64,000 nucleotides of DNA from Mesorhizobium sp. RMAD-H1 (GTDB taxonomy: Bacteria > Pseudomonadota > Alphaproteobacteria > Rhizobiales > Rhizobiaceae), in assembly GCF_014191375.1 (NCBI RefSeq), contig NZ_JACHWN010000002.1, positions 744,001 through 808,000 of the forward strand, given 5' to 3'. The notes below the pieces were generated by a model that was not told the DNA's origin, did not search any database, and saw only the letters and a list, made by a program, of their open reading frames with translations. Shown here piece by piece: positions 1-64,000 of the stretch; within the stretch, counting starts at the first letter, position 1; every line of letters begins with the position of its first letter. The position numbers and the translations under genes were made by a program.

Positions 1-570
1 CCGGTCCTTCTCCCAGACGAAGGCATAATCGTTGAAGTCCTTGTCGGCGCCCCCCGGCACATCGACCAGCTTTTCATTGCCGCCCTTGCCGTTGACATAG
101 GTATTGAGCTGGACCTTCGAGGGGTCCTTGCCGAGAAACTCGAAATCGATCTCGTCCCAGGGCTGCTTCTGCGCCGGCCCGATATAGGTGAAGAAGCCGG
201 TATTGAACCCGGAGCCGGCCGCCGCCTTGATGCGCGCCTCGTATGTGCCATAGCTGAAGCGCGCCTTGGTCTGGATTTCGCCGCACACATGCTCGCGATC
301 CTTGGCCTGCCTGCGCTGATAGCCGAGGTTCAGTGCCCCGTCGGCCACCTTCACCTGATCCGCCGCCCAGGTGCAGTTCTGATGGTCGCCATTGGTCCAG
401 CCGTCGGAGACGTACCAGCGGCTCTTCTCGAGGCTCGAGAAATCTTCGACGAAGGATTTTCCGGTCTCCTGCGCCGATGAAGGCGCAACCGACACCATGC
501 CCGGAACAGCAGCAGCCAGGATGGCCAGAAGCGGACGAAGCGGCCGCGAAATCGGTCTTGAGATCGTCAT
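1..570 (-). CDS. exoK: ExoK-like endo-1,3-1,4-beta-glycanase (GH16), C-terminus cut by window edge
   Basis: Secreted glycoside hydrolase family 16 enzyme that would cleave nascent succinoglycan into lower-mass chains outside the cell. The first 190 codons are visible. They begin with a hydrophobic leader (about residues 1-32, ending near SSAQE), followed by the GH16 beta-jelly-roll with a typical WTNGDHQNCTW segment. The catalytic signature EIDFEFLG lies at about residues 140-147, where the two Glu are nucleophile and acid/base and the Asp is the helper. ATG at 568-570 starts the leader directly. The family is about 270 residues, so roughly 80 are missing to the left. Neighbouring exoV/exoU support the exo assignment over a generic GH16 lichenase. 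Confidence 0.88.
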   Translation of the reverse strand, partial: MTISRPISRPLRPLLAILAAAVPGMVSVAPSSAQETGKSFVEDFSSLEKSRWYVSDGWTNGDHQNCTWAADQVKVADGALNLGYQRRQAKDREHVCGEIQTKARFSYGTYEARIKAAAGSGFNTGFFTYIGPAQKQPWDEIDFEFLGKDPSKVQLNTYVNGKGGNEKLVDVPGGADKDFNDYAFVWEKDR

Positions 571-1057
571 AAGCGGTTCCTTTTTCGACAATGGATGGAA
601 AATGCGTCAGCCCCGGCTTGCGACGGGCAAGCCACGGGCGCGCGAAAACGCGGTGCCCGCGATTTCGTTCGACAGGATAAGGATCAAATCAGGCAGTCGG
701 GAAAAACATACCGGCGCCATGCCGCATACCGGCGCTGTGCCTGGCAGGCTGATCCGGGCGGATATATTCGCGTCCATCGTCATGGCGACCACACCTCTGT
801 TTTGGCTGAGCCCCCCAAAACAGCGCGTCAGACGAATTCAGGAATAGGATTGACGTCCTTTATTGCACTGCATCATTTTCATAGCTGTTGGCCCCCAGTG
901 TCAACCGGCAAAAAGTTGCTATGCCCGCCCCACATATTTCCCTTGAAAATCAACCGGTAACAGCCATAGCGCAATCAAGGGAATGTTGCCCGGTGTGGGA
1001 CTGAGCCCAATTCGCGCCATATTCGAAGACGCGCGAAGCCATTCCTGCCGGTTCACG
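571..1057. other. Intergenic region upstream of exoK
   Basis: This 487-bp gap separates the stop of the coiled-coil gene from the exoK start and should hold the exoK promoter. It contains a 9-bp inverted repeat (797-823). I see no convincing gene. Open frames on either strand here lack ribosome sites and have unbiased, Arg/Pro/Ala-rich translations. Confidence 0.5.
797..823. promoter_or_regulatory. Inverted repeat upstream of exoK (possible operator or terminator)
   Basis: CTGTTTTGG at 797-805 is the exact reverse complement of CCAAAACAG at 815-823, with a 9-nt C-rich spacer. It lies about 230 bp upstream of the exoK ATG and 235 bp past the stop of the preceding leftward gene. It lacks a flanking T tract, so a protein-binding site is at least as likely as a terminator. 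Confidence 0.35.
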
Positions 1058-1435
1058 TCAGGCAGAGGATTCGGATGCCGTCTCGGTTTGCCCGAGGCCG
1101 TTCTGGTCGGCGAAACCCGCCACCGTCTCGTCGAGCCCCTTGAGAAAGGTGATCTGCCTTTCCAGGAAGGCGATGCGTTGCGTAAAACTCTTCAGCGCCT
1201 GCGTGAATTCCTCGACTTTCGCCGAGATTCTTTCGTTTTCGCCTTCATTTTCGATTGTTTCCAGCGAAAACGCCGCATTCATCGAGACTTCGTCATAGCG
1301 GCGCTGGAAGCCTTCCCGCTCCCGCTCGATCTCGGCACGAATATCGTCGAGCGCCTGCCTCAGGCTGGCGAAACGGGAAACGTCCGTCCGACGGTCTCTG
1401 TTGGGGTTCCTCGTGCGGAAGCGAAACAACGCCAT
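1058..1435 (-). CDS. Small coiled-coil protein of unknown function
   Basis: 125-residue soluble, highly charged protein without signal peptide or membrane segment. The start MALFRFRTRNP is chosen because a GAGGGA ribosome site lies just before ATG 1433-1435; an earlier in-frame ATG at 1474 lacks one. Residues about 25-110 show heptad-like spacing of Leu/Ile/Phe with many Glu/Arg (for example IRAEIERERE and FLERQITFLKGL), predicting a long helical coiled coil. I do not recognise a family. It sits between exoK and exoV where the Sinorhizobium meliloti cluster has other exo genes, so a link to exopolysaccharide is only positional. Confidence 0.6.
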   Translation of the reverse strand: MALFRFRTRNPNRDRRTDVSRFASLRQALDDIRAEIEREREGFQRRYDEVSMNAAFSLETIENEGENERISAKVEEFTQALKSFTQRIAFLERQITFLKGLDETVAGFADQNGLGQTETASESSA

Positions 1436-1740
1436 TCCCTCGACCCTCTCGCTGAGTTGAAAAACCGTGGACACCGGGCAGCGATCGCCCGGCCTTCCGG
1501 CAGATCATGCGGACAATCCTTCGCGGCAAGCTTGTTTGCCCGAGCCCTTCCTGTCAAGCCGGAGAGCCGCCCCTCCTGTGTCCGTGGATTTTGCGCCGGC
1601 GATGGCACTTCGGAAGGTGCGGTGCACAATTTTTTGGAAATCCGCCATCTTTGCCTGTATTGTGGCGGAAGCTTCAGCCAAATCCCGTCCGGTCGATGCC
1701 GATCCGGTCCCTTCCCGATAAATCACGGCAGAGAGGATGC
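1436..1740. other. Divergent intergenic region before exoV
   Basis: 305 bp between the leftward coiled-coil gene and the rightward exoV, presumably carrying both promoters. I see no clear promoter hexamers or gene. An imperfect hairpin GGCAA-gcttgt-TTGCC lies near 1528-1543. Confidence 0.35.
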
Positions 1741-2697
1741 ATGCGCCCGTTTCATTGGCAGTCCAATCACGGAAACTTCGGAGACGACCTCAATCTCTGG
1801 CTCTGGGATTTCCTGCTTCCCGGCTTCCGCGACGGCAATGACGATGTCCTCCTGGTCGGCGCCGGCACGGTGCTCAATGCGACGTTGCTGCCGAAGAATA
1901 TCAGGAAGCTGGTGATCGGAAGCGGCTATGGCTACGGGACCGTGCCGCAGATTTCCGACCGCAGCGAATGGGATATTCACGCCGTTCGCGGGCCGAGAAC
2001 CGCCGCCAAGCTGGGGCTCGATGCCAGGCTGGGCATCATCGATCCCGCCGTCATGGTGACCGACATGCCCGAATTTCGCAGCCTGCCGAAAAAGCACAAG
2101 ACCATCTTCGTCCCGCATTGGGAATCGGCCATCGGCGGCATATGGGACAGCGTCTGCAAGACGGTCGGCCTCACCTATATCGACCCCTGCGGCGAGGCCA
2201 AATCCGTCATCCGGGACATCGCCCAATCCCGGCTCGTCATTGCCGAATCCATGCATGCCGCCATCCTTGCCGATGCGTTCCGCATTCCCTGGATCGCCGT
2301 CACCACCTCGGGCAATATCAACAGCTTCAAGTGGAACGATTGGGCAGATTCCGTCGGGACCACCTACAAGCCGCACCGCGTGCCGGTTTCCACCCGTGCC
2401 GAAGCCATCTTCAAGGGCGAGCGGTTCTGGGGCATCAATTACGAGAACCGCAGCCATCCCGTGACGAACGTCTTCGAGACGCGCTACGCCCCTGACGGCA
2501 CCGTGCTCACCGCCGGCCGGAAGCCACTGGATTTCTCACCCAGGAATATCGCCAAGCAGCTTCTCGCCGCCCCATCCGCGCTGGCGCTGTGGCAGGCCAG
2601 CAGGGCCGAGCCGAATCTCAGCCCCGACGGCCGGGTGAGCGCGTGCAAGGAGCGCTTTCTGGAAGCGCTCGAGGGCGTGCGGCGGCAGTATTTCTAG
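1741..2697 (+). CDS. exoV: ExoV-like polysaccharide pyruvyl transferase
   Basis: Adds the pyruvyl ketal to the terminal sugar of the succinoglycan side chain in the cytoplasm, using phosphoenolpyruvate. The 318-residue product fits the PF04230 polysaccharide pyruvyl transferase family: N-terminal MRPFHWQSNHGNFGDDLN (the NFGD pocket), then VGAGTVLN and VIGSGYGYG, and a late SRLVIAESMHAAILADAF motif typical of the family. ExoV of S. meliloti is of nearly the same size. The start at 1741 is preceded by AGAGAGG. It runs opposite to exoU, and the two stops are 3 bp apart, so the genes are convergent. In S. meliloti exoU and exoV run in the same direction. Confidence 0.85.
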   Translation: MRPFHWQSNHGNFGDDLNLWLWDFLLPGFRDGNDDVLLVGAGTVLNATLLPKNIRKLVIGSGYGYGTVPQISDRSEWDIHAVRGPRTAAKLGLDARLGIIDPAVMVTDMPEFRSLPKKHKTIFVPHWESAIGGIWDSVCKTVGLTYIDPCGEAKSVIRDIAQSRLVIAESMHAAILADAFRIPWIAVTTSGNINSFKWNDWADSVGTTYKPHRVPVSTRAEAIFKGERFWGINYENRSHPVTNVFETRYAPDGTVLTAGRKPLDFSPRNIAKQLLAAPSALALWQASRAEPNLSPDGRVSACKERFLEALEGVRRQYF

Positions 2698-2700
2698 CGC

Positions 2701-3747
2701 CTACTCCGCCGCTGGCCCGGAGAAGAGATAACGCAGCTCAGCAGGCGCCGGAACGGAGCCGGCTTTTTTCCCGCCCCGTTGCAGGAAGCCATCCAGCTTG
2801 TCGGCAAACACGCCATGCGCAATCGGCGCAATGGCGGACGGGTGCTTCAGGCAATGCCCCAGGGCACCGGATATCCCCTGCTGCGCCTTGGCGTCCAGAA
2901 ACTGCCGATGGTGGTATTTGCCGCTGATGTGGCGCTCGTGCCGGCGCACCGCCTTCAGGCCCTCTCCGGAAAGCACGCCGCTCGCAAGAAGCGCCCTGTC
3001 CGCCTCGGCGAGCTGCCAGAGATCCTCCGTCCGGTGGCGCCCGCTCAGCGAATCCGGCCGCACCACCGCGCCATAGCCGCAATTGTTGATGATCTGGAAC
3101 CGCGCGCCCACTGCCAGCGCCCTGGTATAGAGATCGTAATCCTCACCGAGCCTGAGCTTTTCATTGTAGCGCAGGCCGTGACGGTCGAGGAATTCGCGCC
3201 GCATCACGGGCTTCAGGAAGCCCAGTTCGCCGCGCTGCCTGTTGCGCCGGGAGATATTGCGCTCGACGAAAGTCGGCAGATCGAGCAACCGCGGCTCGGG
3301 GGAAAAGCGCTCGACGGACGACGCGTTGAAGCCGCCAAGCCGCCTCTGATCGACGAAGACGATATTGTCGGCCGCGAGATCCCACCCCTTCTCTGCCAGG
3401 AGATGGGTAAAACGGCCGGGAATGAAGAAATCGTCCGCATCGAGAATGCTGATCAGCGCGGCCGACGAGGAGGCGATTGCCTGGTTGCGTGCACGGGCCG
3501 GGCCCTGGTTGGCGTCGAAGCGGATGATGCGCAGCCGGCCGCTTCCGTCGTCAGCCGCCCGCGCCGCCTCGCTCGTCCCGTCCGCCGAAGCATCGTCGAC
3601 GACGATCACCTCCGTCACCTGCTCCTCGCGGAGTGCGGATGCTATGGCCGCGCCGATCGTATCGGCGGCATTCATCGCGGCGATGATGACGCAAACGCTG
3701 TCGTCCGATCCCTTCGCGATCGCTTTTCGCCCTGCCTGTGCCGTCAT
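2701..3747 (-). CDS. exoU: ExoU-like family 2 glucosyltransferase
   Basis: Cytoplasmic GT2 enzyme expected to add a side-chain glucose of the succinoglycan octasaccharide. 348 residues. The nucleotide-binding half begins at about residue 17 (VCVIIAAMNAADTI), followed by VIVVDDASADGT (about 48-58), NQGPARARNQA and the metal-binding DADD at 103-106. The second half contains the acceptor-side LRLGEDYDLYTRAL with the likely catalytic ED. No membrane segments are seen. It is downstream of exoX on the same strand with a 175-bp gap. Assignment to ExoU rather than ExoO/ExoM rests on the exoV-exoU-exoX-exoY order and on length. Confidence 0.8.
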   Translation of the reverse strand: MTAQAGRKAIAKGSDDSVCVIIAAMNAADTIGAAIASALREEQVTEVIVVDDASADGTSEAARAADDGSGRLRIIRFDANQGPARARNQAIASSSAALISILDADDFFIPGRFTHLLAEKGWDLAADNIVFVDQRRLGGFNASSVERFSPEPRLLDLPTFVERNISRRNRQRGELGFLKPVMRREFLDRHGLRYNEKLRLGEDYDLYTRALAVGARFQIINNCGYGAVVRPDSLSGRHRTEDLWQLAEADRALLASGVLSGEGLKAVRRHERHISGKYHHRQFLDAKAQQGISGALGHCLKHPSAIAPIAHGVFADKLDGFLQRGGKKAGSVPAPAELRYLFSGPAAE

Positions 3748-3922
3748 GGAAACCCTCGTCCTGGCCGGATCGCCCTACCCCCGGAATCCGGGGCCGGGCT
3801 TCCCTTCTCAGGCGCCGCCTTGTGCGCCGCAACAATGGCCTGCCGCAAAGACGCCGGCAGGCCGCCGGCCGCAAGGATACAGCTGTTTCCATCCCCCGCA
3901 AGGGGTGAAAAGGCCGGAGGGC

Positions 3923-4192
3923 TCAGGGCGCCTTGGTAGCGGAGGTGTTGAACGGCTGCGGCTTTTGCGTATTCGCCTCATCGCCCGGCAACAGTTTCGG
4001 CTTTGTGGCTTTCCTTGATTTCTCGCGCATGACGAGGAAAAGGACCGCACCGAAATAACCGATCTGGATCACCACGGCGCAAATCACGGTCTGGATCAGG
4101 GTCGTCCAGAAGGAATGCGTCAGCGTATAGGTCGTGACCGCGAAGGCGATCAGGACACCCACCATCCCAACAAGGAATTTCGGAAAACTCAT
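3923..4192 (-). CDS. exoX: ExoX-like exopolysaccharide production repressor
   Basis: Small inner-membrane protein that lowers succinoglycan output, in known systems by acting on ExoY after transcription; the exoX:exoY dosage sets the level. 89 residues with MSFPKFLVGMVGVLIAFAV forming a first membrane helix and VICAVVIQIGYFGAVLFLV a second (about 37-55), followed by a basic, polar tail. ATG 4190-4192 is the start because the family begins MSFPKF. Upstream in-frame residues are not membrane-like. It is divergent from exoY across a 788-bp AT-rich region. Confidence 0.85.
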   Translation of the reverse strand: MSFPKFLVGMVGVLIAFAVTTYTLTHSFWTTLIQTVICAVVIQIGYFGAVLFLVMREKSRKATKPKLLPGDEANTQKPQPFNTSATKAP

Positions 4193-4980
4193 ATCGCTCT
4201 GCCCCCATTCTCTACTCGAACCGGGGCCCTGCTGACTGCTGCATCTTCTGCCTCCCTCCACAGGCGCGTAAAGCACGCATGTGGAAACCCGAATTCGTTA
4301 TCATTGGCCCCGACCACATCATGAGCAGAAGGCTTTGAAATTGTATTAAACCAGCTTAGCCTGTGCAACATATAGTTTTAACCCGGCTTTTGCATCTCGG
4401 TTCCACGAGAAAAAATAAATTTGAACAGCTGTGAAGAAAACCCGCGGGCCAAGCGGCCATTCAACCTTGCCCATGCTTCACGCTGGGATGTACGGGAAAT
4501 CAAACCCTCAAGTCGACGCAGAGGTTGCTACAAGGGTTTCTTGCTGCAAGGAAAACGCCCGCATCCAAAATCTTAACGACAATGCTTTTATCAAGTTATT
4601 CCGACCAAATACACTGCATCGCAACATAAATACAAAAAAATGTTGCGTAGAAAATACATAGTATATCTTAATATATCTTGGTTAACGCATGATCATTATA
4701 TCAGGATTCTTCATTTAAAATTTCAAACACGCAATATTATGCAACATTACAATATTTTATCAGGGCGTTACATCGCTATTTGTAGGGTGCAAAATATGCA
4801 GAAATGACAGAGACTTGGTCGTTGCCCCCTACTTATATATAGGATGATCCATAAAATTGCCCAATTATACCAACATCAAATTACCCGCAGATGTTTAAGC
4901 TGCGAACACAGCCTGTTGCATCGCACAAATTTCATGTTATCGTTTGCGCGACCATTCGTATCCGTCCATGGAGCAGCATC
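4193..4980. promoter_or_regulatory. Long AT-rich exoX-exoY divergent control region
   Basis: 788 bp without a credible gene, markedly richer in A+T than its neighbours. The heptamer GCAACAT occurs at 4365-4371, 4621-4627 and 4741-4747 and inverted (ATGTTGC) at 4640-4646. The second and third copies form a CGCAACAT...ATGTTGCG inverted repeat. This is the expected location of the promoters of exoX and of the exoYFQZ transcript, and of binding sites for exo regulators; no known regulator site could be assigned. A 76-codon open frame at 4431-4661 is judged non-coding. Confidence 0.55.
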
Positions 4981-5661
4981 ATGAAGCCTGCAACGAAGTT
5001 GGCCAGTTTCCCTTTTCTTCGATCGTCGGAAAAAACGGAAAAGCTCCCAGTCGGTGGGGTGTTGAAGCGATCTTTTGATCTGCTCGGCGCGGCTTTCGGC
5101 CTGGTTCTGCTGAGCCCGCTTTTTCTCCTGATCGCGCTTCTCGTCAAATTCTCTGACGGGGGGCGGATATTCTACGGCCATCGCCGCGTCGGCCGCGATG
5201 GAAATCCGTTCTACTGCTTGAAATTCCGCACCATGGTGGAGGACGGCGATGCCGTGCTGGCCGCCCATTTCGCCGCCAATCCCGAAGCGCGTGCGGAATG
5301 GATTGCCACGCGCAAACTCCAGAAGGACCCCCGCGTCACCCGCGTCGGCGCTGTCCTGCGCAAGCTGAGCCTCGACGAATTGCCGCAGCTCGTGAATGTG
5401 CTGCGGGGCGAGATGAGCCTCGTCGGCCCGCGTCCCGTCGTCACCGACGAGATCGAGCGCTATGGTCCCGCGGCCGTTTACTATTTCAGGTCCCGGCCCG
5501 GCCTGACCGGCGTCTGGCAGATCAGCGGCCGCAACGACGTATCCTACGACGACCGCATCGCTTTCGACCGGCATTATGTGGAGAATTGGTCCTTCCAGAA
5601 GGACATCGTCATCATCCTCAAGACCATTCCCGCCGTATGCGCATCGCGCGGATCCTATTGA
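4981..5661 (+). CDS. exoY: ExoY galactosyl-phosphate transferase (undecaprenyl-phosphate)
   Basis: Initiating enzyme of succinoglycan synthesis: transfers galactose-1-phosphate from UDP-galactose to undecaprenyl phosphate at the inner membrane. 226 residues, the same length as S. meliloti ExoY. Polar N-terminus, then KRSFDLLGAAFGLVLLSP with the re-entrant membrane helix (about 32-60), and the bacterial sugar transferase core: KFRTM, the LRKLSLDELPQLVNVLRGEMS block with the catalytic Asp-Glu pair, VGPRP and RPGLTGVWQISGR. ATG 4981 has GGAG upstream; an earlier in-frame start at 4891 would add a non-homologous tail. First gene of exoY-F-Q-Z. Confidence 0.92.
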   Translation: MKPATKLASFPFLRSSEKTEKLPVGGVLKRSFDLLGAAFGLVLLSPLFLLIALLVKFSDGGRIFYGHRRVGRDGNPFYCLKFRTMVEDGDAVLAAHFAANPEARAEWIATRKLQKDPRVTRVGAVLRKLSLDELPQLVNVLRGEMSLVGPRPVVTDEIERYGPAAVYYFRSRPGLTGVWQISGRNDVSYDDRIAFDRHYVENWSFQKDIVIILKTIPAVCASRGSY

Positions 5662-5909
5662 TTGAGCCGGATTCGCGGGCGGGCTGCGATGCCCTCCCCG
5701 ATATCGGCAAGACGATGGTCCTCGGCATCGGACGGAAGTGTGAAATATGAGGGAGCTCCAGGCGGGCTCTCTCGAACAGGTAGCAGCAGAAGACCGAAAT
5801 GGAATGGCAGACGCATAGCGGGGGGCACGCTATGGGGGCAGTGGCAGGTGTTTCAAGCGACAGCGCCACTGGAATTGCGGGAGCCGTCAGTCTTACAGGA
5901 GACCGTTTG

Positions 5910-7211
5910 TTGAAAATTGCCCCTATCGCCCCCCCGGACCGTGTCCGATCTGCAATGCTGAGCGATCCGGCCGAGATGCTGTCCCGCACATTCGGCTGGC
6001 TGCTCTTCCTGTTGGCCTTGCTGTTGACGACAAGTCCCGTCGGAGCGGCGGAATACAGGCTCGGCCCCATGGACAAGCTCTCTATCCGCGTCGTCGAATG
6101 GCAGACGGCGGAGGGCACGTTCCGCGAATGGCCGACCATCACCGGCGACTATACGGTCGGGCCGTCCGGCTCCCTCTCCCTGCCCTTCGCCGGCGAATTG
6201 CAGGCGGCCGGCAGGACCACGTCCGAGATCGCGACCGAGATCGCCAAGAACCTCCAGCAGAAATTCGGTCTGATCGACCGCCCCGAAGCCTCGGTGGAGA
6301 TTGCCGAATTCCGCCCCATCTTTGTATCAGGCGATGTGGAAACCCCCGGCAAATACCCCTACGACCCCGAATTGACGGTGCTGAAGGCCGTGAGCCTTGC
6401 CGGCGGCATGCGCCGTGCAGAATCGGGCCAGCGCTTTGAAAGGGATTTCCTCAATGCGCGCGGCAATTACGACGTTCTCGTTGCCGAGCGCAACCGGCTG
6501 CTCGCCAAGCGCGCCCGGTTGCAGGCGGAAGTGGCCAATGCCGAGGCCATCGAGATGCCGAAGGAGCTGGCGGATGTCCCGGACGCGCAGAAGCTGATCG
6601 ACGACGAGACGGCGATCATGCGGTCCAGGAGGCAGGCCCTCACCCTGCAGCTCAACGCGCTCGACGAGCTCAAGACGCTTTACCAGAACGAGATCACCTC
6701 GCTCGAAAAGAAGATGGTTGTCCAGAACCGCCAGAAGGATCTGATGAGCAAGGAGCTGGCCTCGATCGGCGGCCTTGCCGACAAGGGGCTCGTCGTCAAT
6801 TCACGCGTCATGACCCTGGAGACATCCGTCGCGGACATGCAGAGCAAGCTTCTCGACCTCGAGACCAATTCCCTGCGCGCCAAGCAGGAGATCAACAAGG
6901 CGACCCGCGACGCCACCGATCTGGATAACAGCCGGCAGGCCGAACTGGCCAACGAGATGCAGGCAACGCAGGCAGCGCTCGACGAGACCGATCTGAAGCT
7001 CTCTATGTACAAGAACCTGATGACGGAAGCGCTCGTCAACGCGCCGGAGGCAGGCGCCCTTGCCGCCCGTGACGGCGAGCGCCCGGTGATGGAATACAGC
7101 ATCGTCCGCAACAGCGGCGCGGGTGAAGCAAAGGAGTTTTCTGCCCAGGAGAACACACCGCTCATGCCGGGCGATCTGCTCAAGGTCACGATTTCCGATG
7201 CCCGTTCGTGA
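5910..7211 (+). CDS. exoF: ExoF-like outer-membrane polysaccharide export protein
   Basis: Periplasmic/outer-membrane export protein of the Wza/OPX type for succinoglycan. TTG 5910 is preferred because AGGAG lies 8 nt upstream, giving 433 residues. ATG 5955 (418 residues, closer to the 421 of S. meliloti ExoF) begins closer to the signal segment MLSDPAEMLSRTFGWLLF but has no ribosome site. After cleavage near GAAEY comes the Poly_export domain (YRLGPMDKLSIRV...LPFAGEL), then an SLBB domain (FVSGDVETPGKYPY). A long coiled coil follows at about residues 190-370, and a C-terminal ENTPLMPGDLLKV motif ends it. Downstream of exoY by 248 bp. Confidence 0.85.
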   Translation: MKIAPIAPPDRVRSAMLSDPAEMLSRTFGWLLFLLALLLTTSPVGAAEYRLGPMDKLSIRVVEWQTAEGTFREWPTITGDYTVGPSGSLSLPFAGELQAAGRTTSEIATEIAKNLQQKFGLIDRPEASVEIAEFRPIFVSGDVETPGKYPYDPELTVLKAVSLAGGMRRAESGQRFERDFLNARGNYDVLVAERNRLLAKRARLQAEVANAEAIEMPKELADVPDAQKLIDDETAIMRSRRQALTLQLNALDELKTLYQNEITSLEKKMVVQNRQKDLMSKELASIGGLADKGLVVNSRVMTLETSVADMQSKLLDLETNSLRAKQEINKATRDATDLDNSRQAELANEMQATQAALDETDLKLSMYKNLMTEALVNAPEAGALAARDGERPVMEYSIVRNSGAGEAKEFSAQENTPLMPGDLLKVTISDARS

Positions 7212-7254
7212 TCTCCGGCGTATCTGCTGAATTCATCCTGCTGGGTCGAACTCG

Positions 7255-8523
7255 ATGAGAATCGCGAAATCCATATTGGTTCGGCCCGGCGAGAACTCCT
7301 GGTATGGAACCTTCGCCGTCACCGTCTCGGTGTTCGTTTTCGCTTATTCGGCCCGCTTCGGCCAGGTTTCCATCCTGCTGTTCTATGCGGTGTGGCTGCC
7401 GCTCGTCCTGGTGGATTACCGCTATGTGATCGGCAATTACGCGCGGTTCTACTGGATACTGGCTTTCGCGCTCTTCGCCTGCCTCTCCTTCACATGGTCG
7501 GCCGCACCTGCCGTCACCCTGCGCGCCAGCATCCAGTATATGACCACCATCGTCTGCGCGCTGATCGCCTCGCGCACCATCGATACCAGGACATTCGCCA
7601 GCGGCATCAGCCTCGGTGTCGGCCTGGTCCTGCTCTATTCGCTCGCCTTCGGCCAGTATCATTATGATGCGCTCGACGGCTCCTACAGTTTCGTCGGCGC
7701 ATTCTCCTCCAAGAACCAGCTCGGCTTCTTCGCATCGCTCGGCCTCTATTTCGTCTTTGCCAGTTTCTTCGTGCTGCGCACCAGCTTGCTGTGGCGCTGC
7801 ATCGCGCTCCCGCTCGGCGTCCTGTCAGGCTATTGCATGGTGGCGTCCAGCTCGGCCACCTCGATCATCGCAACGCTCGCCACGTTCATGGTCGTCGTGA
7901 CGGTGGGTCTCGTCCTGAAATTCTCGCCGCGAAACCGCCGCGCCTTTTTCATCATCGGGCTTGTCATCGCGATCGCGATTGCAATCGTTGCGCTCAATGC
8001 CGGCGTCGTCGGCATGATCCTCGGCGCATTCGGCAAGGACACGACGCTGACCGGACGAACCTATCTCTGGGACCAGGGATTGCGCGCCGCCCATGAGGCG
8101 CCGATCCTCGGCGTCGGCTATTATGCCTACTGGGTGCAGGGCTTCTCCGAAGCAGAGCGCCTCTGGGACGAATTCTACATCGCCAGCCGCGGCGGCTTCC
8201 ATTTCCACAACACCTATATCGAGGTCCTCGTGGAACTCGGCTATGTCGGGCTCGTCCTGATAAGCCTCATCATGCTGCGCGTCCTCTTCGGCTATCTCAG
8301 GCGGCTCCTGACCGAAAGCTACACGCCCCAGGCGCACCTCATGTTCGGCATCGCAATCCTGCTGCTGATCCGCTCCTTCTTCGAGATCGATTTCATGACG
8401 CCCTACACCATAGGAGCATTCCTGCTCTATTATTCGGCCGGCCAGCTGGCGATACCGCAACGCGTCGCATCGCCGGCCCCACAGCCGCCCCGCCAGGCGG
8501 CTCATGCGGGAGCTGCGGCATGA
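7255..8523 (+). CDS. exoQ: ExoQ-like succinoglycan polymerase
   Basis: Polytopic inner-membrane protein of the O-antigen ligase/polymerase type that joins lipid-linked octasaccharides into high-mass succinoglycan. 422 residues with about 10-12 hydrophobic helices. The large loop has the family signature GRTYLWDQGLRAAHEAPILGVGYYAYW (about 265-290, broken here only for description), followed by GGFHFHNTYIEVLVELG, whose His is conserved in Wzy/WaaL proteins. The start at 7255 has only a weak ribosome site (GGGTCG), 43 bp after exoF. Its stop overlaps the exoZ start by 4 nt, showing translational coupling. Confidence 0.88.
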   Translation: MRIAKSILVRPGENSWYGTFAVTVSVFVFAYSARFGQVSILLFYAVWLPLVLVDYRYVIGNYARFYWILAFALFACLSFTWSAAPAVTLRASIQYMTTIVCALIASRTIDTRTFASGISLGVGLVLLYSLAFGQYHYDALDGSYSFVGAFSSKNQLGFFASLGLYFVFASFFVLRTSLLWRCIALPLGVLSGYCMVASSSATSIIATLATFMVVVTVGLVLKFSPRNRRAFFIIGLVIAIAIAIVALNAGVVGMILGAFGKDTTLTGRTYLWDQGLRAAHEAPILGVGYYAYWVQGFSEAERLWDEFYIASRGGFHFHNTYIEVLVELGYVGLVLISLIMLRVLFGYLRRLLTESYTPQAHLMFGIAILLLIRSFFEIDFMTPYTIGAFLLYYSAGQLAIPQRVASPAPQPPRQAAHAGAAA

Positions 8524-9500
8524 ACCAGCTGCGCTCCATACAGGTTCTGCGGGCCGTCGCCGCGCTTGCGGTCGTTTTCTTCCATATTTCACCCTCCTCC
8601 TGGACGCTCGGAGCGGCAGGTGTCGACCTCTTCTTCGTCATCTCCGGTTTCATCATGGGCACGGTCGGGCTCGGCGACAGCCCGGGCCGTTTCATGGCCA
8701 AGCGCGTCATCCGCATCGTTCCGCTCTACTGGGCGGTCACCCTCTCCATGTGCGCCGCCTCGCAGGTGCCCGGCCTTTTTTCCACCTTCACCTTCGACCT
8801 GCCGCGGCTTGTCACCTCGCTCTTCTTCATTCCCTCCGAAGACCCCCAGGGAGAGATCTGGCCGCTTGTGGTGGTGGGATGGACGCTGAACTATGAGATG
8901 TTCTTCTATTTCCTCTTCGCCCTCGGGCTCTGGCTGCGCCGCCCGATCATCGCGCCCGCGCTCATCATCTGCGCGATGGTTGCGGCCGGATTGTTTTTCC
9001 GGCCGATGCAGACCATCCCGCATTTCTACGCCAACCAGCTCTTGCTCGAATTCGTCTTCGGCCTCCTGCTCTCGCGGGCGCTCTTCTTCAAGAACGCAGC
9101 ACTCGGCTCGGCGCTCGCGCTCGCAGGTTTGGGCGGTCTGCTTTCATGGGGGCTCGCCAGCGACACGCCTGACTTGCGCATCCTCTATTGGGGTTTGCCG
9201 GCTCTGGCGATCGTCGCGGGTTTCGTGGCGATCGAGCGTGCCGGCGCCTTTCCCGGTCAGGCGCTGCGTCCTCTCGAAAAGCTGGGCGATGCCTCCTACT
9301 CGCTTTATCTCACCCACGGCATCGTGCTCGGCATCATCGGCAAGTTCGTCGGGCATGGCGGCGGAACCGCGATCCTCGCGGCCCTTGTCGCCTGCATCGC
9401 GGTGGCGATGTTGTCCTATTATCTTTTCGAGCGTCCGGTCGGGCAGATCCTGCGCGGGCTGCTCGTCACCCGCCCGCAACAGCCGGGTGCGCCGGCATGA
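8520..9500 (+). CDS. exoZ: ExoZ-like acyltransferase 3 (succinoglycan acetylation)
   Basis: Integral membrane acyltransferase (PF01757) that O-acetylates a glucose of the succinoglycan repeat unit. 326 residues. Starts MNQLRSIQVLRAVAALAVVF with the conserved R/E-based family opening, then FFHIS (catalytic His), GVDLFFVISGFIMG, and RIVPLYW, followed by about ten membrane helices ending in YYLFERPVGQ, the usual C-terminal family block. ATG overlaps the exoQ stop (ATGA). Known ExoZ homologues have the same length and place at the end of exoYFQZ. Confidence 0.88.
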   Translation: MNQLRSIQVLRAVAALAVVFFHISPSSWTLGAAGVDLFFVISGFIMGTVGLGDSPGRFMAKRVIRIVPLYWAVTLSMCAASQVPGLFSTFTFDLPRLVTSLFFIPSEDPQGEIWPLVVVGWTLNYEMFFYFLFALGLWLRRPIIAPALIICAMVAAGLFFRPMQTIPHFYANQLLLEFVFGLLLSRALFFKNAALGSALALAGLGGLLSWGLASDTPDLRILYWGLPALAIVAGFVAIERAGAFPGQALRPLEKLGDASYSLYLTHGIVLGIIGKFVGHGGGTAILAALVACIAVAMLSYYLFERPVGQILRGLLVTRPQQPGAPA

Positions 9501-9510
9501 GCGGCTCCGG

Positions 9511-10545
9511 TCACCAGTCCCAGTTGCCGCTGCGCTTGTCCTTCAGCATCTGGGCAAGGGAAAGGGGTAGCCTCAGGATGCGCGTCGGATCGAGCCTGAA
9601 CAGTTTCGACAGGACCATCCTGTTGGGCGCTCTCCCCTTGGCGAGACCGCGGGCCAGCAGATAGGCATAGACCTTGCTGAATTTCGCAAGGCGCGCCTCG
9701 ATCATCTTCCTGTCCGGCTGCTCGATATCGAAATTCCGCATCAGCTTCGTCAGAAAGACGACAAGATAGCCGTAGCGGTCGACCGTCTGCGGCAGATCCC
9801 AGTCGAAAGCGGAGAAGTAGATGTTCACGCCCTGCCCGCAGAGAACGTTGCATTCAGTGGAAAACACCGCCACGCCGGCTTTGCGGACAAGCGTGATCCA
9901 AAGCATATGGTCTTCGCCGGCGCTCCGCAGATCGGCATCGAACCTTGCCTCCGGAAATTTGGAGAACCGGTAGACGACGGTCGATGTCTGGCTCAGATAT
10001 TCGGTCAGGAAGGCGCTGAATGCCAGCCTGGAAGGCATCTCATAGATGTTCTGGAGGCCGGACACGGGATTTGGCACCGGGCTAACCTCTCCCTTCGTCC
10101 ATTTCTGGAAAATCTCGCTCTCCTCGAACCAGCTTCTGGTCGAGTTGAAACGCGTGTGATTGCAGAAATAGAAGTCATATTCGGGCGAGATCGATAGCGT
10201 CGCGATTGCCTTGCGCAGATGATCCGTCTTCCATTCGTCATCCGAATCGAGAAAGGCGACGAACGACACTTCGGCCGGGTCGAGCGAGGCAAGCGCCCGG
10301 TTGCGGGCGGCTCCCGGCCCGCCATTCTTCTGTGTGATCAGCTCGATCCGATGCCTCGGATCGAATGTGACGCCCGCTATCTCGTCCGGTGGAGATACCG
10401 GCGAGCCGTCATCAACGATGACCACCTTCAGCCGGATATCGTCGGAGATATCCTGTGCGAACGCCGATTGGAGCGCGCGTTTCAGTATCCCTTTCTCGCG
10501 CTGATAGAACGGAATGACGACGGCTACGACGGTCACGGAATTCAT
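9511..10545 (-). CDS. exoW: ExoW-like family 2 glucosyltransferase
   Basis: Cytoplasmic GT2 enzyme expected to add the terminal glucose of the succinoglycan side chain. 344 residues. VVAVVIPFYQREKGILKRAL (about 6-25), VVIVDDGSP (41-49), NGGPGAARNRAL and the metal-binding DSDDE at 100-104 define the donor half; an AGEDHMLW motif serves as the acceptor-side ED. The C-terminal third is specific to this subgroup. The start MNSVTVVAVV at 10545 follows AGAGGGGAG. It runs convergent to exoZ (10-bp gap) and divergent from exoT, as expected for the exoW-exoT neighbourhood. ExoU/ExoO paralogy means the sugar position is inferred from context. Confidence 0.75.
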   Translation of the reverse strand: MNSVTVVAVVIPFYQREKGILKRALQSAFAQDISDDIRLKVVIVDDGSPVSPPDEIAGVTFDPRHRIELITQKNGGPGAARNRALASLDPAEVSFVAFLDSDDEWKTDHLRKAIATLSISPEYDFYFCNHTRFNSTRSWFEESEIFQKWTKGEVSPVPNPVSGLQNIYEMPSRLAFSAFLTEYLSQTSTVVYRFSKFPEARFDADLRSAGEDHMLWITLVRKAGVAVFSTECNVLCGQGVNIYFSAFDWDLPQTVDRYGYLVVFLTKLMRNFDIEQPDRKMIEARLAKFSKVYAYLLARGLAKGRAPNRMVLSKLFRLDPTRILRLPLSLAQMLKDKRSGNWDW

Positions 10546-10877
10546 CTCCCCTCTTGATCGAAGCCTATGGTGCGCCGTGCGCCCGGACGGGCACGTCAAA
10601 GACGCTCTCGTATTGCCGCATCTCTGTCTTGGAACGGGTGCCAGCCGGAAACCTGCGTGTTTTAGCGATCGCACAATTCCCGGCCGCGGAAACGTCATCT
10701 TTTCGGAGTAGCCCCTCCACCAAAAGGATGAGGGTCGGACGTTCGCTTGCTGCAACGCACAAATTTAGCGCTTTACGGTCTCGGGACTGCCTCCTAAGAT
10801 TTGCCGGCCTTCGGACAATCCGCAAATCATCGGAAGCCCGCTTCAGCCCGCGCCTGCAGCAATATCTGGAGCATTGC
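10546..10877. other. exoW-exoT divergent intergenic region
   Basis: 332 bp expected to hold back-to-back promoters of exoW and exoT. No gene is supported; reading frames here are continuations of the exoT frame without starts or antisense frames with poor composition. I see no distinct operator. Confidence 0.4.
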
Positions 10878-12323
10878 ATGGACAACAGCAGAACCAGCCG
10901 CAAGATCGCCAGGAACATCGGCTGGAGCGTCCTGTCCAAGGTTGCAGTCTTCTCGCTCAAATTCATCAGCGTTCCCATCCTCGCCCGTCTCCTCACGCCC
11001 GCCGAATTCGGCGTTGTCGCCACCGGCATGATCGTCGTCTTCTTCCTGTTGCTGATCGGCGGCGCCGGTCTTTCCGCCGGTCTCATCCGGGCGGAAAGGG
11101 AAGACCCCGAAACCCAGGACACCGTCTTCTGGACCAACCTGACCGTCGCCTGCGCGCTCGGCCTGCTCCTCTATTTCAACGCCGCGTTCGTTGCCCGGCT
11201 GCTGGGCGCGCCGGAAGCCGAATGGCTCCTGCGGATATTCGCCTTTCTTTTCCCCATCTATCTCGGCGCGGACGTCGCCTCCTCCCTGCTTTCGCGGCGC
11301 ATGGCCTTTGCCAGGGACGCCTTCTGGAGCGTGGTGTCAGAGATCGTGGGCGCGATCGCCGCCATAGCCGCCGCTCTTGCCGGTCTCGGCGTCTGGGCGC
11401 TCATCTTCCAGCAATTCGCCAGCGCCATTGTGCGCTGGGCGGGGCTGATGTTCGCCACCCGCTACGTGCCGCGCTTGCGCTTCTCCTTCCCCAAGCTGCG
11501 CGCCCTGTTCGGCTACAGCAGCCGCATTGCCGGTGCGGATTTCGCCAATTTCATCTCATTCCAATCGCCCCTCATAGTCATTACCCGCCTTCTGGGACTT
11601 GCCGATGCCGGCGCCTTCACCGTGGCCAACCGCTTCTCCGATCTGCCCAACCAGATCGTGCTGTCGGGGCTGATGGGCGTGCTCTTCCCGGCCTTCTCCA
11701 CCATGTCGGACCAGCCTGAACGCAGAAGCCGCGCCCTCCTGCAGAGCACCCAGATGACGAGCATCCTGCTGGCGCCAATGCTGTTTGGATACTGGGCCGT
11801 AGCTGAACCTGCCATGAACGTCGTCTTTGGCCCGCAATGGACCTATGCCTGGCCGGTGCTGGGCCTGCTGGCCGTCGCCAAGGGCATCATGACGCCCTGC
11901 GGCAGTTTCATTCCCTTCCTGAAGGCGACCGGCCACGCCGGCGTGCTGTGGTGGTTCGCCCTCGCCCGGGCCATCGTCGTCGTCATCGGCACATGGATCG
12001 GAGCGAAGCTGGATGGCCTCGTCGGCGTCTGCCTGGCGCTGTGCATCGTCAACATCTTCATCATGATCGGCTATGCCGCGGTCGTCTTCAGCGTCGCCAG
12101 GATCCACCCACGGGCCGGCATCCACTCCGTCGCTCTTCCGCTCGGCAGCGCCGTGCTGATGGCCGTGCTCGTCCGCCTTCTCCTTGATTATGCGAGGCCC
12201 CTTATCCCGAGCGACCTGGTCCTGCTCCTTGTCGGCGCAGGAACCGGCGCCGTCGTCTATCTCCTGCTCATGCTCGCCACCCAGCGAGAGGCGCTGTCCT
12301 CGCTTCTGGCGCTTCGCCGCTAG
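10878..12323 (+). CDS. exoT: ExoT-like polysaccharide flippase (Wzx/MATE-like)
   Basis: Inner-membrane flippase of the polysaccharide transporter family moving lipid-linked succinoglycan subunits, or short oligomers, across the membrane. 481 residues with about 14 hydrophobic helices; the amphipathic N-terminus SRKIARNIGWSVLSKVAVF and RLLTPAEFGVVATGMIV are classic family openings. Central SRIAGADFANFISFQ and DAGAFTVANRFSDLP are also typical. ATG 10878 is chosen for the GGAG six bases upstream; the frame is open further upstream but without a ribosome site. Ends 28 bp from the convergent exostosin-like gene. Confidence 0.85.
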   Translation: MDNSRTSRKIARNIGWSVLSKVAVFSLKFISVPILARLLTPAEFGVVATGMIVVFFLLLIGGAGLSAGLIRAEREDPETQDTVFWTNLTVACALGLLLYFNAAFVARLLGAPEAEWLLRIFAFLFPIYLGADVASSLLSRRMAFARDAFWSVVSEIVGAIAAIAAALAGLGVWALIFQQFASAIVRWAGLMFATRYVPRLRFSFPKLRALFGYSSRIAGADFANFISFQSPLIVITRLLGLADAGAFTVANRFSDLPNQIVLSGLMGVLFPAFSTMSDQPERRSRALLQSTQMTSILLAPMLFGYWAVAEPAMNVVFGPQWTYAWPVLGLLAVAKGIMTPCGSFIPFLKATGHAGVLWWFALARAIVVVIGTWIGAKLDGLVGVCLALCIVNIFIMIGYAAVVFSVARIHPRAGIHSVALPLGSAVLMAVLVRLLLDYARPLIPSDLVLLLVGAGTGAVVYLLLMLATQREALSSLLALRR

Positions 12324-12351
12324 GGCAATCCCTGAGAGAAAGGCGGCCGGC

Positions 12352-13272
12352 TCACGTCGCATAGATTCCATTTGCGTAATCCTTGCGTACCGCACCGGCT
12401 TCGGCACCCCCCACCGGCAGCAGGCGCATCAATTCGGACCGCAGGACATCCCTGTCGATCGTCAGCCTCTGCCGCGCCAGATCGAAATTGTGCTCCGCGT
12501 CCGCGCGCGACCATTGCAGGGATTCGAGCGGAACGCTCATCAGCCGGTACCTGAAGCCCTCATAGGCGTCGCAGGGCTCCTCGATGACCGGCACGGCACC
12601 GCAAAGCACCGCTTCGAAGAAGCGGTAGGTCCAGACGACGCCGTTGTTCTTGAAATCCCCGCTCGGGCAAAGCACGAATTTGGAATCGAGCAACAGGTCG
12701 TAATAGGCTGTGTTCCAGGACTTTCGCGGAAAGACGCGGCCCTGGTCGGACATGTAGATCTTGACGTTTTGCGTGCCGACATAATCGGCGATCGAAATGC
12801 CGGCCTTGCGGGCGACCTTGCGTACGAATTTTCCGAGGACCGTCGGTTTCCTGTCGGGAACGGCAAGCTCTTCGAGATGCGACAGGCGGAGCCAATCGTT
12901 TATGGCCGCGCGGCGGCTATCGGTGAGGAGGCCGGCGAACGAGACGTCCACCTTGCGGTGTTCCGGCCACCGTTGCCGGCAATGGTCGAAGATCGCCGCC
13001 GGCATGATCAGCGGCCGCTCGATCGACCCGATCCGGCTGACCGGCGTCATGTGGTCGATATAGAGGCCGGGGACCTTGCGCGCGCCCGCCGTGCCGATCT
13101 TGTAGTCGAGCCCGAAGATCCTGTTCAGCAGGACGAGCTTCTTTCTGTCGGCCGGATCTATACAGATCCGGAAGCCCGCTTCACTGATCGCATGCACCAA
13201 TCTCAGCGTCTGCAGCAGGTCAAACGGGAGATCGATCGTCACATCGATTGCTTTTTCATCCCTTCCGCTCAT
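12352..13272 (-). CDS. Exostosin-like (GT47-type) glycosyltransferase, not a known exo gene
   Basis: 306-residue soluble protein. The C-terminal half carries the exostosin signature KFVLCPSGDFKNNG...YRFFEAVLCGAVPVIEE (about 222-250), in which the Arg-x-x-Glu-Ala and Gly-x-x-Pro-Val positions match nucleotide-sugar-binding GT47 proteins. The N-terminal half (DLPFDLLQTLRLVHAISEAG onward) is less conserved. It is the last gene of a leftward operon with rfbF (12-bp gap) and two further sugar-nucleotide genes, so it probably transfers the sugar that operon makes. It has no counterpart I know in the S. meliloti succinoglycan cluster. Confidence 0.65.
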   Translation of the reverse strand: MSGRDEKAIDVTIDLPFDLLQTLRLVHAISEAGFRICIDPADRKKLVLLNRIFGLDYKIGTAGARKVPGLYIDHMTPVSRIGSIERPLIMPAAIFDHCRQRWPEHRKVDVSFAGLLTDSRRAAINDWLRLSHLEELAVPDRKPTVLGKFVRKVARKAGISIADYVGTQNVKIYMSDQGRVFPRKSWNTAYYDLLLDSKFVLCPSGDFKNNGVVWTYRFFEAVLCGAVPVIEEPCDAYEGFRYRLMSVPLESLQWSRADAEHNFDLARQRLTIDRDVLRSELMRLLPVGGAEAGAVRKDYANGIYAT

Positions 13273-13284
13273 CTGGTTTCCCCA

Positions 13285-14097
13285 TCACGCTCCAACTTGA
13301 TCGCCCGCCTTTTCGGCAGCCTCCGTCCAGAGCTTCCACGGCGCCTTGCCGCTTGCCCATTCCTTCTCCAGCACCATCTTGTCGCGAAGCGAGTCCATGC
13401 TCTGCCAGTAGCCGCGGTGCCAGTAGGCGCCGAGCTTGCCGCGCTCGATCACCCGCTCCATCGGCTCTTCTTCCCAGACCGTCTGGTCCCCGTCGATGAG
13501 GTCGAAGACGTCCGGTTCGACGACGAAAAACCCGCCATTGATCAGACCGCCGTCGCCCGCTGCCTTCTCCCGGAAGGCGCGGACCTTCGAAGCGTCCTCC
13601 GACAGGCCGAGCGCGCCATAGCGTCCCGGCTGGGTGACGGCCGTCAGCGTGATCCAGTTCCCGCCCTTCTCATGCGCTTCGATCGCCGCGGGGATGTTGA
13701 TATCGGACACGCCGTCGCCATAGGTCAGCAGGAAGCGCTCATTGCCGATGACGTCGCGCGCGCGCTTCAGCCGTCCTCCCGTCATCGTGTCGAGGCCGGT
13801 GTCGAGAACCGTGATCTTCCAGTTCTCGGAACATCTGCGCTTCCAGGTGATCTCGCCGGTGGCGAGATCGGCCGTGAAATCGCTGTTGATCATGAAATAA
13901 TTCAGGAAATAGGATTTGATGAACTCGGCCTTGTACCCGGCAAGCACGGTGAAATCCGTGAACCCGTAATGGGAATAGATCTTCATGATGTGCCAGATGA
14001 TCGGCCGGCCCCCGATCTCCACCATCGGTTTCGGGCGTAAGGTGGTTTCCTCCGTAAGTCTGCTGCCATAGCCCCCGGCGAAAATGACAACCTTCAT
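13285..14097 (-). CDS. rfbF: Glucose-1-phosphate cytidylyltransferase
   Basis: Makes CDP-glucose from CTP and glucose-1-phosphate, the entry to CDP-activated deoxy- or branched sugars. 270 residues, normal for RfbF (about 257). Opens with VIFAGGYGSRLTEETTLRPKP, the nucleotidyltransferase loop with the conserved GxGxRL and PKP Lys, then GGRPIIWHIMKIYS, and the metal-binding Asp in LLTYGDGVSD (about 128). GYWQSMDSLRDK is the family's C-terminal landmark. Its start overlaps the stop of the SAF oxidoreductase gene by 4 nt. No CDP-glucose 4,6-dehydratase (rfbG) is in the window. Confidence 0.9.
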   Translation of the reverse strand: MKVVIFAGGYGSRLTEETTLRPKPMVEIGGRPIIWHIMKIYSHYGFTDFTVLAGYKAEFIKSYFLNYFMINSDFTADLATGEITWKRRCSENWKITVLDTGLDTMTGGRLKRARDVIGNERFLLTYGDGVSDINIPAAIEAHEKGGNWITLTAVTQPGRYGALGLSEDASKVRAFREKAAGDGGLINGGFFVVEPDVFDLIDGDQTVWEEEPMERVIERGKLGAYWHRGYWQSMDSLRDKMVLEKEWASGKAPWKLWTEAAEKAGDQVGA

Positions 14098-15479
14098 AGA
14101 GCACCCGTCCTTTCGTCTTCTTGGCTGGAATTGCCTCTCCGCGATGCCGCGCGGCCGCCGGATGCGGAAACCGTCTCCTCTCCACCGATCGGAAAAAGAG
14201 CGTCCTGCTGGCGCCGCAGGGCATGGGCCACGCTGCCGGCCGGCGCCTCGACATCGTCATAGGTGAGCACCTGATCCACGGGCACGTCGCGCTTCAGCCG
14301 GCAGCCTTCCGCAAGTCCCATAGGCAGCAGGTGTTCCCTTCGCGAAATCTCGTAGTTTTCGGCAACGCCATAGGTCATGTAGCCACCGATGCCATCGATG
14401 GTCTCGCCCTGCCGCAATGGCCGCTTGGCGGCGGCCACGACGTCGACCGACGGCGCGTTGCTATTGCCGATCACCACGTCGCGGCAGAGCGCCACGCGGG
14501 CGACCGATATGCCGAATTCGAGCACGGTCAGGTGCCAGGCGGTGTAGAAGCTGTAGAGCGGCCCTTTGCCGAGCTTGCCCAGATTGAGGAAGAACGCCTG
14601 GTTTTCATCGCGCGCTTCCGCAAGCACATAGATGCCCGGGCTGGGCCTGGTGCCGACCACATAGTCGACAATGCCGCCCAGCGCCCGCAGTTCATCGATA
14701 TCGTATAAATCGACGAGATCGTCGACATGGCCGTCATATTCCCTGCCGATCATCCCGCGCTGCGACACCTTCAGCCCCACGGCATTGGCAACGATCGCCT
14801 GCTCGGCCGTCATCTTGGTTCCGTCGGCGAAGCTCGCGACCATGCTGGGCGTCTGGTTCCACTGCCGGGCGAAGGCCTCCTGCGTGGTCGGATTGCGGTA
14901 GCGGTCCTGCAGGCCCTTGATGTTGCCGCAGACGAGCGGCCGGAGCCCCATCGTCTCGACATGCCGCACAAGGTTCATCGTCACGCCCGGCTGGTCGCCG
15001 TCGGCGCCGGAAAAGATGACGCCCGCCGCCTCCGCCTTCCTGCGCAGGAGCGGCCCGACCGTGGCGTCGAGCTCGACATTCAAGGAGACGATATCCTTGC
15101 CGTTCTCGATGCACTCCGTGGTGACGCGGGCGCCATATTCCACATGGCCGGTGGTCTCGACCACGATATCGATCAGCGCGGAACGCGCGATCAGCGCGGG
15201 ATCGCTCGTCACCACCCGCTTGCCTGCCCTCAGCGCATGGGCCATCGCCGTCGCGCTCGTCACCTCGACGATTTCGCCGCGTGCCACGCCGGCATCCATG
15301 AAAGCCCTGATCGCGCGCTCGACATCACGGTTGCAGATGGCCGCTATGTGCAGCACCTTCATGTAGCGTTCGACGTTGATGAGCATGCCGCGGCCCATGA
15401 ACCCGATGCCGTACATGCCCACGACGACAGGGCGTCCGGTCTTGAGCCTGGCCTTGATGGCATTGTCGACGATGATCAT
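14094..15479 (-). CDS. NAD(P)-dependent oxidoreductase with homoserine-dehydrogenase-like fold and C-terminal SAF domain
   Basis: 461 residues resembling the predicted homoserine dehydrogenases with SAF domain (COG4091). Rossmann segment PVVVGMYGIGFMGRGM at about 16-31, DIVVETTG and SLNVELDATVGP in the middle, and a C-terminal SAF-type stretch (PLRQGETIDGIGGYMTYG, about 375-395). It is not a plausible homoserine dehydrogenase here, because both flanking genes belong to nucleotide-sugar synthesis and overlap it by 4 nt on each side. The likely role is oxidation or reduction of a sugar intermediate, which is inference. The polar C-terminal tail (SASGGRAASRRGNSS) is probably disordered. Confidence 0.7.
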   Translation of the reverse strand: MIIVDNAIKARLKTGRPVVVGMYGIGFMGRGMLINVERYMKVLHIAAICNRDVERAIRAFMDAGVARGEIVEVTSATAMAHALRAGKRVVTSDPALIARSALIDIVVETTGHVEYGARVTTECIENGKDIVSLNVELDATVGPLLRRKAEAAGVIFSGADGDQPGVTMNLVRHVETMGLRPLVCGNIKGLQDRYRNPTTQEAFARQWNQTPSMVASFADGTKMTAEQAIVANAVGLKVSQRGMIGREYDGHVDDLVDLYDIDELRALGGIVDYVVGTRPSPGIYVLAEARDENQAFFLNLGKLGKGPLYSFYTAWHLTVLEFGISVARVALCRDVVIGNSNAPSVDVVAAAKRPLRQGETIDGIGGYMTYGVAENYEISRREHLLPMGLAEGCRLKRDVPVDQVLTYDDVEAPAGSVAHALRRQQDALFPIGGEETVSASGGRAASRRGNSSQEDERTGAL

Positions 15480-16093
15480 GCTGACGCTCCGTGAACTGGC
15501 GAGCTACCGTTGGAACGGGCCCGAGCCGTGTCGAGCGAACGGAAGCCCTCCACCCCGTGATACTCAGGATCGAAGGAAGGCCACCCCCCGTCCTTGGCCG
15601 AGATCTCCACGGGCTGGCGCGGCCATTCGATCGCGAAGAAAGGATCGTCCCACCTGACGCCCCGCTCCTGCTCAGGAGCGTAGAACGCGCTGACGAGATA
15701 GAAGGCCTCGACATCGTCCGTCAGCGTGATGAAGCCATGCGCAAAACCGCGCGGCACATACATCATCGTCCGGTTTTCAGCGCTCAGCGTCGCGCCGAAC
15801 CACTTGCCATAGGTCGCCGACTGGGGACGCAGATCGATGATGCAGTCCCAGAGAGCGCCCCGGATGCAGCGCACCACCTTGGCCTCCGCCGCGGGCATCA
15901 ACTGATAGTGCATGCCGCGCAGCGTCCCCGCCCTGGCGCTCAACGATGTATTGATCTGGACAAAATCGGTCTCGAGCCCTGCGGCGCCGAACTCCTTTTC
16001 ACAAAAAAGCCGGGCGAAAAAGCCACGTTCATCGCCTTTCCGGTCAAGATCGATCAGCCGGGCATCCCTCAACCCCGTTTCACGGAATATCAT
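15476..16093 (-). CDS. rfbC: dTDP-4-dehydrorhamnose 3,5-epimerase-like protein (RmlC/RfbC family)
   Basis: 205-residue cupin-type sugar-nucleotide epimerase. Seen motifs: DERGFFARLFC, FVQINTSLSARAGTLRGMHYQ with the catalytic His near residue 62, AKVVRCIRGALWDCIIDLRPQS with the conserved Asp, and YVPRGFAHGFITL. No RmlA, RmlB or RmlD partner is nearby, so the substrate is more likely a CDP-linked keto sugar from the adjacent rfbF pathway than dTDP-4-keto-rhamnose. Stop overlaps the SAF oxidoreductase start (ATGA). Gene symbol is by family only. Confidence 0.8.
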   Translation of the reverse strand: MIFRETGLRDARLIDLDRKGDERGFFARLFCEKEFGAAGLETDFVQINTSLSARAGTLRGMHYQLMPAAEAKVVRCIRGALWDCIIDLRPQSATYGKWFGATLSAENRTMMYVPRGFAHGFITLTDDVEAFYLVSAFYAPEQERGVRWDDPFFAIEWPRQPVEISAKDGGWPSFDPEYHGVEGFRSLDTARARSNGSSPVHGASA

Positions 16094-16315
16094 TCAGCAG
16101 TCCCCACATGGCCGCTCCGGGCTTCCTCTCCGTATTCCGCCCCCGGATCGGCCCGCTTCAGTTTGGATTGCGGGCGACAACCGGAGACGCATATCCCCGC
16201 ATCCGGCCCGGCCGTGATATCCCCGCACGACCAGACCGAACGCCTCTCTCAGCCGCCATGCGAGATGGCGGACTTGACCGTTTCCGCGCGCCCAATCGCG
16301 GAATGGTGAAATGAA

Positions 16316-17425
16316 CTACGCGGCGTTGACCGCCGGTGCCGTGTCGGAAGCCGGCACGCGCACGGGCTGGACCGAACCAAGATCGGCCCACCGCAGGTCG
16401 GGACGCAAACGCCCCTCTTCCAACGCCGTCCCCAGGACGTTGAAACGAATGAAATTGGATGCACGATAGTTCGGATCTGCGAACCCGATCGATTTGAGTC
16501 CGTCCCTGATGTCCTCGATCGCCTCCTTCAGGAAGACCTGAGGCTGGTGATCGGGCGCAAGCGACCGGTAAAGCGCGAAATTCACGCGATAGGACCGCTT
16601 GTCCGGCTGTGCATGTCTGTTGATATCGATCTCAGTGCCGGGGATGGCCGCACGGACGGCTTCCGCCAGCTCCGCCACCTGATAGTTCCACTCCTCGCAT
16701 CCGGCATTGACGGCGAGGAACCTGTCGTCGGTCGTCACCGGGCGCGAAATCGCCCATTCGATGGCCCGCGCCATGTCCTTCACATGGATGAGCGGGCGCC
16801 AGGGCGTTCCATCGCTCAAGACCGAGATACGGCCCGTCGCAAGCGCGGAAGCGACAAAATCGTTGAGCACCAGGTCGAGACGGATACGGCCGGAAAAGCC
16901 GCACGCCGTGGCAAAGCGCAACGCGGTCACCGCCATGTCGCTCTCCGCGGCGATCTCCCTCAGGCCGATCTCGGCTCCGACCTTGGAACGGGCATAGGCA
17001 GTCAGCGGGTTCAGGTCATCGCCTTCAGAGCGCGCCACCCCCTCAGCATAGCCATACATCGAGCAGCTCGAGGCAAAGACGAAGCTCTTGACGCCAGCCT
17101 GCGCGGCAAGCTCCGCCACGCGGATGGTCGCCTTCTGGTTGATCTCTTCCGTTACCACTTCGAAGCGCAACCCCATGGGATCGTTGGAAATGGCGGCGAG
17201 ATGCACGACCGCATCGACCCCTCTGAACAGGTTCAGATCAAGATCGCGTATATCGCGGAATATCTGGATATCGACGGCGCGCTCCGGAAGGCTTTTCTCT
17301 GTAATGCTATGAGCGAAAAGCCCGCTGTCCACGCCAATAATCGTCGAAGATGGAATATTTTTGCGTATATGCGCCACCAGGGCCGGACCAACATACCCCA
17401 TATTGCCCGTAATTATAATATTCAT
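16316..17425 (-). CDS. NAD-dependent epimerase/dehydratase (extended SDR)
   Basis: 369-residue extended short-chain dehydrogenase acting on a nucleotide sugar. MNIIITGNMGYVGPALVAHI has the GxxGxxG NAD-binding motif; DAVVHLAAISND follows, and the catalytic Ser/Tyr/Lys set is in FASSCSMYG and PLTAYARSKV. RPLIHVKDMARAI is the usual substrate-binding landmark. ATG 17423-17425 is used because GNMGYVG lies at the correct distance; a start eight codons earlier is possible. First gene of the leftward sugar operon, 222 bp before rfbC. It could be a 4-epimerase, 4,6-dehydratase or reductase; sequence alone does not settle it. Confidence 0.78.
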   Translation of the reverse strand: MNIIITGNMGYVGPALVAHIRKNIPSSTIIGVDSGLFAHSITEKSLPERAVDIQIFRDIRDLDLNLFRGVDAVVHLAAISNDPMGLRFEVVTEEINQKATIRVAELAAQAGVKSFVFASSCSMYGYAEGVARSEGDDLNPLTAYARSKVGAEIGLREIAAESDMAVTALRFATACGFSGRIRLDLVLNDFVASALATGRISVLSDGTPWRPLIHVKDMARAIEWAISRPVTTDDRFLAVNAGCEEWNYQVAELAEAVRAAIPGTEIDINRHAQPDKRSYRVNFALYRSLAPDHQPQVFLKEAIEDIRDGLKSIGFADPNYRASNFIRFNVLGTALEEGRLRPDLRWADLGSVQPVRVPASDTAPAVNAA

Positions 17426-17778
17426 CTTCGCCAGCTCCCACACTCGCAATTTATACTGACGCAGCTATGGGACTAATCTTTATTGATGAAAGATTAGCCT
17501 AGGATAGACTTATTAAGTGGCAATGTGTCTTATTTTGTTGCAGTGCAATGTAGCATACGGTTTTTTAACTATCCAGAGGAAATTACAACTTATAGGGAGG
17601 AATTTGTTAGATATCGGAAAATTAAGGAGAATTCGGCATTCACAACCCTGAATTTCATTCCTCGAAAACCGGGATGCATTCCCTGCAGTTTCCGCTCCTT
17701 CCAACGTGCGGGACATTCAATCATGCATTGCAAAGCAGCAATCCGAATCGGCGAAAATATGGCTGACATCATCACCGT
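17426..17778. other. AT-rich intergenic region between sugar operon and lysR
   Basis: 353 bp, lower in G+C than its surroundings, containing the promoter of the sugar-nucleotide operon (17426 onward) and the end of the leftward lysR gene on its other side. A rightward frame running into lysR antisense (17525-17872) is not credible. No repeat or RNA gene was recognised. Confidence 0.4.
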
Positions 17779-18672
17779 TCAGCCGGAACCCTTCATCGCT
17801 GCGATCGCATCCACGACGGCTCTCAACCCGGCGTCCAGGATCTTGTCGTTACGCATCGCAAGGCCCAGCTGACGCGTCAGGCGCGGCCTCAGCGAGCGTA
17901 CCACGAAATCATTGCGGGAGCCGTTTCCGCCCACCGCCAATCGCGGCAGCACCGCGCAGCCCAATCCGGCGCCCACCAGTTCCTTGATGGCCTCGACGCT
18001 GCCGAGTTCCATGACCGGCTTCGGCGCGAGACCGGCATTGCGGAACCAGCCGTCGATGACATCGCGCGAATGGCCGCCTGGTTCATAGAGGACCAGCGGT
18101 CGTGCTGCGAGGGTTGCGGCCTCCACCGCTTTTTCCGGTGGTGCCTCCCCGACCGGAAAAATCGCCACCTGCTCGTCCTCGATGAGCGGCGTTGCCTGGA
18201 ATATCCGGCCGGTGACGGGAAGCGTCACCAGCGCGACGTCGATCGTATTCTCCTCCACGCCCCTCAATATATCCGGCGTGTTGCCGGTGCGCACGATGAT
18301 GTCGAGCTGAGGATAATTGTCGCGCAATTTCCGCAGGATGGGAGGCAGCAGATAGATGCATGCCGTCGCGCCGGTTCCGAGTCGCACGCGCCCGACATGG
18401 CCGGCGCGATATTTCGCCATCGCGCGCCCGGCATCCATGACGACGGCATCGATGCGGCGGACATGCTCGATAAACTCCTGCCCCGCACGGGTGGGGCTGG
18501 CCTTTCTGCCGATCCGCTCCAGGAGTTTCACACCGAGCTGGCGCTCCAGTTGCCTGACCTGGAGGCTCACGGCCGGCTGGCTGACGCCGAGACGCTCCGC
18601 CGCCGCCGAGAAGCTGCCGCATTCGGCGACCCTGGCGAAAGTCTCGAGCTGGCCGAAATTGAAGCCCTTCAT
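17779..18672 (-). CDS. LysR-family transcriptional regulator
   Basis: 297-residue LTTR. The N-terminal winged helix-turn-helix is FGQLETFARVAECGSFSAAAERLGVSQPAVSLQVRQLE (described from about residue 5 to 42), followed by linker helix and an effector domain beginning RVRLGTGATACIYLLPPIL. ATG at 18670-18672 (MKGFNFGQ) is preceded by AAGGA; earlier in-frame ATGs would add a non-homologous tail. It is divergent from the GNAT/MFS pair across a 97-bp region rich in inverted repeats, so that pair is the probable target. The ligand is unknown. Confidence 0.85.
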   Translation of the reverse strand: MKGFNFGQLETFARVAECGSFSAAAERLGVSQPAVSLQVRQLERQLGVKLLERIGRKASPTRAGQEFIEHVRRIDAVVMDAGRAMAKYRAGHVGRVRLGTGATACIYLLPPILRKLRDNYPQLDIIVRTGNTPDILRGVEENTIDVALVTLPVTGRIFQATPLIEDEQVAIFPVGEAPPEKAVEAATLAARPLVLYEPGGHSRDVIDGWFRNAGLAPKPVMELGSVEAIKELVGAGLGCAVLPRLAVGGNGSRNDFVVRSLRPRLTRQLGLAMRNDKILDAGLRAVVDAIAAMKGSG

Positions 18673-18683
18673 CAAAGAAATCC

Positions 18684-18753
18684 TTATGAATCGCATAAAG
18701 ATAATAAGCTTTATTTTGGATTGGGCACGCGGCAAATTGGTCCATAATCCAAA
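18684..18753. promoter_or_regulatory. Putative LysR operator region (three inverted repeats)
   Basis: Within the 97-bp divergent gap: TTATG-N5-CATAA at 18684-18698, AATAA-gct-TTATT at 18703-18715, and TTTGGATT (18715-18722) inverted as AATCCAAA (18746-18753). The first has the interrupted-dyad form usual for LTTR sites. Confidence 0.45.
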
Positions 18754-18769
18754 TTTCGTGGAGTCATCC

Positions 18770-19327
18770 TTGCCAGCCCCGTCCGCTACCGATGAACTCG
18801 TCCTGCGCGATTGCGAGGCAGGCGATATTGCTGAAATCACCGCGATCTACGCCCAGGCGGTCCTCACCGGCTCGGCGAGCTTCGAGATTGAGCCGCCTTC
18901 CGAAATCGAGATGGCGAGGCGCCGCGAGGCGCTCGTCGCCGGCAATTTCCCCTATGCCGTGGCCATCGTCGGCGGTGAACTGGCCGGCTATGCCTATGCC
19001 GGCCCCTATCGGCCAAGGCCGGCCTATGCCAATACGGTTGAAAGCTCGGTCTATGTCCGTGAGGGCTTCCAGGACCGCGGCATCGGCAGGGCATTGATGA
19101 TGCGAGTGATCGGGGAAGCGGAGGCGTGCGGGTTCCGGCAGATGCTGGCGGTGATCGGCGATTCGAACAACCGTGCCTCGATCAGGCTGCACGAAAGCCT
19201 CGGCTTCCGCATCATCGGCACGCTGCAGTCGGTCGGCTGGAAGCACGGCAGGTGGCTCGACACCGTGCTGGTCCAGCGGGCGCTCGGGCCGGGGGACGCA
19301 TCGCCCCCTGCCGGCGCGGGCCGATGA
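18770..19327 (+). CDS. GNAT N-acetyltransferase, phosphinothricin/arsinothricin acetyltransferase type (ArsN1-like)
   Basis: 185-residue GNAT. VLRDCEAGDIAEITAIYAQAVLTGSASFE opens the fold; VESSVYVREGFQDRGIGRALM carries the acetyl-CoA pyrophosphate loop, and NNRASIRLHESLGF plus VGWKHGRWLDTVLVQR match the phosphinothricin acetyltransferase (PAT) subfamily closely. TTG 18770 is chosen because GGAG lies 6 nt upstream (GTG 18758 is the alternative). Known PAT-like ArsN1 proteins in ars loci acetylate arsinothricin. Here the gene converges with an ars operon, so that substrate is plausible but inferred. Overlaps the MFS start by 4 nt. Confidence 0.78.
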   Translation: MPAPSATDELVLRDCEAGDIAEITAIYAQAVLTGSASFEIEPPSEIEMARRREALVAGNFPYAVAIVGGELAGYAYAGPYRPRPAYANTVESSVYVREGFQDRGIGRALMMRVIGEAEACGFRQMLAVIGDSNNRASIRLHESLGFRIIGTLQSVGWKHGRWLDTVLVQRALGPGDASPPAGAGR

Positions 19328-20514
19328 TTACTACCGGCCTCGTCTTCCGTCTGGGCCTGTCCCAGTTCCTTTGCTGGGGCATTTCCTATTATCTTATCGG
19401 CGTCTTCGGAGAGGCGATCGCCCGGGATACCGGCTGGTCCCTGACGCTCACCTATAGCGGCTTTTCCGGCGCGCTCGTCATCATGGGCCTCACCTCGTCC
19501 TTCGTCGGCCGCCTCGTCGACCGCCATGGCGGCAGGCGCGTCATGACCGGCGGTTCCGCCCTGATGGCTGTCAGTTTCCTCGGCCTGAGCCTCTCCCGCA
19601 ATCTCGTGGTTTACGATATCGCCTGGGCCTTCATGGGTCTCGCCATGCGCATGACGCTCTATGAGGCGGCCTTTGCGACACTCGCCCATCTGGGCGGCGC
19701 GTCCGCCCGACGCCCGATCTCGCAGATCACCCTTCTGGGCGGCCTGGCCTCGACCGCATTCTGGCCCATCGGGCACATGCTCGAAACGGTGCTCGGCTGG
19801 CGCGGCGCGCTGGTCTGCTACGCCGTCGTCGCAGTCCTCACCATTCCCCTGCATTGGTCGATCCCCGATCACCGCAGACGACAGCCTGCCACCGCCGGAC
19901 CATCATCCTCGATCCGCCCCCTCGCCCGGAGCCGCCCCGACCGCATCGCGGCCTCCCTGCTCTATATGATCATGGTCACGGCAGCGGCTTTCGTGAATTC
20001 CGGCATCTCCGCACATATGATCGGCATCATGAGCGGCATCGGCCTCGGCATGGCCGCGGCCGTCTGGCTTTCGGCATTGCGCGGCATCGGGCAATCCTCC
20101 GCCCGCCTTGTCGAAATTCTGTTCGGACGCAGATTGCACCCGTTGAGCCTTGGCGTGGTCGCCACGGCCCTTTTGCCGCTCAGCTTCGCCGCCGGGCTTT
20201 CGAGCGGCGGCTCCATTCTTGCCGCTGTCGCCTTTGCGCTTTGCTACGGCGCCGGCAACGGGCTGCTGACCATCGTCCGGGGAACCCAGCCGCTGGTTCT
20301 TTTCGATAACAGCCATTACGGGCTGCTGATGGGAAGATTGACGGCGCCCGGCTTCTTCGTTTCGGCCCTCGCACCGATCGTCTATGCCAGCATCATCGAA
20401 ATATCGGGCGCGGCTGCGGCCCTCCACGTCTCGCTCGTTTTGGCGATCCTCGTCATGGCCAGTGCCGCAGCGCTTCGCTGGCGCTTCCGGAAGCAGATAG
20501 CAGCCGCTGCCTAG
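19324..20514 (+). CDS. MFS transporter, co-transcribed with the GNAT gene
   Basis: 396-residue major facilitator with about 12 membrane helices. GRLVDRHGGRRVMTGGSALMAVS (helix 2-3 loop, the MFS motif A position) and LARSRPDRIAASLLYM mark the two halves. ATG 19324 overlaps the GNAT stop, so the two are translationally coupled. The last codons overlap the convergent arsC stop by 4 nt. Substrate unknown; likely exports the same compound the acetyltransferase detoxifies, or its product. It does not resemble ArsB, Acr3 or ArsP. Confidence 0.75.
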   Translation: MITTGLVFRLGLSQFLCWGISYYLIGVFGEAIARDTGWSLTLTYSGFSGALVIMGLTSSFVGRLVDRHGGRRVMTGGSALMAVSFLGLSLSRNLVVYDIAWAFMGLAMRMTLYEAAFATLAHLGGASARRPISQITLLGGLASTAFWPIGHMLETVLGWRGALVCYAVVAVLTIPLHWSIPDHRRRQPATAGPSSSIRPLARSRPDRIAASLLYMIMVTAAAFVNSGISAHMIGIMSGIGLGMAAAVWLSALRGIGQSSARLVEILFGRRLHPLSLGVVATALLPLSFAAGLSSGGSILAAVAFALCYGAGNGLLTIVRGTQPLVLFDNSHYGLLMGRLTAPGFFVSALAPIVYASIIEISGAAAALHVSLVLAILVMASAAALRWRFRKQIAAAA

Positions 20515-20933
20515 CGGATCCGCTTGCCTTCCTGATCGACGACGGCCTCGCCATCCTCCTTGGTGAAGGCACCCTTCTGCGGCAGGGGCAGGATGTCGAG
20601 CACCACCTCGGAAGGGCGGCAGAGCCGGCTGCCCAGCGGCGTCACCACGAACGGACGGTTGATGAGGATGGGGGTGTCCAGCATGGCATCGAGAAGCTGA
20701 TCGTCGCTGAGAGCCGGATTGTCGAGGCCGAGTTCGGCATAGGGCGTCCCCTTCTCGCGGATCGCCTCACGTACCGTCAGGCCGGCCTTCGCGATCATGG
20801 CCTTGAGTGCATCGCGGCTCGGCGGTGTCTTCAGATATTCGATGACCGCCGGCTCGATGCCGGCATTGCGGATCATGGCCAGCGTGTTGCGCGACGTGCC
20901 GCATGCGGGGTTATGGTAGATCGTGACGTCCAT
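20511..20933 (-). CDS. arsC: Arsenate reductase, glutaredoxin-dependent (ArsC/Spx family)
   Basis: 140-residue cytoplasmic enzyme reducing arsenate to arsenite with glutathione/glutaredoxin. YHNPACGTSRNTL has the catalytic Cys at residue 11 with CxxS-type spacing and Arg at 15; the TPILINRPFVVTPLGSRLCRP block carries the further conserved arginines (about residues 93 and 102). It is the last gene of the ars operon, its start overlapping the acr3 stop by 1 nt. A second, unrelated arsenate reductase lies two genes upstream. Confidence 0.9.
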   Translation of the reverse strand: MDVTIYHNPACGTSRNTLAMIRNAGIEPAVIEYLKTPPSRDALKAMIAKAGLTVREAIREKGTPYAELGLDNPALSDDQLLDAMLDTPILINRPFVVTPLGSRLCRPSEVVLDILPLPQKGAFTKEDGEAVVDQEGKRIR

Positions 20934-21994
20934 CAGACGGTCCTCTCCAACTCTTTGCCATTGCCGACGGGTGCGCCGCGTTCATACCAGCCCTTGCTGC
21001 GGTTGACGATCCAGACCACAGACAGCATCACCGGCACCTCGATCAGCACGCCCACGACCGTTGCCAGCGCCGCGCCCGAATTGAAGCCGAACAGGCTGAT
21101 GGCGGCGGCGACGGCGAGCTCGAAGAAATTGCTGGCGCCGATCAGCGCGGAAGGCCCGGCCACGCAGTGCCGCTCGCCGGAAAGGCGGTTGAGCAGATAG
21201 GCGAGGCCCGAATTGAAATAGACCTGGATCAGGATCGGCACCGCCAGGAGTGCGATCACCAGCGGCTGCGCGATGATCTGCTCCCCCTGGAAGCCGAACA
21301 GCATGACGAGCGTCGCAAGCAGCGCCACCAGCGACAGCGGCTGCAGCGTGGCCAGAAGACGCTCAAGCCCCGCCTGCCCGCTGCTCCTCAGGAGCCGGCG
21401 GCGCACGATCTGCGCCACGATCACCGGAATGACGATATAGAGCACGACCGAAAGAACCAGCGTGTTCCACGGCACCGTGATGGCCGAGAGCCCCAGCAGC
21501 AGGCCGACGATCGGCGCGAAGGCGACAACCATGATGACATCGTTCAGCGCCACCTGCGACAGTGTGAAATGCGGCTCGCCCTTGGTCAGGCTCGACCAGA
21601 CGAACACCATGGCGGTGCATGGCGCGGCGGCCAGGATGATCAGCCCCGCAATGTAGGAATCGATCTGCGTCTCCGGCAGATAGGGCCGGAACAACCAGCC
21701 GACGAAGAGCCAGCCGAGCAGCGCCATCGAAAATGGCTTCACCGCCCAGTTGACGAACAGGGTGACGCCGATGCCGCGCCAGAAGGCGCCGACCTCATTC
21801 AGCGCAGCGAAATCGATCCTGAGCAGCATCGGAATGATCATCAGCCAGATCAGGACCGCCATCGGAATATTGACCTTGGCGATCTCCAGCGCGCCGATCG
21901 CATGAAACAGACCAGGCATGAGATGGCCAAGCGCGACGCCGGCGACCATGCACAAGGCGACCCAGAGGGTCAGGTAGCGTTCGAAAATCGACAT
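20933..21994 (-). CDS. acr3: Arsenite efflux permease Acr3
   Basis: 353-residue inner-membrane arsenite/H+ antiporter of the BART superfamily with about ten helices. Typical Acr3 landmarks: SIFERYLTLWVALCMVAGVALGHLMP at the N-terminus, AAPCTAMVFVWSSLTKGE with the essential Cys at about residue 129, and NFFELAVAAAISLFG near the end. Located between two arsenate reductase genes: 1-nt overlap with the downstream one and a 1-bp gap to the upstream one. Confidence 0.92.
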   Translation of the reverse strand: MSIFERYLTLWVALCMVAGVALGHLMPGLFHAIGALEIAKVNIPMAVLIWLMIIPMLLRIDFAALNEVGAFWRGIGVTLFVNWAVKPFSMALLGWLFVGWLFRPYLPETQIDSYIAGLIILAAAPCTAMVFVWSSLTKGEPHFTLSQVALNDVIMVVAFAPIVGLLLGLSAITVPWNTLVLSVVLYIVIPVIVAQIVRRRLLRSSGQAGLERLLATLQPLSLVALLATLVMLFGFQGEQIIAQPLVIALLAVPILIQVYFNSGLAYLLNRLSGERHCVAGPSALIGASNFFELAVAAAISLFGFNSGAALATVVGVLIEVPVMLSVVWIVNRSKGWYERGAPVGNGKELERTV

Positions 21995-21995
21995 G

Positions 21996-22523
21996 TCATG
22001 CTGTATCCGTGTTGGGCGAGGATGAGCCTTCGAGCCTGCCGATACCGTGCAGCTGCGTCTGCAGCGACAAATGGTCGATGGAATCGATCGGCAGGTTGAG
22101 GAAAGCGGTAATCCGGTTCTTCAGATAACGCGCCGCGGTGGAGAAGGCCCGCTCCTTCTCGATATCGCTGCCTTCCACCGCCGCCGGATCCTCGATGCCC
22201 CAGTGGGCGGTCGTCGGATGTCCCGGCCAGACCGGGCAGGCCTCGCCGGCCGCACTGTCGCAGACGGTGAAAATAAAATCCATCTGCGGCGCGTCGGCTG
22301 CAGCAAACTCTTCCCAGCCCTTCGAGCGAAACCCCTCCGTGGGATAGCCCAGCGCGCCGAGCACTTTCAGCGCCAGCGGATTGACCGTACCCTTGGGCTG
22401 GCTCCCCGCCGAAAAGGCCCGGAAACGCCCCTTCCCTTCGACGTTCAGGATGGATTCGGCCATGATGGAGCGGGCGGAATTGGCGGTGCAGAGAAAGAGA
22501 ACATTGTAAACGCGATCAGACAT
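21996..22523 (-). CDS. arsC: Arsenate reductase, low-molecular-weight phosphatase type (thioredoxin-linked)
   Basis: 175 residues. NVLFLCTANSARSIMAES holds the phosphatase P-loop with nucleophile Cys12 and Arg18. FTVCDSAAGEACPVWPG provides the resolving cysteines about 70 residues later, as in pI258-type ArsC. The start MSDRVYN at 22523 overlaps the end of arsR by 8 nt; an in-frame upstream ATG lies inside arsR and is less likely. A C-terminal extension (QLHGIGRLEGSSSPNTDTA) is unlikely to be structured. With the glutaredoxin-type enzyme, the operon has two arsenate-reduction routes. Confidence 0.88.
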   Translation of the reverse strand: MSDRVYNVLFLCTANSARSIMAESILNVEGKGRFRAFSAGSQPKGTVNPLALKVLGALGYPTEGFRSKGWEEFAAADAPQMDFIFTVCDSAAGEACPVWPGHPTTAHWGIEDPAAVEGSDIEKERAFSTAARYLKNRITAFLNLPIDSIDHLSLQTQLHGIGRLEGSSSPNTDTA

Positions 22524-22872
22524 TGGACTTCTCCCTCGGTGGGCAGCACGGAATGATATCCGCAATCAATGGCGCGCAGATGTCCGGATGGCCGGCGCAG
22601 CAATCCTTCAGGAGATGAGTGAGCGCCCCGCGGATGCTCTCGAAATTGGCGCGATAGATGATCGAGCGGCCCTGCCGCTCGGAGGCGATCAGCCCGGCGC
22701 GCAGGAGGATGGCCAGATGCGTCGACATCGTATTCTGCGGGACATCGAGAAGCCGTGAAATCTCGCCCGCCGCAAGCCCGTCCGGCTCATACGTCACGAG
22801 AAGCCTGAACGCATCCATGCGCGTCGGCTGCGCGAGGGCCGAGAAGACTTCTATTGTTTCGTTCTTATCCAT
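22516..22872 (-). CDS. arsR: ArsR-family arsenite-responsive repressor
   Basis: 118-residue winged-helix repressor, first gene of the operon. The recognition region is LLDVPQNTMSTHLAILLRAGLI (described from about residues 41 to 62). Metal-binding cysteines are C-terminal: C91-C92 and C99, with C109-C110 beyond. This resembles the CC-x(n)-C arrangement of Acidithiobacillus-type ArsR rather than the classic CVC in the DNA-binding helix. Likely binds its own promoter, where TATCGATA overlaps the -10 box. Confidence 0.9.
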   Translation of the reverse strand: MDKNETIEVFSALAQPTRMDAFRLLVTYEPDGLAAGEISRLLDVPQNTMSTHLAILLRAGLIASERQGRSIIYRANFESIRGALTHLLKDCCAGHPDICAPLIADIIPCCPPREKSNV

Positions 22873-22908
22873 ATTTCTGGATTTATCGATATATTAAACG
22901 CCCGTCAA
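22873..22908 (-). promoter_or_regulatory. ars operon promoter/operator
   Basis: On the minus strand TTGACG (22908-22903) lies 17 nt from TAAATC (22885-22880), with the palindrome TATCGATA (22883-22890) at the edge of the -10. This is a plausible sigma-70 promoter covered by ArsR; assigned by position and pattern only. Confidence 0.45.
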
Positions 22909-23309
22909 TTGAAATTAGACGGGGCGGGAACTTAAAGCGCCGATGCAGGAGCCTCAGGCGAGGCAGGCATGCTGTACTTCCACTTGAGAATGAAACGCCT
23001 CTTGCAAATCCGGATAAAGAATCAGCTTTTCAGAACCGTTCCTGTCTAATGGAACCACTCGACATTGCCCATTCAGCATCGCTGAGGCCATGGAGAAGGT
23101 AAGGCATGGATCAGTGACAAGCACTGGGATGACCAAAGTGGAAATGTTCTGACACAGCAAAACCGACAGGCGGAAACGCCGGCGATTGGCTGCCAACAGC
23201 CAAACCGCCGTCATTCCAGTGCTTGTCACTGGAATCCATGCCTCGGCGGTACCGCTGCCGCGACGATGGAACGCGACGTGTTGCCCTGTCGGCAATGAGT
23301 TGTTCGCCT
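22909..23309. other. Intergenic region between ars operon and matB
   Basis: 401 bp with no supported gene. The right part is filled by a 140-bp inverted-repeat element (23103-23242). The left part (22911-23100) shows no repeat or promoter I can name. Short frames here arise from the repeat and are rejected. Confidence 0.5.
23103..23242. repeat. Double-hairpin repeat element, copy 1 (MITE-like, 140 bp)
   Basis: The left end (23103-23133) and right end (23210-23242) are inverted copies differing by a 2-nt gap and one mismatch. Each is itself a dyad, CCAGTG-acaag-CACTGG in the intact right copy. A second, perfect copy of the same family lies at 51813-51963. The internal AACAGCCAA segment is shared by both. 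Confidence 0.85.
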
Positions 23310-24833
23310 TCAGGCATTGACGGAATAGAGATCCGCATATGCGTCGCGCAGGAGGTTTTTCTGCACTTTTCCCATGGTGTTGCGCGGCAGATCGTCGACG
23401 AAGATGATGCGTTTCGGCTGCTTGTAGCGGGCCAGCCGATCCTTCAGCGCATCGAGAATGGCCTGCTCGTCAATATCGGAGCCCGGCTCCCTGACCACGA
23501 CGGCCGTGACGCCCTCGCCGAAATCGGGATGCGAGACGCCGATGACAGCGCTTTCAACCACGCCCGGAAGCTGGTCGATCTCGCTTTCGACCTCTTTGGG
23601 ATAGATGTTGTAGCCGCCCGATATCACCAGGTCCTTGCCCCGCCCCACGATATGCACATAACCGCGCGCATCGATCTTGCCGAGGTCGCCGGTGATGAAG
23701 AAGCCATCGCCGCGGAATTCGGCTTTCGTCTTCTCCGGCATGCGCCAGTAGCCCTTGAAGACATTGGGGCCCCTCACCTCGATCATCCCCGTTTCCTCAT
23801 CAGGCAGAGGCGTTCCGGTTTCGGGATCGACCACCCGCAATTCCACATCCGGCAGCGGGAAGCCCACCGTCCCCGCGATCCGCTCGCCCTCGTAAGGGTT
23901 GGAGGTGTTCATGTTCGTCTCGGTCATGCCGTAGCGCTCGAGGATGGCATGGCCCGTGCGCTCCCGGAATGCGCGATGCGTCTCAGCCAGAAGCGGCGCG
24001 GAGCCGGAAATGAAAAGCCGCATGCCGGCGGCAACGTCCCGGTTGAGCTCCTCATGCTGCAACAGGCGCACGTAGAATGTCGGCACCCCCATCATGGCCG
24101 TCGCCCTCGGCATCAGCGCCAGCACCTGGTCGGGATCGAATTTCGGCAGGAAGAACATCGATGCCCCGGCCATCAGAATGACGTTGGACGCTACGAACAG
24201 CCCGTGCGTGTGGAAGATCGGCAAGGCGTGGATCAGCCGGTCGGCCGGCGTGAAGCGCCAGTAGTCCTTGAGCGTCAGGGCATTCGAGAGAAGATTGTCA
24301 TGCGTCAGCATCGCCCCCTTGGAGCGCCCGGTCGTGCCTGACGTGTAGAGGATGGCGGCAAGGTCGTCCGGGCCGCGGCCGACATCCTCGAATGCGCTGT
24401 CCGCCTCCGCCGCGCGTGCCAGCAGCGACCCACCGCCGGCGGCATCCAGCGTTTCGACATGTGCGCCGTATTTCGAAGCAATCTTGCTGATCCCCTCCGC
24501 CGCCCTGGGCGAAACGACCACCAGGCGTGGCTCGGCATCACCGACGAAATAATCGAGCTCGGCAAGCGTATAGGCGGTATTGAGCGGCAGATAGACGGCG
24601 CCGGCGCGGAGGCAGGCGAGATAGAGCATCAGCGCCTCCGGGCTCTTTTCCACCTGCACGGCGACACGGTCGCCCGGCTCCACCCCTGCGGCGACCAGTG
24701 TGTTCGCCAGCCGCCCCGACCATCCAAGGAGATCACCATATGTCCAAAGACGACCATCGGCGGTTTCGATGAACACCGCGTCCGGCGCAGGGACAGCGTT
24801 GCAGATGACATCGAACATGTGATTCTTTTTCAT
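23310..24833 (-). CDS. matB: Malonyl-CoA synthetase
   Basis: Activates malonate to malonyl-CoA with ATP and CoA in the cytoplasm. 507-residue ANL-superfamily adenylate-forming enzyme: ILYTSGTTGRSKGAMLTHDN (P-loop), ERYGMTETNM (A5), GFFITGDLGKID (A7), GRGKDLVISGGYNIYP (A8) and the catalytic Lys in RNTMGKVQKN near the C-terminus. The GMTETNMNTSNPYEGERIAG block matches MatB rather than general acyl-CoA ligases. ATG 24831-24833 has GAGG seven bases upstream and overlaps the matA stop. Last gene of the malonate operon. Confidence 0.9.
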   Translation of the reverse strand: MKKNHMFDVICNAVPAPDAVFIETADGRLWTYGDLLGWSGRLANTLVAAGVEPGDRVAVQVEKSPEALMLYLACLRAGAVYLPLNTAYTLAELDYFVGDAEPRLVVVSPRAAEGISKIASKYGAHVETLDAAGGGSLLARAAEADSAFEDVGRGPDDLAAILYTSGTTGRSKGAMLTHDNLLSNALTLKDYWRFTPADRLIHALPIFHTHGLFVASNVILMAGASMFFLPKFDPDQVLALMPRATAMMGVPTFYVRLLQHEELNRDVAAGMRLFISGSAPLLAETHRAFRERTGHAILERYGMTETNMNTSNPYEGERIAGTVGFPLPDVELRVVDPETGTPLPDEETGMIEVRGPNVFKGYWRMPEKTKAEFRGDGFFITGDLGKIDARGYVHIVGRGKDLVISGGYNIYPKEVESEIDQLPGVVESAVIGVSHPDFGEGVTAVVVREPGSDIDEQAILDALKDRLARYKQPKRIIFVDDLPRNTMGKVQKNLLRDAYADLYSVNA

Positions 24834-26251
24834 ATGACTTCCTCGCTCCCCTTTGTTTTTGCTGCGCCTTTTTCTTCTCCGCCGGAGATCGGGACGACAC
24901 TCCGCGCCGGCCGGCCATTGCGCAACAAGCGCCGCACCGCCGCCGTGGCCACCACCTCGCCGCGGCCGGCAAAGGCCTCGTGATTGGCTTCGATATCGTC
25001 GAGCTTGTAGAGATAATTGACCATCAGCCCGTGCGCCTGTCGCATGGCGCGCGGCGAACGGTCGCCGAGGAAATTCAGCCGCTCCAGCCGCGCCCCGTTG
25101 CCCAGATGGAAGCGGGCGACCGGATCGACCGGCTTGCCCTGCGGCGTCCGCGCCCGCAGGAAATACCATGCCGCAGCCGGCATCAGCGCCGCCCTCACGG
25201 TGGTCGCGGCCGCGGGATCGTCAGCCCAGCCGGGCTCATCCAGCGCGGCGAGGACGGCCTTGTCATCATCGTTCAGCGCATCCGACGCTTCCGCCTTCCG
25301 CTCCCGTGCCAGCCAGCTCGCAAATCCGGGCACCGGCGACAGGGTGACGAATGTGTCGAGCCGCGGCAGGTCCCGGCGCAGATCCTCGACCACCTGCTTG
25401 ATGAGGAAATTGCCGAAGGAAATGCCGCGCAATCCTTCCTGACAGTTCGAGATCGAATAGAAGACGGCGGTGGTCGCGTCGCCCGGGTGGATCGGCGCGC
25501 GGCCGCCGTCGAGCACATCACCGATCGCCTCCGGAATTCCCGTCGTCAGCGCTACCTCGACGAAGATCAGCGGCTCGTCGACAAGCTGCGGATGAAAGAA
25601 GGCGAAGCATCGCCGGTCCGCCGGGGCGAGCCGCCGGCGCAACTCGTCCCAGTCGCTGATTGCATGCACGGCTTCGTAATGGATGATCTTTTCCAGTATG
25701 TCGGCCGGGGTCGACCAGTCGATCGGCCGCAGCACGAGGAAGCCGCGGTTGAACCAGGAGCCGAACAGATGGGCGAAATCCGCATCCACCGCGTCGAGAT
25801 CCGGCTCCTCGGCCTTCAGCTTCAGGAGCCTTTCCCGCATCTTGACCAGCGTGGCGATGCCGTTCGGCGCCAGATTGAGCCGCCGGATGAGCTCCTGCCG
25901 GCGCGGCTCCGCCGCGGCGTTCAGCTCCTGCAGCGCCTTCGGCGTGCGCTCCGACCGATATCCGTCGATCGCCTTCTCGAGCCTGTCCGTATCCGGCCCG
26001 AAGCGTTCCAGGAGGATGCGCATGAACGCCCGCTGCTCCTCCTCGCCGAGCAGGCACCAGCGCGCCAGAATATCCCTGGCTAGCGCCATGCCTGACGCCT
26101 CACCGCGGCTGGACAGCAGCGCCTCGCATTCCTTCTCCAGCCCCTTGACGCCCGATGCGCCGGCCTGCTCGCGCTGTGCGAAGGACAGAAGGCTGCGGCC
26201 ACGCTCCGTTATGCTCTGCAGCATGTCGCTGAAAAAGGATGAACTCCTCAT
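24830..26251 (-). CDS. matA: Malonyl-CoA decarboxylase
   Basis: Converts malonyl-CoA to acetyl-CoA and CO2. 473 residues spanning the helical MCD N-terminal domain (about 1-180) and the GNAT-like catalytic domain. FYSISNCQEGLRGISFGNFLIK, FVTLSPVPGFASWL (catalytic Ser) and VARFHLGNGARLERLNFLGD (catalytic His) are the diagnostic motifs. ATG 26249-26251 is preceded by GGGAG; the frame continues upstream into the TRAP gene. Overlaps the permease stop and the matB start by 4 nt each, so the operon is tightly coupled. Confidence 0.92.
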   Translation of the reverse strand: MRSSSFFSDMLQSITERGRSLLSFAQREQAGASGVKGLEKECEALLSSRGEASGMALARDILARWCLLGEEEQRAFMRILLERFGPDTDRLEKAIDGYRSERTPKALQELNAAAEPRRQELIRRLNLAPNGIATLVKMRERLLKLKAEEPDLDAVDADFAHLFGSWFNRGFLVLRPIDWSTPADILEKIIHYEAVHAISDWDELRRRLAPADRRCFAFFHPQLVDEPLIFVEVALTTGIPEAIGDVLDGGRAPIHPGDATTAVFYSISNCQEGLRGISFGNFLIKQVVEDLRRDLPRLDTFVTLSPVPGFASWLARERKAEASDALNDDDKAVLAALDEPGWADDPAAATTVRAALMPAAAWYFLRARTPQGKPVDPVARFHLGNGARLERLNFLGDRSPRAMRQAHGLMVNYLYKLDDIEANHEAFAGRGEVVATAAVRRLLRNGRPARSVVPISGGEEKGAAKTKGSEEVI

Positions 26252-27564
26252 ATAGGCACTCCCATCATATGGTTCGGCAGCCACGTGACGATGCCCGGAA
26301 AGATGCAAAGGATCACGATCGCCAGGAACATCACCAATACATAGGGCAGCGATCCCCATAATATCTCCCGCGTCGGCACATCAGGCGCGACCGCGTTGAT
26401 CACAAAGAGGTTGAGCCCGACGGGCGGCGTGATCAGCCCGACCTCCATGTTGATCGTCAGGATGATGGCAAACCAGTACGGGTCGAAGCCGGCCTGCGTG
26501 ATGATCGGGAAGAGCAGCGGCGCCGACATCACAATCACCGCCACCGGCGGCAGGAACATGCCCGCCACCAGCAGGAAGACATTGATCAGCCCCATCAGCA
26601 CCCAGCGGTTGACCTCCATGCTGGCGATGGCCGCGGCGATCGTCTGGGTGATGAAAAGAGACGACAGGGCGAAGGCGAAGAGCTCGGCCGCCGCCATGAT
26701 CATCATGATCATCACGCTTTCGCGCATGGCCGAGCCGAAGATGTTGGCGACCGGCCTGATTTTGAACAGCCGATAGGCGATGACGACGACGAGAAGCGTC
26801 AGCAAGGCGCCGGCGCCCGCCGCCTCCGACGGTGTGGCGATGCCGCCATAGAGCACATAGAGCGTGCCCGCGATGATCAGCAGGAACGGCAGGATACGGG
26901 GCAATCCCGACAGTTTCTCGCGCAGCGTATAGCGCAGGGCCCGCGTATCGAACTCGTAGCCCTTGCGCTTGCAGTCGATGATCGCCCAGGCCATGAACAT
27001 GGCCGTCAGCATGATGCCTGGAATGACGCCCGCCATGAACAGCCGGCCGATCGATGTTTCCGTGGCGATGCCATAGACGATCAGCGTCACCGATGGCGGT
27101 ATGAGGATGCCGAGCGTGCCGCCGGCGGCAATCGAGCCCGTGGCGACCGATGCTGGATAGCCGCGGCGCATCATCTCCGGAATGCCCATCTTGCCGATGG
27201 CCGCGCAAGTGGCCGGCGATGATCCGGTCATGCCGGAGAAGATCGCGCACGCTCCGAGATTGGAGAGCACCAGCCCGCCGGGAATCCGGTTCAGCCACCG
27301 GTCAAGCGCGGTGTAGAGATCGCCTCCCGCCGGCGACGAGGCTACGGCCGCACCCATCAGCACGAACATCGGGATCGAAACATAGGCGAGATTGGCAATC
27401 CCTGCGAACATCGTTTCCGACAGGATGTAGAACATGCCGAACCCGCCCTGCAGGACCAGCGCCAGAATGGCGGAAAGCCCGAGGGCGAAGGCAATCGGCA
27501 TGCCGGTGCCGAGGAGGACGAAAAGGCCCGCTATGATGGCAAGGCCGGCCATGGTGGGGCTCAT
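26248..27564 (-). CDS. matM: TRAP transporter large permease, malonate (MatM/DctM type)
   Basis: 438-residue ion-transporter-superfamily permease with about 12 helices, driving sodium-coupled dicarboxylate uptake. IPMFVLMGAAVASS, FSGMTGSSPATCAAIG and GYPASVATGSIAAGGTLGILIPPS are the DctM hallmarks. Starts at ATG 27562-27564 with AAGGAGA upstream, overlapping the small subunit stop by 4 nt. Malonate specificity is inherited from linkage to matAB; a malonate TRAP system named MatPQM is known from Sinorhizobium meliloti. Confidence 0.88.
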   Translation of the reverse strand: MSPTMAGLAIIAGLFVLLGTGMPIAFALGLSAILALVLQGGFGMFYILSETMFAGIANLAYVSIPMFVLMGAAVASSPAGGDLYTALDRWLNRIPGGLVLSNLGACAIFSGMTGSSPATCAAIGKMGIPEMMRRGYPASVATGSIAAGGTLGILIPPSVTLIVYGIATETSIGRLFMAGVIPGIMLTAMFMAWAIIDCKRKGYEFDTRALRYTLREKLSGLPRILPFLLIIAGTLYVLYGGIATPSEAAGAGALLTLLVVVIAYRLFKIRPVANIFGSAMRESVMIMMIMAAAELFAFALSSLFITQTIAAAIASMEVNRWVLMGLINVFLLVAGMFLPPVAVIVMSAPLLFPIITQAGFDPYWFAIILTINMEVGLITPPVGLNLFVINAVAPDVPTREILWGSLPYVLVMFLAIVILCIFPGIVTWLPNHMMGVPI

Positions 27565-28121
27565 CGCGGGATCTCCTTCAATGTATGTGCGACGGGAATT
27601 TGGCCGAGTGGATCCGCCCCGGCAGGTTCCGCCACGCCGGAATTGACGAAGAGCTTCAGGATTTCGGCGATATATTGCAGGCACAACATGCCGAAACCGA
27701 GCGGCAGTGCTGCAAGCGGTATCCACAGCGGCGGCGCCCAGACGCTCGCATGCTTCCAGCCGCCGGCCCAGGCGTCGTGGAAATGGATCGAGCTTGCCAC
27801 CAGCATCGCCGCGCAGAACAGAAGGCCGAGAAAACTGGCAATGATCCGCAGGCCGCGGCGCGTTTTCCCACCCACCATCATCTCGACGATGTCGACGCCC
27901 ACATGGCCGCCTTTCAGCAGCACATAGGGCGCACCCAGAAAGATTGCGGCGGTTGCCGCGAACACTACGAAATCCGTCTGCCAGATCGTCGCCATGCGAA
28001 AGACGTAGCGCACCGCGATCATCTGGCAGACGACGAGCATGGCCGCGATGAGAAGCAGCGTCGCCAGCACAGCAAGGGCGCGCGACAGATTGTTCACCAC
28101 GAGGATATAGGTCTTCACCAT
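27561..28121 (-). CDS. matQ: TRAP transporter small permease, malonate (MatQ/DctQ type)
   Basis: 186-residue four-helix membrane subunit that stabilises the large permease. Helices at about 10-32 and 45-65, and a pair in the second half (LGLLFCAAMLVASS, LWIPLAALPLGFGML). The DctQ signature RYVFRMATIWQTDFVVF and GGHVGVDIVEMM are present. The start MVKTYILVVNN at 28121 has GGGAG upstream; a start seven codons earlier is possible. Confidence 0.85.
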   Translation of the reverse strand: MVKTYILVVNNLSRALAVLATLLLIAAMLVVCQMIAVRYVFRMATIWQTDFVVFAATAAIFLGAPYVLLKGGHVGVDIVEMMVGGKTRRGLRIIASFLGLLFCAAMLVASSIHFHDAWAGGWKHASVWAPPLWIPLAALPLGFGMLCLQYIAEILKLFVNSGVAEPAGADPLGQIPVAHTLKEIPR

Positions 28122-28186
28122 TGTCAGGCTCCCGTCAGGCATATGGCGGCCGACATGGCTTGCCGGCCGGCCTGCTCATCGGATGA

Positions 28187-29191
28187 TCACTCCACCGCAA
28201 GGGCCTTCTTGATCAGCTCCTCGCCGCCAGGAACCTGCTCGGCGAACTTCTTGTAGGAAGATTCCTTTGCTATCGTGAGCCAGGCGTCATAATCCGCCTT
28301 GGACATCTCGACGACTTCGACATTGGCCTGCTTGAAGGTGTCGATCAGCTTCTGGTCACCCTTGCGGACTTCCTCGTTGAAGAACATCTCGGCCTTCTCG
28401 CCTGCCGCAAGAATGGCCTTCTGCTGTTCGGGGGTCAGACCGTCGAACACCTTCTTCGACATCAGAACCGGCTCATACATGAACCAGAGCGCGTTCTCGC
28501 CCGGCGCGGTCAGGCATTTCGCCTGCTCGAAAAGCCGGTAGGACACGAAGCTCGCCGACGAGGTGTTTGCGGCGTCGAGTACCCCGGTCTGCATGCCCGT
28601 ATAGATTTCCGATGACGGCATGGAGGAAATCGAAGCGCCCGCCGCCGCCAGCATCTCCTCGAAAGCCGGTCCCGCGGCGCGGATCACCTGGCCCTTGATC
28701 GTATCGGGCGAGGTGATGCAGTCCTTTTTCGAGGCGAAAGCTCCGGAAAGCCAGGCATCGGCAATGACGACCACGCCGGCGTCCTCGATGACTTTCTTGA
28801 TGTCCTTCATGAAGTCGGAATCATTGAGCCGCATCGCCCTGTCGAAATTTCCGACCAGCCCCGGCATCAGGGTCGCCGAAAACTGCGGATGCTTGCCCGA
28901 GGCGTAGTCGAGCGGGAAGGACGACATGTCGAGCAGACCGCGTGTCAGCGCATTCCACTGGTCGTTGGGCTTGTAGAGCGACGCGCCGGGAAAGACCTGG
29001 ATCTGCAGGTCGACATTGGCCGCCGCGACGTCGCGCGCGATCATCTGCACCATCTCGTCGCGTATGTCGCCCTTCCCTCCCGGGAACTGGTGCGACGCCT
29101 TCAATATGGTTTGCGCGCCCGCGCCCGATGCGACGACGCAACCGAAGGCGATGCAGGCCGCAGCCTTCAGAACTCTCGTGAAATCTTTCAT
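28187..29191 (-). CDS. matP: TRAP transporter substrate-binding protein, malonate (MatP/DctP type)
   Basis: 334-residue periplasmic binding protein with signal peptide (about 1-26, cleavage near SGAGAQ). ILKASHQFPGGKGDIRDEMVQMI and VIRAAGPAFEEMLAAAGASISSMPSSEIYTGMQTGVLDA (described as separate blocks) carry the DctP fold; the conserved Arg that contacts the substrate carboxylate is in the VIRAAG block. ATG 29189-29191 follows GGGAGGAAACA. It is first in the operon, 119 bp from the divergent regulator, with an operator-like inverted repeat between. Confidence 0.88.
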   Translation of the reverse strand: MKDFTRVLKAAACIAFGCVVASGAGAQTILKASHQFPGGKGDIRDEMVQMIARDVAAANVDLQIQVFPGASLYKPNDQWNALTRGLLDMSSFPLDYASGKHPQFSATLMPGLVGNFDRAMRLNDSDFMKDIKKVIEDAGVVVIADAWLSGAFASKKDCITSPDTIKGQVIRAAGPAFEEMLAAAGASISSMPSSEIYTGMQTGVLDAANTSSASFVSYRLFEQAKCLTAPGENALWFMYEPVLMSKKVFDGLTPEQQKAILAAGEKAEMFFNEEVRKGDQKLIDTFKQANVEVVEMSKADYDAWLTIAKESSYKKFAEQVPGGEELIKKALAVE

Positions 29192-29226
29192 TGTTTCCTC
29201 CCTTACGATCCTGCTCTCCAATCAGG

Positions 29227-29288
29227 ATTGCCAATCGTGCATATATCTTGCACGCAAAGTCAAACATATTGTATGCAAGATTGGCAAT
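29227..29288. promoter_or_regulatory. Inverted-repeat operator between matP and its GntR regulator
   Basis: The block ATTGCCAATC-n-TGCATA at 29227-29243 recurs inverted at 29272-29288. Only the central base differs (G or T). Inside, ATCTTGCA (29244-29251) is mirrored by TGCAAGAT (29274-29281). The 62-bp dyad is centred between the two divergent starts and overlaps the probable promoters. Confidence 0.65.
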
Positions 29289-29310
29289 TCTGTATGTGAT
29301 CGGAACGGGT

Positions 29311-29976
29311 ATGGCGGAAAACATCGTCCAGGGACTGAGGGACAAGATCGAAAACGGCATCGTCACTGGGCTTTTCGCGCCCGGTGAAAGGCTGGACGAG
29401 GTTCAGCTGGCCAAACGTTTCGGCGTGTCGCGGACGCCTATCCGTGAGGTGCTGATGCAGTTGAGCGCCATCGGGCTTGTCGAAATCCGTCCGCGGCGCG
29501 GCGCGGTCGTCGTCGATCCCGGCCCACAGCGCATTTACGAGATGTTCGAGGTGATGGCCGAGCTCGAAGGCATGGCAGGTGCCCTCGCCGCACGCCGCCA
29601 CACGGAAGAGGACCGCGCTGATCTTCTGGCCGCCCACGCCAAGTGCGAGCAATCAGCAGAAAGCGGCGATACCGACGCCTATTATTATGACAATGAATTG
29701 TTCCACCGCGCCATCTATGCCGCCAGCCACAGCGAGTTTCTTGCGGAACAATGCACTACGCTGCACCGCCGCCTGCGCCCCTACCGGCGGCTGCAGTTGC
29801 GTGTGCGCAACCGCATGAAGACATCGTTCAGCGAGCATACCGGCATTGTCGAGGCGATCCTGGCCGGCGATGCGGAAGCCGCCCGCGCCTTGCTGCGCAG
29901 CCACATCGCCGTGCAGGGCGACCGCTTCGGCGATCTCGTATCGACGCTTGCCAAGCGGGAGGCGCGCACGGCCTGA
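29311..29976 (+). CDS. GntR/FadR-family regulator of the malonate operon
   Basis: 221-residue FCD-type GntR regulator. The winged helix GLFAPGERLDEVQLAKRFGVSRTPIREVLMQL (about residues 18-49) is followed by an all-helical FCD ligand domain with DNELFHRAIYAASHSEFL and HTGIVEAILAGDAEAARALLRSHI (metal/acid ligand His residues). ATG 29311 has a weak ribosome site; upstream in-frame residues run through the operator. Functionally equivalent to MatR or GtrA, described as regulators of malonate genes in rhizobia. Confidence 0.85.
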   Translation: MAENIVQGLRDKIENGIVTGLFAPGERLDEVQLAKRFGVSRTPIREVLMQLSAIGLVEIRPRRGAVVVDPGPQRIYEMFEVMAELEGMAGALAARRHTEEDRADLLAAHAKCEQSAESGDTDAYYYDNELFHRAIYAASHSEFLAEQCTTLHRRLRPYRRLQLRVRNRMKTSFSEHTGIVEAILAGDAEAARALLRSHIAVQGDRFGDLVSTLAKREARTA

Positions 29977-29977
29977 A

Positions 29978-29993
29978 AGGCCGCCTCCGGCCT
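29978..29993. terminator. Short hairpin between convergent genes
   Basis: AGGCCG-cctc-CGGCCT at 29978-29993, in the 24-bp gap between the GntR gene and the convergent MFS gene. It has no T run, so it is weak as an intrinsic terminator. Confidence 0.35.
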
Positions 29994-30000
29994 CAGTGCG

Positions 30001-31629
30001 TCAATGCATCTCCATCTGCGTCTTGTGGGCGGTGATCGCCTGCGGCGGGATGGTCTGCCGCTCGATCATGCGGTGCACCCGCGGATCGGCGGGGCCGCGG
30101 TGCAGTGACCGGATCCGGTCGCTGACCTCCGCATCCGCCTGCGTCCGCCGCTGGTTGTGGCGCACATATTCCACCCATGTCGGCGTGTGGTAGCTCTCCG
30201 TCCATATCTCCGGATTTTCCAGATCCCGCATCAGCGCCCACTGCCCTGCCCCGTCCCGGATGCGGATGCGCCGCCGCTCCGCCATCGCGGCGAGGAATGC
30301 GGGCACGTCCTCCTCCGCGATATTGTAGTCGATCATGATGACGATCGGTCCGCTGCGCGGCTGCAGGTCCAGCCGCAGGAGCGGTTCGCTGAAACGGTTG
30401 AGCGGATCGAGATTGAGGGACGTGAATTCGGGCAACGCAAAGCGCAGGCCCAGCGCGGCGCCCAGCAGCATCAGCACGCCGGATGCAAACAGCGCATTGT
30501 CCGCGCCATATTGCTCGGCCGCCAGACCCCACATCCAGCTGCCGCCGGCAATGCCGGCAAAGGTCATCGTCTGGGAGAGCGACATGGCGCGTCCCACCAC
30601 CCAGCGTGGGGTCGAAAGCTGCACGGTCATGTTGAAGAGCGAAAGCGCGAGCACCCAGCAGGCGCCCGAGATCAGCAGGGCGGCATTGGTCGACCAGACA
30701 TTGTTGCTGAAGCCGATGATGCCGGCGCTGACCGCGAACCCGAGAAAGGCCCACCGCGCTACCCCTTCGCTCGACAGGATCTCCCGCATCCGGCCGCTGA
30801 GCAGCGCGCCGCCGATCGCCCCGACCCCGAATGAGCCGAGCATGACGCCGTAGACGAGCGGCCCGCCGCCCACGAGATCACGCGCCACGAAAGGCAGCAG
30901 CGCCAGCACCGCGCTCGCGGCGAGGCCGAAGAAGAAGCCGCGGAACACCACCTTTCCGATATTGGGCGACATCGCGACATAGCGCAGGCCGGCTCCGATG
31001 GCCCGCCCCAGCGTCTCCCGCGGCAATGTGCTCGGCGCAATGCTGGGCCGCCAGCGCGCGAGCGCGAAAATAATGGCGAAATAGCTCATCGTATTGACGG
31101 CAAAGGCCGCTGCTGCCCCGGCCGCCGCCACGATCATGCCGCCGATCGCCGGCCCCACGCTGCGCGTGATGTTGAAGCCCATGCTGTTGAGCGCGACCGC
31201 GCCGGCGACATCGTCGCGCGGCACCAGATCGCCCACCGAGGCCTGCCACGACGGGTTGTTGAGCGCCGTCCCGCAGCCGAGCAGGAAGGTGAACGCCAGG
31301 AGGAGCCAGGGCGTGATCAGCCCGAGATAGGCGAAAACCGTCATCAGGGCCGAGACCCCCAGCATGAAGCTCTGGGCGACGAGCATGATCCGGCGCCGGT
31401 CGAAATTGTCGGCGAGCGCGCCCGAAACGAGGGAGAACAGCATGATGGGCAAAGCCGTGGAGGCCTGCACCAGCGCCACCATATTCACCGAATTGGAGAT
31501 GGACGTCATCATCCAGGCAGCGCCCACAGACTGGATCAGGCCGCCGAAATTGGACGCAAGGCTCGCGATCCAGATGGTACGGAACATGTCATGTCTGAAC
31601 GGAGCCAGTGGCGATCTTCGGTCCGGCAC
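30001..31629 (-). CDS. MFS transporter of the MFS_3 (EntS-like) family with C-terminal cytoplasmic domain
   Basis: 542 residues. About 12 helices occupy residues 15-410; DNFDRRRIMLVAQSFMLG is the loop 2-3 motif. The family opening is SPLAPFRHDMFRTIWIASLASNFG. After residue about 415 comes a soluble ~125-residue domain (IVIMIDYNIAEEDVPAFLAAM...), which resembles the antibiotic-monooxygenase-like tail of PF05977 members. GTG 31627-31629 is chosen to include SPLAPFRH; ATG eleven codons in is an alternative, and longer frames add unrelated sequence. Substrate unknown (EntS exports enterobactin). Stands alone. Confidence 0.8.
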   Translation of the reverse strand: MPDRRSPLAPFRHDMFRTIWIASLASNFGGLIQSVGAAWMMTSISNSVNMVALVQASTALPIMLFSLVSGALADNFDRRRIMLVAQSFMLGVSALMTVFAYLGLITPWLLLAFTFLLGCGTALNNPSWQASVGDLVPRDDVAGAVALNSMGFNITRSVGPAIGGMIVAAAGAAAAFAVNTMSYFAIIFALARWRPSIAPSTLPRETLGRAIGAGLRYVAMSPNIGKVVFRGFFFGLAASAVLALLPFVARDLVGGGPLVYGVMLGSFGVGAIGGALLSGRMREILSSEGVARWAFLGFAVSAGIIGFSNNVWSTNAALLISGACWVLALSLFNMTVQLSTPRWVVGRAMSLSQTMTFAGIAGGSWMWGLAAEQYGADNALFASGVLMLLGAALGLRFALPEFTSLNLDPLNRFSEPLLRLDLQPRSGPIVIMIDYNIAEEDVPAFLAAMAERRRIRIRDGAGQWALMRDLENPEIWTESYHTPTWVEYVRHNQRRTQADAEVSDRIRSLHRGPADPRVHRMIERQTIPPQAITAHKTQMEMH

Positions 31630-31853
31630 GCTGTCGTCTCTTTGATGAAGAAATGTTTCGAATCTTAGCCGCGAACAGACACAGTTATAGTTCGCATGAT
31701 GGGCAAAGCCAGTGAGCCACTCACGCAGCCGTTCAATTTTTAAGAACCGGCCTTGCGGCGCCGTGTCCTGCCCCATGCAGGAGAGCCTGAGCCGCCAAGG
31801 AACGAACATGCCCTCCTGCCGTTAGAATCGAAAACAATCCGGAGGATCCTGCC

Positions 31854-32600
31854 ATGCTGTGGAATGCATCCAATCTGACCGGCTACGCAATCGAGGCCAC
31901 CGACGGCTCGATCGGCTCCGTGGTCGATTTTCTCTTCGACGACCGGGAATGGACGATCCGCTGGCTCGTGGTGGATACGGGGATTTGGCTGAGCGGCAGA
32001 AAGGTCCTCCTCCCGCCGCAGGCGGTCGCCACGCCCGAGGTGCCGCAGCGGGCGATTCCCGCAAATGTGACGATGCAGCAGGTGAAGGACAGCCCGGAGA
32101 TCGATACGGATGCGCCTGTTTCGCGCCACCACGAAGGCAGTCTGTATGGTCATTACGGCTGGGAGCCCTACTGGGTCGGATATCCGCCGGTCGGCGCGGG
32201 GTTGGCCCCTATCCCGCAGCCGGTCGAGACGACCCCGCCCATCACCGGAGAGGACGAGGCCGACGAGGGAGACCCCCATCTGCGCTCCACAGGAGAGGTC
32301 ACCGGCTACTATATCCGGGCAAAGGACGGCGACATCGGCCATGTCGAGGAATTCCTGATCGATTCCGACAATTGGACGATCCGCTATATCGTCGTCGACA
32401 CCAGGAACTGGTGGCCGGGAAAGAAGGTCCTGATCGCCCCGCGCGCGGTGACCAGCGTCGACTGGGCGGAAGAAACGGTGGATGTGGAGCTCACACGCGA
32501 TCAGGTCAAGAATGCCCCCGAATACGACCCGACGCAGGCCGTCAGCCGTCTCTACGAGGAGCGCTATCACGGCTATTACGGATATCCGCGCTATTGGTGA
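31854..32600 (+). CDS. Tandem PRC-barrel domain protein
   Basis: 248-residue soluble protein with two PRC-barrel domains. The first (about 1-75) is NLTGYAIEATDGSIGSVVDFLFDD...WLVVDTG; the second (about 145-220) is EVTGYYIRAKDGDIGHVEEFLID...YIVVDTR. Both keep the GxI-x-DFLxD and WxxRWLVVDT pattern. The linker (about 95-140) is Pro/Gly/Tyr-rich, and a Tyr-rich tail ends it. ATG 31854 follows GGAGG. PRC-barrel proteins are often stress-induced in rhizobia; a function here is not known. Monocistronic. Confidence 0.82.
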   Translation: MLWNASNLTGYAIEATDGSIGSVVDFLFDDREWTIRWLVVDTGIWLSGRKVLLPPQAVATPEVPQRAIPANVTMQQVKDSPEIDTDAPVSRHHEGSLYGHYGWEPYWVGYPPVGAGLAPIPQPVETTPPITGEDEADEGDPHLRSTGEVTGYYIRAKDGDIGHVEEFLIDSDNWTIRYIVVDTRNWWPGKKVLIAPRAVTSVDWAEETVDVELTRDQVKNAPEYDPTQAVSRLYEERYHGYYGYPRYW

Positions 32601-32728
32601 TGAATCACGGAAACGACTGTCAATTTCATCGATGGCCGTTCGATCCGCCATGCAATCTGTGGTATGCAGACCTGCCTCTTCATGAGGAGAGCCGATCCGA
32701 TTCCCGCCGATAGACAGGAAATGACGTG

Positions 32729-34117
32729 ATGGCCCAGAAACCGAAAGCGCCAGCCCCGGCAGCGGCAAGAAGCCGAGCGCGTCCATCCAGGGCCGCGGCT
32801 TCCGCTTCCACGGCGAGCGGAAGGGAAGGTCCCGCCGGCCGGCCGGTCTATCTCGTCGACGGCACGCGGACGCCCTTCCTGCGCGCCCGGGGCAAGCCGG
32901 GCCCCTTCACCCCGGTCGATCTCGCGGTCCAGTGCGGACGGCCGCTGCTCGCCCGCCAGCCTTTTCCTCCCGAAACCTTCGACATGGTCATCCTCGGCTG
33001 CGTCAACGTGATCGCCGACGAGATGAACCCGGCGCGCGTCGCCGCCCTTCGCCTCGGCATGGGCGCGGCGATGCCGGCCTTCACCGTCCAGATCAATTGC
33101 GGCTCGGGCATGCAGTCGATCGACACCGCCTTCCGCATGATCGAACTCGGCAAGGCGGACGTGATCCTCGCCGGGGGCGCGGAAGCCCTGTCGCATTCGC
33201 CGCTGGTGCTGAGCCAGGAGGCGACCAAATGGTTCGCCCGCTTTGCGACGGAAAAGACCGCCTGGGGCAGGACCGCCGCGCTGGCCGCGTTCCGCCCGGA
33301 CATGGCAAAGCCCGTGATCGGGCTGGAACGCGGGCTGACCGACCCCATGACGGAGCTCAATATGGGCCAGACGGCGGAGGTGATCGGCCATCTCTTCGGC
33401 ATCACCCGTAAAGCCGCCGACGCCTATGCGCTGGAAAGCCACCTGCGGCTGTCCCAAGCACATAAGGAAGGCTTTCTCGACGGCGAGCTGATCCCGGCGG
33501 TGAGCCGCGACGGAACCCTGTACGATCACGACGACGGCGTGCGGCCGGACACCTCGATGGAGAAGCTGGCAAGCCTCAAGCCTGTCTTCGAAAAGCCCTA
33601 TGGCAATGTCACCGCCGGCAATTCCTCCCAGATCACCGACGGCGCCTCCTGGGTCATCCTCGCCTCCGAGGAGGCGGTGAAGAGGCACAAGCTCAGGCCG
33701 CTCGCCCGCATCGTCGATGCCGAGTGGTCGGCGCTCGATCCCTCCATCATGGGCCTCGGGCCGACCCTTTGCTGCACCGCTCTCCTGAAGCGCCGGGGTC
33801 TCACCCGTGAAGATATCGACCTCTGGGAGTTGAACGAGGCCTTCGCCGCGCAGGTGCTGGCCTGTCTCGCCGCATGGGAGGACGAGGAATATTGTCGAGA
33901 TGTGCTGGGTCTCGACGGCGTCTTCGGCCCGATCGATCGCGACCGGCTCAATGTTGATGGCGGGGCGATCAGCCTTGGCCATCCCGTCGGCGCGAGCGGC
34001 AACCGCATCGTGCTCCATCTCGTCAACGCCATGCGCCGGCTCGGCCTCAAGCGTGGCATGGCCACCGAGTGCATCGGCGGCGGCCAGGGCGGCGCCATGC
34101 TTCTGGAGGTCGTCTGA
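32729..34117 (+). CDS. Acetyl-CoA acetyltransferase (thiolase, FadI/FadA type)
   Basis: Thiolytic step of fatty-acid beta-oxidation. About 462 residues: an Ala/Ser/Arg-rich N-terminal extension of about 35 residues, then VYLVDGTRTPFLRA. The nucleophile Cys is in QINCGSGMQS (about 128). GGAISLGHPVGASGNR has the catalytic His, and ATECIGGGQGGAML the second catalytic Cys. ATG 32729 (GTG one codon earlier also possible) follows AGGAA. Its stop overlaps the start of the fadJ-like gene (TGATG), making a two-gene beta-oxidation operon. Confidence 0.85.
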   Translation: MAQKPKAPAPAAARSRARPSRAAASASTASGREGPAGRPVYLVDGTRTPFLRARGKPGPFTPVDLAVQCGRPLLARQPFPPETFDMVILGCVNVIADEMNPARVAALRLGMGAAMPAFTVQINCGSGMQSIDTAFRMIELGKADVILAGGAEALSHSPLVLSQEATKWFARFATEKTAWGRTAALAAFRPDMAKPVIGLERGLTDPMTELNMGQTAEVIGHLFGITRKAADAYALESHLRLSQAHKEGFLDGELIPAVSRDGTLYDHDDGVRPDTSMEKLASLKPVFEKPYGNVTAGNSSQITDGASWVILASEEAVKRHKLRPLARIVDAEWSALDPSIMGLGPTLCCTALLKRRGLTREDIDLWELNEAFAAQVLACLAAWEDEEYCRDVLGLDGVFGPIDRDRLNVDGGAISLGHPVGASGNRIVLHLVNAMRRLGLKRGMATECIGGGQGGAMLLEVV

Positions 34118-36222
34118 TGCCGGTCACCGACACATCCGTATGGAACACGCTCGCCCCACGCGATATGGAGCTTGGGCCGCGCAACGGCTCGGCGAAGATC
34201 CTGACCGACTGGCGCATCGTCAAGGGGGAGGACGATATTGCCTGGCTCATTCTCGACCGCGCCAATGAGAGCACCAACACCCTGTCGGAAGCCGTCCTTG
34301 CCGAACTCGAGACGGCGCTCGATGATATCAGGGGCATGGGCGCCAAGGGGCTGGTCATCCGCTCGGCCAAGAAGAACGGTTTCATCGCCGGCGCCGATAT
34401 CCGTGATTTCAGGGGCGTGACAGCGCCGGAGGAGCAGGAAGTCGAAAAGCGCATGACGCGTGCGCACGAGATCATCGACCGCCTGGCAGTGCTTGATATC
34501 CCCACGGTCGCCGTCATCCATGGCCACTGCCTCGGCGGCGGGCTCGAACTCGCGCTTGCCTGCAAGTACCGCCTCGCCATCAGTGACGCAAAGCTCGGCT
34601 TCCCCGAGGTGCTGCTCGGCCTGCACCCCGGCCTCGGCGGCACATTCCGCCTGACGGCGCTGATCGATCCCGTCGAGGCGATGACCATGATGCTGACGGG
34701 AAGAACCGTATATGCCAAAAAAGCCAAGGCGCTCGGCCTCGTCGATGCGGTGATGGAGGAGCGCCACGTCGAGAATGCCGTGCGCGCGGCGGTTTCCGGC
34801 GATGTGAAGACCCGCCGCGGGAGCCTCAAATCCAGCGTTTTTGGCTTCCAGCCGACGCGCCGGATCGCCGCCCGCCAGATGCGGGCGCAGGCGGAGAAGC
34901 ATGCACCGCAGCGGCACTATCCCGCGCCCTACCGTCTCATCGATCTCTGGGAGGAGCATGGCGGCGACGCCAGGGCGATGCAGAAGGCGGAGATCAGATC
35001 CTTCTCTGAGCTGCTCGTCGGCGACACCGCGCAGAACCTCATCCGCGTCTTCTTCCTGCGCGAGAAGCTGAAAGGCGCAGCCAAGGGCGAAAGCGGCATC
35101 CGCCATGTCCATGTCATCGGCGCCGGCACGATGGGCGGCGATATCGCCGCCTGGTGCGCCGCGCGCGGGCTCTCGGTGTCGCTCTCCGACCTCGACCGCA
35201 ATGCGCTTGCGAAGGCAGTCGGCCGGGCGGCGGAATTCTACGGCAAGAAGCTCCATTCAGGCATCGAGCGGCGCGATGCGCTCGACCGGCTGATGCCTGA
35301 TTTCGAGCAGTCCGGCATTGCGAAAGCGGACCTGATCATCGAGGCTATAGCGGAAAAGGCCGATATAAAGCGCCGGGTTTTCGAGGCGATCGCCCCGAAA
35401 ATGAAGAAAAGCGCCCTTCTCGCCACCAATACGTCGAGCATTCCGCTTGAAGTTCTGCGCGAAAACCTGCCGTTCGCAGACCGTCTGGTCGGCCTGCATT
35501 TCTTCAATCCCGTTGCCAAGATGGAGCTGGTCGAGATCGTCGCGCATGATCAGGCGGCCCCGTCGACGCTCGACAGGGCCCGCGCCTTCTGCGGCGCGAT
35601 CGGCAAATTGCCCGCTGCGGTGAAGAGTGCGCCGGGTTTCCTCGTCAACCGCGCGCTGACGCCATATCTGGTCGAGGCCTTCGTCATGCTGGACGAAGGA
35701 ACCGCCAAGGAGACGATCGACCGCGCGGCTACCGATTTCGGCATGCCGATGGGGCCGATCGAGCTGGCCGACCGCGTCGGGCTCGACATCGGCCTGGAGG
35801 TCGCCCGCATGCTCAAGGAGAGCTTCGGCAGCTCCATGCCGGAAATCCCGGCCTGGCTCACGCAGAAGGTCGAGGCGGGCGAAACCGGACGGAAGGCCGG
35901 CAAGGGGCTTTACGACTATGACGACAAGGGCCGGCCGAAAAAGGCGTCCGATGCGGCAGCACCCGGACCTGAAATGGCCGATCGCCTCATCCTGCCGATG
36001 CTCAACACCTGCGCGGCCTGCCTGCGCGAAGGGATCGTGGACGATGCGGACACGCTCGACGGCGCCATGATCTTCGCCACCGGTTTCGCGCCCTTCCGCG
36101 GCGGTCCCATTCATTATGCCCGCACCCGCGGCACGGACGATATCGTGGCGGCATTGAAGCGGCTCGAAGAGCGATACGGCCCGCGCTTCACGCCCGACGA
36201 AGGCTGGAAAAACCTGACCTAA
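34117..36222 (+). CDS. fadJ: Bifunctional enoyl-CoA hydratase / 3-hydroxyacyl-CoA dehydrogenase (FadJ/FadB-like)
   Basis: 701-residue multifunctional alpha subunit of the beta-oxidation complex. N-terminal crotonase domain (about 25-205) with GFIAGADIRDF (oxyanion hole) and catalytic Glu residues in GGGLELALACKYR and GFPEVLLGLHPGLGG. The dehydrogenase Rossmann motif HVIGAGTMGGDIAAW lies at about 330-345, the catalytic His is in VGLHFFNPVAKMELVE, and the C-terminal 3HCDH domain includes GFLVNRALTPYL. Works with the thiolase encoded just upstream. FadJ versus FadB cannot be settled by sight. Confidence 0.88.
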   Translation: MPVTDTSVWNTLAPRDMELGPRNGSAKILTDWRIVKGEDDIAWLILDRANESTNTLSEAVLAELETALDDIRGMGAKGLVIRSAKKNGFIAGADIRDFRGVTAPEEQEVEKRMTRAHEIIDRLAVLDIPTVAVIHGHCLGGGLELALACKYRLAISDAKLGFPEVLLGLHPGLGGTFRLTALIDPVEAMTMMLTGRTVYAKKAKALGLVDAVMEERHVENAVRAAVSGDVKTRRGSLKSSVFGFQPTRRIAARQMRAQAEKHAPQRHYPAPYRLIDLWEEHGGDARAMQKAEIRSFSELLVGDTAQNLIRVFFLREKLKGAAKGESGIRHVHVIGAGTMGGDIAAWCAARGLSVSLSDLDRNALAKAVGRAAEFYGKKLHSGIERRDALDRLMPDFEQSGIAKADLIIEAIAEKADIKRRVFEAIAPKMKKSALLATNTSSIPLEVLRENLPFADRLVGLHFFNPVAKMELVEIVAHDQAAPSTLDRARAFCGAIGKLPAAVKSAPGFLVNRALTPYLVEAFVMLDEGTAKETIDRAATDFGMPMGPIELADRVGLDIGLEVARMLKESFGSSMPEIPAWLTQKVEAGETGRKAGKGLYDYDDKGRPKKASDAAAPGPEMADRLILPMLNTCAACLREGIVDDADTLDGAMIFATGFAPFRGGPIHYARTRGTDDIVAALKRLEERYGPRFTPDEGWKNLT

Positions 36223-36260
36223 GCGCCTGACGCAGAGGAACAATTAAGAACGCCGCACGT

Positions 36261-36857
36261 TTGGCGGGCATGTTCAGCGCCTTCGGCCCCCTGAGCGCGC
36301 AGATGGTCGCGCATATCGTTCTGATGAATGCCTGCGCCCCGCTGGTCGCGCTGGCATGTATCTGGATTCGGCCGCAGCGCCGGATACCGGCTCGCAGCTT
36401 CCTCTTTTCCGCCATGGCCGCGCAGCTGCTCCTCTTATGGGCATGGCATGCGCCGCCCGTGCTCGACGCCGCCATGCGGTCGCACTTCCTGCATCTCGTC
36501 ATGCAGGTCTCGCTCTTTCTCTCCGCCTTCTGGTTCTGGTCGGCGATATTTCTGGTCAGGGGGCATCGGCGCTGGCGCGCCATTCTGGCCCTGCTCATCA
36601 CCGGGAAGATATTCTGTCTCCTCGGCGTTCTCTTCGTGTTCGCGCCGCGCGTTCTCTATCCCGGCGTTCTTTCCGGCCACGCCGCCGCCCATTCGCCGGC
36701 AGTCACTCTGGCCGATCAGCAATTGGCGGGCCTGCTGATGATTGCCGCCTGCCCGGCGACCTATGTGCTGGCCGGCATCGTCATCGCCGCCCTGTGGTTC
36801 GACGATATTTCCAGGATGAGTGACCCCGATGTCGGCATGCGCGAGGCTGGTGCATGA
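36261..36857 (+). CDS. ctaG: Cytochrome c oxidase assembly factor, CtaG (caa3) type
   Basis: 198-residue membrane protein with about six helices matching the caa3-type CtaG family (PF09678), involved in copper-centre assembly of the oxidase. Seen: AQMVAHIVLMNACAPLVALA with the conserved His, LLWAWHAPPVLDAAM, and LADQQLAGLLMIAACPATYVLAG near the C-terminus. The start is uncertain: TTG 36261, ATG 36270, or an ATT at 36243 preceded by GAGGAA. First gene of the oxidase cluster; overlaps the next gene by 4 nt. Confidence 0.8.
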   Translation: MAGMFSAFGPLSAQMVAHIVLMNACAPLVALACIWIRPQRRIPARSFLFSAMAAQLLLLWAWHAPPVLDAAMRSHFLHLVMQVSLFLSAFWFWSAIFLVRGHRRWRAILALLITGKIFCLLGVLFVFAPRVLYPGVLSGHAAAHSPAVTLADQQLAGLLMIAACPATYVLAGIVIAALWFDDISRMSDPDVGMREAGA

Positions 36858-38005
36858 TCCCGAGAACCGTTCTGGGATGGAAACGACTGGCTCTTGCCAC
36901 CGGTATCGTCATCATTTTCCTCGTTGCCGGCATCGCCATTTTCATATGGTCCGGCTTCTACAATGTCGCGGCGACGCGGGAGCATTTCGCCATAACGACA
37001 TGGATCCTCGAGAAATTGCGCCGACAATCCGTCGAGACGCGGAGCTATTTCGTGGAAGCCCCGCCGCCACTCGATGATCCCGACAGGGTCCATCTCGGTG
37101 CCGCGCATTTCGAAGGCGGCTGCGCGCCCTGCCACGGCAGGCCGGGCGATCCCGTTGATGCGATCGTCTCCGGCATGCTGCCTCCCCCGCCGCCGCTCGC
37201 CGGGGCCGTCGCCCACCAGACGCCGGAAGAAGTGTTCTGGATCGTCAAGCATGGCCTCAAATATACCGGCATGCCGGCCTGGCCGGCGCAGGGGCGCCAT
37301 GACGAGGTCTGGGCGCTCACGGCCTTTCTCAAGCAATTGCCCGGCGGCACAGCGGCCGACTATCAGCAACTGTCGGGCCGGGATCGCCTCCCTCCCGAGC
37401 CTCGCGAAGACCTGACGCAGGGGAGTGACACGGTTGCCCTGACGCAGTGCATCCGCTGCCACGATGATGCGGCACAGGAAACGTTGAGCGCACTGGTTCC
37501 AAGACTGGCCGGGCAATCGCCGGCTTTTCTCCTGCGCGCGCTTGCCGAATATGCCGCCGGCACGCGCCCGAGCGGCATCATGGAGCCGGTCGCCGAAAAC
37601 CTCGACGAGCGCGAAATGCGCGAGCTTGCCGCCTATTATGCCGGGCTGGAGACAAGGCCGCCTCCGGCCGGGAACCGCCTCGACGCGGACAGTGTGGAGC
37701 GAGGGCGCGTGATTGCCGTGAACGGCGATGCAAGGAGCGGTATTCCGCCCTGCCTTGCCTGCCACTCGCGCAACCGGGCCGCCGCCTTTCCCTCGCTTGC
37801 CGGCCAGCATGCCGCTTACATCGCCGGGCAATTGCGGCTCTGGCAGGAGGGCGGACGCGACATGACCGGCTATGGCCAGATCATGGCCACCGTGGCCCGC
37901 CGTCTGACGGACGAGCAGATATCGGATGTCGCGGCCTATTTCTCATCGCTTCCCCCCGCTGCCGAACCGGATAGCCCGTCATCGTCGACGGAGACCGGGC
38001 GATGA
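36854..38005 (+). CDS. Membrane-anchored tri-haem cytochrome c
   Basis: 383 residues: one N-terminal membrane anchor (about 12-35), then three c-type haem domains on the periplasmic side with CAPCH at 90-94, CIRCH at 199-203 and CLACH at 300-304. The first domain resembles class I cytochromes; the second and third form a diheme unit of the cytochrome c4 kind (YAAGTRPS...M...ERGRVI spacing). Overlaps ctaG and coxB by 4 nt each. Probably the electron donor to, or an extra subunit of, the adjacent caa3-type oxidase. Confidence 0.85.
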   Translation: MIPRTVLGWKRLALATGIVIIFLVAGIAIFIWSGFYNVAATREHFAITTWILEKLRRQSVETRSYFVEAPPPLDDPDRVHLGAAHFEGGCAPCHGRPGDPVDAIVSGMLPPPPPLAGAVAHQTPEEVFWIVKHGLKYTGMPAWPAQGRHDEVWALTAFLKQLPGGTAADYQQLSGRDRLPPEPREDLTQGSDTVALTQCIRCHDDAAQETLSALVPRLAGQSPAFLLRALAEYAAGTRPSGIMEPVAENLDEREMRELAAYYAGLETRPPPAGNRLDADSVERGRVIAVNGDARSGIPPCLACHSRNRAAAFPSLAGQHAAYIAGQLRLWQEGGRDMTGYGQIMATVARRLTDEQISDVAAYFSSLPPAAEPDSPSSSTETGR

Positions 38006-38997
38006 GGCTGGGTTTCCTGCAATGGCCCGCTGCCGGAGCGCTGCTCCTCCTCGCGAGCGGATGCGCCGGCGTCCAGTCGGCACTTGATCCCGCCGGCGCC
38101 GAGGCCGGACGGATCCACACTCTCTCCTGGGTGCTTATCCTCTTCTGCACCGCCGTTTTCATCATCACCGCGGTGATCGCGGCAGCGGCGCTGTTCGGAA
38201 GCGAGCGCTGGCGACGGCGGCTCAGCGGTGAAAAGCTCATCATCGGCGCTGGCCTGATCTTTCCAGCCGTGACGCTGACCCTCCTCCTCGCCTACGGCAT
38301 TATCGTTCTCGGCATGGGCGGCAGTCCCGCCGACACCCAGGACGGTTTGCGCATCTCGGTCGTCGGCGAACGCTGGTGGTGGCGCGTTATCTATCACGAC
38401 GAAAACGGCCGCCGCATCGAAAGCGCCAATGAACTGCGCATTCCCGCAGGGCGTCCAGTCAGGATCGATCTCACCTCGGCGGATGTGATCCACTCCTTCT
38501 GGGTGCCTAAGCTTGCGGGCAAGCTCGACATGATCCCCGGCCGCGTCAACACGCTGACCCTTGATGTTGAGAAGCCCGGCGTCAGCCGCGGGCAATGCGC
38601 GGAATATTGCGGCGGGGCCCATGCCCTGATGTCGTTCTTCGTCATCGCAATGGCTGAAGGCGATTTCGCCGCCTGGCTCGCCAATGAAGCGAAACAGGCG
38701 GGAGAGCCAACCGGGAATTCGGAGAGAAGAGGACGCGAGCTCTTCATGGCAAGCGGCTGCGGTGCCTGCCATACCGTGCGGGGCACCGCCGCAAGCGGCA
38801 CGATCGGCCCCGACCTCACCCATGTCGGCAGCCGGCATTCGCTCGCCGCCGCCACATTGCCCAACGATGCGGAGGCCTTCGCACGCTGGATCCGCGACGG
38901 CCAGCACATCAAGCCGGAAAACCTGATGCCGGCCTATCGCATCTTCACCGACGAGGAGCTGGCCAGCCTTTCCTCCTACCTTGCGCAATTGCGGTGA
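38002..38997 (+). CDS. coxB: Cytochrome c oxidase subunit II with fused cytochrome c (caa3 type)
   Basis: 331 residues. Lipoprotein signal LLLLASGCAG (Cys about 21), two membrane helices (about 37-65 and 80-100), then the CuA cupredoxin domain with H-SFWVP and GQCAEYCGGAHALM giving ligands C199, C203, H207 and M210. A C-terminal class I cytochrome c follows with CGACH at 253-257 and the distal Met in LMPAY. This receives electrons from cytochrome c and passes them to subunit I. It is separated from subunit I by the exchanger gene; its last codons, stop and spacer lie in the 21-bp direct repeat. Confidence 0.9.
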   Translation: MRLGFLQWPAAGALLLLASGCAGVQSALDPAGAEAGRIHTLSWVLILFCTAVFIITAVIAAAALFGSERWRRRLSGEKLIIGAGLIFPAVTLTLLLAYGIIVLGMGGSPADTQDGLRISVVGERWWWRVIYHDENGRRIESANELRIPAGRPVRIDLTSADVIHSFWVPKLAGKLDMIPGRVNTLTLDVEKPGVSRGQCAEYCGGAHALMSFFVIAMAEGDFAAWLANEAKQAGEPTGNSERRGRELFMASGCGACHTVRGTAASGTIGPDLTHVGSRHSLAAATLPNDAEAFARWIRDGQHIKPENLMPAYRIFTDEELASLSSYLAQLR

Positions 38998-39006
38998 ACG
39001 GCCATG
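38986..39006 (+). repeat. 21-bp direct repeat, left copy (coxB end / exchanger start)
   Basis: Covers the last three sense codons (Gln-Leu-Arg) and stop of coxB, a 6-nt spacer and the ATG of the exchanger gene. Identical over all 21 bases to 40051-40071. The repeat-to-repeat unit is 1065 bp. Confidence 0.95.
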
Positions 39007-40062
39007 CCTGATTTCACCGGCATCAGTCTCTGGCTCAACATCGCGATCTTTGCCGCAGCGGCGACAAGCGTCTGGTTCGCCGGTGTCAGAATCACCGGCC
39101 ATGCTGAAGCCATCAGCAAGAAGACGGGAATAGGCCACGCGACCATAGGGATGATCCTGCTCGCCGGCGTGACCTCGCTGCCGGAGATCGGCGTCACGCT
39201 CACAGCATCGCTCAGTGGCAATTCGAGTCTTGCCATCAACAATCTCTTCGGCAGCATTGCCATGCAGGTAGCGGTTCTGGCGCTCGTTGATTTCACCATC
39301 GGCCACCGGGCACTGACGGCGGTCGTTCCCGAACCGCGCGTCATGCTGCAGGGCGTGCTGAATATCCTTCTCCTCGCCTTCGTCGCCGCCGGCATGGTGG
39401 TTCGCGATGTCGCCATTTTCGGAATAGGTCTCTGGGCCTGGGGATGCCTTGGCCTCTATCTCGCCAGCGTCTGGCTGTTGTCGCGCGAACCGGAGCGTCG
39501 GCCGTGGCTCGCCGCGCGTGAAGGCGAGATCGAGCATCATCTCTTCAGGGAAGGGCAAGCGAAGAAACGCGAAGACAGTGCGGAAGAACTCTCTCTTCCG
39601 GTTCTTGTCTGGCGCACCACAGCCCTCGCCCTGGTCATTCTCGTGGCGGGTTATCTCCTGTCTCAGACGGGCGATGCGATAGCGCAACAGACGGGGCTGG
39701 GTGCAAGCTTCGTGGGCTTTTTCCTGGTCGCCATTTCCACCTCGCTTCCCGAATTGAGCACAGCGCTGACGGCAGCCCGGCGCGGCCTGTTCACCCTCGC
39801 CATTTCGGACATACTGGGCACCAATCTCATCAATGTCGGGCTGGTCTTCGTCGTCGATGCGGCATCCTCCGGCCAGCCGGTCCTCAACACAACGGGCAGC
39901 TTCTCGATTTTTGGCGCCCTGCTCGGCATCATCGTCACGGCACTCTTCCTCGGCGGGCTTGCCGAGCGCCGGGATACCACCATAGCCCGCATCGGGCTCG
40001 ATTCAGCGATCGTCGCCATCGTCTATCTCGGCGGTCTTGTCCTGCTCTACCAATTGCGGTGA
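39004..40062 (+). CDS. CaCA-family sodium/calcium (cation) exchanger inside the oxidase operon
   Basis: 352-residue inner-membrane exchanger with two Na_Ca_ex (PF01699) halves of about five helices each. The alpha-repeat motifs are GMILLAGVTSLPEIGVTL...SLAINNLFGSIAMQ in the first half and GFFLVAISTSLPELSTALTA...ISDILGTNLINVGL in the second, with the ion-binding Glu in both SLPE motifs. The loop between halves (about 160-200) is charged. It lies between coxB and coxA with the same 6-nt spacing on both sides, and its terminal codons, stop and spacer repeat those of coxB exactly. Ion specificity is not determinable. Confidence 0.85.
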   Translation: MPDFTGISLWLNIAIFAAAATSVWFAGVRITGHAEAISKKTGIGHATIGMILLAGVTSLPEIGVTLTASLSGNSSLAINNLFGSIAMQVAVLALVDFTIGHRALTAVVPEPRVMLQGVLNILLLAFVAAGMVVRDVAIFGIGLWAWGCLGLYLASVWLLSREPERRPWLAAREGEIEHHLFREGQAKKREDSAEELSLPVLVWRTTALALVILVAGYLLSQTGDAIAQQTGLGASFVGFFLVAISTSLPELSTALTAARRGLFTLAISDILGTNLINVGLVFVVDAASSGQPVLNTTGSFSIFGALLGIIVTALFLGGLAERRDTTIARIGLDSAIVAIVYLGGLVLLYQLR

Positions 40063-40071
40063 ACGGCCATG
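40051..40071 (+). repeat. 21-bp direct repeat, right copy (exchanger end / coxA start)
   Basis: Exact copy of 38986-39006, here comprising the exchanger's last three codons and stop, the spacer and the coxA ATG. Marks the right boundary of a 1065-bp insertion-like unit. Confidence 0.95.
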
Positions 40072-42609
40072 GAAAGCGAACCACGTCTCGACCTGCCGAA
40101 CCCTACGCCCCGCCCCGAGGGCGAGCTCGAAGAACTCGAGCGCATTTGGGCGACGCCGCGCGGATGGCGCATCGTGACGACGGTGAACAACACCGAGATC
40201 GGCCTGCTCTATATCGCTGTCGCGTTCCTGTTCTTCCTGATGGCCGGCGTGCTGGCGCTTCTCATGCGCACGCAGCTGGCAACGGCGGAGAACGACTTCA
40301 TCGGCCAGGAACTCTACAACCAGATGTTCACCGTCCATGGCACGACGATGATGTTCCTCTTCGCCGTGCCGGCGGTCGAGGCGCTCGGCGTCCTGCTGCT
40401 GCCGCAGATGCTGGCCGCACGCGACCTCCCCTTCCCGCGTCTCAGCGCGTTTGCCATCTGGGCCTATGTCATCGGCGGCCTCGTCTTCTTCTCGACCATC
40501 CTCTACGATCTGGCGCCCGCCGGCGGCTGGTTCATGTACCCGCCGCTGACGCTGAAGGAATATTCCCCCGGCGACAACGCCGATTTCTGGCTCCTCGGCA
40601 TCGGCTTCATCGAGATTTCGGCGATAGCCGGCGCAGTGGAGATCGTGGTCGGCGCCCTGCGCACCCGCCCGCCCGGCATGACGCTGGCCAAAATGCCGAT
40701 CTTCGCCTGGTCGATGCTCATCTTCGCCAGCATGATCATGTTCGCCTTTCCCGCGGTCATCCTCGCGACCATGATGCTGGAGATCGAGCGCTCCTTCGGC
40801 TGGCCCTTCTTCACCGCCGCCAAGGGCGGCGATTCCCTGCTCTGGCAGCACCTCTTCTGGTTCTTCGGCCACCCGGAAGTCTATATCATCTTCCTGCCCG
40901 CCGCCGGCCTCGTCTCGATGATGGTGCCGACCATGGCGCGCACCCCGCTCGTCGGCTATCGCCTGATCGTCATCGCGCTGATCGCCACAGGCTTCTTCTC
41001 CTTCGGCCTGTGGGTGCACCACATGTTCACGACGGGCATTCCGGCGCTGAGCCTCGCCTTCTTTTCCGCAGCCAGCATGGCGGTCGCCATTCCCTCGGGC
41101 ATCCAGGTCTTCTCATGGATTGCCACCATCGCCGCCGGCCGCGAGAAATTCCGCATCAACACGCCGTCGCTGTTCATCCTCGGCTTCCTGTTCATCTTCA
41201 CCATCGGCGGGCTGACCGGCGTGATGGTCGCTATGGTGCCCTTCGATTTCCAGGTGCATGACACCTATTTCGTCGTCGCCCATTTCCATTACGTGCTGGT
41301 CGGCGGAATGGTGTTCCCGCTGTTCGCGACCTTCTATTACTGGGCGCCCATGGCAAGCAGGAACATGCTGTCGGAGCGCCTGGGGCGCTGGGTGTTCTGG
41401 CTGATGTTTGCAGGCTTCAACATCGCCTTCTTCCCGATGCATCTGACCGGCCTTCTGGGCATGCCGCGGCGCGTCTGGACCTATCCGAGCGAACTCGGCT
41501 GGGACACGCTCAACATGATCTCGACCATCGGCTCCTATATTCTGGGCGCGGGCGTGCTGCTCTTCGTCATCGACCTGATCCTGCGCTTCCGCCCCGGCCG
41601 CGGCGGCCCTGAGAACCCATGGCAGGCGGGGACGCTCGAATGGCTGCCGAACGATGTCTATTCCACGCGCAGCATTCCGCTCGTCACCAGCCGCGAGCCG
41701 ATCTGGGACCAGCCGAACCTCCCCGAAGACGTGAAGGAGGGCCGCTATTACCTGCCCAACGCGCCAACCGGCGGGCGCGAGACGATCGTCACCTCCCCGA
41801 TTGATGCAAAGCCGCAATATGTGATCCGGATGCCGGGATCGGCCTGGTCGCCATTCCTGGCAGCGATCTTCACGGCCGCGTTCTTCCTGCTCCTGACCGT
41901 CAAGTTCGTCACGATCGCCATCATCTGCGGCGTGCTCGCCATCGCCTTCTGCCTCGTCTGGACCTGGCCCCTCGATCACGGTCCATCGAAGGGCCCTGTC
42001 GATATCGGCGGCGGCATCAGCCTGCCCACCTACATGTCCGGCCCGACCTCGCATTCCTGGTGGGCCATGGTGGTGCTGATGTTCGTGGCAGCCTCGCTCT
42101 ACCTCTCCTATGTCTTTTCCTATCTCTTCCTCTGGACCGTATCGCCGGACGTATGGGCCCCTGTCGGCTCGCCTGCGCTCCCGGCACTCGCATGGCCCCT
42201 CGCCTCCACCCTTCTTCTCCTGGTCGGAACCGGCTTGATCTCCCTTGCCACGCACCTTCTTCCATCGCCCGGAGCAAGGCGGGCAGCAGTGCCCGTGGCG
42301 ATCTTTCTCGCCGTGGTCTGCCTCGTCGGCTCACTCGGCGTGGAAATCGCAGGTCATTGGCGAACTGGCCTTTCTCCCGCCGCGACGGCCTATGGCGCGA
42401 TGGTCTATATGGCGGCCACGCTGTTCGGGCAGCTGGCTTTCACGCTGGTCATCTTCGGCGGCTTCACCATCGCGCGCTATCTTACGGGAAAGCTCGACCG
42501 TGAGCGGCGCGTCACCTTCGATAATATGCGCCTGCTCTATTACTACACCGCCGGGCAATCCCTGTTCGGCCTGGTGCTGATCCATGGCTTCCCCAGGCTT
42601 GTTGGCTGA
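40069..42609 (+). CDS. coxA: Cytochrome c oxidase subunit I fused to subunit III
   Basis: 846 residues. Subunit I portion (about 30-560): haem a ligand His in FTVHGTTMMF, CuB/cross-link motif GHPEVY (His-Tyr pair, channel Glu), LWVHHMF, and the DTYFVVAHFHYVL haem/CuB His pair. GHPEVY with its Glu is typical of A1-type oxidases. The C-terminal ~230 residues (from about THSWWAMVVLMF) hold a subunit III-like helix bundle ending YYYTAGQSLFGLVLIHGFPRL. Catalyses oxygen reduction with proton pumping. ATG 40069 is the last three bases of the direct repeat. Confidence 0.92.
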   Translation: MESEPRLDLPNPTPRPEGELEELERIWATPRGWRIVTTVNNTEIGLLYIAVAFLFFLMAGVLALLMRTQLATAENDFIGQELYNQMFTVHGTTMMFLFAVPAVEALGVLLLPQMLAARDLPFPRLSAFAIWAYVIGGLVFFSTILYDLAPAGGWFMYPPLTLKEYSPGDNADFWLLGIGFIEISAIAGAVEIVVGALRTRPPGMTLAKMPIFAWSMLIFASMIMFAFPAVILATMMLEIERSFGWPFFTAAKGGDSLLWQHLFWFFGHPEVYIIFLPAAGLVSMMVPTMARTPLVGYRLIVIALIATGFFSFGLWVHHMFTTGIPALSLAFFSAASMAVAIPSGIQVFSWIATIAAGREKFRINTPSLFILGFLFIFTIGGLTGVMVAMVPFDFQVHDTYFVVAHFHYVLVGGMVFPLFATFYYWAPMASRNMLSERLGRWVFWLMFAGFNIAFFPMHLTGLLGMPRRVWTYPSELGWDTLNMISTIGSYILGAGVLLFVIDLILRFRPGRGGPENPWQAGTLEWLPNDVYSTRSIPLVTSREPIWDQPNLPEDVKEGRYYLPNAPTGGRETIVTSPIDAKPQYVIRMPGSAWSPFLAAIFTAAFFLLLTVKFVTIAIICGVLAIAFCLVWTWPLDHGPSKGPVDIGGGISLPTYMSGPTSHSWWAMVVLMFVAASLYLSYVFSYLFLWTVSPDVWAPVGSPALPALAWPLASTLLLLVGTGLISLATHLLPSPGARRAAVPVAIFLAVVCLVGSLGVEIAGHWRTGLSPAATAYGAMVYMAATLFGQLAFTLVIFGGFTIARYLTGKLDRERRVTFDNMRLLYYYTAGQSLFGLVLIHGFPRLVG

Positions 42610-42622
42610 GAAAGGAGGAGAG

Positions 42623-43009
42623 ATGAAAGCGGGAAACGATGCCGGCCCGGTCGTCGGGGCAATCCTCTACCTGCTGGTCGGGCCGATCATCTGGGCGGGC
42701 CATCTCCTGCTGGTCTACGGACCGCAATCCGCCCTCTGCGCCTTCCGGATCACCGGCATGGCGGCTGCCGAAGCATGGCTGATATCGGGGCTCGTGATGG
42801 GCGTGACGGTAATTGCGATGGCGGCGATCGCGGTCATCCTGTGGCGTCCGCACCGGACGGCGCGGCTCTTCCGTTTTCACACGGCCTCCGATGACAACCG
42901 CTCTTTCGCCATATCGGTCATGCGCGTGCTGGGCGTGCTCTCGCTCTTCGGCGTCGCATGGGCCGGCGCCACGACGCTGCTGCTCGATCCCTGCGCTCAG
43001 CTTCGGTGA
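42623..43009 (+). CDS. Small four-helix membrane protein, oxidase cluster
   Basis: 128 residues with about four hydrophobic helices (12-35, 50-72, 85-100 and 103-120). ATG 42623 has a strong AAAGGAGGAGAG site 13 bp after the coxA stop, so it belongs to the oxidase operon. Motifs such as PIIWAGHLLLVYGPQSALCAF near residue 18-38 include His and Cys, seen in uncharacterised oxidase-linked proteins. Function unknown; a role as accessory subunit or assembly factor is inferred. Its end overlaps the convergent ABC ATPase gene by 13 nt. Confidence 0.7.
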   Translation: MKAGNDAGPVVGAILYLLVGPIIWAGHLLLVYGPQSALCAFRITGMAAAEAWLISGLVMGVTVIAMAAIAVILWRPHRTARLFRFHTASDDNRSFAISVMRVLGVLSLFGVAWAGATTLLLDPCAQLR

Positions 43010-43770
43010 GCCGCGAGAAAATGGATATGCGGCCTTCCATGATGCGGAGAACGGTCGATGAAGGTCCTGACACCGAAGACCTCCGCGACGAGCTCCTCCG
43101 TCAGGACCGTCTCCGGAGCGCCTGCGGCGATCACCCGCCCGTGTTGCAGGATGGCGATCCTGTCGCAGAACATGGCGGCGAGGTTGAGATCGTGCAATGC
43201 AACGACGCTGGTCACAGGCAGCCTCGAGATCAGCGAAAGAATATCCAGCTGATGCTGGATATCGAGATGGTTCGTCGGCTCGTCGAGGAGAAGTTCCGTC
43301 GGGGTTTGCGCGAGAGCCCTCGCGATATGGACGCGCTGGCGCTCGCCGCCCGATAGCGTATGCCAGGACTGCATGCGCTTCTCCATCATGCCGACACTCT
43401 TCAGCGCGTGGACGACCGCCTCTTCATCCCTCGCGGTCCATGGCGCCAGCGCCCCGCGATGCGGCGTGCGCCCCAGCCGCACCACATCGTTCACCGTCAC
43501 CTGCGCATCCGTCGTCGCCTGCTGCTCGACGAAGGCGATCCGCCGTGAAAGCTGCGCGCGCGGCATGCGGGCGATATCGTCACGCCCCAGCGTGATGACG
43601 CCGCTTTCCACGCGCCTGAGGCCGCAGATCAGCCGCAGCAGGCTGGATTTGCCCGAACCGTTCGGTCCGAGCAGCCCCAGCATCTTCCCCGCTTCGATCT
43701 CGAGCGTGACACCATCGACGATCATCTTGCCCGAAGTCGCCCAGCATGCGTTTGCGATGGATATGCTCAT
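42997..43770 (-). CDS. ABC transporter ATP-binding protein, B12/iron-siderophore type (BtuD/FecE-like)
   Basis: 257-residue ATPase: Walker A GPNGSGKSSL (about 34-43), Q-loop FVEQQ, signature LSGGERQRVHIARAL, Walker B ELLLDEPTNHLD and switch His in VALHDLNL. It belongs to the FecE/BtuD/HmuV class. Overlaps the permease gene by 4 nt and is last in a three-gene importer operon preceded by a cobalamin riboswitch, so corrinoid uptake is the likely role. Confidence 0.88.
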   Translation of the reverse strand: MSISIANACWATSGKMIVDGVTLEIEAGKMLGLLGPNGSGKSSLLRLICGLRRVESGVITLGRDDIARMPRAQLSRRIAFVEQQATTDAQVTVNDVVRLGRTPHRGALAPWTARDEEAVVHALKSVGMMEKRMQSWHTLSGGERQRVHIARALAQTPTELLLDEPTNHLDIQHQLDILSLISRLPVTSVVALHDLNLAAMFCDRIAILQHGRVIAAGAPETVLTEELVAEVFGVRTFIDRSPHHGRPHIHFLAAHRS

Positions 43771-44792
43771 ACCGCCCTCCTCGCCCGATAAAGAATGAAT
43801 GCGAAAGCCGGCGCGCCGAACAGCGCCGTCACCACGCCGATCGGCAGGATCTGCTGCGGGATGATGATCCGTGAAATGATGTCGGCCAGCACCATGAAGA
43901 TCGCTCCTGAAATGACCGACGCCGGAATGAGCCGCAGATGCCCCGGCCCGACGATGAAGCGGGCGGCATGCGGGATGACCAGCCCGACGAAGCCGATCGA
44001 GCCGACGATGCTGACCATCGTCGCCGTCATGATCGAGGTGAGCCCCAGGAGAACGATCCTCACCCGGGCGACCGGAATGCCCAGTGCCGCGGCGCCGTCC
44101 GTCCCGAAGGTGAAGGCGTCAAGCGCCCGCGCATATAACAAGCACACGGCAAAACCGCCTATCGTCACCGGCGCCGCCAGATAGACATCCGGCCAGCGGA
44201 CGCCGCCGAGGCTGCCGAGCAGCCAGAACATCACGCCGCGCGCCTGTTCGGCATTGGCCGAGGTCGTGACGATATAGGATGTGAGCGCGTTGAAGAGCTG
44301 CGAGCCGGCAACCCCCGCCAGGATGATACGGTCGTGGCTGCCGCCCGAACCGGCCGCGAGAATGGAAACCAGCGCGAAGGCGCCGATCGCCCCGACGAAA
44401 GCGCCGCTCGACAGGGTGAGCACTCCATGGCCGAAACCGAGGATCATCACCGCCACGGCGCCGGTCGACGCCCCCGCCGAAATGCCAAGCACATAGGGCT
44501 CGGCCAGCGGATTGCGCAGGAGCGCCTGCAGGATGACGCCGGAAAGCGCCAGCGCCGCCCCGCAACAGGCGGCCACCAGCGCGCGGCTCAGGCGATAGTT
44601 CCAGATGATGCCCGCATGAATGCCGCTGACCGCGAAATCCATGCCGAACACCTGATTGGCGACGGCCTGGAACGTCGTCGTCAACGGAATCGCCATTTCG
44701 CCGATGGAAACCGCCATGGCGATGGAGACGAGAAGTGCGGCGATCGAGAGGACGGCAAGCAAGACATGCACGCCTCGCCTGCCCCTCTGCAT
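43767..44792 (-). CDS. ABC transporter permease, BtuC/FecCD type
   Basis: 341-residue permease with about ten helices. NYRLSRALVAACCGAALALSG, LLRNPLAEPYVLGISAGAS, and SIVGSIGFVGLVIPHAARFIVG with the ATPase-coupling region are FecCD hallmarks. ATG 44792 leaves 11 bp to the binding-protein stop; a TTG at 44807 is an alternative with similar weak support. Forms a homodimeric inner-membrane channel for vitamin B12 or a related chelate. Confidence 0.88.
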   Translation of the reverse strand: MQRGRRGVHVLLAVLSIAALLVSIAMAVSIGEMAIPLTTTFQAVANQVFGMDFAVSGIHAGIIWNYRLSRALVAACCGAALALSGVILQALLRNPLAEPYVLGISAGASTGAVAVMILGFGHGVLTLSSGAFVGAIGAFALVSILAAGSGGSHDRIILAGVAGSQLFNALTSYIVTTSANAEQARGVMFWLLGSLGGVRWPDVYLAAPVTIGGFAVCLLYARALDAFTFGTDGAAALGIPVARVRIVLLGLTSIMTATMVSIVGSIGFVGLVIPHAARFIVGPGHLRLIPASVISGAIFMVLADIISRIIIPQQILPIGVVTALFGAPAFAFILYRARRAV

Positions 44793-44803
44793 GGGATGGA
44801 TGC

Positions 44804-45850
44804 TCAATCTGTCAGCCTGAATTGCTTGATGCCGTCTGCAAGCGCCTCGATGCCGTCGATCGTGCGGATCGTCGGGTTCATCGCCTGCGCATCCATTATC
44901 ACGAACCGCTTTTCCTTCACGGTCTCGAGCTGGCTCGTGACCGGATCGGTTTCGAGGAAGTTGACCTTCACCGCCGGATCGTCGGCGGCGTAGCGCCGCC
45001 GTGCCATCTCCGCGATGACGATGACGTCCGGCTCCTTGCCGACGATCGTCTCCCAGCTGACGAGCGGCCATTCCTCTTGCGTATCGATCACGTTCTTCGC
45101 GCCCAGAGCGCGCAGGATATAGGCAGGCGCGCCATTCTTGCCCGCGACGAACGCCTCGCCCTTGATATCCTTGCTGGAGAACCAGAAGACGACGGGCAGT
45201 CCCGCCGCCTTGGTCCCGGCAACCTGGGCGATGGCATCCGTCTCGCGCTTCTTGAGATCGGTCACGAGTTGCTCGCCGCGCTCCTGCACATCGAAGATTT
45301 GCGATAGTTCGCGGATTTCCTGATAGACCAGCTCCATCGTGAACGGCTCCTTGCGGACGCCGTCGCCGCCGCCGGAATTGTCCTTGGCGACGCAATCGGC
45401 AGGCGAGACATAGGTCGGGATGCCGAGCTCGGAGAACTGCTCGCGCGTGCCGACTTCGCCGTTGGGGCCCACATCCCATTCGAACTGGACGGCGACGAGA
45501 TCGGGCTCCTGTCCGACGACCGATTCGAAGCTCGGGCTGTTGTCGGCCAGACGCTTGATCTTCTCGTTCTGGCTTTCGAACCCTTTGAGCACGGGCCCGA
45601 CCCAGACGGCGGTCCCCACCATCTTGTCGGCAAGACCGAGCGACAGCAGGATTTCCGTGCTGTTCTGGCCGATCGTCACGGCCCTTTCTGGTGCCTTGTC
45701 GAAGGTGACCGAAACGCCGCAATTCTGCAGCGCCAGCGGATATTTCGTGTGTTCGGCGGCATGGCCGGTCGGGATGTTAGCGATGAGGCCGAAGATGGCC
45801 GCGATGGCAAATGCGGCTCCGCGGCTGGGCCGTTGAGTGAGGTTTCGCAT
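44804..45850 (-). CDS. ABC transporter substrate-binding protein, BtuF/FepB-like, riboswitch-controlled
   Basis: 348-residue periplasmic protein with signal peptide (about 1-28, ending GHAAEH). PERAVTIGQNSTEILLSLGLADKMVG and VVGQEPDLVAVQ are the first lobe of the PF01497 fold. SWETIVGKEPDVIVIAEMARRRYAADD is in the second. Longer than E. coli BtuF (about 266) because of inserts such as the Gly/Asp-rich DNSGGGDGVRKEP. ATG 45850 is preceded by GGAAG and begins 47 nt after the cobalamin riboswitch. Confidence 0.85.
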   Translation of the reverse strand: MRNLTQRPSRGAAFAIAAIFGLIANIPTGHAAEHTKYPLALQNCGVSVTFDKAPERAVTIGQNSTEILLSLGLADKMVGTAVWVGPVLKGFESQNEKIKRLADNSPSFESVVGQEPDLVAVQFEWDVGPNGEVGTREQFSELGIPTYVSPADCVAKDNSGGGDGVRKEPFTMELVYQEIRELSQIFDVQERGEQLVTDLKKRETDAIAQVAGTKAAGLPVVFWFSSKDIKGEAFVAGKNGAPAYILRALGAKNVIDTQEEWPLVSWETIVGKEPDVIVIAEMARRRYAADDPAVKVNFLETDPVTSQLETVKEKRFVIMDAQAMNPTIRTIDGIEALADGIKQFRLTD

Positions 45851-45896
45851 AATTCTTCCTTCTACGGGCAACCCCGCCCGTGAAAATGGATCTTTG

Positions 45897-46120
45897 TTTC
45901 GACGGCAGGTCTCCTGGCTTGCGGATATCTGCTTCACATCTGCCTTCCCGTCAGGTTGAACCCGGCAGTGGCATGACATCTCCGGAAGAAGGGATGTCAC
46001 AAGGATGCTCGGCAATCCGCTCACAGTTGCGGGGGCAGCCACGGTCTTGGTCCCGATTGGGTCGTCCGCACCGTGTTCCCTATTAATCCCCTGGAAGTCA
46101 TTCCTCGGGGAACCGTCTTC
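45897..46120 (-). ncRNA. Cobalamin riboswitch
   Basis: Read on the minus strand from 46120 to 45897. It has the 5' P1 strand GACGGTT, then GGGAACACGGTGCGGA, CCCCCGCAACTGTGAGC, the GCCACTG element, GGGAAGGC and the B12 box AGCCAGGAGACCTGCC (45919-45904), closing with CCGTC. All core blocks of the class are present in order. Binding of adenosylcobalamin would shut off the downstream importer genes starting at 45850. Confidence 0.95.
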
Positions 46121-46342
46121 CTGTTCTTAGGCCCCTCGAAAGCCCGCCGTCAAGATGAAGCCCGCGGCACGCCTTCACCTCATCGGAACATCCATTGCAC
46201 TGGCTCCTCCTGAAATCACGCCAACGGAACAGTTCGACCCCGGGCCGTCTCGCCATTGATCGCCGTTTTGTAACGTAATAACATATCATGTCAAGACATC
46301 AGATCAGCCTTGCCAAGCTGGGCAGGATCAGATCGGGGACGC
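46121..46342. other. Promoter region of the cobalamin importer operon
   Basis: 222 bp between the end of the sugar ABC operon (46343) and the riboswitch. It must contain the promoter of the riboswitch transcript. TTGACA occurs on the minus strand at 46297-46292 (TGTCAA on the plus strand), too far out to pair confidently with a -10. Confidence 0.35.
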
Positions 46343-47416
46343 TCAGCCTGAAATGGCGAGCTCTGTTTCCCGGTCGAACAAATGGATGTTTCCGGGCGCG
46401 ATGTGCAGGCGGACGGTGGCGCCGCGTTCGACGCCGGGGCGGCCGCCATGGGCGACGATCAAAGGGTGAGGGCCGAGGTTGGCCGTGACGAAGGTCATGC
46501 TGCCGGTGGATTCGACGGCTTCCACCACTGCATCGAGGGCGAGGCCGTCCTTGACCGGCGTGAAGGACAGGTGCTCGGGCCGGAGACCTGCCCATAGGCG
46601 CGCGCCCGGCGCGAGATTGCGGCCCGGAACCAAAGACTGCGCATCGCCTTCGATGGCGAGCGATTGGCTGTCCTCGCCTGATGTGACCGGAATGAAGTTC
46701 ATGGCGGGCGAGCCGATGAAGCCGGCGACGAATTTGTTGGCGGGCCTGTCGTAAAGGTCGAGCGGGCTGCCCTGCTGTTCCACCACCCCTGATCGCATGA
46801 CGACGATATGGTCCGCCATGGTCATGGCCTCGACCTGATCGTGGGTGACATAGACCGAGGTCGCGCCGAGCCGTTCATGCAGCTTGCGGATCTCCGAGCG
46901 CATATGGACGCGCAGCGCGGCATCAAGGTTGGAGAGCGGCTCGTCGAACAGGAATACCTTGGGGTTACGCACGATGGCGCGGCCCATGGCGACGCGCTGC
47001 CGCTGGCCGCCGGAGAGGGCTTTCGGCAGCCGTCCGAGAAGGTTGCCCAGCCCCAGCGTTTCGGCGGCCGCGCGGGTGCGCTCGAGGATTTCCGGCTTTG
47101 GGCGGCGTTTCAGGCGCAGCGAATAGTTCATGTTGTGCTCGACATCCATATGCGGATAGAGCGCGTAGGACTGGAATACCATGGCCACATCCCGCTCGCG
47201 CGGCGGCTTGCCGATGACGCTTGTCCCCGCGATGCGAATATCGCCCGAGCTGGTCTTTTCCAGTCCCGCCAGCGTGCGCAGCAGCGTGGACTTGCCGCAG
47301 CCGGACGGGCCGACCAGCGCGACGAAGGAGCCTTGCCGAATAGCGATGCTGACATCCTTCAGCGCGTGGAACCCGGCATAATGCTTGTTCAGGCGGTCGA
47401 TCTCGATCTGGAGCAT
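46343..47416 (-). CDS. Sugar ABC transporter ATP-binding protein (UgpC/MalK type)
   Basis: 357-residue CUT1 ATPase. Walker A GPSGCGKSTLLRTLAG, Q-loop VFQSYALYPHM, signature LSGGQRQRVAMGRAIVR, Walker B FLFDEPLSNLD and switch His in VYVTHDQVEAMT, followed by the TOBE/OB regulatory domain (about 240-357) with GLRPEHLSF. ATG 47414-47416 has GAGG upstream; four more N-terminal residues are possible. Last gene of the operon. Confidence 0.9.
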   Translation of the reverse strand: MLQIEIDRLNKHYAGFHALKDVSIAIRQGSFVALVGPSGCGKSTLLRTLAGLEKTSSGDIRIAGTSVIGKPPRERDVAMVFQSYALYPHMDVEHNMNYSLRLKRRPKPEILERTRAAAETLGLGNLLGRLPKALSGGQRQRVAMGRAIVRNPKVFLFDEPLSNLDAALRVHMRSEIRKLHERLGATSVYVTHDQVEAMTMADHIVVMRSGVVEQQGSPLDLYDRPANKFVAGFIGSPAMNFIPVTSGEDSQSLAIEGDAQSLVPGRNLAPGARLWAGLRPEHLSFTPVKDGLALDAVVEAVESTGSMTFVTANLGPHPLIVAHGGRPGVERGATVRLHIAPGNIHLFDRETELAISG

Positions 47417-47424
47417 GGGGAACC

Positions 47425-48237
47425 TCATTTCAGCGCGCCGGCGGTGAGTCCGCTGACGATGCGCCGCTGCAGCAACACGAAAATCACGAGGATGGGCGTC
47501 ACATAGATCGCCGTGTAGGTCATGATGCCGTTCCAGTCATTGGCCTCCGGCCCCATGAAGGTCTGGAGGCCGACCGTCGCCGTCTGCAGCTCGTTCCTGG
47601 CGATGAGCGAGCGGGCATAGACATATTCGCCGAAGGATTGCAGGAAGATCAGGACTGACGTGACGAGAATGCCGTTTCGCGCTAGCGGCAGCATGATGTT
47701 GAAGAACGCGCCGATGCGCGACGAGCCATCGACCAGCGCCGCATCTTCAAGCTCGCGCGGGACCTGCACGAAGGTGGCGCGGCAGAGCACGATATAGAGC
47801 GGCAGCATCTTCGCCGTTTGCGCCAATATCACCGCGAGGCGCGGGCTGGCGAGAAGGCCCAGCTGGTTGAAGGCGACGAAGATCGGCGTCACCATCAGCG
47901 AGGACGGCAGCACCTGCAGCATCAGAATGGTGAAGAGCGCCATGTCCATCCAGATATTGCGCACCCGCGCCAGCGCATAGGCGCAGCCGGTGCCGAGCAC
48001 GGTGACGATGAAGGTGACGCCGATGGCGATGATGAGCGAGTTCCAGAGGTAGCGGCCCATATCCCGCGCCTGCCACACCCGGAAGAAATTCCATTGCGGG
48101 TCGCTGGGCCAGAAGCTCGGCGGATACTGGAAGATTTCCGTGCTGCCCTTGAAGGCGGTCAGATACATCCAGTAGAGCGGGAAGAGGTAGACGCCCGCGA
48201 AGACAAGGCCGAGGATGAGAAGGATGGTACGTTTCAC
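47425..48237 (-). CDS. Sugar ABC transporter permease, MalG type
   Basis: 270-residue inner-membrane permease with six helices. The EAA loop is ELEDAALVDGSSRIGAFFNIMLPLA. GTG 48235-48237 is chosen because GAGGAG lies six bases upstream; a TTG five codons earlier sits within that ribosome site. Its start is 12 bp from the stop of the partner permease gene, and its stop lies 8 bp from the ATPase start. Confidence 0.87.
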   Translation of the reverse strand: MKRTILLILGLVFAGVYLFPLYWMYLTAFKGSTEIFQYPPSFWPSDPQWNFFRVWQARDMGRYLWNSLIIAIGVTFIVTVLGTGCAYALARVRNIWMDMALFTILMLQVLPSSLMVTPIFVAFNQLGLLASPRLAVILAQTAKMLPLYIVLCRATFVQVPRELEDAALVDGSSRIGAFFNIMLPLARNGILVTSVLIFLQSFGEYVYARSLIARNELQTATVGLQTFMGPEANDWNGIMTYTAIYVTPILVIFVLLQRRIVSGLTAGALK

Positions 48238-48248
48238 CGGATCGCTCC

Positions 48249-49151
48249 TCAATAGCTGTGTTCGTGGCGGGTCGAGCGGACATAGATTGCCGCGACCACG
48301 ATGACGAACAGGATCATCAGCACCGATACGGCGCTGCCGAGCGAAATCTCATAGGTCTGGAAGGAAAGCTGCCAGGACCAGTATTGCGCGACATTGGAAC
48401 TATCCGCCGGCCCGCCCTGTGTCAGCGCCGCGATGAGGTCGAACTGCTGCAGGGTGAAGATGATGCCGAGCGAGATGACCGCGCCCAGCTGCGCGCGCAT
48501 CAGCGGCAGCGTGATGGTGCGGAAGCGGGTGAGTGCCCCCGCCCCGTCGAGTTCCGCCGCCTCGTAGACATCGCGCGGAATGGCGGCGAGGCCGACCGAG
48601 AGCAGAATCATGTTGAAGGGGATGCCGAGCCAGACATTGGCGATGATGACGGCGTAGAGCGCGATATCGGGGTCGGAGAGCCAGAAGATGCGCTCTTGCG
48701 TCAGGCCCAGCGACATCAGGATGTAATTGAAGACGCCGAAATCCCCGGCGAGCAGCCATTTCCAGATCGCGCCCACCACCAGCGCCGGCATGATCCAACC
48801 GGCGAGGAACAAGCCGCGCAGATATGATGCGCCGGGGAAATCCTGCTGGAAGAACAGCGCCAGGCCGAAGCCGATGGACAACTGGAAAATGATGGAGAGC
48901 ACGACGAACTTCACCGTGTTCCAGAAGACGAGGGAAGCAATCGGCTGCGAGAGGATGTCGTAATAGTTCTTGAGGCCGACGAACGGGCGGTTGAACGAAG
49001 CCAGCGTGAACATGTCGACCGTCTGCAGCGACATGATGATGTTGTAGATGATCGGGAAGGCCGAAAACGTCACGAGATAGGCAAGGGCAAGCGCGAGCAG
49101 CAGGATATCGAACCCGCTGCCGTCGCGGATGGTGCGGATGATGTGCTGCAT
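48249..49151 (-). CDS. Sugar ABC transporter permease, MalF type
   Basis: 300-residue permease with six helices; EAA loop DVYEAAELDGAGALTRFRTITLPLM at about 203-228 contacts the ATPase. A typical CUT1 partner of the MalG-like protein. No long N-terminal periplasmic insert as in E. coli MalF. The 245-bp gap to the upstream binding-protein gene is mostly a double-hairpin repeat. Confidence 0.88.
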   Translation of the reverse strand: MQHIIRTIRDGSGFDILLLALALAYLVTFSAFPIIYNIIMSLQTVDMFTLASFNRPFVGLKNYYDILSQPIASLVFWNTVKFVVLSIIFQLSIGFGLALFFQQDFPGASYLRGLFLAGWIMPALVVGAIWKWLLAGDFGVFNYILMSLGLTQERIFWLSDPDIALYAVIIANVWLGIPFNMILLSVGLAAIPRDVYEAAELDGAGALTRFRTITLPLMRAQLGAVISLGIIFTLQQFDLIAALTQGGPADSSNVAQYWSWQLSFQTYEISLGSAVSVLMILFVIVVAAIYVRSTRHEHSY

Positions 49152-49207
49152 GTGGGTTCCCTCCCCTCACGATTTTTTTCATTGTCCGGAGACACTGGCG
49201 GGACAGT

Positions 49208-49365
49208 ACCCCCCTCTGTCCTGCCGGACATCTCCCCCTCAAGGGGGGAGATTGGCCTTCATTGATGACCGCACTGTAATCTGCGACGTTGACAATTGGC
49301 GAAAGCGGTCCTCCCAGTCGATCTCCCCCCTTGAGGGGGAGATGCCCGGCAGGGCAGAGGGGGGT
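49208..49365. repeat. Double-hairpin repeat, type 2, between binding protein and permease genes
   Basis: 45-bp ends at 49208-49252 and 49321-49365 are inverted copies with two mismatches. Each contains an inner palindrome of ATCTCCCCC and its complement around TCAA/TTGA. About 68 bp of unique sequence separates them. Similar C/G-rich elements are widespread between rhizobial genes. Confidence 0.88.
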
Positions 49366-49396
49366 GTTACAGCGCCGCCCTCACCCCGAACCATTC

Positions 49397-50608
49397 TTAC
49401 CGCCCCAACACCCCATCGATCTGCTTCTGCGCCGCCGCCAGTGCCGCTTTCGGCTCGCTCTGGTGCGTGAGGGATGACTGGATGGCGGTGTAGATGGCCT
49501 TGGAAATCTTCGGCCATTCAGGATGCGGGCCGCGGTTGCGGGCGTATTGCATGCTTTCCTCGAACACCGCATAAACCTCAGGCCATTGCGGATTGTCCAC
49601 CTTCACCTTTGAGGCCGGTAGGAAGCCGAAGCGGTTCCAGACCTCGGGCATCTTGCCATAGAGCCATTCGAGCAGGATGAAGGCTTCCTTCGGATGCTTC
49701 GAATTGGCGAGGATGACATTATCGCCCTCCCCCAATGCCGAGGCCCGGGGCGCGCCCTCCTGCGGGACCGGCAGCAGGGCAGCGCGGTATTCGAACTTCG
49801 CATCCTTCGACATGCGCGGCATTTCCCACGGGCCGGAAATCGCCATCGCTGCATTGCCGGCATTGAAAGTGGCGGTGGAATCGTACTGGCTGCGGATCAG
49901 CGTATCGGGCGAGGCCAGCTTCTCGTCGATGAGCCTACGCCAGAATTCCAGCACCTTGACGCCACCCTCGGTATCGACCTTGTTGTAGTCGCCGCCGGCC
50001 ATTTGCAGCCAGGGCAGGAACTGGAACGTGCCCTCCTCCGTGGCGACAGCGGAGAAGGCGAGGCCGTAGACATTCTTCGCCGGATCGGTCAGCTTCTTCG
50101 CGGCATCGTAAAGCTCATCCCAGCTACGCGGCGGCTTGTCGGGATCGAGACCCTTCGCCCGGAACATGTCGGCATTATAGTAGAGCGCGAGGGTGTTGGC
50201 CCCGCGCGGGACGCCGTAAATCTTGCCGTCCCAGGTCACCGAGGCGAGCGGGCCGGGGAAGATGTCGTCCTTCCTGATCACCTTTGACTGCTCGATCATC
50301 GGCGTCAGGTCGAGCAGCAGTCCGCGCGAGGCGAAAAGCGCCACTTCCGGATTGTCGATATAGGTGACGTCAGGCCCCTCGCCCGTCGCCGTGGCGCGCG
50401 CGAGATCGTTGACCATGTCGCGGAACTGCACGGTCTTCAAATTGAGCTTGATGTCGGGATGTTCTTTTTCGAACTCGTCCTTGACGAGATAGATATATTG
50501 ATCCGGCCGGTCGATGGTCCAGATTTCCAGCGTCACCGGCTCGGCCTTTGCGGTCACGGCGGATAAGGCTACCGCCGCCCCTGCGATCCATGATGCGATG
50601 CGTTTCAT
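49397..50608 (-). CDS. Sugar ABC transporter substrate-binding protein (CUT1)
   Basis: 403-residue periplasmic binding protein of the MalE/UgpB class. Signal peptide about 1-22 (cleavage near AKAEP). VTLEIWTIDRPDQYIYLVKDEFEKEHPDI opens the first lobe. GVPRGANTLALYYNADMFRAKGLD and NAGNAAMAISGPWEMPR are family hinge and ligand blocks. ATG 50606-50608 has GAGGAAGAGG upstream. The bound sugar is not predictable; the linked isomerase and Gfo/Idh/MocA genes suggest a substrate needing oxidation and isomerisation. Confidence 0.88.
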   Translation of the reverse strand: MKRIASWIAGAAVALSAVTAKAEPVTLEIWTIDRPDQYIYLVKDEFEKEHPDIKLNLKTVQFRDMVNDLARATATGEGPDVTYIDNPEVALFASRGLLLDLTPMIEQSKVIRKDDIFPGPLASVTWDGKIYGVPRGANTLALYYNADMFRAKGLDPDKPPRSWDELYDAAKKLTDPAKNVYGLAFSAVATEEGTFQFLPWLQMAGGDYNKVDTEGGVKVLEFWRRLIDEKLASPDTLIRSQYDSTATFNAGNAAMAISGPWEMPRMSKDAKFEYRAALLPVPQEGAPRASALGEGDNVILANSKHPKEAFILLEWLYGKMPEVWNRFGFLPASKVKVDNPQWPEVYAVFEESMQYARNRGPHPEWPKISKAIYTAIQSSLTHQSEPKAALAAAQKQIDGVLGR

Positions 50609-50674
50609 GCCTCTTCCTCCTCCTAAATTCCAAGGCAGTTGCATATGCTCCGTTTCTTCTCTTCCCAGCCGCCG

Positions 50675-50835
50675 CTTGCCCCTCACCCTTACCCTCTCCC
50701 CGCACGCGGGGAGAGGGGGACATAAATCTTTTCGCCTTCTCTTTTCTGCCAGGTGCAGGGGAAGACGAATAGTTCGCGGCACCGATGCCCCCCTCTCCCC
50801 GTTCTTACGGGGAGAGGGTAAGGGTGAGGGGCAAG
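50675..50835. repeat. Double-hairpin repeat, type 3, between isomerase and binding-protein genes
   Basis: A 27-bp perfect inverted repeat (50675-50701 and 50809-50835), starting CTTGCCCCTCACCCTTACCC. Each arm continues into a CTCTCCCCG/CGGGGAGAG hairpin with different loops (CACG and TTCTTA). Total 161 bp, filling most of the 231-bp gap. Confidence 0.88.
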
Positions 50836-50839
50836 CTAT

Positions 50840-51736
50840 TCACGGGTTAGCGACGAAATCGCCGCCGCGGCACCTCTTCAGATAGTTCAAAGCATGGACC
50901 TGCCCGGTCATTTCCAGCGCGTCGCGATAGACCGGATCGTGCCAGCCCTCGATGTCGATGGAGCCGGACCAGCCGGCGAGGCGCAATTCGGAAATCACAT
51001 CGGTCCAGTTGGTGTCGCCGAAGCCCGGCGAGCGCATGGAGACGAACCTCTCCTTGCCGAAGATGCCATGCTCGCGGATGACATCCCAGCGGATGGTCGC
51101 GTCCTTGCCGTGGACATGGAAAATCTTGCCCGCCCATTTGCGGATCTGCGGCAACGGATCGATCAGATAGACCATCTGGTGGCAGGGCTCCCATTCCAGC
51201 CCCAGATTGTCCGCCGGCACCTCGTTAAAGATCATCTCCCAGGCATCCGGGTTATGCGCGATGTTCCAATCGCCGCTCGCCCAATTGCCGTCCATGGCGC
51301 AATTCTCGAAGGCGAGGCGCACGCCCTTGTCGGCGGCGCGTTTTGAAAGCTCCGACCAGACCTGCTTGAAGCGCGGCAGGCTTTCCTCGATGGGCTTGCC
51401 GCGAATGCGCCCGGTGAACCCGGCGATGGTGGTGGCGCCGAAAAGATGGGCGTGGTCGATAAGCGCCTCCCAGCCCTTCAGCGTCTCGCGGTCGATTTCG
51501 GTATCTTCAAGCGGATTGCCGAACATGCCGAGCGTCGAGATCGTGACGTCCGCGTCGCCGATCGCCTCCTTCAACTCAGCGGCGAGCGTGGGCAGATCCT
51601 TGTTCATCACCTGCCAGAAGAAGGGCTCGATGCTCTCGAAACCATGGGGCAGGATGCTCTTCACGTAAGCGGCCGGATCGGGCGCATTCGCCTTGATCAT
51701 CGTGCCGATGCGGATGGATTTTGCCGGATCGCTCAA
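50840..51736 (-). CDS. Sugar phosphate isomerase/epimerase-like TIM-barrel protein
   Basis: 298-residue AP-endonuclease-2-type TIM barrel (PF01261). Metal ligands are expected in LAFENCAMDG, GLEWEPCHQMVYLIDP, FHVHGKDA and GSIDIEGWHDP, the usual E/D-H-E positions. TTG 51734-51736 is used because AAGGAA lies about 9 nt upstream; ATG twelve codons later (MIKANAPD) is the alternative. It probably isomerises the keto-sugar made by the adjacent dehydrogenase. The exact substrate is unknown. Confidence 0.8.
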   Translation of the reverse strand: MSDPAKSIRIGTMIKANAPDPAAYVKSILPHGFESIEPFFWQVMNKDLPTLAAELKEAIGDADVTISTLGMFGNPLEDTEIDRETLKGWEALIDHAHLFGATTIAGFTGRIRGKPIEESLPRFKQVWSELSKRAADKGVRLAFENCAMDGNWASGDWNIAHNPDAWEMIFNEVPADNLGLEWEPCHQMVYLIDPLPQIRKWAGKIFHVHGKDATIRWDVIREHGIFGKERFVSMRSPGFGDTNWTDVISELRLAGWSGSIDIEGWHDPVYRDALEMTGQVHALNYLKRCRGGDFVANP

Positions 51737-51812
51737 TTCTGGAATTCCTTTCAGAGCACTTCACTTGCAGATAGACGACATTTTACTTTTGCGTGGAGGC
51801 AATGGCGCCGTC

Positions 51813-51963
51813 GAGGAATGGATCCCAGTGACAAGCACTGGGATGACGGGCGGGATGGAATCGCCCTGACGAGAAGCGTTGTGGCAAGCGGAGAAGTTGG
51901 AGACTAACAGCCAACATCTACCCCATCCGTCATCCCAGTGCTTGTCACTGGGATCCATTCCTC
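51813..51963. repeat. Double-hairpin repeat element, copy 2 (MITE-like, 151 bp, perfect 36-bp ends)
   Basis: Perfect 36-bp terminal inverted repeats at 51813-51848 and 51928-51963. Each contains the dyad CCCAGTG-acaag-CACTGGG. Same family as 23103-23242, sharing the ends and the internal AACAGCCAA segment. Lies between the isomerase and oxidoreductase genes of the sugar operon. Translation across it yields a VIPVLVTGI-type spurious peptide. Confidence 0.92.
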
Positions 51964-52016
51964 AACCGTTCCACTCAACACAGCGATTTTGATGGTTAGT
52001 CAGTTCGGAATCTCCT

Positions 52017-53045
52017 TCAGATCGTAATCTCTACCCGTCGTCCGGCTTCCGCGCTGTCGATCGCGCCGAACACCATGGCGAGGCTCTTGATGTTTTCGCT
52101 CCCCACCGTTTCCGGGATGGGGCCGCCGCGCATGGCGGCGATGAAATCTTCGAGGACTCCGAGGTGGCCGCCTGTGCGGTCAGAGTTGTCGAGGGGAGGG
52201 ATCCCGACGGCGGCCACCTCGGAGAACAGGCCGTCACTGCTGCGGGTGGGGGTAACAGCTTCGGCCCGTATGTCGTCATGTCCATCCCAGACGAGTGATC
52301 CCCTGGTCCCGACGATGCGCCAGGCGCTTTCCCAGCTTGTGCGCAGGCCATCCGCGCACCAGCTGCCGCGATAGGTGAAGACCGCTCCGTTGGAGAATTC
52401 GAAAATGGCCGCCGCGGACGAGCCCTGACGGTACCAGGAATTGGCCGGCTCCCATTCCCGCGCGTAGACGGCGCTCGGGGCCTCGCCGGCGAAAAGCCGC
52501 GCCGCGTCGAAGGTGTGGATCGCCATGTCGAGCAGCAGCACATGCCGCATTTCCTCGCGGAACCCGCCGAAATGGGGGGCGAGGAAGAAATCGCAATGCA
52601 GGCTGGTGACCTCGCCGATGGCGCCCGACCGGATGAGCCTGCTGATGCGGCGGATCTGCGGGATATAGCGCCGGTTCTGCACCACCGCATGGATGCGCCC
52701 TGCCCGCCCGGCCCGCGCGACCAGATCGCGCGCCTCGTCCAGCGTTTCGGCCATCGGCTTTTCGGAGAGAACATGGCAGCCCGCTTCAAGCCCGACCGAG
52801 ACGGTGGCGTGGCGGGCCTGCGGAATAACGATGTCAAAGAGGAGTTCGGGCTGGGCCTTCGCCAGCACGCTCGGCAAATCGTCCGAGATGATCGCCCCGT
52901 CGAAGCCGAACTCCCGGGCGCGCGCCTCGGCCTTCTGCGGGTCGAGATCGACGATCCCGATGATGTCGATATCGCCAATGGCCCGCGCTGCCTCGAACCA
53001 TGCTTTGCTCATGGCTCCGCAGCCGACTAAAACGGCGCGCTGCAT
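52017..53045 (-). CDS. Gfo/Idh/MocA-family oxidoreductase
   Basis: 342-residue NAD(P)-dependent sugar dehydrogenase. N-terminal Rossmann motif AVLVGCGAMSKAWFEAARAI, then the catalytic EKPMAET (Lys at about 96), and a C-terminal alpha/beta substrate domain with the HTFDAARLF motif supplying the active-site Asp/His. First gene of the leftward CUT1 operon, facing the LacI regulator across 204 bp with two palindromic operators. Confidence 0.88.
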   Translation of the reverse strand: MQRAVLVGCGAMSKAWFEAARAIGDIDIIGIVDLDPQKAEARAREFGFDGAIISDDLPSVLAKAQPELLFDIVIPQARHATVSVGLEAGCHVLSEKPMAETLDEARDLVARAGRAGRIHAVVQNRRYIPQIRRISRLIRSGAIGEVTSLHCDFFLAPHFGGFREEMRHVLLLDMAIHTFDAARLFAGEAPSAVYAREWEPANSWYRQGSSAAAIFEFSNGAVFTYRGSWCADGLRTSWESAWRIVGTRGSLVWDGHDDIRAEAVTPTRSSDGLFSEVAAVGIPPLDNSDRTGGHLGVLEDFIAAMRGGPIPETVGSENIKSLAMVFGAIDSAEAGRRVEITI

Positions 53046-53071
53046 TTCCTCTCCTCCCCAGGAAAAGCGTT

Positions 53072-53087
53072 ATTAAACCGGTTTAAT
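53072..53087. promoter_or_regulatory. LacI-type operator O1
   Basis: Perfect 16-bp palindrome ATTAAACCGGTTTAAT, 27 bp upstream of the oxidoreductase gene. The central CG and AAACCGGTTT core fit LacI/GalR-family operators. Confidence 0.7.
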
Positions 53088-53104
53088 CGGCTTAAAACGC
53101 CTTC

Positions 53105-53118
53105 CGTAAACGTTTACG
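53105..53118. promoter_or_regulatory. LacI-type operator O2
   Basis: Perfect 14-bp palindrome CGTAAACGTTTACG, 17 bp beyond O1 and 131 bp before the lacI-type start. The centre-to-centre distance to O1 is 32 bp, about three helical turns, suiting cooperative binding. Confidence 0.7.
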
Positions 53119-53249
53119 ATTTCATAATAGCGATTTGGTTTTGTCAATCCCTCTTTTCGGTGTTTTATGGCGGAAAGGAGTTCGTGGCTGGGGTGCTCGG
53201 GATCCACCTGACGAATATCGACACCCCGGGATCGCGGAGGGAGAAAACT

Positions 53250-54293
53250 GTGAGCATTCGGGACCTTGCCCGCCATCTCGATATTTCCATCGGCACCGTC
53301 TCGCGCGCGCTGAACGGCAAGGCGGATGTCAATCCGGAAACGCGCGAGCGCGTGCTCGAAGCAGCGAAGCGGCTTGGCTATGTGCCGAACCAGTCGGGCC
53401 GCAGCCTGCGCCAGGGAACGACGAACACCGTCGGCTTCATGATCGAATCCACCATCGAGACGGCTGACAATGGCGGCAGCTTCTTCATGCCGGTGTTCGA
53501 AGGCGTGCAGTCGGTCTTCCGCCGCCATCATCTCGATCTGGTCGCGCTGCTGTGCGGGACGGATGAAGACCCCGCCTCCTATCTCAATCGCGTGGTCGCA
53601 CGGCGTTTCGTCGACGGGCTGATCATTTCGGCGACGACCCGCCACGACCCGCGCATCGATTTTCTGCTGGAGCGGAAAATCCCGTTTGTGGCCTTGGGAC
53701 GCAGCGCGACCGAGGGCGATTGTCCCTGGATCGATCTCGATTTTGAAGGCGTCGCCGCGACAGCCGTCGAACGCCTCGTCGGCTTCGGGCACAGGCGGAT
53801 CGCCATCGGCACGCCGGCGAGCGATCTCAATCTCGGCTATGTCTTTCTCGATGGCTATAAGCGCGCGCTTGCCGCCAGCGGCATCGCATTCGATCCTTCT
53901 CTCGTCCTCCCCGCCAACGGCAATGAGGAGGGCGGCTACAAGGTCGCCTGTGCACTGCTTCAGCAGAAGCCGATGCCGACGGCCATCATCCTCGTCAACG
54001 AGAACATGGCGATCGGCCTCTATCGGCGCCTCTACGAAGCGGGGCTCCAGCCGGGCCGCGATATTGCTGTCATCGGCTTTCGCGAGAGCCCGCAGAGCCG
54101 GTTTCTCTCCCCCACCCTCACCTGCTTCCGCATCTCGCTGCGCGATCTTGGCATCAGGCTGGCGGAGGCCATGCTTTCGGCCCTGCCGGCATTCGAGAAT
54201 CAGTATCCACGCGAGAAAATCGAGCTGATCTGGCCGATGGAGCTGGTGCCGGGGGAAAGCGATCGTCCAGGCTCCCCATCCGGTTTCCGGTAA
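53250..54293 (+). CDS. LacI-family regulator of the sugar operon
   Basis: 347 residues. N-terminal LacI HTH SIRDLARHLDISIGTVSRAL followed by the hinge helix VPNQSGRSLRQGTTNTVGFM, then a periplasmic-binding-type effector domain (VIGFRESPQSRFLSPTLTCFRI is the usual late block). GTG 53250 is chosen because the HTH must begin at residue 2 and GGAGGGAG lies upstream. Earlier in-frame starts add about 30 unrelated residues. Divergent from the operon it probably represses. Confidence 0.88.
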   Translation: MSIRDLARHLDISIGTVSRALNGKADVNPETRERVLEAAKRLGYVPNQSGRSLRQGTTNTVGFMIESTIETADNGGSFFMPVFEGVQSVFRRHHLDLVALLCGTDEDPASYLNRVVARRFVDGLIISATTRHDPRIDFLLERKIPFVALGRSATEGDCPWIDLDFEGVAATAVERLVGFGHRRIAIGTPASDLNLGYVFLDGYKRALAASGIAFDPSLVLPANGNEEGGYKVACALLQQKPMPTAIILVNENMAIGLYRRLYEAGLQPGRDIAVIGFRESPQSRFLSPTLTCFRISLRDLGIRLAEAMLSALPAFENQYPREKIELIWPMELVPGESDRPGSPSGFR

Positions 54294-54425
54294 GGACAGA
54301 CCGGGCGTTCCTCCATGCCAGGAAAATGCAGGGTGCTGTAAGCCGTTCGACCGAGCTTACGCAATATGGCGATATTTCCTCGTTTCCGATCTTTCGTCAC
54401 ATTGCCGAAGCTGTTGCTTGACAGC

Positions 54426-54466
54426 CGAGGCCCGGTGCCCCCGCCCCCAAATATAACCGGGCCTCG
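54426..54466 (+). other. Hairpin with C-rich loop upstream of the first 37-aa gene
   Basis: CGAGGCCCGGT (54426-54436) pairs perfectly with ACCGGGCCTCG (54456-54466). The 19-nt loop begins GCCCCCGCCCCC. A near-identical structure lies at 60789-60831 before the paralogous gene. Confidence 0.7.
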
Positions 54467-54571
54467 TCACGCTTTCAGACGTCCGAAATCTCTCCGGCCC
54501 CCGACAAGGCTATCCCTGCGGAACAAAGTTGCACAAAAGAGGGTTACCACCACGCTGGCGGCTGGCGAACA

Positions 54572-54613
54572 GCCTTCCAGGCAACGCCGCTGGTGCCGGC
54601 GTGCCAGGCAGGC
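54572..54613. other. Imperfect hairpin
   Basis: GCCTTCCAGGCAACGCCG (54572-54589) pairs with CGGCGTGCCAGGCAGGC (54597-54613) with two mismatches and one bulge; loop CTGGTGC. Part of a cluster of three adjacent hairpins. Confidence 0.55.
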
Positions 54614-54618
54614 CGGCA

Positions 54619-54650
54619 GAGAGGCGTGGTCGGCTACGACCTCGCCTCTC
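54619..54650. other. Strong hairpin
   Basis: GAGAGGCG-t-GGTCG-gcta-CGACC-t-CGCCTCTC: 13 base pairs with a single T/T mismatch and a 4-nt loop. Confidence 0.65.
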
Positions 54651-54653
54651 GTC

Positions 54654-54697
54654 GGGCCCGGCGGCAGTGGTCATCCCCTCCCACTGTCTCCGGGCCC
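54654..54697. other. Strong hairpin with internal loop
   Basis: GGGCCCGG (54654-54661) pairs with CCGGGCCC (54690-54697), and CAGTGG (54665-54670) with CCACTG (54681-54686), separated by a 3x3 internal loop. No T tract follows. Confidence 0.65.
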
Positions 54698-54810
54698 ACA
54701 ATCTAGAATATTGCTTAGTCCACAATTAAAACGCGATAAAACGACGAATATGCTATTGACTTTCTGTTAATAATACTATTTATCTCTCGCAACTTTTTGG
54801 GGGCACAACA

Positions 54811-54924
54811 ATGCAGGAAACAAATGATCGCGGACTGAAAGATGTGTTGTTGTGGCTGAGCTATGCCAGCGCTTTCGTCGTGATCTTCATCGCCGTCAAC
54901 GAACTGCGGGGGGCCATCGTCTGA
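54811..54924 (+). CDS. 37-residue single-helix membrane protein, paralogue A
   Basis: Tiny protein starting MQETNDRGLKDVLLWLSYAS: a polar N-terminus, one predicted membrane helix (about residues 13-31) and a short tail ending ELRGAIV. The ribosome site is only G-rich (TTGGGGGC, six bases before ATG). A second gene at 61020-61133 encodes a protein of identical length with 20 of 37 positions identical without gaps, which is the main evidence that both are real. A TTGAC box lies exactly 55 nt before each start. Function unknown. Confidence 0.72.
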   Translation: MQETNDRGLKDVLLWLSYASAFVVIFIAVNELRGAIV

Positions 54925-55052
54925 ACAGGCGGTAAGCGTCTATAGGACGTTGCCTCTTGCGATGGAACTGTGCGTGTTTCCGGCTTCCCCAATCTTTTGA
55001 TCTAGGTCGCCGCAATGATTCAACGATAAGCTGCGTTCAATCATTAATACGG

Positions 55053-55814
55053 CTAGTCCCATCGTCCTTCGAAGAGCGGCTTCACCGGATGCCGTGATTT
55101 CACCATCCGCAACCGGCGCACCGTGTCGGCATGTTCATAATCGGCGGCATCGGTGTCGAGTTCGACGCCGTAAGCCGCCTCCGGATTCGTCCTCGCGCCA
55201 ACGAGCAGGAATTCGGCTCCCTCAAAATCCAGAAGCTCCACGTCCTCCCGGTCGAAGCGCCGTCCCCGGAATTCCTTCTGCAGCTTGTCGGGATAATCCG
55301 CCTGATCCTGCTTTCTCAAACCGGCATTGGCAGGGCTGCCCTTCTCAGGATTCTTCACCGAGAGCACATAGCTTGCTTCAGGGGCGATCCTGAACGCCTT
55401 TTGCACCTCTCCCGGCCGCTCGGGCAGTTCGAGCGCATAGGACAGATGCATCTGGCCGTCCTCGAGCGTGATGACATAGACGCCCTCTCCAGCCGGGCGC
55501 GCCGCCGGTTCGGTGCGTTCCCCGCGGGTTTTGGTTTCATAGACTTCGCCCCGCAGGTTCTTTTCTATGTCCCTGGCGGACCTTGCGACGGCTTCCACGA
55601 AGCCCCAGTAGCGCTCGTGCCGCTCGGCGGCGGGCAGCCGCTTTTGCCCGACCACCATCTGCCGCACCCTTTCTCCGCCGCGCGGCCGCAGCACCAACCC
55701 GAAACGCTGCACGTTGCGAAGGCCTGCAGGGCTCTCCTCCTCCACGCGCGGACGGTAGAAGAAGAAGATGTCGCCCGCTTCCAGAACCTCTGTTCGCCTG
55801 TCGGATTCACTCAT
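55053..55814 (-). CDS. Conserved hypothetical protein, 253 residues
   Basis: Soluble charged protein without signal peptide. ATG 55812-55814 begins MSESDRRTEVLEAGDIFFFYRP; upstream is GAAAGGCG. The body has an Arg-rich N-terminal third (FGLVLRPRGGERVRQMVVGQKRLP), a central beta-rich part (GVYVITLEDGQMHLSYALELP) and a C-terminal KLQKEFRGRRF...LLDFEGAEFLLVGAR. Similar hypothetical proteins occur in rhizobia, but I cannot name a family or fold. A 68-residue gene lies 41 bp upstream on the same strand, so they may be co-transcribed. Confidence 0.72.
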   Translation of the reverse strand: MSESDRRTEVLEAGDIFFFYRPRVEEESPAGLRNVQRFGLVLRPRGGERVRQMVVGQKRLPAAERHERYWGFVEAVARSARDIEKNLRGEVYETKTRGERTEPAARPAGEGVYVITLEDGQMHLSYALELPERPGEVQKAFRIAPEASYVLSVKNPEKGSPANAGLRKQDQADYPDKLQKEFRGRRFDREDVELLDFEGAEFLLVGARTNPEAAYGVELDTDAADYEHADTVRRLRMVKSRHPVKPLFEGRWD

Positions 55815-55855
55815 CGCCTTTCCTCGGCTAACCGCGGTCGCTCAATTCTCACGGC

Positions 55856-56062
55856 TTACCAGCGGATCACCAGCACCTTGTCGCTTCCATTGCCGAGCTC
55901 GACCGCTTCCCTGCCGTCGGGCTTGCGGCTTTCGATTCGGGCATCTTCGATGAATTCCACCGCGGCGACATTGATGCCGAAGGCCTCCTCGATCTCGGCC
56001 GCGCAGACCAGCGTCTCCGGGGGCAGATGCTGCACTTCGGCCATCAATTCGCGAAGGGTCAT
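55856..56062 (-). CDS. Small acidic hypothetical protein, 68 residues
   Basis: Starts MTLRELMAEVQHLPPETLVCAAEIEE with GGGAGAG nine bases before ATG 56060-56062. Predicted helix-strand mix; ends ELGNGSDKVLVIRW. Reads in the same direction as the downstream 253-residue gene. No recognisable family; codon use looks genuine. Confidence 0.6.
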   Translation of the reverse strand: MTLRELMAEVQHLPPETLVCAAEIEEAFGINVAAVEFIEDARIESRKPDGREAVELGNGSDKVLVIRW

Positions 56063-56169
56063 GGCCGCTCTCCCTTTTCCTGTTTCAGAAACGTCAGTTG
56101 ATGGGAACCAAGGCACGCCGAAAAGGTTCCGGCTGAAGCGTATTCACGCAATATTCAAGAGGAACCCAG

Positions 56170-56631
56170 ATGCCGCTTACCCTGACCAGTCCCGTCCTTG
56201 CCGAAGGCCAAACCATTCCCGTCAAATATGTGCGCGATGGAGAAAATCTGATGCCGCCGCTGAAATGGACGGGAATACCCGAGGGCACGCAGAGCTTCGC
56301 CCTCGTCGTGGAAGCCTCCGATGCCCCGGGAGGAACGTTCTACCACTGCGCGATATACAACATCCCGCCGGACCGTGATGGCCTGCCCCAAAGCATCGAT
56401 ACAAGCCGCGATAACGCGCTGAGCTACGCCCGAAACGATTTCGGCAACGCCCGCTACGACGGACCGCAACCGCCAGCGGGACATGGTCCGCACCATTATC
56501 ACTTCCGTCTGGCGGCGCTCGACGTCCCGAGCCTCAACATCCCCGCCAAGGCTGGTGCACAGCAGATCTGGAAGGAGGCGCGCAAGCACATGATCGAGGA
56601 GGCCCAACTGATCGGCATCTATGAGCAATAA
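56170..56631 (+). CDS. YbhB/YbcL-family PEBP-like protein
   Basis: 153-residue protein of the phosphatidylethanolamine-binding (Raf kinase inhibitor-like) family. LTLTSPVLAEGQTIPVKYVRDGENLMPPLKW starts the fold. SFALVVEASDAPGGTFYHCAIYNIPP carries the conserved Asp-Ala-Pro ligand-pocket motif, and GPQPPAGHGPHHYHFRLAALD the second. No signal peptide. Function in bacteria is not established. Single gene. Confidence 0.88.
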   Translation: MPLTLTSPVLAEGQTIPVKYVRDGENLMPPLKWTGIPEGTQSFALVVEASDAPGGTFYHCAIYNIPPDRDGLPQSIDTSRDNALSYARNDFGNARYDGPQPPAGHGPHHYHFRLAALDVPSLNIPAKAGAQQIWKEARKHMIEEAQLIGIYEQ

Positions 56632-56735
56632 CCACTTATTGTGGCATTTGATTCGGTTTCACTCTACCAGTAAGCGCAAGTCCGGCTGATTCCCTTCTGA
56701 CCAGGGAACGCCGAATTGCTGCAGGGAGCGCAGGC

Positions 56736-58025
56736 ATGAAAGTCCTCGTTACCGGTGCGACCGGTTTGATCGGATCCGCGATATGCGCTCGCCTCCACGC
56801 CGAAGGACACGAGGTGACAGCGGCAATACGGCCGGGAAGCAGCCCCGTACCCGCTTCCGTCCAGCATATCATCTCTCTCGACATGGCAAAGGCCACCCAA
56901 AAGAGCGACTGGACGCCCCATCTCGAAGGTATCGAGGCCGTGGTCAATTGTGTTGGTGTAATGCAGGACAGTCCGCGCGATGACACGGAAGGCGTCCATG
57001 TCGGCGGAGCATCGGCGCTGTTCCTTGCCTGCGAGGAACTGGGCGTCCGGCGGGTGATCCAGATTTCCGCGATCGGGGTGGATCGCGGCCCTGTATCGGC
57101 TTTTTCGGAAACCAAGTCGCGCGGCGATGCGGCTCTGATGGAACGCGATCTCGACTGGGTGATCCTCCGCCCTTCAGTCGTGCTTGGCAGGCCCGTTTTC
57201 GGCGCAAGCGCGCTCTTCCGCGGGTTGGCGGCGCTACCCGTCCTGCCGGTGGTGAAGGGGACGGGCGACCTGCAGGTCGTTCAGCTCGATGACGTGACCG
57301 CTACCGTTGCATTCTTCCTCAAATCCTCTGCCCCCGCGCGCGTGGCGTGCGAGCTCGTCGGCCCGCAGAGGCTGACCATGAGCGAGGTCGTGGCGCGCTA
57401 CCGCCAATGGATGGGATGGCGTCCGGCCCGCGGGTTCGAGCTGCCCCGCCTGCTCTCCGCCCTTCTCTATCGGGCCGGCGATCTTGCAGGGGCTCTCGGC
57501 TGGCGATCACCGATGCGAAGCACCGCGGCCAAAGAGATCGCCCGCGGCGCGGTCGGCGACGCGACGCACTGGAGCGCCCTGACGGGCATCGTTCCCCAAT
57601 CGCTCGATGCCGCGCTGGCGACGAAGCCCGTGACGGTGCAGGACCGCTGGTTCGCAAAGCTCTACTTCCTCAAACCCTTGATCTTCGTCGTGCTGGCGTT
57701 GTTCTGGATCGCCACCGGGATCGTGTCGCTCACCACCGGCTTCCATTCAGGCGTCGATCTGATGGTTCAGGCGCGAACCGGGATGCTGGCCGTTCCGGGC
57801 GTGGTGGCGGGAGCAATCGCCGATATCCTCGTTGGCCTGGCGATCGCCTATCGCCCTGCCGCCCGGCGGGGCCTTTACGCGGCGATCGCCCTGTCCCTCT
57901 TCTACATTCTGGCCGGCACGATCCTGCTTCCGGAACTTTGGAACGAGCCCCTCGGGCCGTTGATGAAGATCTGGCCCATATTGGCGCTGCATTTCGTGGC
58001 CCTTGCCATACTGGATGAACGGTAG
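56736..58025 (+). CDS. SDR (NAD(P)-binding) domain fused to DoxX-like membrane domain
   Basis: 429 residues. Atypical SDR: MKVLVTGATGLIGSAICARLHAEGHEV with TGATGxxG, then VQISAIGVDRG and a LDWVILRPSVVLG block (NmrA/NDUFA9-like, lacking the YxxxK at the normal place). From about residue 305 a four-helix membrane domain of DoxX type follows (FWIATGIVSLTTGFHSG...IADILVGLAIAYRP). Such fusions are common in alpha-proteobacteria; role unknown, perhaps quinone- or redox-linked. The next gene starts 28 bp after the stop. Confidence 0.82.
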   Translation: MKVLVTGATGLIGSAICARLHAEGHEVTAAIRPGSSPVPASVQHIISLDMAKATQKSDWTPHLEGIEAVVNCVGVMQDSPRDDTEGVHVGGASALFLACEELGVRRVIQISAIGVDRGPVSAFSETKSRGDAALMERDLDWVILRPSVVLGRPVFGASALFRGLAALPVLPVVKGTGDLQVVQLDDVTATVAFFLKSSAPARVACELVGPQRLTMSEVVARYRQWMGWRPARGFELPRLLSALLYRAGDLAGALGWRSPMRSTAAKEIARGAVGDATHWSALTGIVPQSLDAALATKPVTVQDRWFAKLYFLKPLIFVVLALFWIATGIVSLTTGFHSGVDLMVQARTGMLAVPGVVAGAIADILVGLAIAYRPAARRGLYAAIALSLFYILAGTILLPELWNEPLGPLMKIWPILALHFVALAILDER

Positions 58026-58053
58026 CCGAATCCGGGAAGCGGGAAAGGTTCCA

Positions 58054-58524
58054 ATGGTCTATTTCATTCTCAAATATCTGCATGTGATGGGCGCCGCAGT
58101 GTTGCTGGGCACGGGGGCAGGCATCGCGTTCTTCATGCTGCTGGCGCACCGGACGGGCAATGCGGCAATCATCGCCGCCGTGGCACGTATCGTCGTGATC
58201 GCGGATTTTCTTTTCACCGCCACTGCCGTCGTGGCACAGCCCGTCACCGGGGTCGCGCTTGCGTGGCATCTCGGCTATTCACTCACCGAAGGCTGGATCG
58301 TCCTGTCGATCCTGCTTTATCTCCTGACGGGCGCGTTCTGGCTCCCGGTGGTCTGGATGCAGATGGAGATGCGGCGCCTGGCGACAGAGGCCGCAGAGAG
58401 GAACACGGCTCTGCCCGACCGCTATCACAGGCTCTTCCGGCTGTGGTTCATATTCGGCTTTCCGGCCTTTGGCGCTGTCCTGGCCATATTCTGGCTGATG
58501 ATCGCCCGGCCGGCGATCTGGTAG
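58054..58524 (+). CDS. DUF2269-family integral membrane protein
   Basis: 156 residues with four hydrophobic helices (about 5-28, 40-65, 78-100 and 128-150). LKYLHVMGAAVLLGTGAGIAFFM has the conserved His of the DUF2269 family. ATG 58054 is preceded by GGAAAGG; an in-frame start inside the upstream gene is less likely. Probably in one transcript with the SDR-DoxX gene. Function unknown. Confidence 0.8.
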   Translation: MVYFILKYLHVMGAAVLLGTGAGIAFFMLLAHRTGNAAIIAAVARIVVIADFLFTATAVVAQPVTGVALAWHLGYSLTEGWIVLSILLYLLTGAFWLPVVWMQMEMRRLATEAAERNTALPDRYHRLFRLWFIFGFPAFGAVLAIFWLMIARPAIW

Positions 58525-58701
58525 GCCCTGATCTCGTCGATCGAAATATTTCGAACCTGGTTCGGGCATCCGGAACAATACGCAAATCCGGTAGTTTAGC
58601 GCCGTGCACTGTTTGGTGACCGCGACCTGGAGCAAGGCTGCCGGTCCAGGCAATCCACAACTGAACAGCTGCGTCCTGTACCAGCAAGGAAGGAGCCCCA
58701 G

Positions 58702-59211
58702 ATGGCAAACATGGATGATTGGCTGAACCAGTGGCTACGTGACGCGCACGCAATGGAGGAGCAGGCGGAACAGATGCTGAGCGGACAGGTAAGCCGCCTC
58801 GAGAACTATCCGCAATTGCGCGCCCGCATCGAACAGCATCTGACCGAGACGAAATCACAGCGCGAAAGGCTCGAAAGATGTATCGAGCAGCGCGGCACCT
58901 CCACCTCGAGCATGAAAGATATCGCCGCCAAGTTCACTGCGATGATGCAGAGCTTCAGCGGCGTGATGGTCAGCGATGAAGTGGTGAAGGGAACGCTGGC
59001 AAGCTACACCTTCGAACATATGGAAATAGCCTCATATCGCATCCTCATCGCTGCCGCCGAAGCGGTGGGCGATACGACCACCGCCCGCGTCTGTGAGGAA
59101 ATCTGCCGCGAAGAGGAAGCCATGGCCGCGTGGCTCGCCGATCACGCAGATGAAGTGACACGCGAATATCTGAAGCGGGAGCAAGTCGAGTCGGAGACGG
59201 CCAAACGGTAA
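58702..59211 (+). CDS. DUF892 (YciE/YciF-like) ferritin-like protein
   Basis: 169-residue all-helical protein. MEEQAEQMLSGQVSRLENYPQLRARIEQHLTET starts a four-helix bundle with carboxylate ligands (Glu in MEEQAE; E/H in EHMEIASYRILI; EEEAMAAWLADH). This matches the DUF892 ferritin-like family, often induced by stress. ATG 58702 follows AAGGAAGGAGCCCC. Single gene, ending 81 bp before a strong hairpin. Confidence 0.85.
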   Translation: MANMDDWLNQWLRDAHAMEEQAEQMLSGQVSRLENYPQLRARIEQHLTETKSQRERLERCIEQRGTSTSSMKDIAAKFTAMMQSFSGVMVSDEVVKGTLASYTFEHMEIASYRILIAAAEAVGDTTTARVCEEICREEEAMAAWLADHADEVTREYLKREQVESETAKR

Positions 59212-59292
59212 AGGCGGCGCCCCTAGAAGTAGGGATCAGTTCTTTCCGCTCGCGCCCCGTGATCACACGCGACGATCAAATGTTCAAAATAG

Positions 59293-59324
59293 CTTCGACG
59301 CCACATCATCATGTGGCGTCGAAG
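59293..59324. terminator. 14-bp perfect hairpin after the DUF892 gene
   Basis: CTTCGACGCCACAT (59293-59306) pairs perfectly with ATGTGGCGTCGAAG (59311-59324) over a 4-nt loop. Downstream on the plus strand is TTGCTGC, a poor T tract; on the minus strand CTATTTTG follows. Probably a terminator for the DUF892 transcript. Confidence 0.6.
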
Positions 59325-59483
59325 TTGCTGCTGAAAGATATTACAATTGCAAGCATCTGAAACGCCGACAATATCTGAAACAATTTGACTCTCGCCCGTT
59401 CGAAGCCCACACTTTTTGCGTTTCAGGCAACTCCATTCATTGCGATATTATCCAGAGCCCAGCATAGCCGAACGGAGCGCAAC

Positions 59484-59744
59484 ATGCCGATAAGAGGTGG
59501 CTATCCCGGCCCCGAATCCGCCTATACCAGCGAAGACTGGCGCATCATGCAGACCGCTTATCGCAAGTCCGCCGCTCTGCTGGACCGGAATCCTGCTGGC
59601 GGCAAGGATGCGGATCGGCTCGCCAGGGAAGTGATGCGTCTCTACAATCTCGGTTATCGGGATATCGAAGCCTTGGCCTTCGCCGCTGCGAATGTCGAGA
59701 ACAACCGCAGGGAGCAGGACCGAAAAAGCCCCGCTTCTGTCTGA
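59484..59744 (+). CDS. Small hypothetical protein, 86 residues
   Basis: MPIRGGYPGPESAYTSEDWRIM start with GGAG seven bases before ATG 59484. Mostly helical, charged, no membrane segment; AYRKSAALLDRNP and REVMRLYNLGYRDIEALAFAA suggest a helical bundle. I do not recognise a family. Codon use is normal for the window. Single gene. Confidence 0.62.
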   Translation: MPIRGGYPGPESAYTSEDWRIMQTAYRKSAALLDRNPAGGKDADRLAREVMRLYNLGYRDIEALAFAAANVENNRREQDRKSPASV

Positions 59745-59846
59745 CGTTTCCCGCGCTCAGCTTCGCGACCCTTTCGGCATCTTCTGGGGCATGAACACGC
59801 CCCGTTAAAGCCGGCTGCCAGACGGCTGGAGAAAAGCCTGCACCGA

Positions 59847-60185
59847 TCATCCCTCGACGAAGGCGCGAAGCCGCGACAAGGCATCCTCCCATTGCCGGGA
59901 AACCTCGTCGAGATAGGACCTGACTTCTGCGATCGGCTCGGGCCGCAAGGCAAACTGGCTTTCGCGCCCGACCCGGTTGCTGCTCACCAGCCCCACATTC
60001 TCCAGCACGCGGAGATGCTTCGTCACAGCCTGCCGCGTCATCTCCGTATCCGCCGAGAGCCTTGCGATCGACCATGTCCGGCCGTCGCTCAGCTTCATCA
60101 CGAGCGAGAGACGGGTCCGGTCGCCGAGAGCCGCGAATATTGCGGCCGGTTCCGGATCATGCGCTTGCATTTCATGCCCCGACAT
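59847..60185 (-). CDS. ArsR-type winged-helix regulator linked to an AHSA1 gene
   Basis: 112-residue ArsR-family repressor. DPEPAAIFAALGDRTRLSLVMKLSDGRTWSIARLSADTEMTRQAVTKHLRVLENVGLV spans the winged helix (described as residues about 10-67). It has no cysteine cluster, so metal sensing is unlikely. ATG 60185 overlaps the upstream AHSA1 gene by 14 nt; the sixth codon ATG is an alternative. Pairs of ArsR and AHSA1 genes are common, with the regulator controlling the pair. Confidence 0.85.
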   Translation of the reverse strand: MSGHEMQAHDPEPAAIFAALGDRTRLSLVMKLSDGRTWSIARLSADTEMTRQAVTKHLRVLENVGLVSSNRVGRESQFALRPEPIAEVRSYLDEVSRQWEDALSRLRAFVEG

Positions 60186-60618
60186 AAGCTTCGATATTCT
60201 TCATCTGCCCTGCCCAGCCTTCCTCGTTCATGCGCAATGCATCCGGCCGCCGATGCGCCGGCAGCGCCCCGAAGCCGGATTCGACCACCGTCAGACGCGT
60301 TCCGGCCGATATCGGCTCGAGCCGGAATTCGACCAGCGTCGGCTTCTCTCCCGAATAATCGACGTCGGGATCGACCGCATAGGGATGCCACGTGAAGGAG
60401 AAATAGTGCGGCCGGTCCATCCGCTTGATGGTCGCCTCCCACTTCACATGCTCGTAGCCGGGATGGGTGATGCGGCCGCGCGCGATTTCCCCCGGCACGA
60501 AGGGGCCATCCAGCCGCACCCCGAACCATGCGCCGAATTCTTCATGATCGGTCAAGGCACGCCAGACCCGCTCGATGGGAGCGTTGAGTTCGATGTTCTT
60601 TTCGATACGATCCGTCAT
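60172..60618 (-). CDS. SRPBCC (AHSA1-like) domain protein
   Basis: 148-residue START/SRPBCC helix-grip protein: RIEKNIELNAPIERVWRALTDHEEFGAWFG at the start, then GYEHVKWEATIKRMDRPHYFSFTWHPYAVD, and RLTVVESGFGALPAHRR near the C-terminal helix. ATG 60616-60618 with GAGG eight bases upstream. Ligand unknown. Upstream of and overlapping the ArsR gene, forming a two-gene operon. Confidence 0.87.
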   Translation of the reverse strand: MTDRIEKNIELNAPIERVWRALTDHEEFGAWFGVRLDGPFVPGEIARGRITHPGYEHVKWEATIKRMDRPHYFSFTWHPYAVDPDVDYSGEKPTLVEFRLEPISAGTRLTVVESGFGALPAHRRPDALRMNEEGWAGQMKNIEAYVGA

Positions 60619-61019
60619 AATGGCAACCTCCTGGTTGCGCATATCATGTCAGGGTCAAAGCCATAACGCAACCATAGAGTTGCACAATTTTGAACAGTGA
60701 AAATGACAAATGTTCTCCCCATTTGTTAGGGTTGCGACTCACCCAATATTTAGCGCACAAATTGCAGGCCGGATGTTCCATCGGCGCTGAGGCCCGACCC
60801 CCACCCGCAACCATCATCCAGGTCGGGCCTCTTCCACCTTTCCCGGCGGAATTCTGGTGTTCTGGCGCGGTGCTTCCATCAGTTCTGGTCGGGGGTGATG
60901 ACCTGCCCTGAGGGGATATGGGACAGCTCCCTTAAATGAATTGATCCGCCACCGCTACCGCCAGTTGACTTTTTGATCGTCATACAATCTTCTGCCCGCA
61001 ATTCATCTGAGGGCAGAAA
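60619..61019. other. Intergenic region before the second 37-aa gene
   Basis: 401 bp holding the AHSA1 promoter on the left and, on the right, the GAGGCCCG hairpin (60789-60831) and a TTGAC box (60965-60969). No protein gene is supported. Confidence 0.5.
60789..60831 (+). other. Hairpin with C-rich loop upstream of the second 37-aa gene
   Basis: GAGGCCCGACC (60789-60799) pairs perfectly with GGTCGGGCCTC (60821-60831). The 21-nt loop begins CCCACCCGC. Sequence and form match the hairpin at 54426-54466. Confidence 0.7.
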
Positions 61020-61133
61020 GTGAAACAGACGAACCGTCGCGCATTGAAAGACGCATTGCTTTGGCTGACCTACGCCCTGATCTTTGTGGCGATCGCCCTT
61101 GCCTTCAATTATCTGCGCAGCATTTTCATGTAG
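61020..61133 (+). CDS. 37-residue single-helix membrane protein, paralogue B
   Basis: Begins GTG at 61020 (MKQTNRRALKDALLWLTYAL) with GAGGG eight bases before. One predicted membrane helix (about 13-31), tail YLRSIFM. 20 of 37 residues match paralogue A at 54811 in an ungapped alignment, including T-N, LKD, LLWL, YA, FV and N-x-LR. Followed by a 21-nt hairpin (61167-61187) that can end its transcript. Function unknown. Confidence 0.75.
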   Translation: MKQTNRRALKDALLWLTYALIFVAIALAFNYLRSIFM

Positions 61134-61166
61134 GGAAAATACATCGGCATTCCTGCCAAGAATGAC

Positions 61167-61187
61167 GGCGGGCCGATATGGCCCGCC
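61167..61187 (+). terminator. Probable terminator after the second 37-aa gene
   Basis: GGCGGGCC-gatat-GGCCCGCC at 61167-61187, 34 nt past the stop. Followed by GCCTTCAT, a weak T-poor tail. Lies before the convergent 227-aa gene and could serve both strands. Confidence 0.6.
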
Positions 61188-61232
61188 GCCTTCATATTAG
61201 AACTTGCTTATTCCATTGCGGAACGGGCAGGC

Positions 61233-61916
61233 TTAGTACTTATCTTTGTAGCGGCGCACGCCATCATTGACCCGGATCGTCTTTGCGGAGTGAATCCTGC
61301 GCTCCGGCAGATATTCGACCCGATTGACATACTGGTTGCGCGTGACGACGCGGGGACGCTCGTGAATGCGGGTAACAACATTCTCGCGCACGACCGGCTG
61401 AACGTTGTTGACCTTCACGATGCGGTTGACGTGACGCACATAGCGGGTGTTGTTGACATCGCGATAACGGGTGACGTTATTCACCTTGCGAACGGTCTTG
61501 TAGCGATAGACCGTTTCGGAGGTCGGGCGTACGTTGGCACGGTTCACGATCGTCTTGCCCGTCCGGATATGGCGGGTGGGAAGGACGTTTGTCGCGGATC
61601 CGTAACGGTTTTCACGGATCACCGCGGTCCTGTTGTGGACGCGCGTGACGGTATTGACGCGCGTCACCGGCTGAACGCGCGTGACGTTCACGATACGCTT
61701 CGTGTGCGTCACGGTGCGGGGACGCTCGACGTCGCGATAACGGGTGACGTTGCGGACCTGGCGGACGGTCTTGCCCTGCTGATAGGTCGTGCTGACCTTG
61801 GTGGTGGCGACCGGACGCTTGTGACGCTCGGCGGCTTCCGCCGAAACCGTGATCGCTACCATCGATGCGCTTGCCAGAGCAGCGATGGCAAAAAGCGTCT
61901 TAAAGGACTTCATCAT
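61233..61916 (-). CDS. Secreted basic protein with internal duplication
   Basis: 227 residues. Signal peptide about 1-29 (cleavage after SAEAA). Residues 49-126 and 140-217 are ungapped repeats of each other, sharing KTVR-V-NVTRYRDV, RIV-V, VQPV-R and VTR-H motifs. Strongly basic and rich in Val, Arg, Asn and Thr, with alternating hydrophobic and polar positions suggesting beta structure. No Cys. Family not recognised. AGGAGAG precedes the ATG-ATG start. Possibly a surface or envelope-associated protein. Confidence 0.72.
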   Translation of the reverse strand: MMKSFKTLFAIAALASASMVAITVSAEAAERHKRPVATTKVSTTYQQGKTVRQVRNVTRYRDVERPRTVTHTKRIVNVTRVQPVTRVNTVTRVHNRTAVIRENRYGSATNVLPTRHIRTGKTIVNRANVRPTSETVYRYKTVRKVNNVTRYRDVNNTRYVRHVNRIVKVNNVQPVVRENVVTRIHERPRVVTRNQYVNRVEYLPERRIHSAKTIRVNDGVRRYKDKY

Positions 61917-62208
61917 GACTATACTCTCCTGGGTTCAAATAGAGAATTACACATGCGCGGTACTAAGCCCTCAGTCGCCCCCTCGACCGAAACGACCTAA
62001 CCTGTATTACTCTAATCTATGATTTTTAATTCTGTATCATCAAAAGAAAAACAGAACTTATTCCGCTTTAAACAGATAAAATGATTTTTATTTATTCTTG
62101 AATAAGCTGGTTATTTAATATCCTTTTACTTAGCCATTCTCCGGACAAAATCCTCCTGCTTATTGCCGGCCATCTCTCCAAAAATTAGTAATTTGTAAAG
62201 GATGGAAG

Positions 62209-63030
62209 ATGCGTAGGATTATTCAGGGAGCGATGGTTGCTTTGGCCTTCTTGGGCCTCTCGGAAACTGCCGGCGCGGCACCGAATACTGGCTGCCAGAG
62301 CACGGCCATTCGCAGCCTGCAGCGGCTTTCTCCGCATGGCTATGATGTCTACCGGGCAATGAAGGACAAAAGCCAGTTCATGACCTGGATCACCTGCGAT
62401 GATCTTCAGCTCGACCTGGCGACCGCCGTGCATGAATCCGTCCACAACCTGACGGAGGAGCGCGACGCCTTTCCGCTGATCGGGGGCGGCAATATCGCAC
62501 GCCCGCACGAGACCGAAAACTTCTTCGCGCCGAAGCTGATCGCCAGGCAGATGGCCCGCAACTTCGGCGATCCGCTGTTCATCGACTCCTATCTCAAGCC
62601 GGGCGCCGCCTCCTCGGCGGATAATTTCATGTATCTGCTGGATGAGCTCAACGCCTACAGCCATGACCTGAACTCGGCCACCAGGCTCGTTTCGATCCGC
62701 CGTGGCGACACCCAGGTGGATCACCGCGACGGGCTGGCCGCCATGATGGCGTTCGTGATGGGCTATGCGGCCGAAGCGCGTAAGGATCACCCGGAGACCT
62801 GGCAGGGCCTGAAGGCGCCGAAGACTGCCAAGGTCGTGCAGACCCTCTGGAAACAGGCCGAAAAGACGATGGCCGCATCCTGCGGAATATCCGATTTCGG
62901 GACGAATGATCGCAACTATCTGAGTTATGTCTGCAATACCAAGAATGCCGCTGCGCTGAGCGAGATACTCCACCGCGCGCCCTCCTGCCCGACGCGCTGC
63001 CTGAGCGCCGCAACGGCAGCGGCGCAATAG
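62209..63030 (+). CDS. Secreted protein with HExxH motif (putative zinc metallopeptidase-like)
   Basis: 273 residues. Signal peptide about 1-24 (cleavage near AGAAP). HESVH at 75-79 has the HExxH zinc-site form within DLATAVHESVHNLTEE, and LLDELNAYSHD at 143-153 provides candidate third ligands (Glu146, His152). Five cysteines in the mature chain (about 29, 63, and late C-terminal ones) may form disulphides. ATG 62209 is preceded by GGATGGAAG. No known peptidase family could be named, so the enzymatic role is inferred from the motif only. Confidence 0.68.
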   Translation: MRRIIQGAMVALAFLGLSETAGAAPNTGCQSTAIRSLQRLSPHGYDVYRAMKDKSQFMTWITCDDLQLDLATAVHESVHNLTEERDAFPLIGGGNIARPHETENFFAPKLIARQMARNFGDPLFIDSYLKPGAASSADNFMYLLDELNAYSHDLNSATRLVSIRRGDTQVDHRDGLAAMMAFVMGYAAEARKDHPETWQGLKAPKTAKVVQTLWKQAEKTMAASCGISDFGTNDRNYLSYVCNTKNAAALSEILHRAPSCPTRCLSAATAAAQ

Positions 63031-63103
63031 CCGGAACACTGGCCATCCCAGCCATGGCATCCTAGATATCGGGAAGCAGTAGCGTCTCGAAAGGCGGGAA
63101 GCC

Positions 63104-64000
63104 ATGGCCTGGTCCTTCAAGATCGGAACGATTGCCGGAACGGCACTGCGCGTCCACATCACCTTCGCGCTGCTGCTCGTCTGGATATGGCTGATGCACT
63201 ACCGGATCGGCGGCGCGCCCGCGGCCTGGGAGGGCGTCACCTTCATCCTGGCCGTCTTCATCTGTGTGGTGCTGCACGAATTCGGCCATATCGCCGCCGC
63301 GCGCTATTTCGGGATCAGGACGCCTGACATTACCCTGCTGCCGATCGGCGGATTGGCTCGTCTCGAGCGCATGCCGGAGAAGCCCGGCCAGGAATTCGTG
63401 ATCGCCATTGCCGGGCCGCTGGTCAATGTGGCGATAGCCGCGCTGATCTTCCTGGCGCTGCATGGCTCGACGGGAATGGAGGCGGCAGCCGATGTCGAGG
63501 ACCCGCGGCTCGGCTTTCTCGCCAGGCTCGCCGGCGTCAATGTCTTCCTCGTTCTCTTCAACATGATTCCGGCCTTTCCGATGGATGGCGGCCGGGTGCT
63601 GCGCGCCGCCCTCGCCTCGCGCCTTTCCTGGTCGCGCGCCACGCAGGTCGCCGCTTCCATCGGACAGGGGCTCGCCTTCCTCTTCGGCTTCATCGGCCTG
63701 TTCTACAATCCGCTTCTGATCTTCATCGGCATCTTCGTCTATCTGGCCGCAGCCGCCGAGGCACAGAACGCCCAGATCCGCGATATCGCCGGCAGCGTGC
63801 TCGTCGGTGACGTGATGATCACCGAATTCGCAAGCCTCCGGCATGGAGCCAATATCGCCGACGCCATCGACATGCTGCTTGCCACCACGCAGCGCGAGTT
63901 CCCGGTGGTCGATGCCTCAGGCCGTTTCGAGGGTCTGCTGACGCGCGACGACATGATCCGGGCGCTCAAGGAAAAAGGGGCCGAAACGCCGGTCGTCGGC
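63104..64000 (+). CDS. Site-2 protease family (M50) with CBS domains, C-terminus beyond window
   Basis: Membrane zinc metalloprotease; 299 codons visible, running off the right edge. HEFGH at 58-62 is the active site in the second helix, and NMIPAFPMDGGRVL supplies the third ligand (Asp about 161). About six helices in total. From about residue 225 a CBS domain begins (VLVGDVMITEFASLRHGANIADAIDMLLA...FPVVDASGRFEGLLTRDDMI), and a second is expected outside the window. Cytoplasmic CBS domains suggest control by adenosyl ligands. ATG 63104 follows GGCGGGAAG. Confidence 0.85.
   Translation, partial: MAWSFKIGTIAGTALRVHITFALLLVWIWLMHYRIGGAPAAWEGVTFILAVFICVVLHEFGHIAAARYFGIRTPDITLLPIGGLARLERMPEKPGQEFVIAIAGPLVNVAIAALIFLALHGSTGMEAAADVEDPRLGFLARLAGVNVFLVLFNMIPAFPMDGGRVLRAALASRLSWSRATQVAASIGQGLAFLFGFIGLFYNPLLIFIGIFVYLAAAAEAQNAQIRDIAGSVLVGDVMITEFASLRHGANIADAIDMLLATTQREFPVVDASGRFEGLLTRDDMIRALKEKGAETPVVG

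Follow-up and report, generated by a model that had tools for sequence, protein, structure and literature searches.

Two short open reading frames in the window

The window, by which we mean the whole 64,000-nucleotide stretch of DNA analysed, contains two short open reading frames on the forward strand, ORF A at 54811-54924 (ATG start) and its paralogue ORF B at 61020-61133 (GTG start), each encoding a predicted 37-residue single-span membrane microprotein, namely MQETNDRGLKDVLLWLSYASAFVVIFIAVNELRGAIV for A and (GTG)KQTNRRALKDALLWLTYALIFVAIALAFNYLRSIFM for B. A first-pass annotation had described a pair of 37-residue proteins with 20 of 37 residues in common and one hydrophobic helix, and both ORFs are indeed found where it placed them, the identity being 19/37 as translated and 20/37 with GTG taken as Met; among 100,000 shuffles of B, the maximum was 13 identities with A. 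When the A protein was searched against the whole 5.14-Mb genome at E ≤ 10, it matched only itself and B, the latter at E 4.9e-7. Two weak matches, in this genome (G000, E 0.22) and in G002 (E 0.68), were considered as a third paralogue; they lack a 37-aa frame of the A/B kind and were judged to be due to chance.

A 37-aa orthologue of A occurs in all six genomes of the genus, and B has orthologues in three of the six; B is missing from G001 and G003, while G004 holds a decayed remnant of it. The 37-aa reading frame is unbroken in all nine orthologues (six A, three B), and 12 residues are invariant, D11, W15, Y18, N30 and R33 among them. Every one of the nine has one hydrophobic segment of membrane-spanning length, with a hydropathy peak (19-residue Kyte-Doolittle mean) of 1.99-2.52 inside residues 12-32. 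The pN/pS values of 0.25 for A (15 pairs) and 0.34 for B (3 pairs), against 0.83-2.96 in the other two frames, demonstrate purifying selection on both, and 221 of the 402 nucleotide differences in A fall at codon position 3. The suggestion of a real small-protein family was to be checked by a homologue search and by synonymous/non-synonymous comparison, and it held up on both counts, the reading frame being conserved in related genomes of the genus and the ratios pointing to purifying selection rather than to its absence.

No credible A or B match was found in the 388 family genomes outside the genus. The A1 profile, run against 394 family genomes including the six of the genus, gave some match at E ≤ 1 in at least 200 of them; among the matches listed, full-length ones are confined to the six genus genomes, and the best from outside (E 0.0026) was rejected, as it is a 17-residue stretch within a 479-codon frame. 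A plasmid search with A gave no match, and Pfam yielded no family for A or B up to E 1. In NCBIfam, A had no match, and the two that B had (E 0.11 and 0.12) scored about 12 bits, below the family cut-offs of 260 and 177. Judged from their sequences, A and B look like a real family that is confined to a single small group of bacteria from soil and plants and is maintained by selection.

Neither A nor B has an evident operon partner here, and an apparently convergent ORF lies 3' of each. The genes between them include DUF892, SDR/DoxX and DUF2269 genes; in the compared stretches G002 and G005 have all three near A, G003 has DUF892 alone, and G001 and G004 have none of them there. An envelope or stress role, proposed earlier from such neighbours, may be envisaged for A and B.

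The proximal leaders

The proximal leaders, at 54756..54810 for A and 60965..61019 for B (both forward strand), follow a common plan, TTGAC-N13-TACWAT and usually a G-rich ribosome site. The leader of A holds TTGAC, TACTATTTATCTCTCGCAACTT and a GGGGG ribosome site, and that of B holds TTGAC, TACAATCTT and a GAGGG ribosome site, which is GGGGG in the other two B orthologues. TTGAC starts exactly 55 nt before both start codons (at 54756 and 60965), precisely as the first-pass annotation had it; across the nine orthologues this distance is 53-56 nt, and TTGAC and TACWAT lie 18 nt apart, start to start, in all nine. In the A leader, 32 of 44 anchored columns are invariant across the six orthologues, and its core occurs once in the genome with up to 3 mismatches allowed. 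Genome-wide, with at most one mismatch, TTGAC-N13-TACWAT is found at the A and B places only (reversed control, 2). The GGGGG ribosome site is present in 6/6 A and 2/3 B orthologues and in 2/57 control ORFs, which are greedy ORFs of at least 100 aa rather than checked genes. The leader common to A and B probably holds a promoter and a ribosome site. The gap from TTGACN to TACWAT is only 12 nt, too short a spacer for a normal sigma-70 promoter, and a promoter scan found no sigma-70 site at either leader.

A multi-copy family of C-rich-loop hairpins

Further upstream on the same strand lie two candidate small RNAs, each with a 5' stem-loop followed by a hairpin with a C-rich loop. One, of subfamily VI (54404..54475), contains the GAGGCCCGG hairpin at 54427-54465, and the other, of subfamily III (60766..60841), the GAGGCCCG hairpin at 60789-60831; they score 61.0 and 68.5 bits, respectively, with a covariance model of which both are training sequences. 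These are the 11-bp-stem GAGGCCCG hairpins with C-rich loops that had been noticed earlier, and both are present. A conserved stretch at 60707..60765 (forward strand), recognised by eye in a six-genome alignment, lies 5' of candidate RNA III and is probably its promoter or 5' part.

Exact GAGGCCCG hairpins occur at eight places in this genome and at none with the reversed-pattern control. The covariance model, trained on these eight (subfamilies I-VIII), found 31 places at E ≤ 0.01 in the six genus genomes, 23 of them outside the training set and 2-9 per genome, a multi-copy occurrence like that of the cuckoo/CcsR RNAs. Six of the 31 lie immediately 5' of A or B. The set of 35 hairpins used below consists of 37 model rows minus two opposite-strand repeats; four have E above 0.01, three of which reach E ≤ 0.002 with a second model not trained on them. 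Their plan is two stems and a C-rich loop, the C-richness on one strand being partly a matter of choice, since each hairpin was oriented for the C-content comparison to give a loop richer in C than in G. The upstream stem is a second, sequence-variable one; 27 of the 35 such stems have z below -1 (mean -1.68), and the small 5' stem-loop is clear in only five of eight copies in longer minimum-energy folds. Covariation was assessed on the best 30 because a laxer cut-off admitted opposite-strand readings. Double-change cells numbered 40 against 17.3 in shuffled alignments, and the covariation score was 0.222, where shuffled alignments gave 0.117 and slid versions no more than 0.092; two of the five measures did not rise above the shuffles, pairs with a double change (8, with 6.2 in shuffles and 51 of 500 shuffles reaching 8) and further pair types (19 against 20.3). 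These values come from an alignment fitted to the model, and only 64.8% of the helix 1 cells are paired.

All six genus genomes carry subfamilies III, VII and X. Four of the six subfamily X copies, and no others among the 35, have an unpaired CCTCCTCCC past the main hairpin, a sequence published as the anti-Shine-Dalgarno motif. Pairing between loops and their own flanks was weak at 41 places (mean z -0.41 upstream and -0.28 downstream), and in subfamily III a GGTTGCG/CGCAACC match recurs between loop and own flank. No Rfam 15 family matched the hairpin at the eight loci of this genome (subfamilies I-VIII) up to E 5, and for subfamilies VII, IX and X the matches at 11 loci all fell below cut-off, the best near a hairpin reaching 28.1 bits against 50. 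In the open-licence literature we found no paper on GAGGCCCGG/CCGGGCCUC hairpin RNAs, including work on Phyllobacterium, Mesorhizobium and Paramesorhizobium deserti small RNAs. Outside the genus there are at least 13 candidate hairpin places in 11 genomes; among 12 extra-genus places inspected (ten of the 13 and two others), six have the two-stem plan by eye and the other six look like other GC-rich hairpins.

Relationship between the hairpins and the microprotein genes

A hairpin lies 5' of A in three of six genomes, subfamily VI orthologues being found there in G002 and G004, and 5' of B in three of three. By a rough estimate this linkage is far above chance, so that a functional link of hairpin and ORF is conceivable. 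Around the 35 hairpins, small membrane ORFs make up 21 of 563, of which only A, B and two other pairs are conserved. Pairing of the loops with both ribosome sites is not exceptional.

One explanation places the hairpin within a long 5' leader, from where it would control translation or processing of A and B in cis. Strand and order are alike in both paralogues, and B always has its hairpin; but half of the A genes have none upstream, the distance from hairpin to start codon is not kept (345 nt for A, 188 nt for B), conservation is poor in the stretch that separates hairpin from leader, and most hairpin copies are located elsewhere. Candidate RNA III, which lies on the same strand 3' of A in every genome, is moreover found in all six although B is intact in only three; G001 and G003 have retained it in the absence of B, and G004 next to the decayed B. 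Cis control by the hairpin is on these grounds very unlikely, and of the conserved control region put forward by the first-pass annotation, the proximal leader with TTGAC-N13-TACWAT and ribosome site stands, while the hairpin proves to be a dispersed multi-copy element. The persistence of RNA III also weighs against a system like type I toxin-antitoxin, in which a membrane-active peptide would be repressed by the neighbouring RNA through base-pairing between the C-rich loop of the RNA and the G-rich ribosome site. TisB, ShoB and other type I toxin peptides are short, hydrophobic and encoded near a small RNA, and A and B resemble them as short hydrophobic peptides near a candidate small RNA; a duplicated, genus-restricted one-helix peptide adjoining a structured RNA, together with the GGGGG ribosome site so rare in control ORFs, would fit such a system. 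For A, pairing of the neighbouring loop with the start region reaches -18.2 kcal/mol (rank 6 of 57), yet the loop beside B ranks only 55 of 57 on the B start region, A lacks an upstream hairpin in 3/6 genomes, an A or B gene follows immediately 3' in just 6 of the 35 RNA copies, and the RNA, unlike in TisB and ShoB, outlives the peptide gene. We regard this system as quite improbable.

Alternatively, the hairpins could simply be transcription terminators or a dispersed DNA repeat of the REP or MITE kind. They are multi-copy and GC-rich, ten of 35 have at least five T in the eight bases past the main stem, and opposite-strand readings at nine places reach E ≤ 0.01, with lower scores. Against this, 25 of 35 have at most four T there, and subfamily X has its own terminator further 3' (an inverted repeat and T-run in 6/6, by eye); outside X the same shortage of T leaves the 3' ends of the proposed RNAs unexplained, which tells against the small-RNA reading. 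A second, sequence-variable upstream stem, stretches 5' of subfamilies III, VI, VII and X that by eye are conserved, and the presence of three subfamilies in all six genomes, with III always 3' of A on the same strand, likewise argue for something other than a repeat, and we consider this explanation unlikely.

By comparison with known RNAs, the hairpins may be read as small RNAs. PmaR, limited to Agrobacterium and one Rhizobium strain, is described as a single spoon-like hairpin whose long stem carries a large single-stranded C-rich loop for pairing with its targets (PMC6234868). Compared by description rather than by sequence, our hairpins share with it a stem with C-rich loop and a lineage-restricted occurrence; they differ in being two-stemmed and in forming about ten subfamilies (our own grouping) in one genus. 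SmelA075/SmelA099 and the CcsR/cuckoo RNAs are described as multi-copy hairpins with C-rich stretches of anti-Shine-Dalgarno type, and at the CIN1 locus such RNAs adjoin a gene for a small protein, a DUF1127 protein of 71 aa (PMC3927594, PMC10253847). The present hairpins likewise occur in several copies per genome as stem-loop modules with C-rich loops, but the CCUCCUCCC motif of the cuckoo loops as described there is found in none of the 35 stem-loop cores (CCTCC alone in 3/35), occurring here only in unpaired sequence beyond the main hairpin in 4/6 X copies. The likeness to CIN1 lies in a small-protein gene next to hairpin RNAs; A and B are 37-aa one-helix proteins that match no Pfam family, DUF1127 included, up to E 1. 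The hairpins are better read as an unnamed small-RNA family resembling PmaR and the anti-Shine-Dalgarno RNAs than as a control region of A and B.

We favour, with fair though not strong confidence, the interpretation that A and B are lineage-specific single-span inner-membrane microproteins and that the upstream hairpins are separate small-RNA genes. AcrZ, MgrB, KdpF and CydX, proteins of about 30-50 residues with one membrane helix, are often modulators of larger membrane proteins. A and B are like them in size and in their one helix, and differ in having neither a Pfam or NCBIfam family nor an evident operon partner. Once transcribed and inserted into the membrane, A and B would most likely bind and tune some larger membrane protein, as their size, hydrophobicity and invariant D11, W15, Y18, N30 and R33 suggest. 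The hairpins would belong to a multi-copy RNA family; like PmaR and the anti-Shine-Dalgarno RNAs, its members may use the C-rich loop to pair with G-rich stretches of mRNAs, ribosome-binding sites for instance. Probably one RNA gene and one microprotein gene were either copied as a unit or came to lie side by side early in the history of the genus; this would account for the similar layout of A and B, and the RNA would have been retained in genomes that lack or have lost the protein gene. A bolder and rather unlikely proposal is a two-part module new to alphaproteobacteria, comparable to CIN1 though its protein partner is unrelated, in which the C-rich-loop RNA family and the 37-residue peptide are linked by duplication within one stress circuit; the RNAs might, for example, silence G-rich ribosome sites, that of A included, while the peptide tunes the envelope response.

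A and B add a microprotein family whose coding evidence is clear, in a group in which genes of this kind are easily overlooked. The hairpins represent a candidate small-RNA family, found neither in Rfam nor in the literature searched; it comprises about ten subfamilies within the genus and probably has relatives in three others, and the decayed B next to an intact RNA offers a natural experiment on the functional tie between the two.

Predicted microproteins A and B and their proximal leader

As read from sequence, the two paralogous single-helix membrane ORFs A (54811-54924, + strand, 37 codons, ATG start) and B (61020-61133, + strand, 37 codons, GTG start) are a real, lineage-specific pair of predicted microproteins with a private proximal leader. 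Their translations agree at 19 of 37 positions, or at 20 if the GTG is taken as Met, while no shuffle of B (n=100,000) matched A at more than 13 residues, and a whole-genome search with the A protein at E<=10 returned only itself and B. Orthologues of A are present in all six genus genomes examined and those of B in three, all of them uninterrupted 37-aa frames; the nine proteins share 12 invariant columns (start counted as Met), and their hydropathy peaks at residues 12-30 (in one B, at 14-32).

The first-pass annotation had proposed a genuine small-protein family, and our results uphold this: in-frame homologues are present, with a pN/pS of 0.25 for A (pooled over 15 pairs) and 0.34 for B (3 pairs), and neither an absence of such homologues nor ratios lacking purifying selection, which it had named as contrary outcomes, was found. 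Computed in the remaining two frames, the ratio rose to 0.83 and 1.64 (A) and to 1.23 and 2.96 (B); differences in A are distributed 120/61/221 over codon positions 1/2/3. A nine-protein profile searched against 394 family genomes gave no full-length match outside the genus among the matches listed, the best listed from outside being a stretch of 17 residues within a long frame (E 0.0026). Within reach of this search, the family therefore looks genus-restricted. A nucleotide pattern taken from the A leader matched five public records, from Brucella endophytica, Phyllobacterium leguminum, P. salinisoli, P. phragmitis and Paramesorhizobium deserti.

In all nine genes, TTGAC lies 53-56 nt ahead of the start codon, and TACWAT starts 18 nt past the start of TTGAC. 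Across six species, 32 of 44 anchored columns of the A leader are invariant, and its 22-nt core has a single genomic match even when three mismatches are allowed. At one mismatch or fewer, TTGACNYT-N10-TACWATYT is found only ahead of A and B, and its reversed control occurs twice. With 12 nt separating its hexamers, the element departs from ordinary sigma-70 promoters, none of which a promoter scan reported at the A and B leaders; it may serve an alternative sigma factor or bind an activator. The ribosome site contains GGGGG in 6/6 A genes and 2/3 B genes (the window's own B lacks it), versus 2 of 57 control ORFs.

A family of C-rich-loop hairpins

The exact pattern GAGGCCCG-N15-40-CGGGCCTC has eight sites in the genome and none in the control. 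With hairpins oriented so that the loop holds more C than G, a covariance model built from these eight copies found 31 sites in the six genomes at E<=0.01, training copies included (G000, the window's own genome, 9; G002, 8; G003, 3; G001, 2; G004, 4; G005, 5); at the same threshold, a scan of 61 genomes matched only the six of the genus plus two weak single sites. When 30 copies were used for training, a second model reached 11 further genomes out of 119 from other genera (best E 3.0e-5). Of 12 sites inspected outside the genus, six, from four genomes of three genera, share the two-stem plan and have a C-rich loop, and the rest lack this layout. An Rfam search of the hairpins gave no family above its cut-off. 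We infer that the hairpins are a family of small RNAs, a candidate family separate from A and B, of which we found no description.

A second, smaller stem-loop precedes the main stem. Folded alone, the 25 nt ahead of it form a stem of at least 5 pairs in 34/35 copies, and an independent test that does not use the covariation alignment gave z below -1 against shuffles in 27/35; the small stem-loop is clear in only 5/8 of the longer minimum-energy folds. In the covariation alignment of 29 distinct rows, which was itself fitted to the covariance model, 87.2% of cells pair (helix 1, 64.8%), dropping to 30-53% in slid versions. Cells changed on both sides number 40 versus 17.3 in shuffles, and the covariation score is 0.222 versus 0.117. 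Two counts did not exceed shuffles: pairs with a double change (8 versus 6.2, reached by 51 of 500 shuffles) and further pair types (19 versus 20.3, reached by 423).

Copies were labelled and grouped into subfamilies by eye. Subfamilies III, VII and X are present in all six genomes, with conserved upstream stretches. A GC-rich inverted repeat and T-run follow the X hairpin in 6/6, and in four of the six copies (L098, L091, L094 and L096, the last in the window's own genome but outside the window) an unpaired anti-Shine-Dalgarno motif, CCTCCTCCC, lies past the main hairpin and ahead of the terminator. No clear terminator is predicted for the other subfamilies; in 25 of the 35 copies, no more than 4 of the 8 bases past the stem are T. 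In subfamily III, GGTTGCG (60730-60736) is exactly complementary to CGCAACC (60806-60812) of its own loop in 5/6 genomes, a possible pseudoknot. CGACTC (GANTC) is found at 60736-60740 and likewise upstream of 15/35 hairpins (III 5/6, VII 6/6, VIII 3/3, IV 1/1), standing one base ahead of a TACARTAT box in VII. GANTC is the CcrM methylation site, and these sites might point to cell-cycle control.

Linkage of the hairpins to A and B

Directly upstream of A or B lie 6 of the 31 sites. A subfamily VI hairpin (candidate RNA VI) precedes A in G000, G002 and G004 and is absent there in the other three genomes; a subfamily III hairpin (candidate RNA III) precedes B in 3/3 and, in 6/6 genomes, follows A in the same orientation at a distance of 598 to 13,284 nt. 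With about ten copies per 5 Mb, it is very unlikely, by our own arithmetic, that chance would place a hairpin within 500 nt upstream of both paralogues, and common descent or a functional tie is therefore likely. The first-pass annotation took the hairpin to be part of a control region of these genes, a reading that the comparison does not support, since A does without RNA VI in three genomes and RNA III outlives B. No trace of B was found 3' of RNA III in G001 and G003 (score 18; shuffle average 17), and in G004 (L085) a decayed remnant (score 54; shuffle maximum 26), without start codon, G-rich site or continuous frame, adjoins an RNA III that looks intact; RNA III is thus kept where the ORF is absent or decayed.

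Between A and B lie SDR/DoxX, DUF2269 and DUF892 genes (56736-59211, + strand). In the compared stretches near A, G002 and G005 retain all of them, G003 has DUF892 alone, and G001 and G004 have none. A secreted-looking V-x-R/T-repeat protein without Pfam family (61233-61916, - strand) has a homologue close to candidate RNA III in 5/6 genomes. Two other small hydrophobic ORFs adjoin hairpins on the opposite strand, each conserved between a pair of genomes (L066/L067, L076/L077); the match of the L077 ORF to A extends over just 13 residues (E 6e-4). The window also holds a cobalamin riboswitch (45887-46132, - strand, 97.5 bits).

Loop pairing and related RNAs

Duplex energies between loops and start regions were compared with those of 57 greedy ORFs of the window as controls. 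The loop adjoining A ranked 6 of 57 against the A start region, and that adjoining B ranked 55 of 57 against the B start region. A dedicated neighbour-to-neighbour antitoxin RNA is not supported; A may be one of numerous targets of C-rich-loop RNAs.

According to published accounts, Agrobacterium PmaR has a long stem whose C-rich loop binds its targets (PMC6234868), the loops of SmelA075, SmelA099 and the related RS0680a contain CCUCCUCCC (PMC3927594), and CcsR-like RNAs adjoin DUF1127 proteins at the CIN1 locus (PMC10253847). PmaR, SmelA075/SmelA099 and the CcsR-like RNAs, as portrayed there, have a kind of C-rich loop in common with the present hairpins. However, the loop motif given for SmelA075, SmelA099 and RS0680a is found in none of the 35 cores here, but in the tail of four X copies, and unlike the protein reported at the CIN1 locus, that of A and B is not DUF1127. 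By analogy, the candidate RNAs described here may work like PmaR, SmelA075 and the CcsR-like RNAs.
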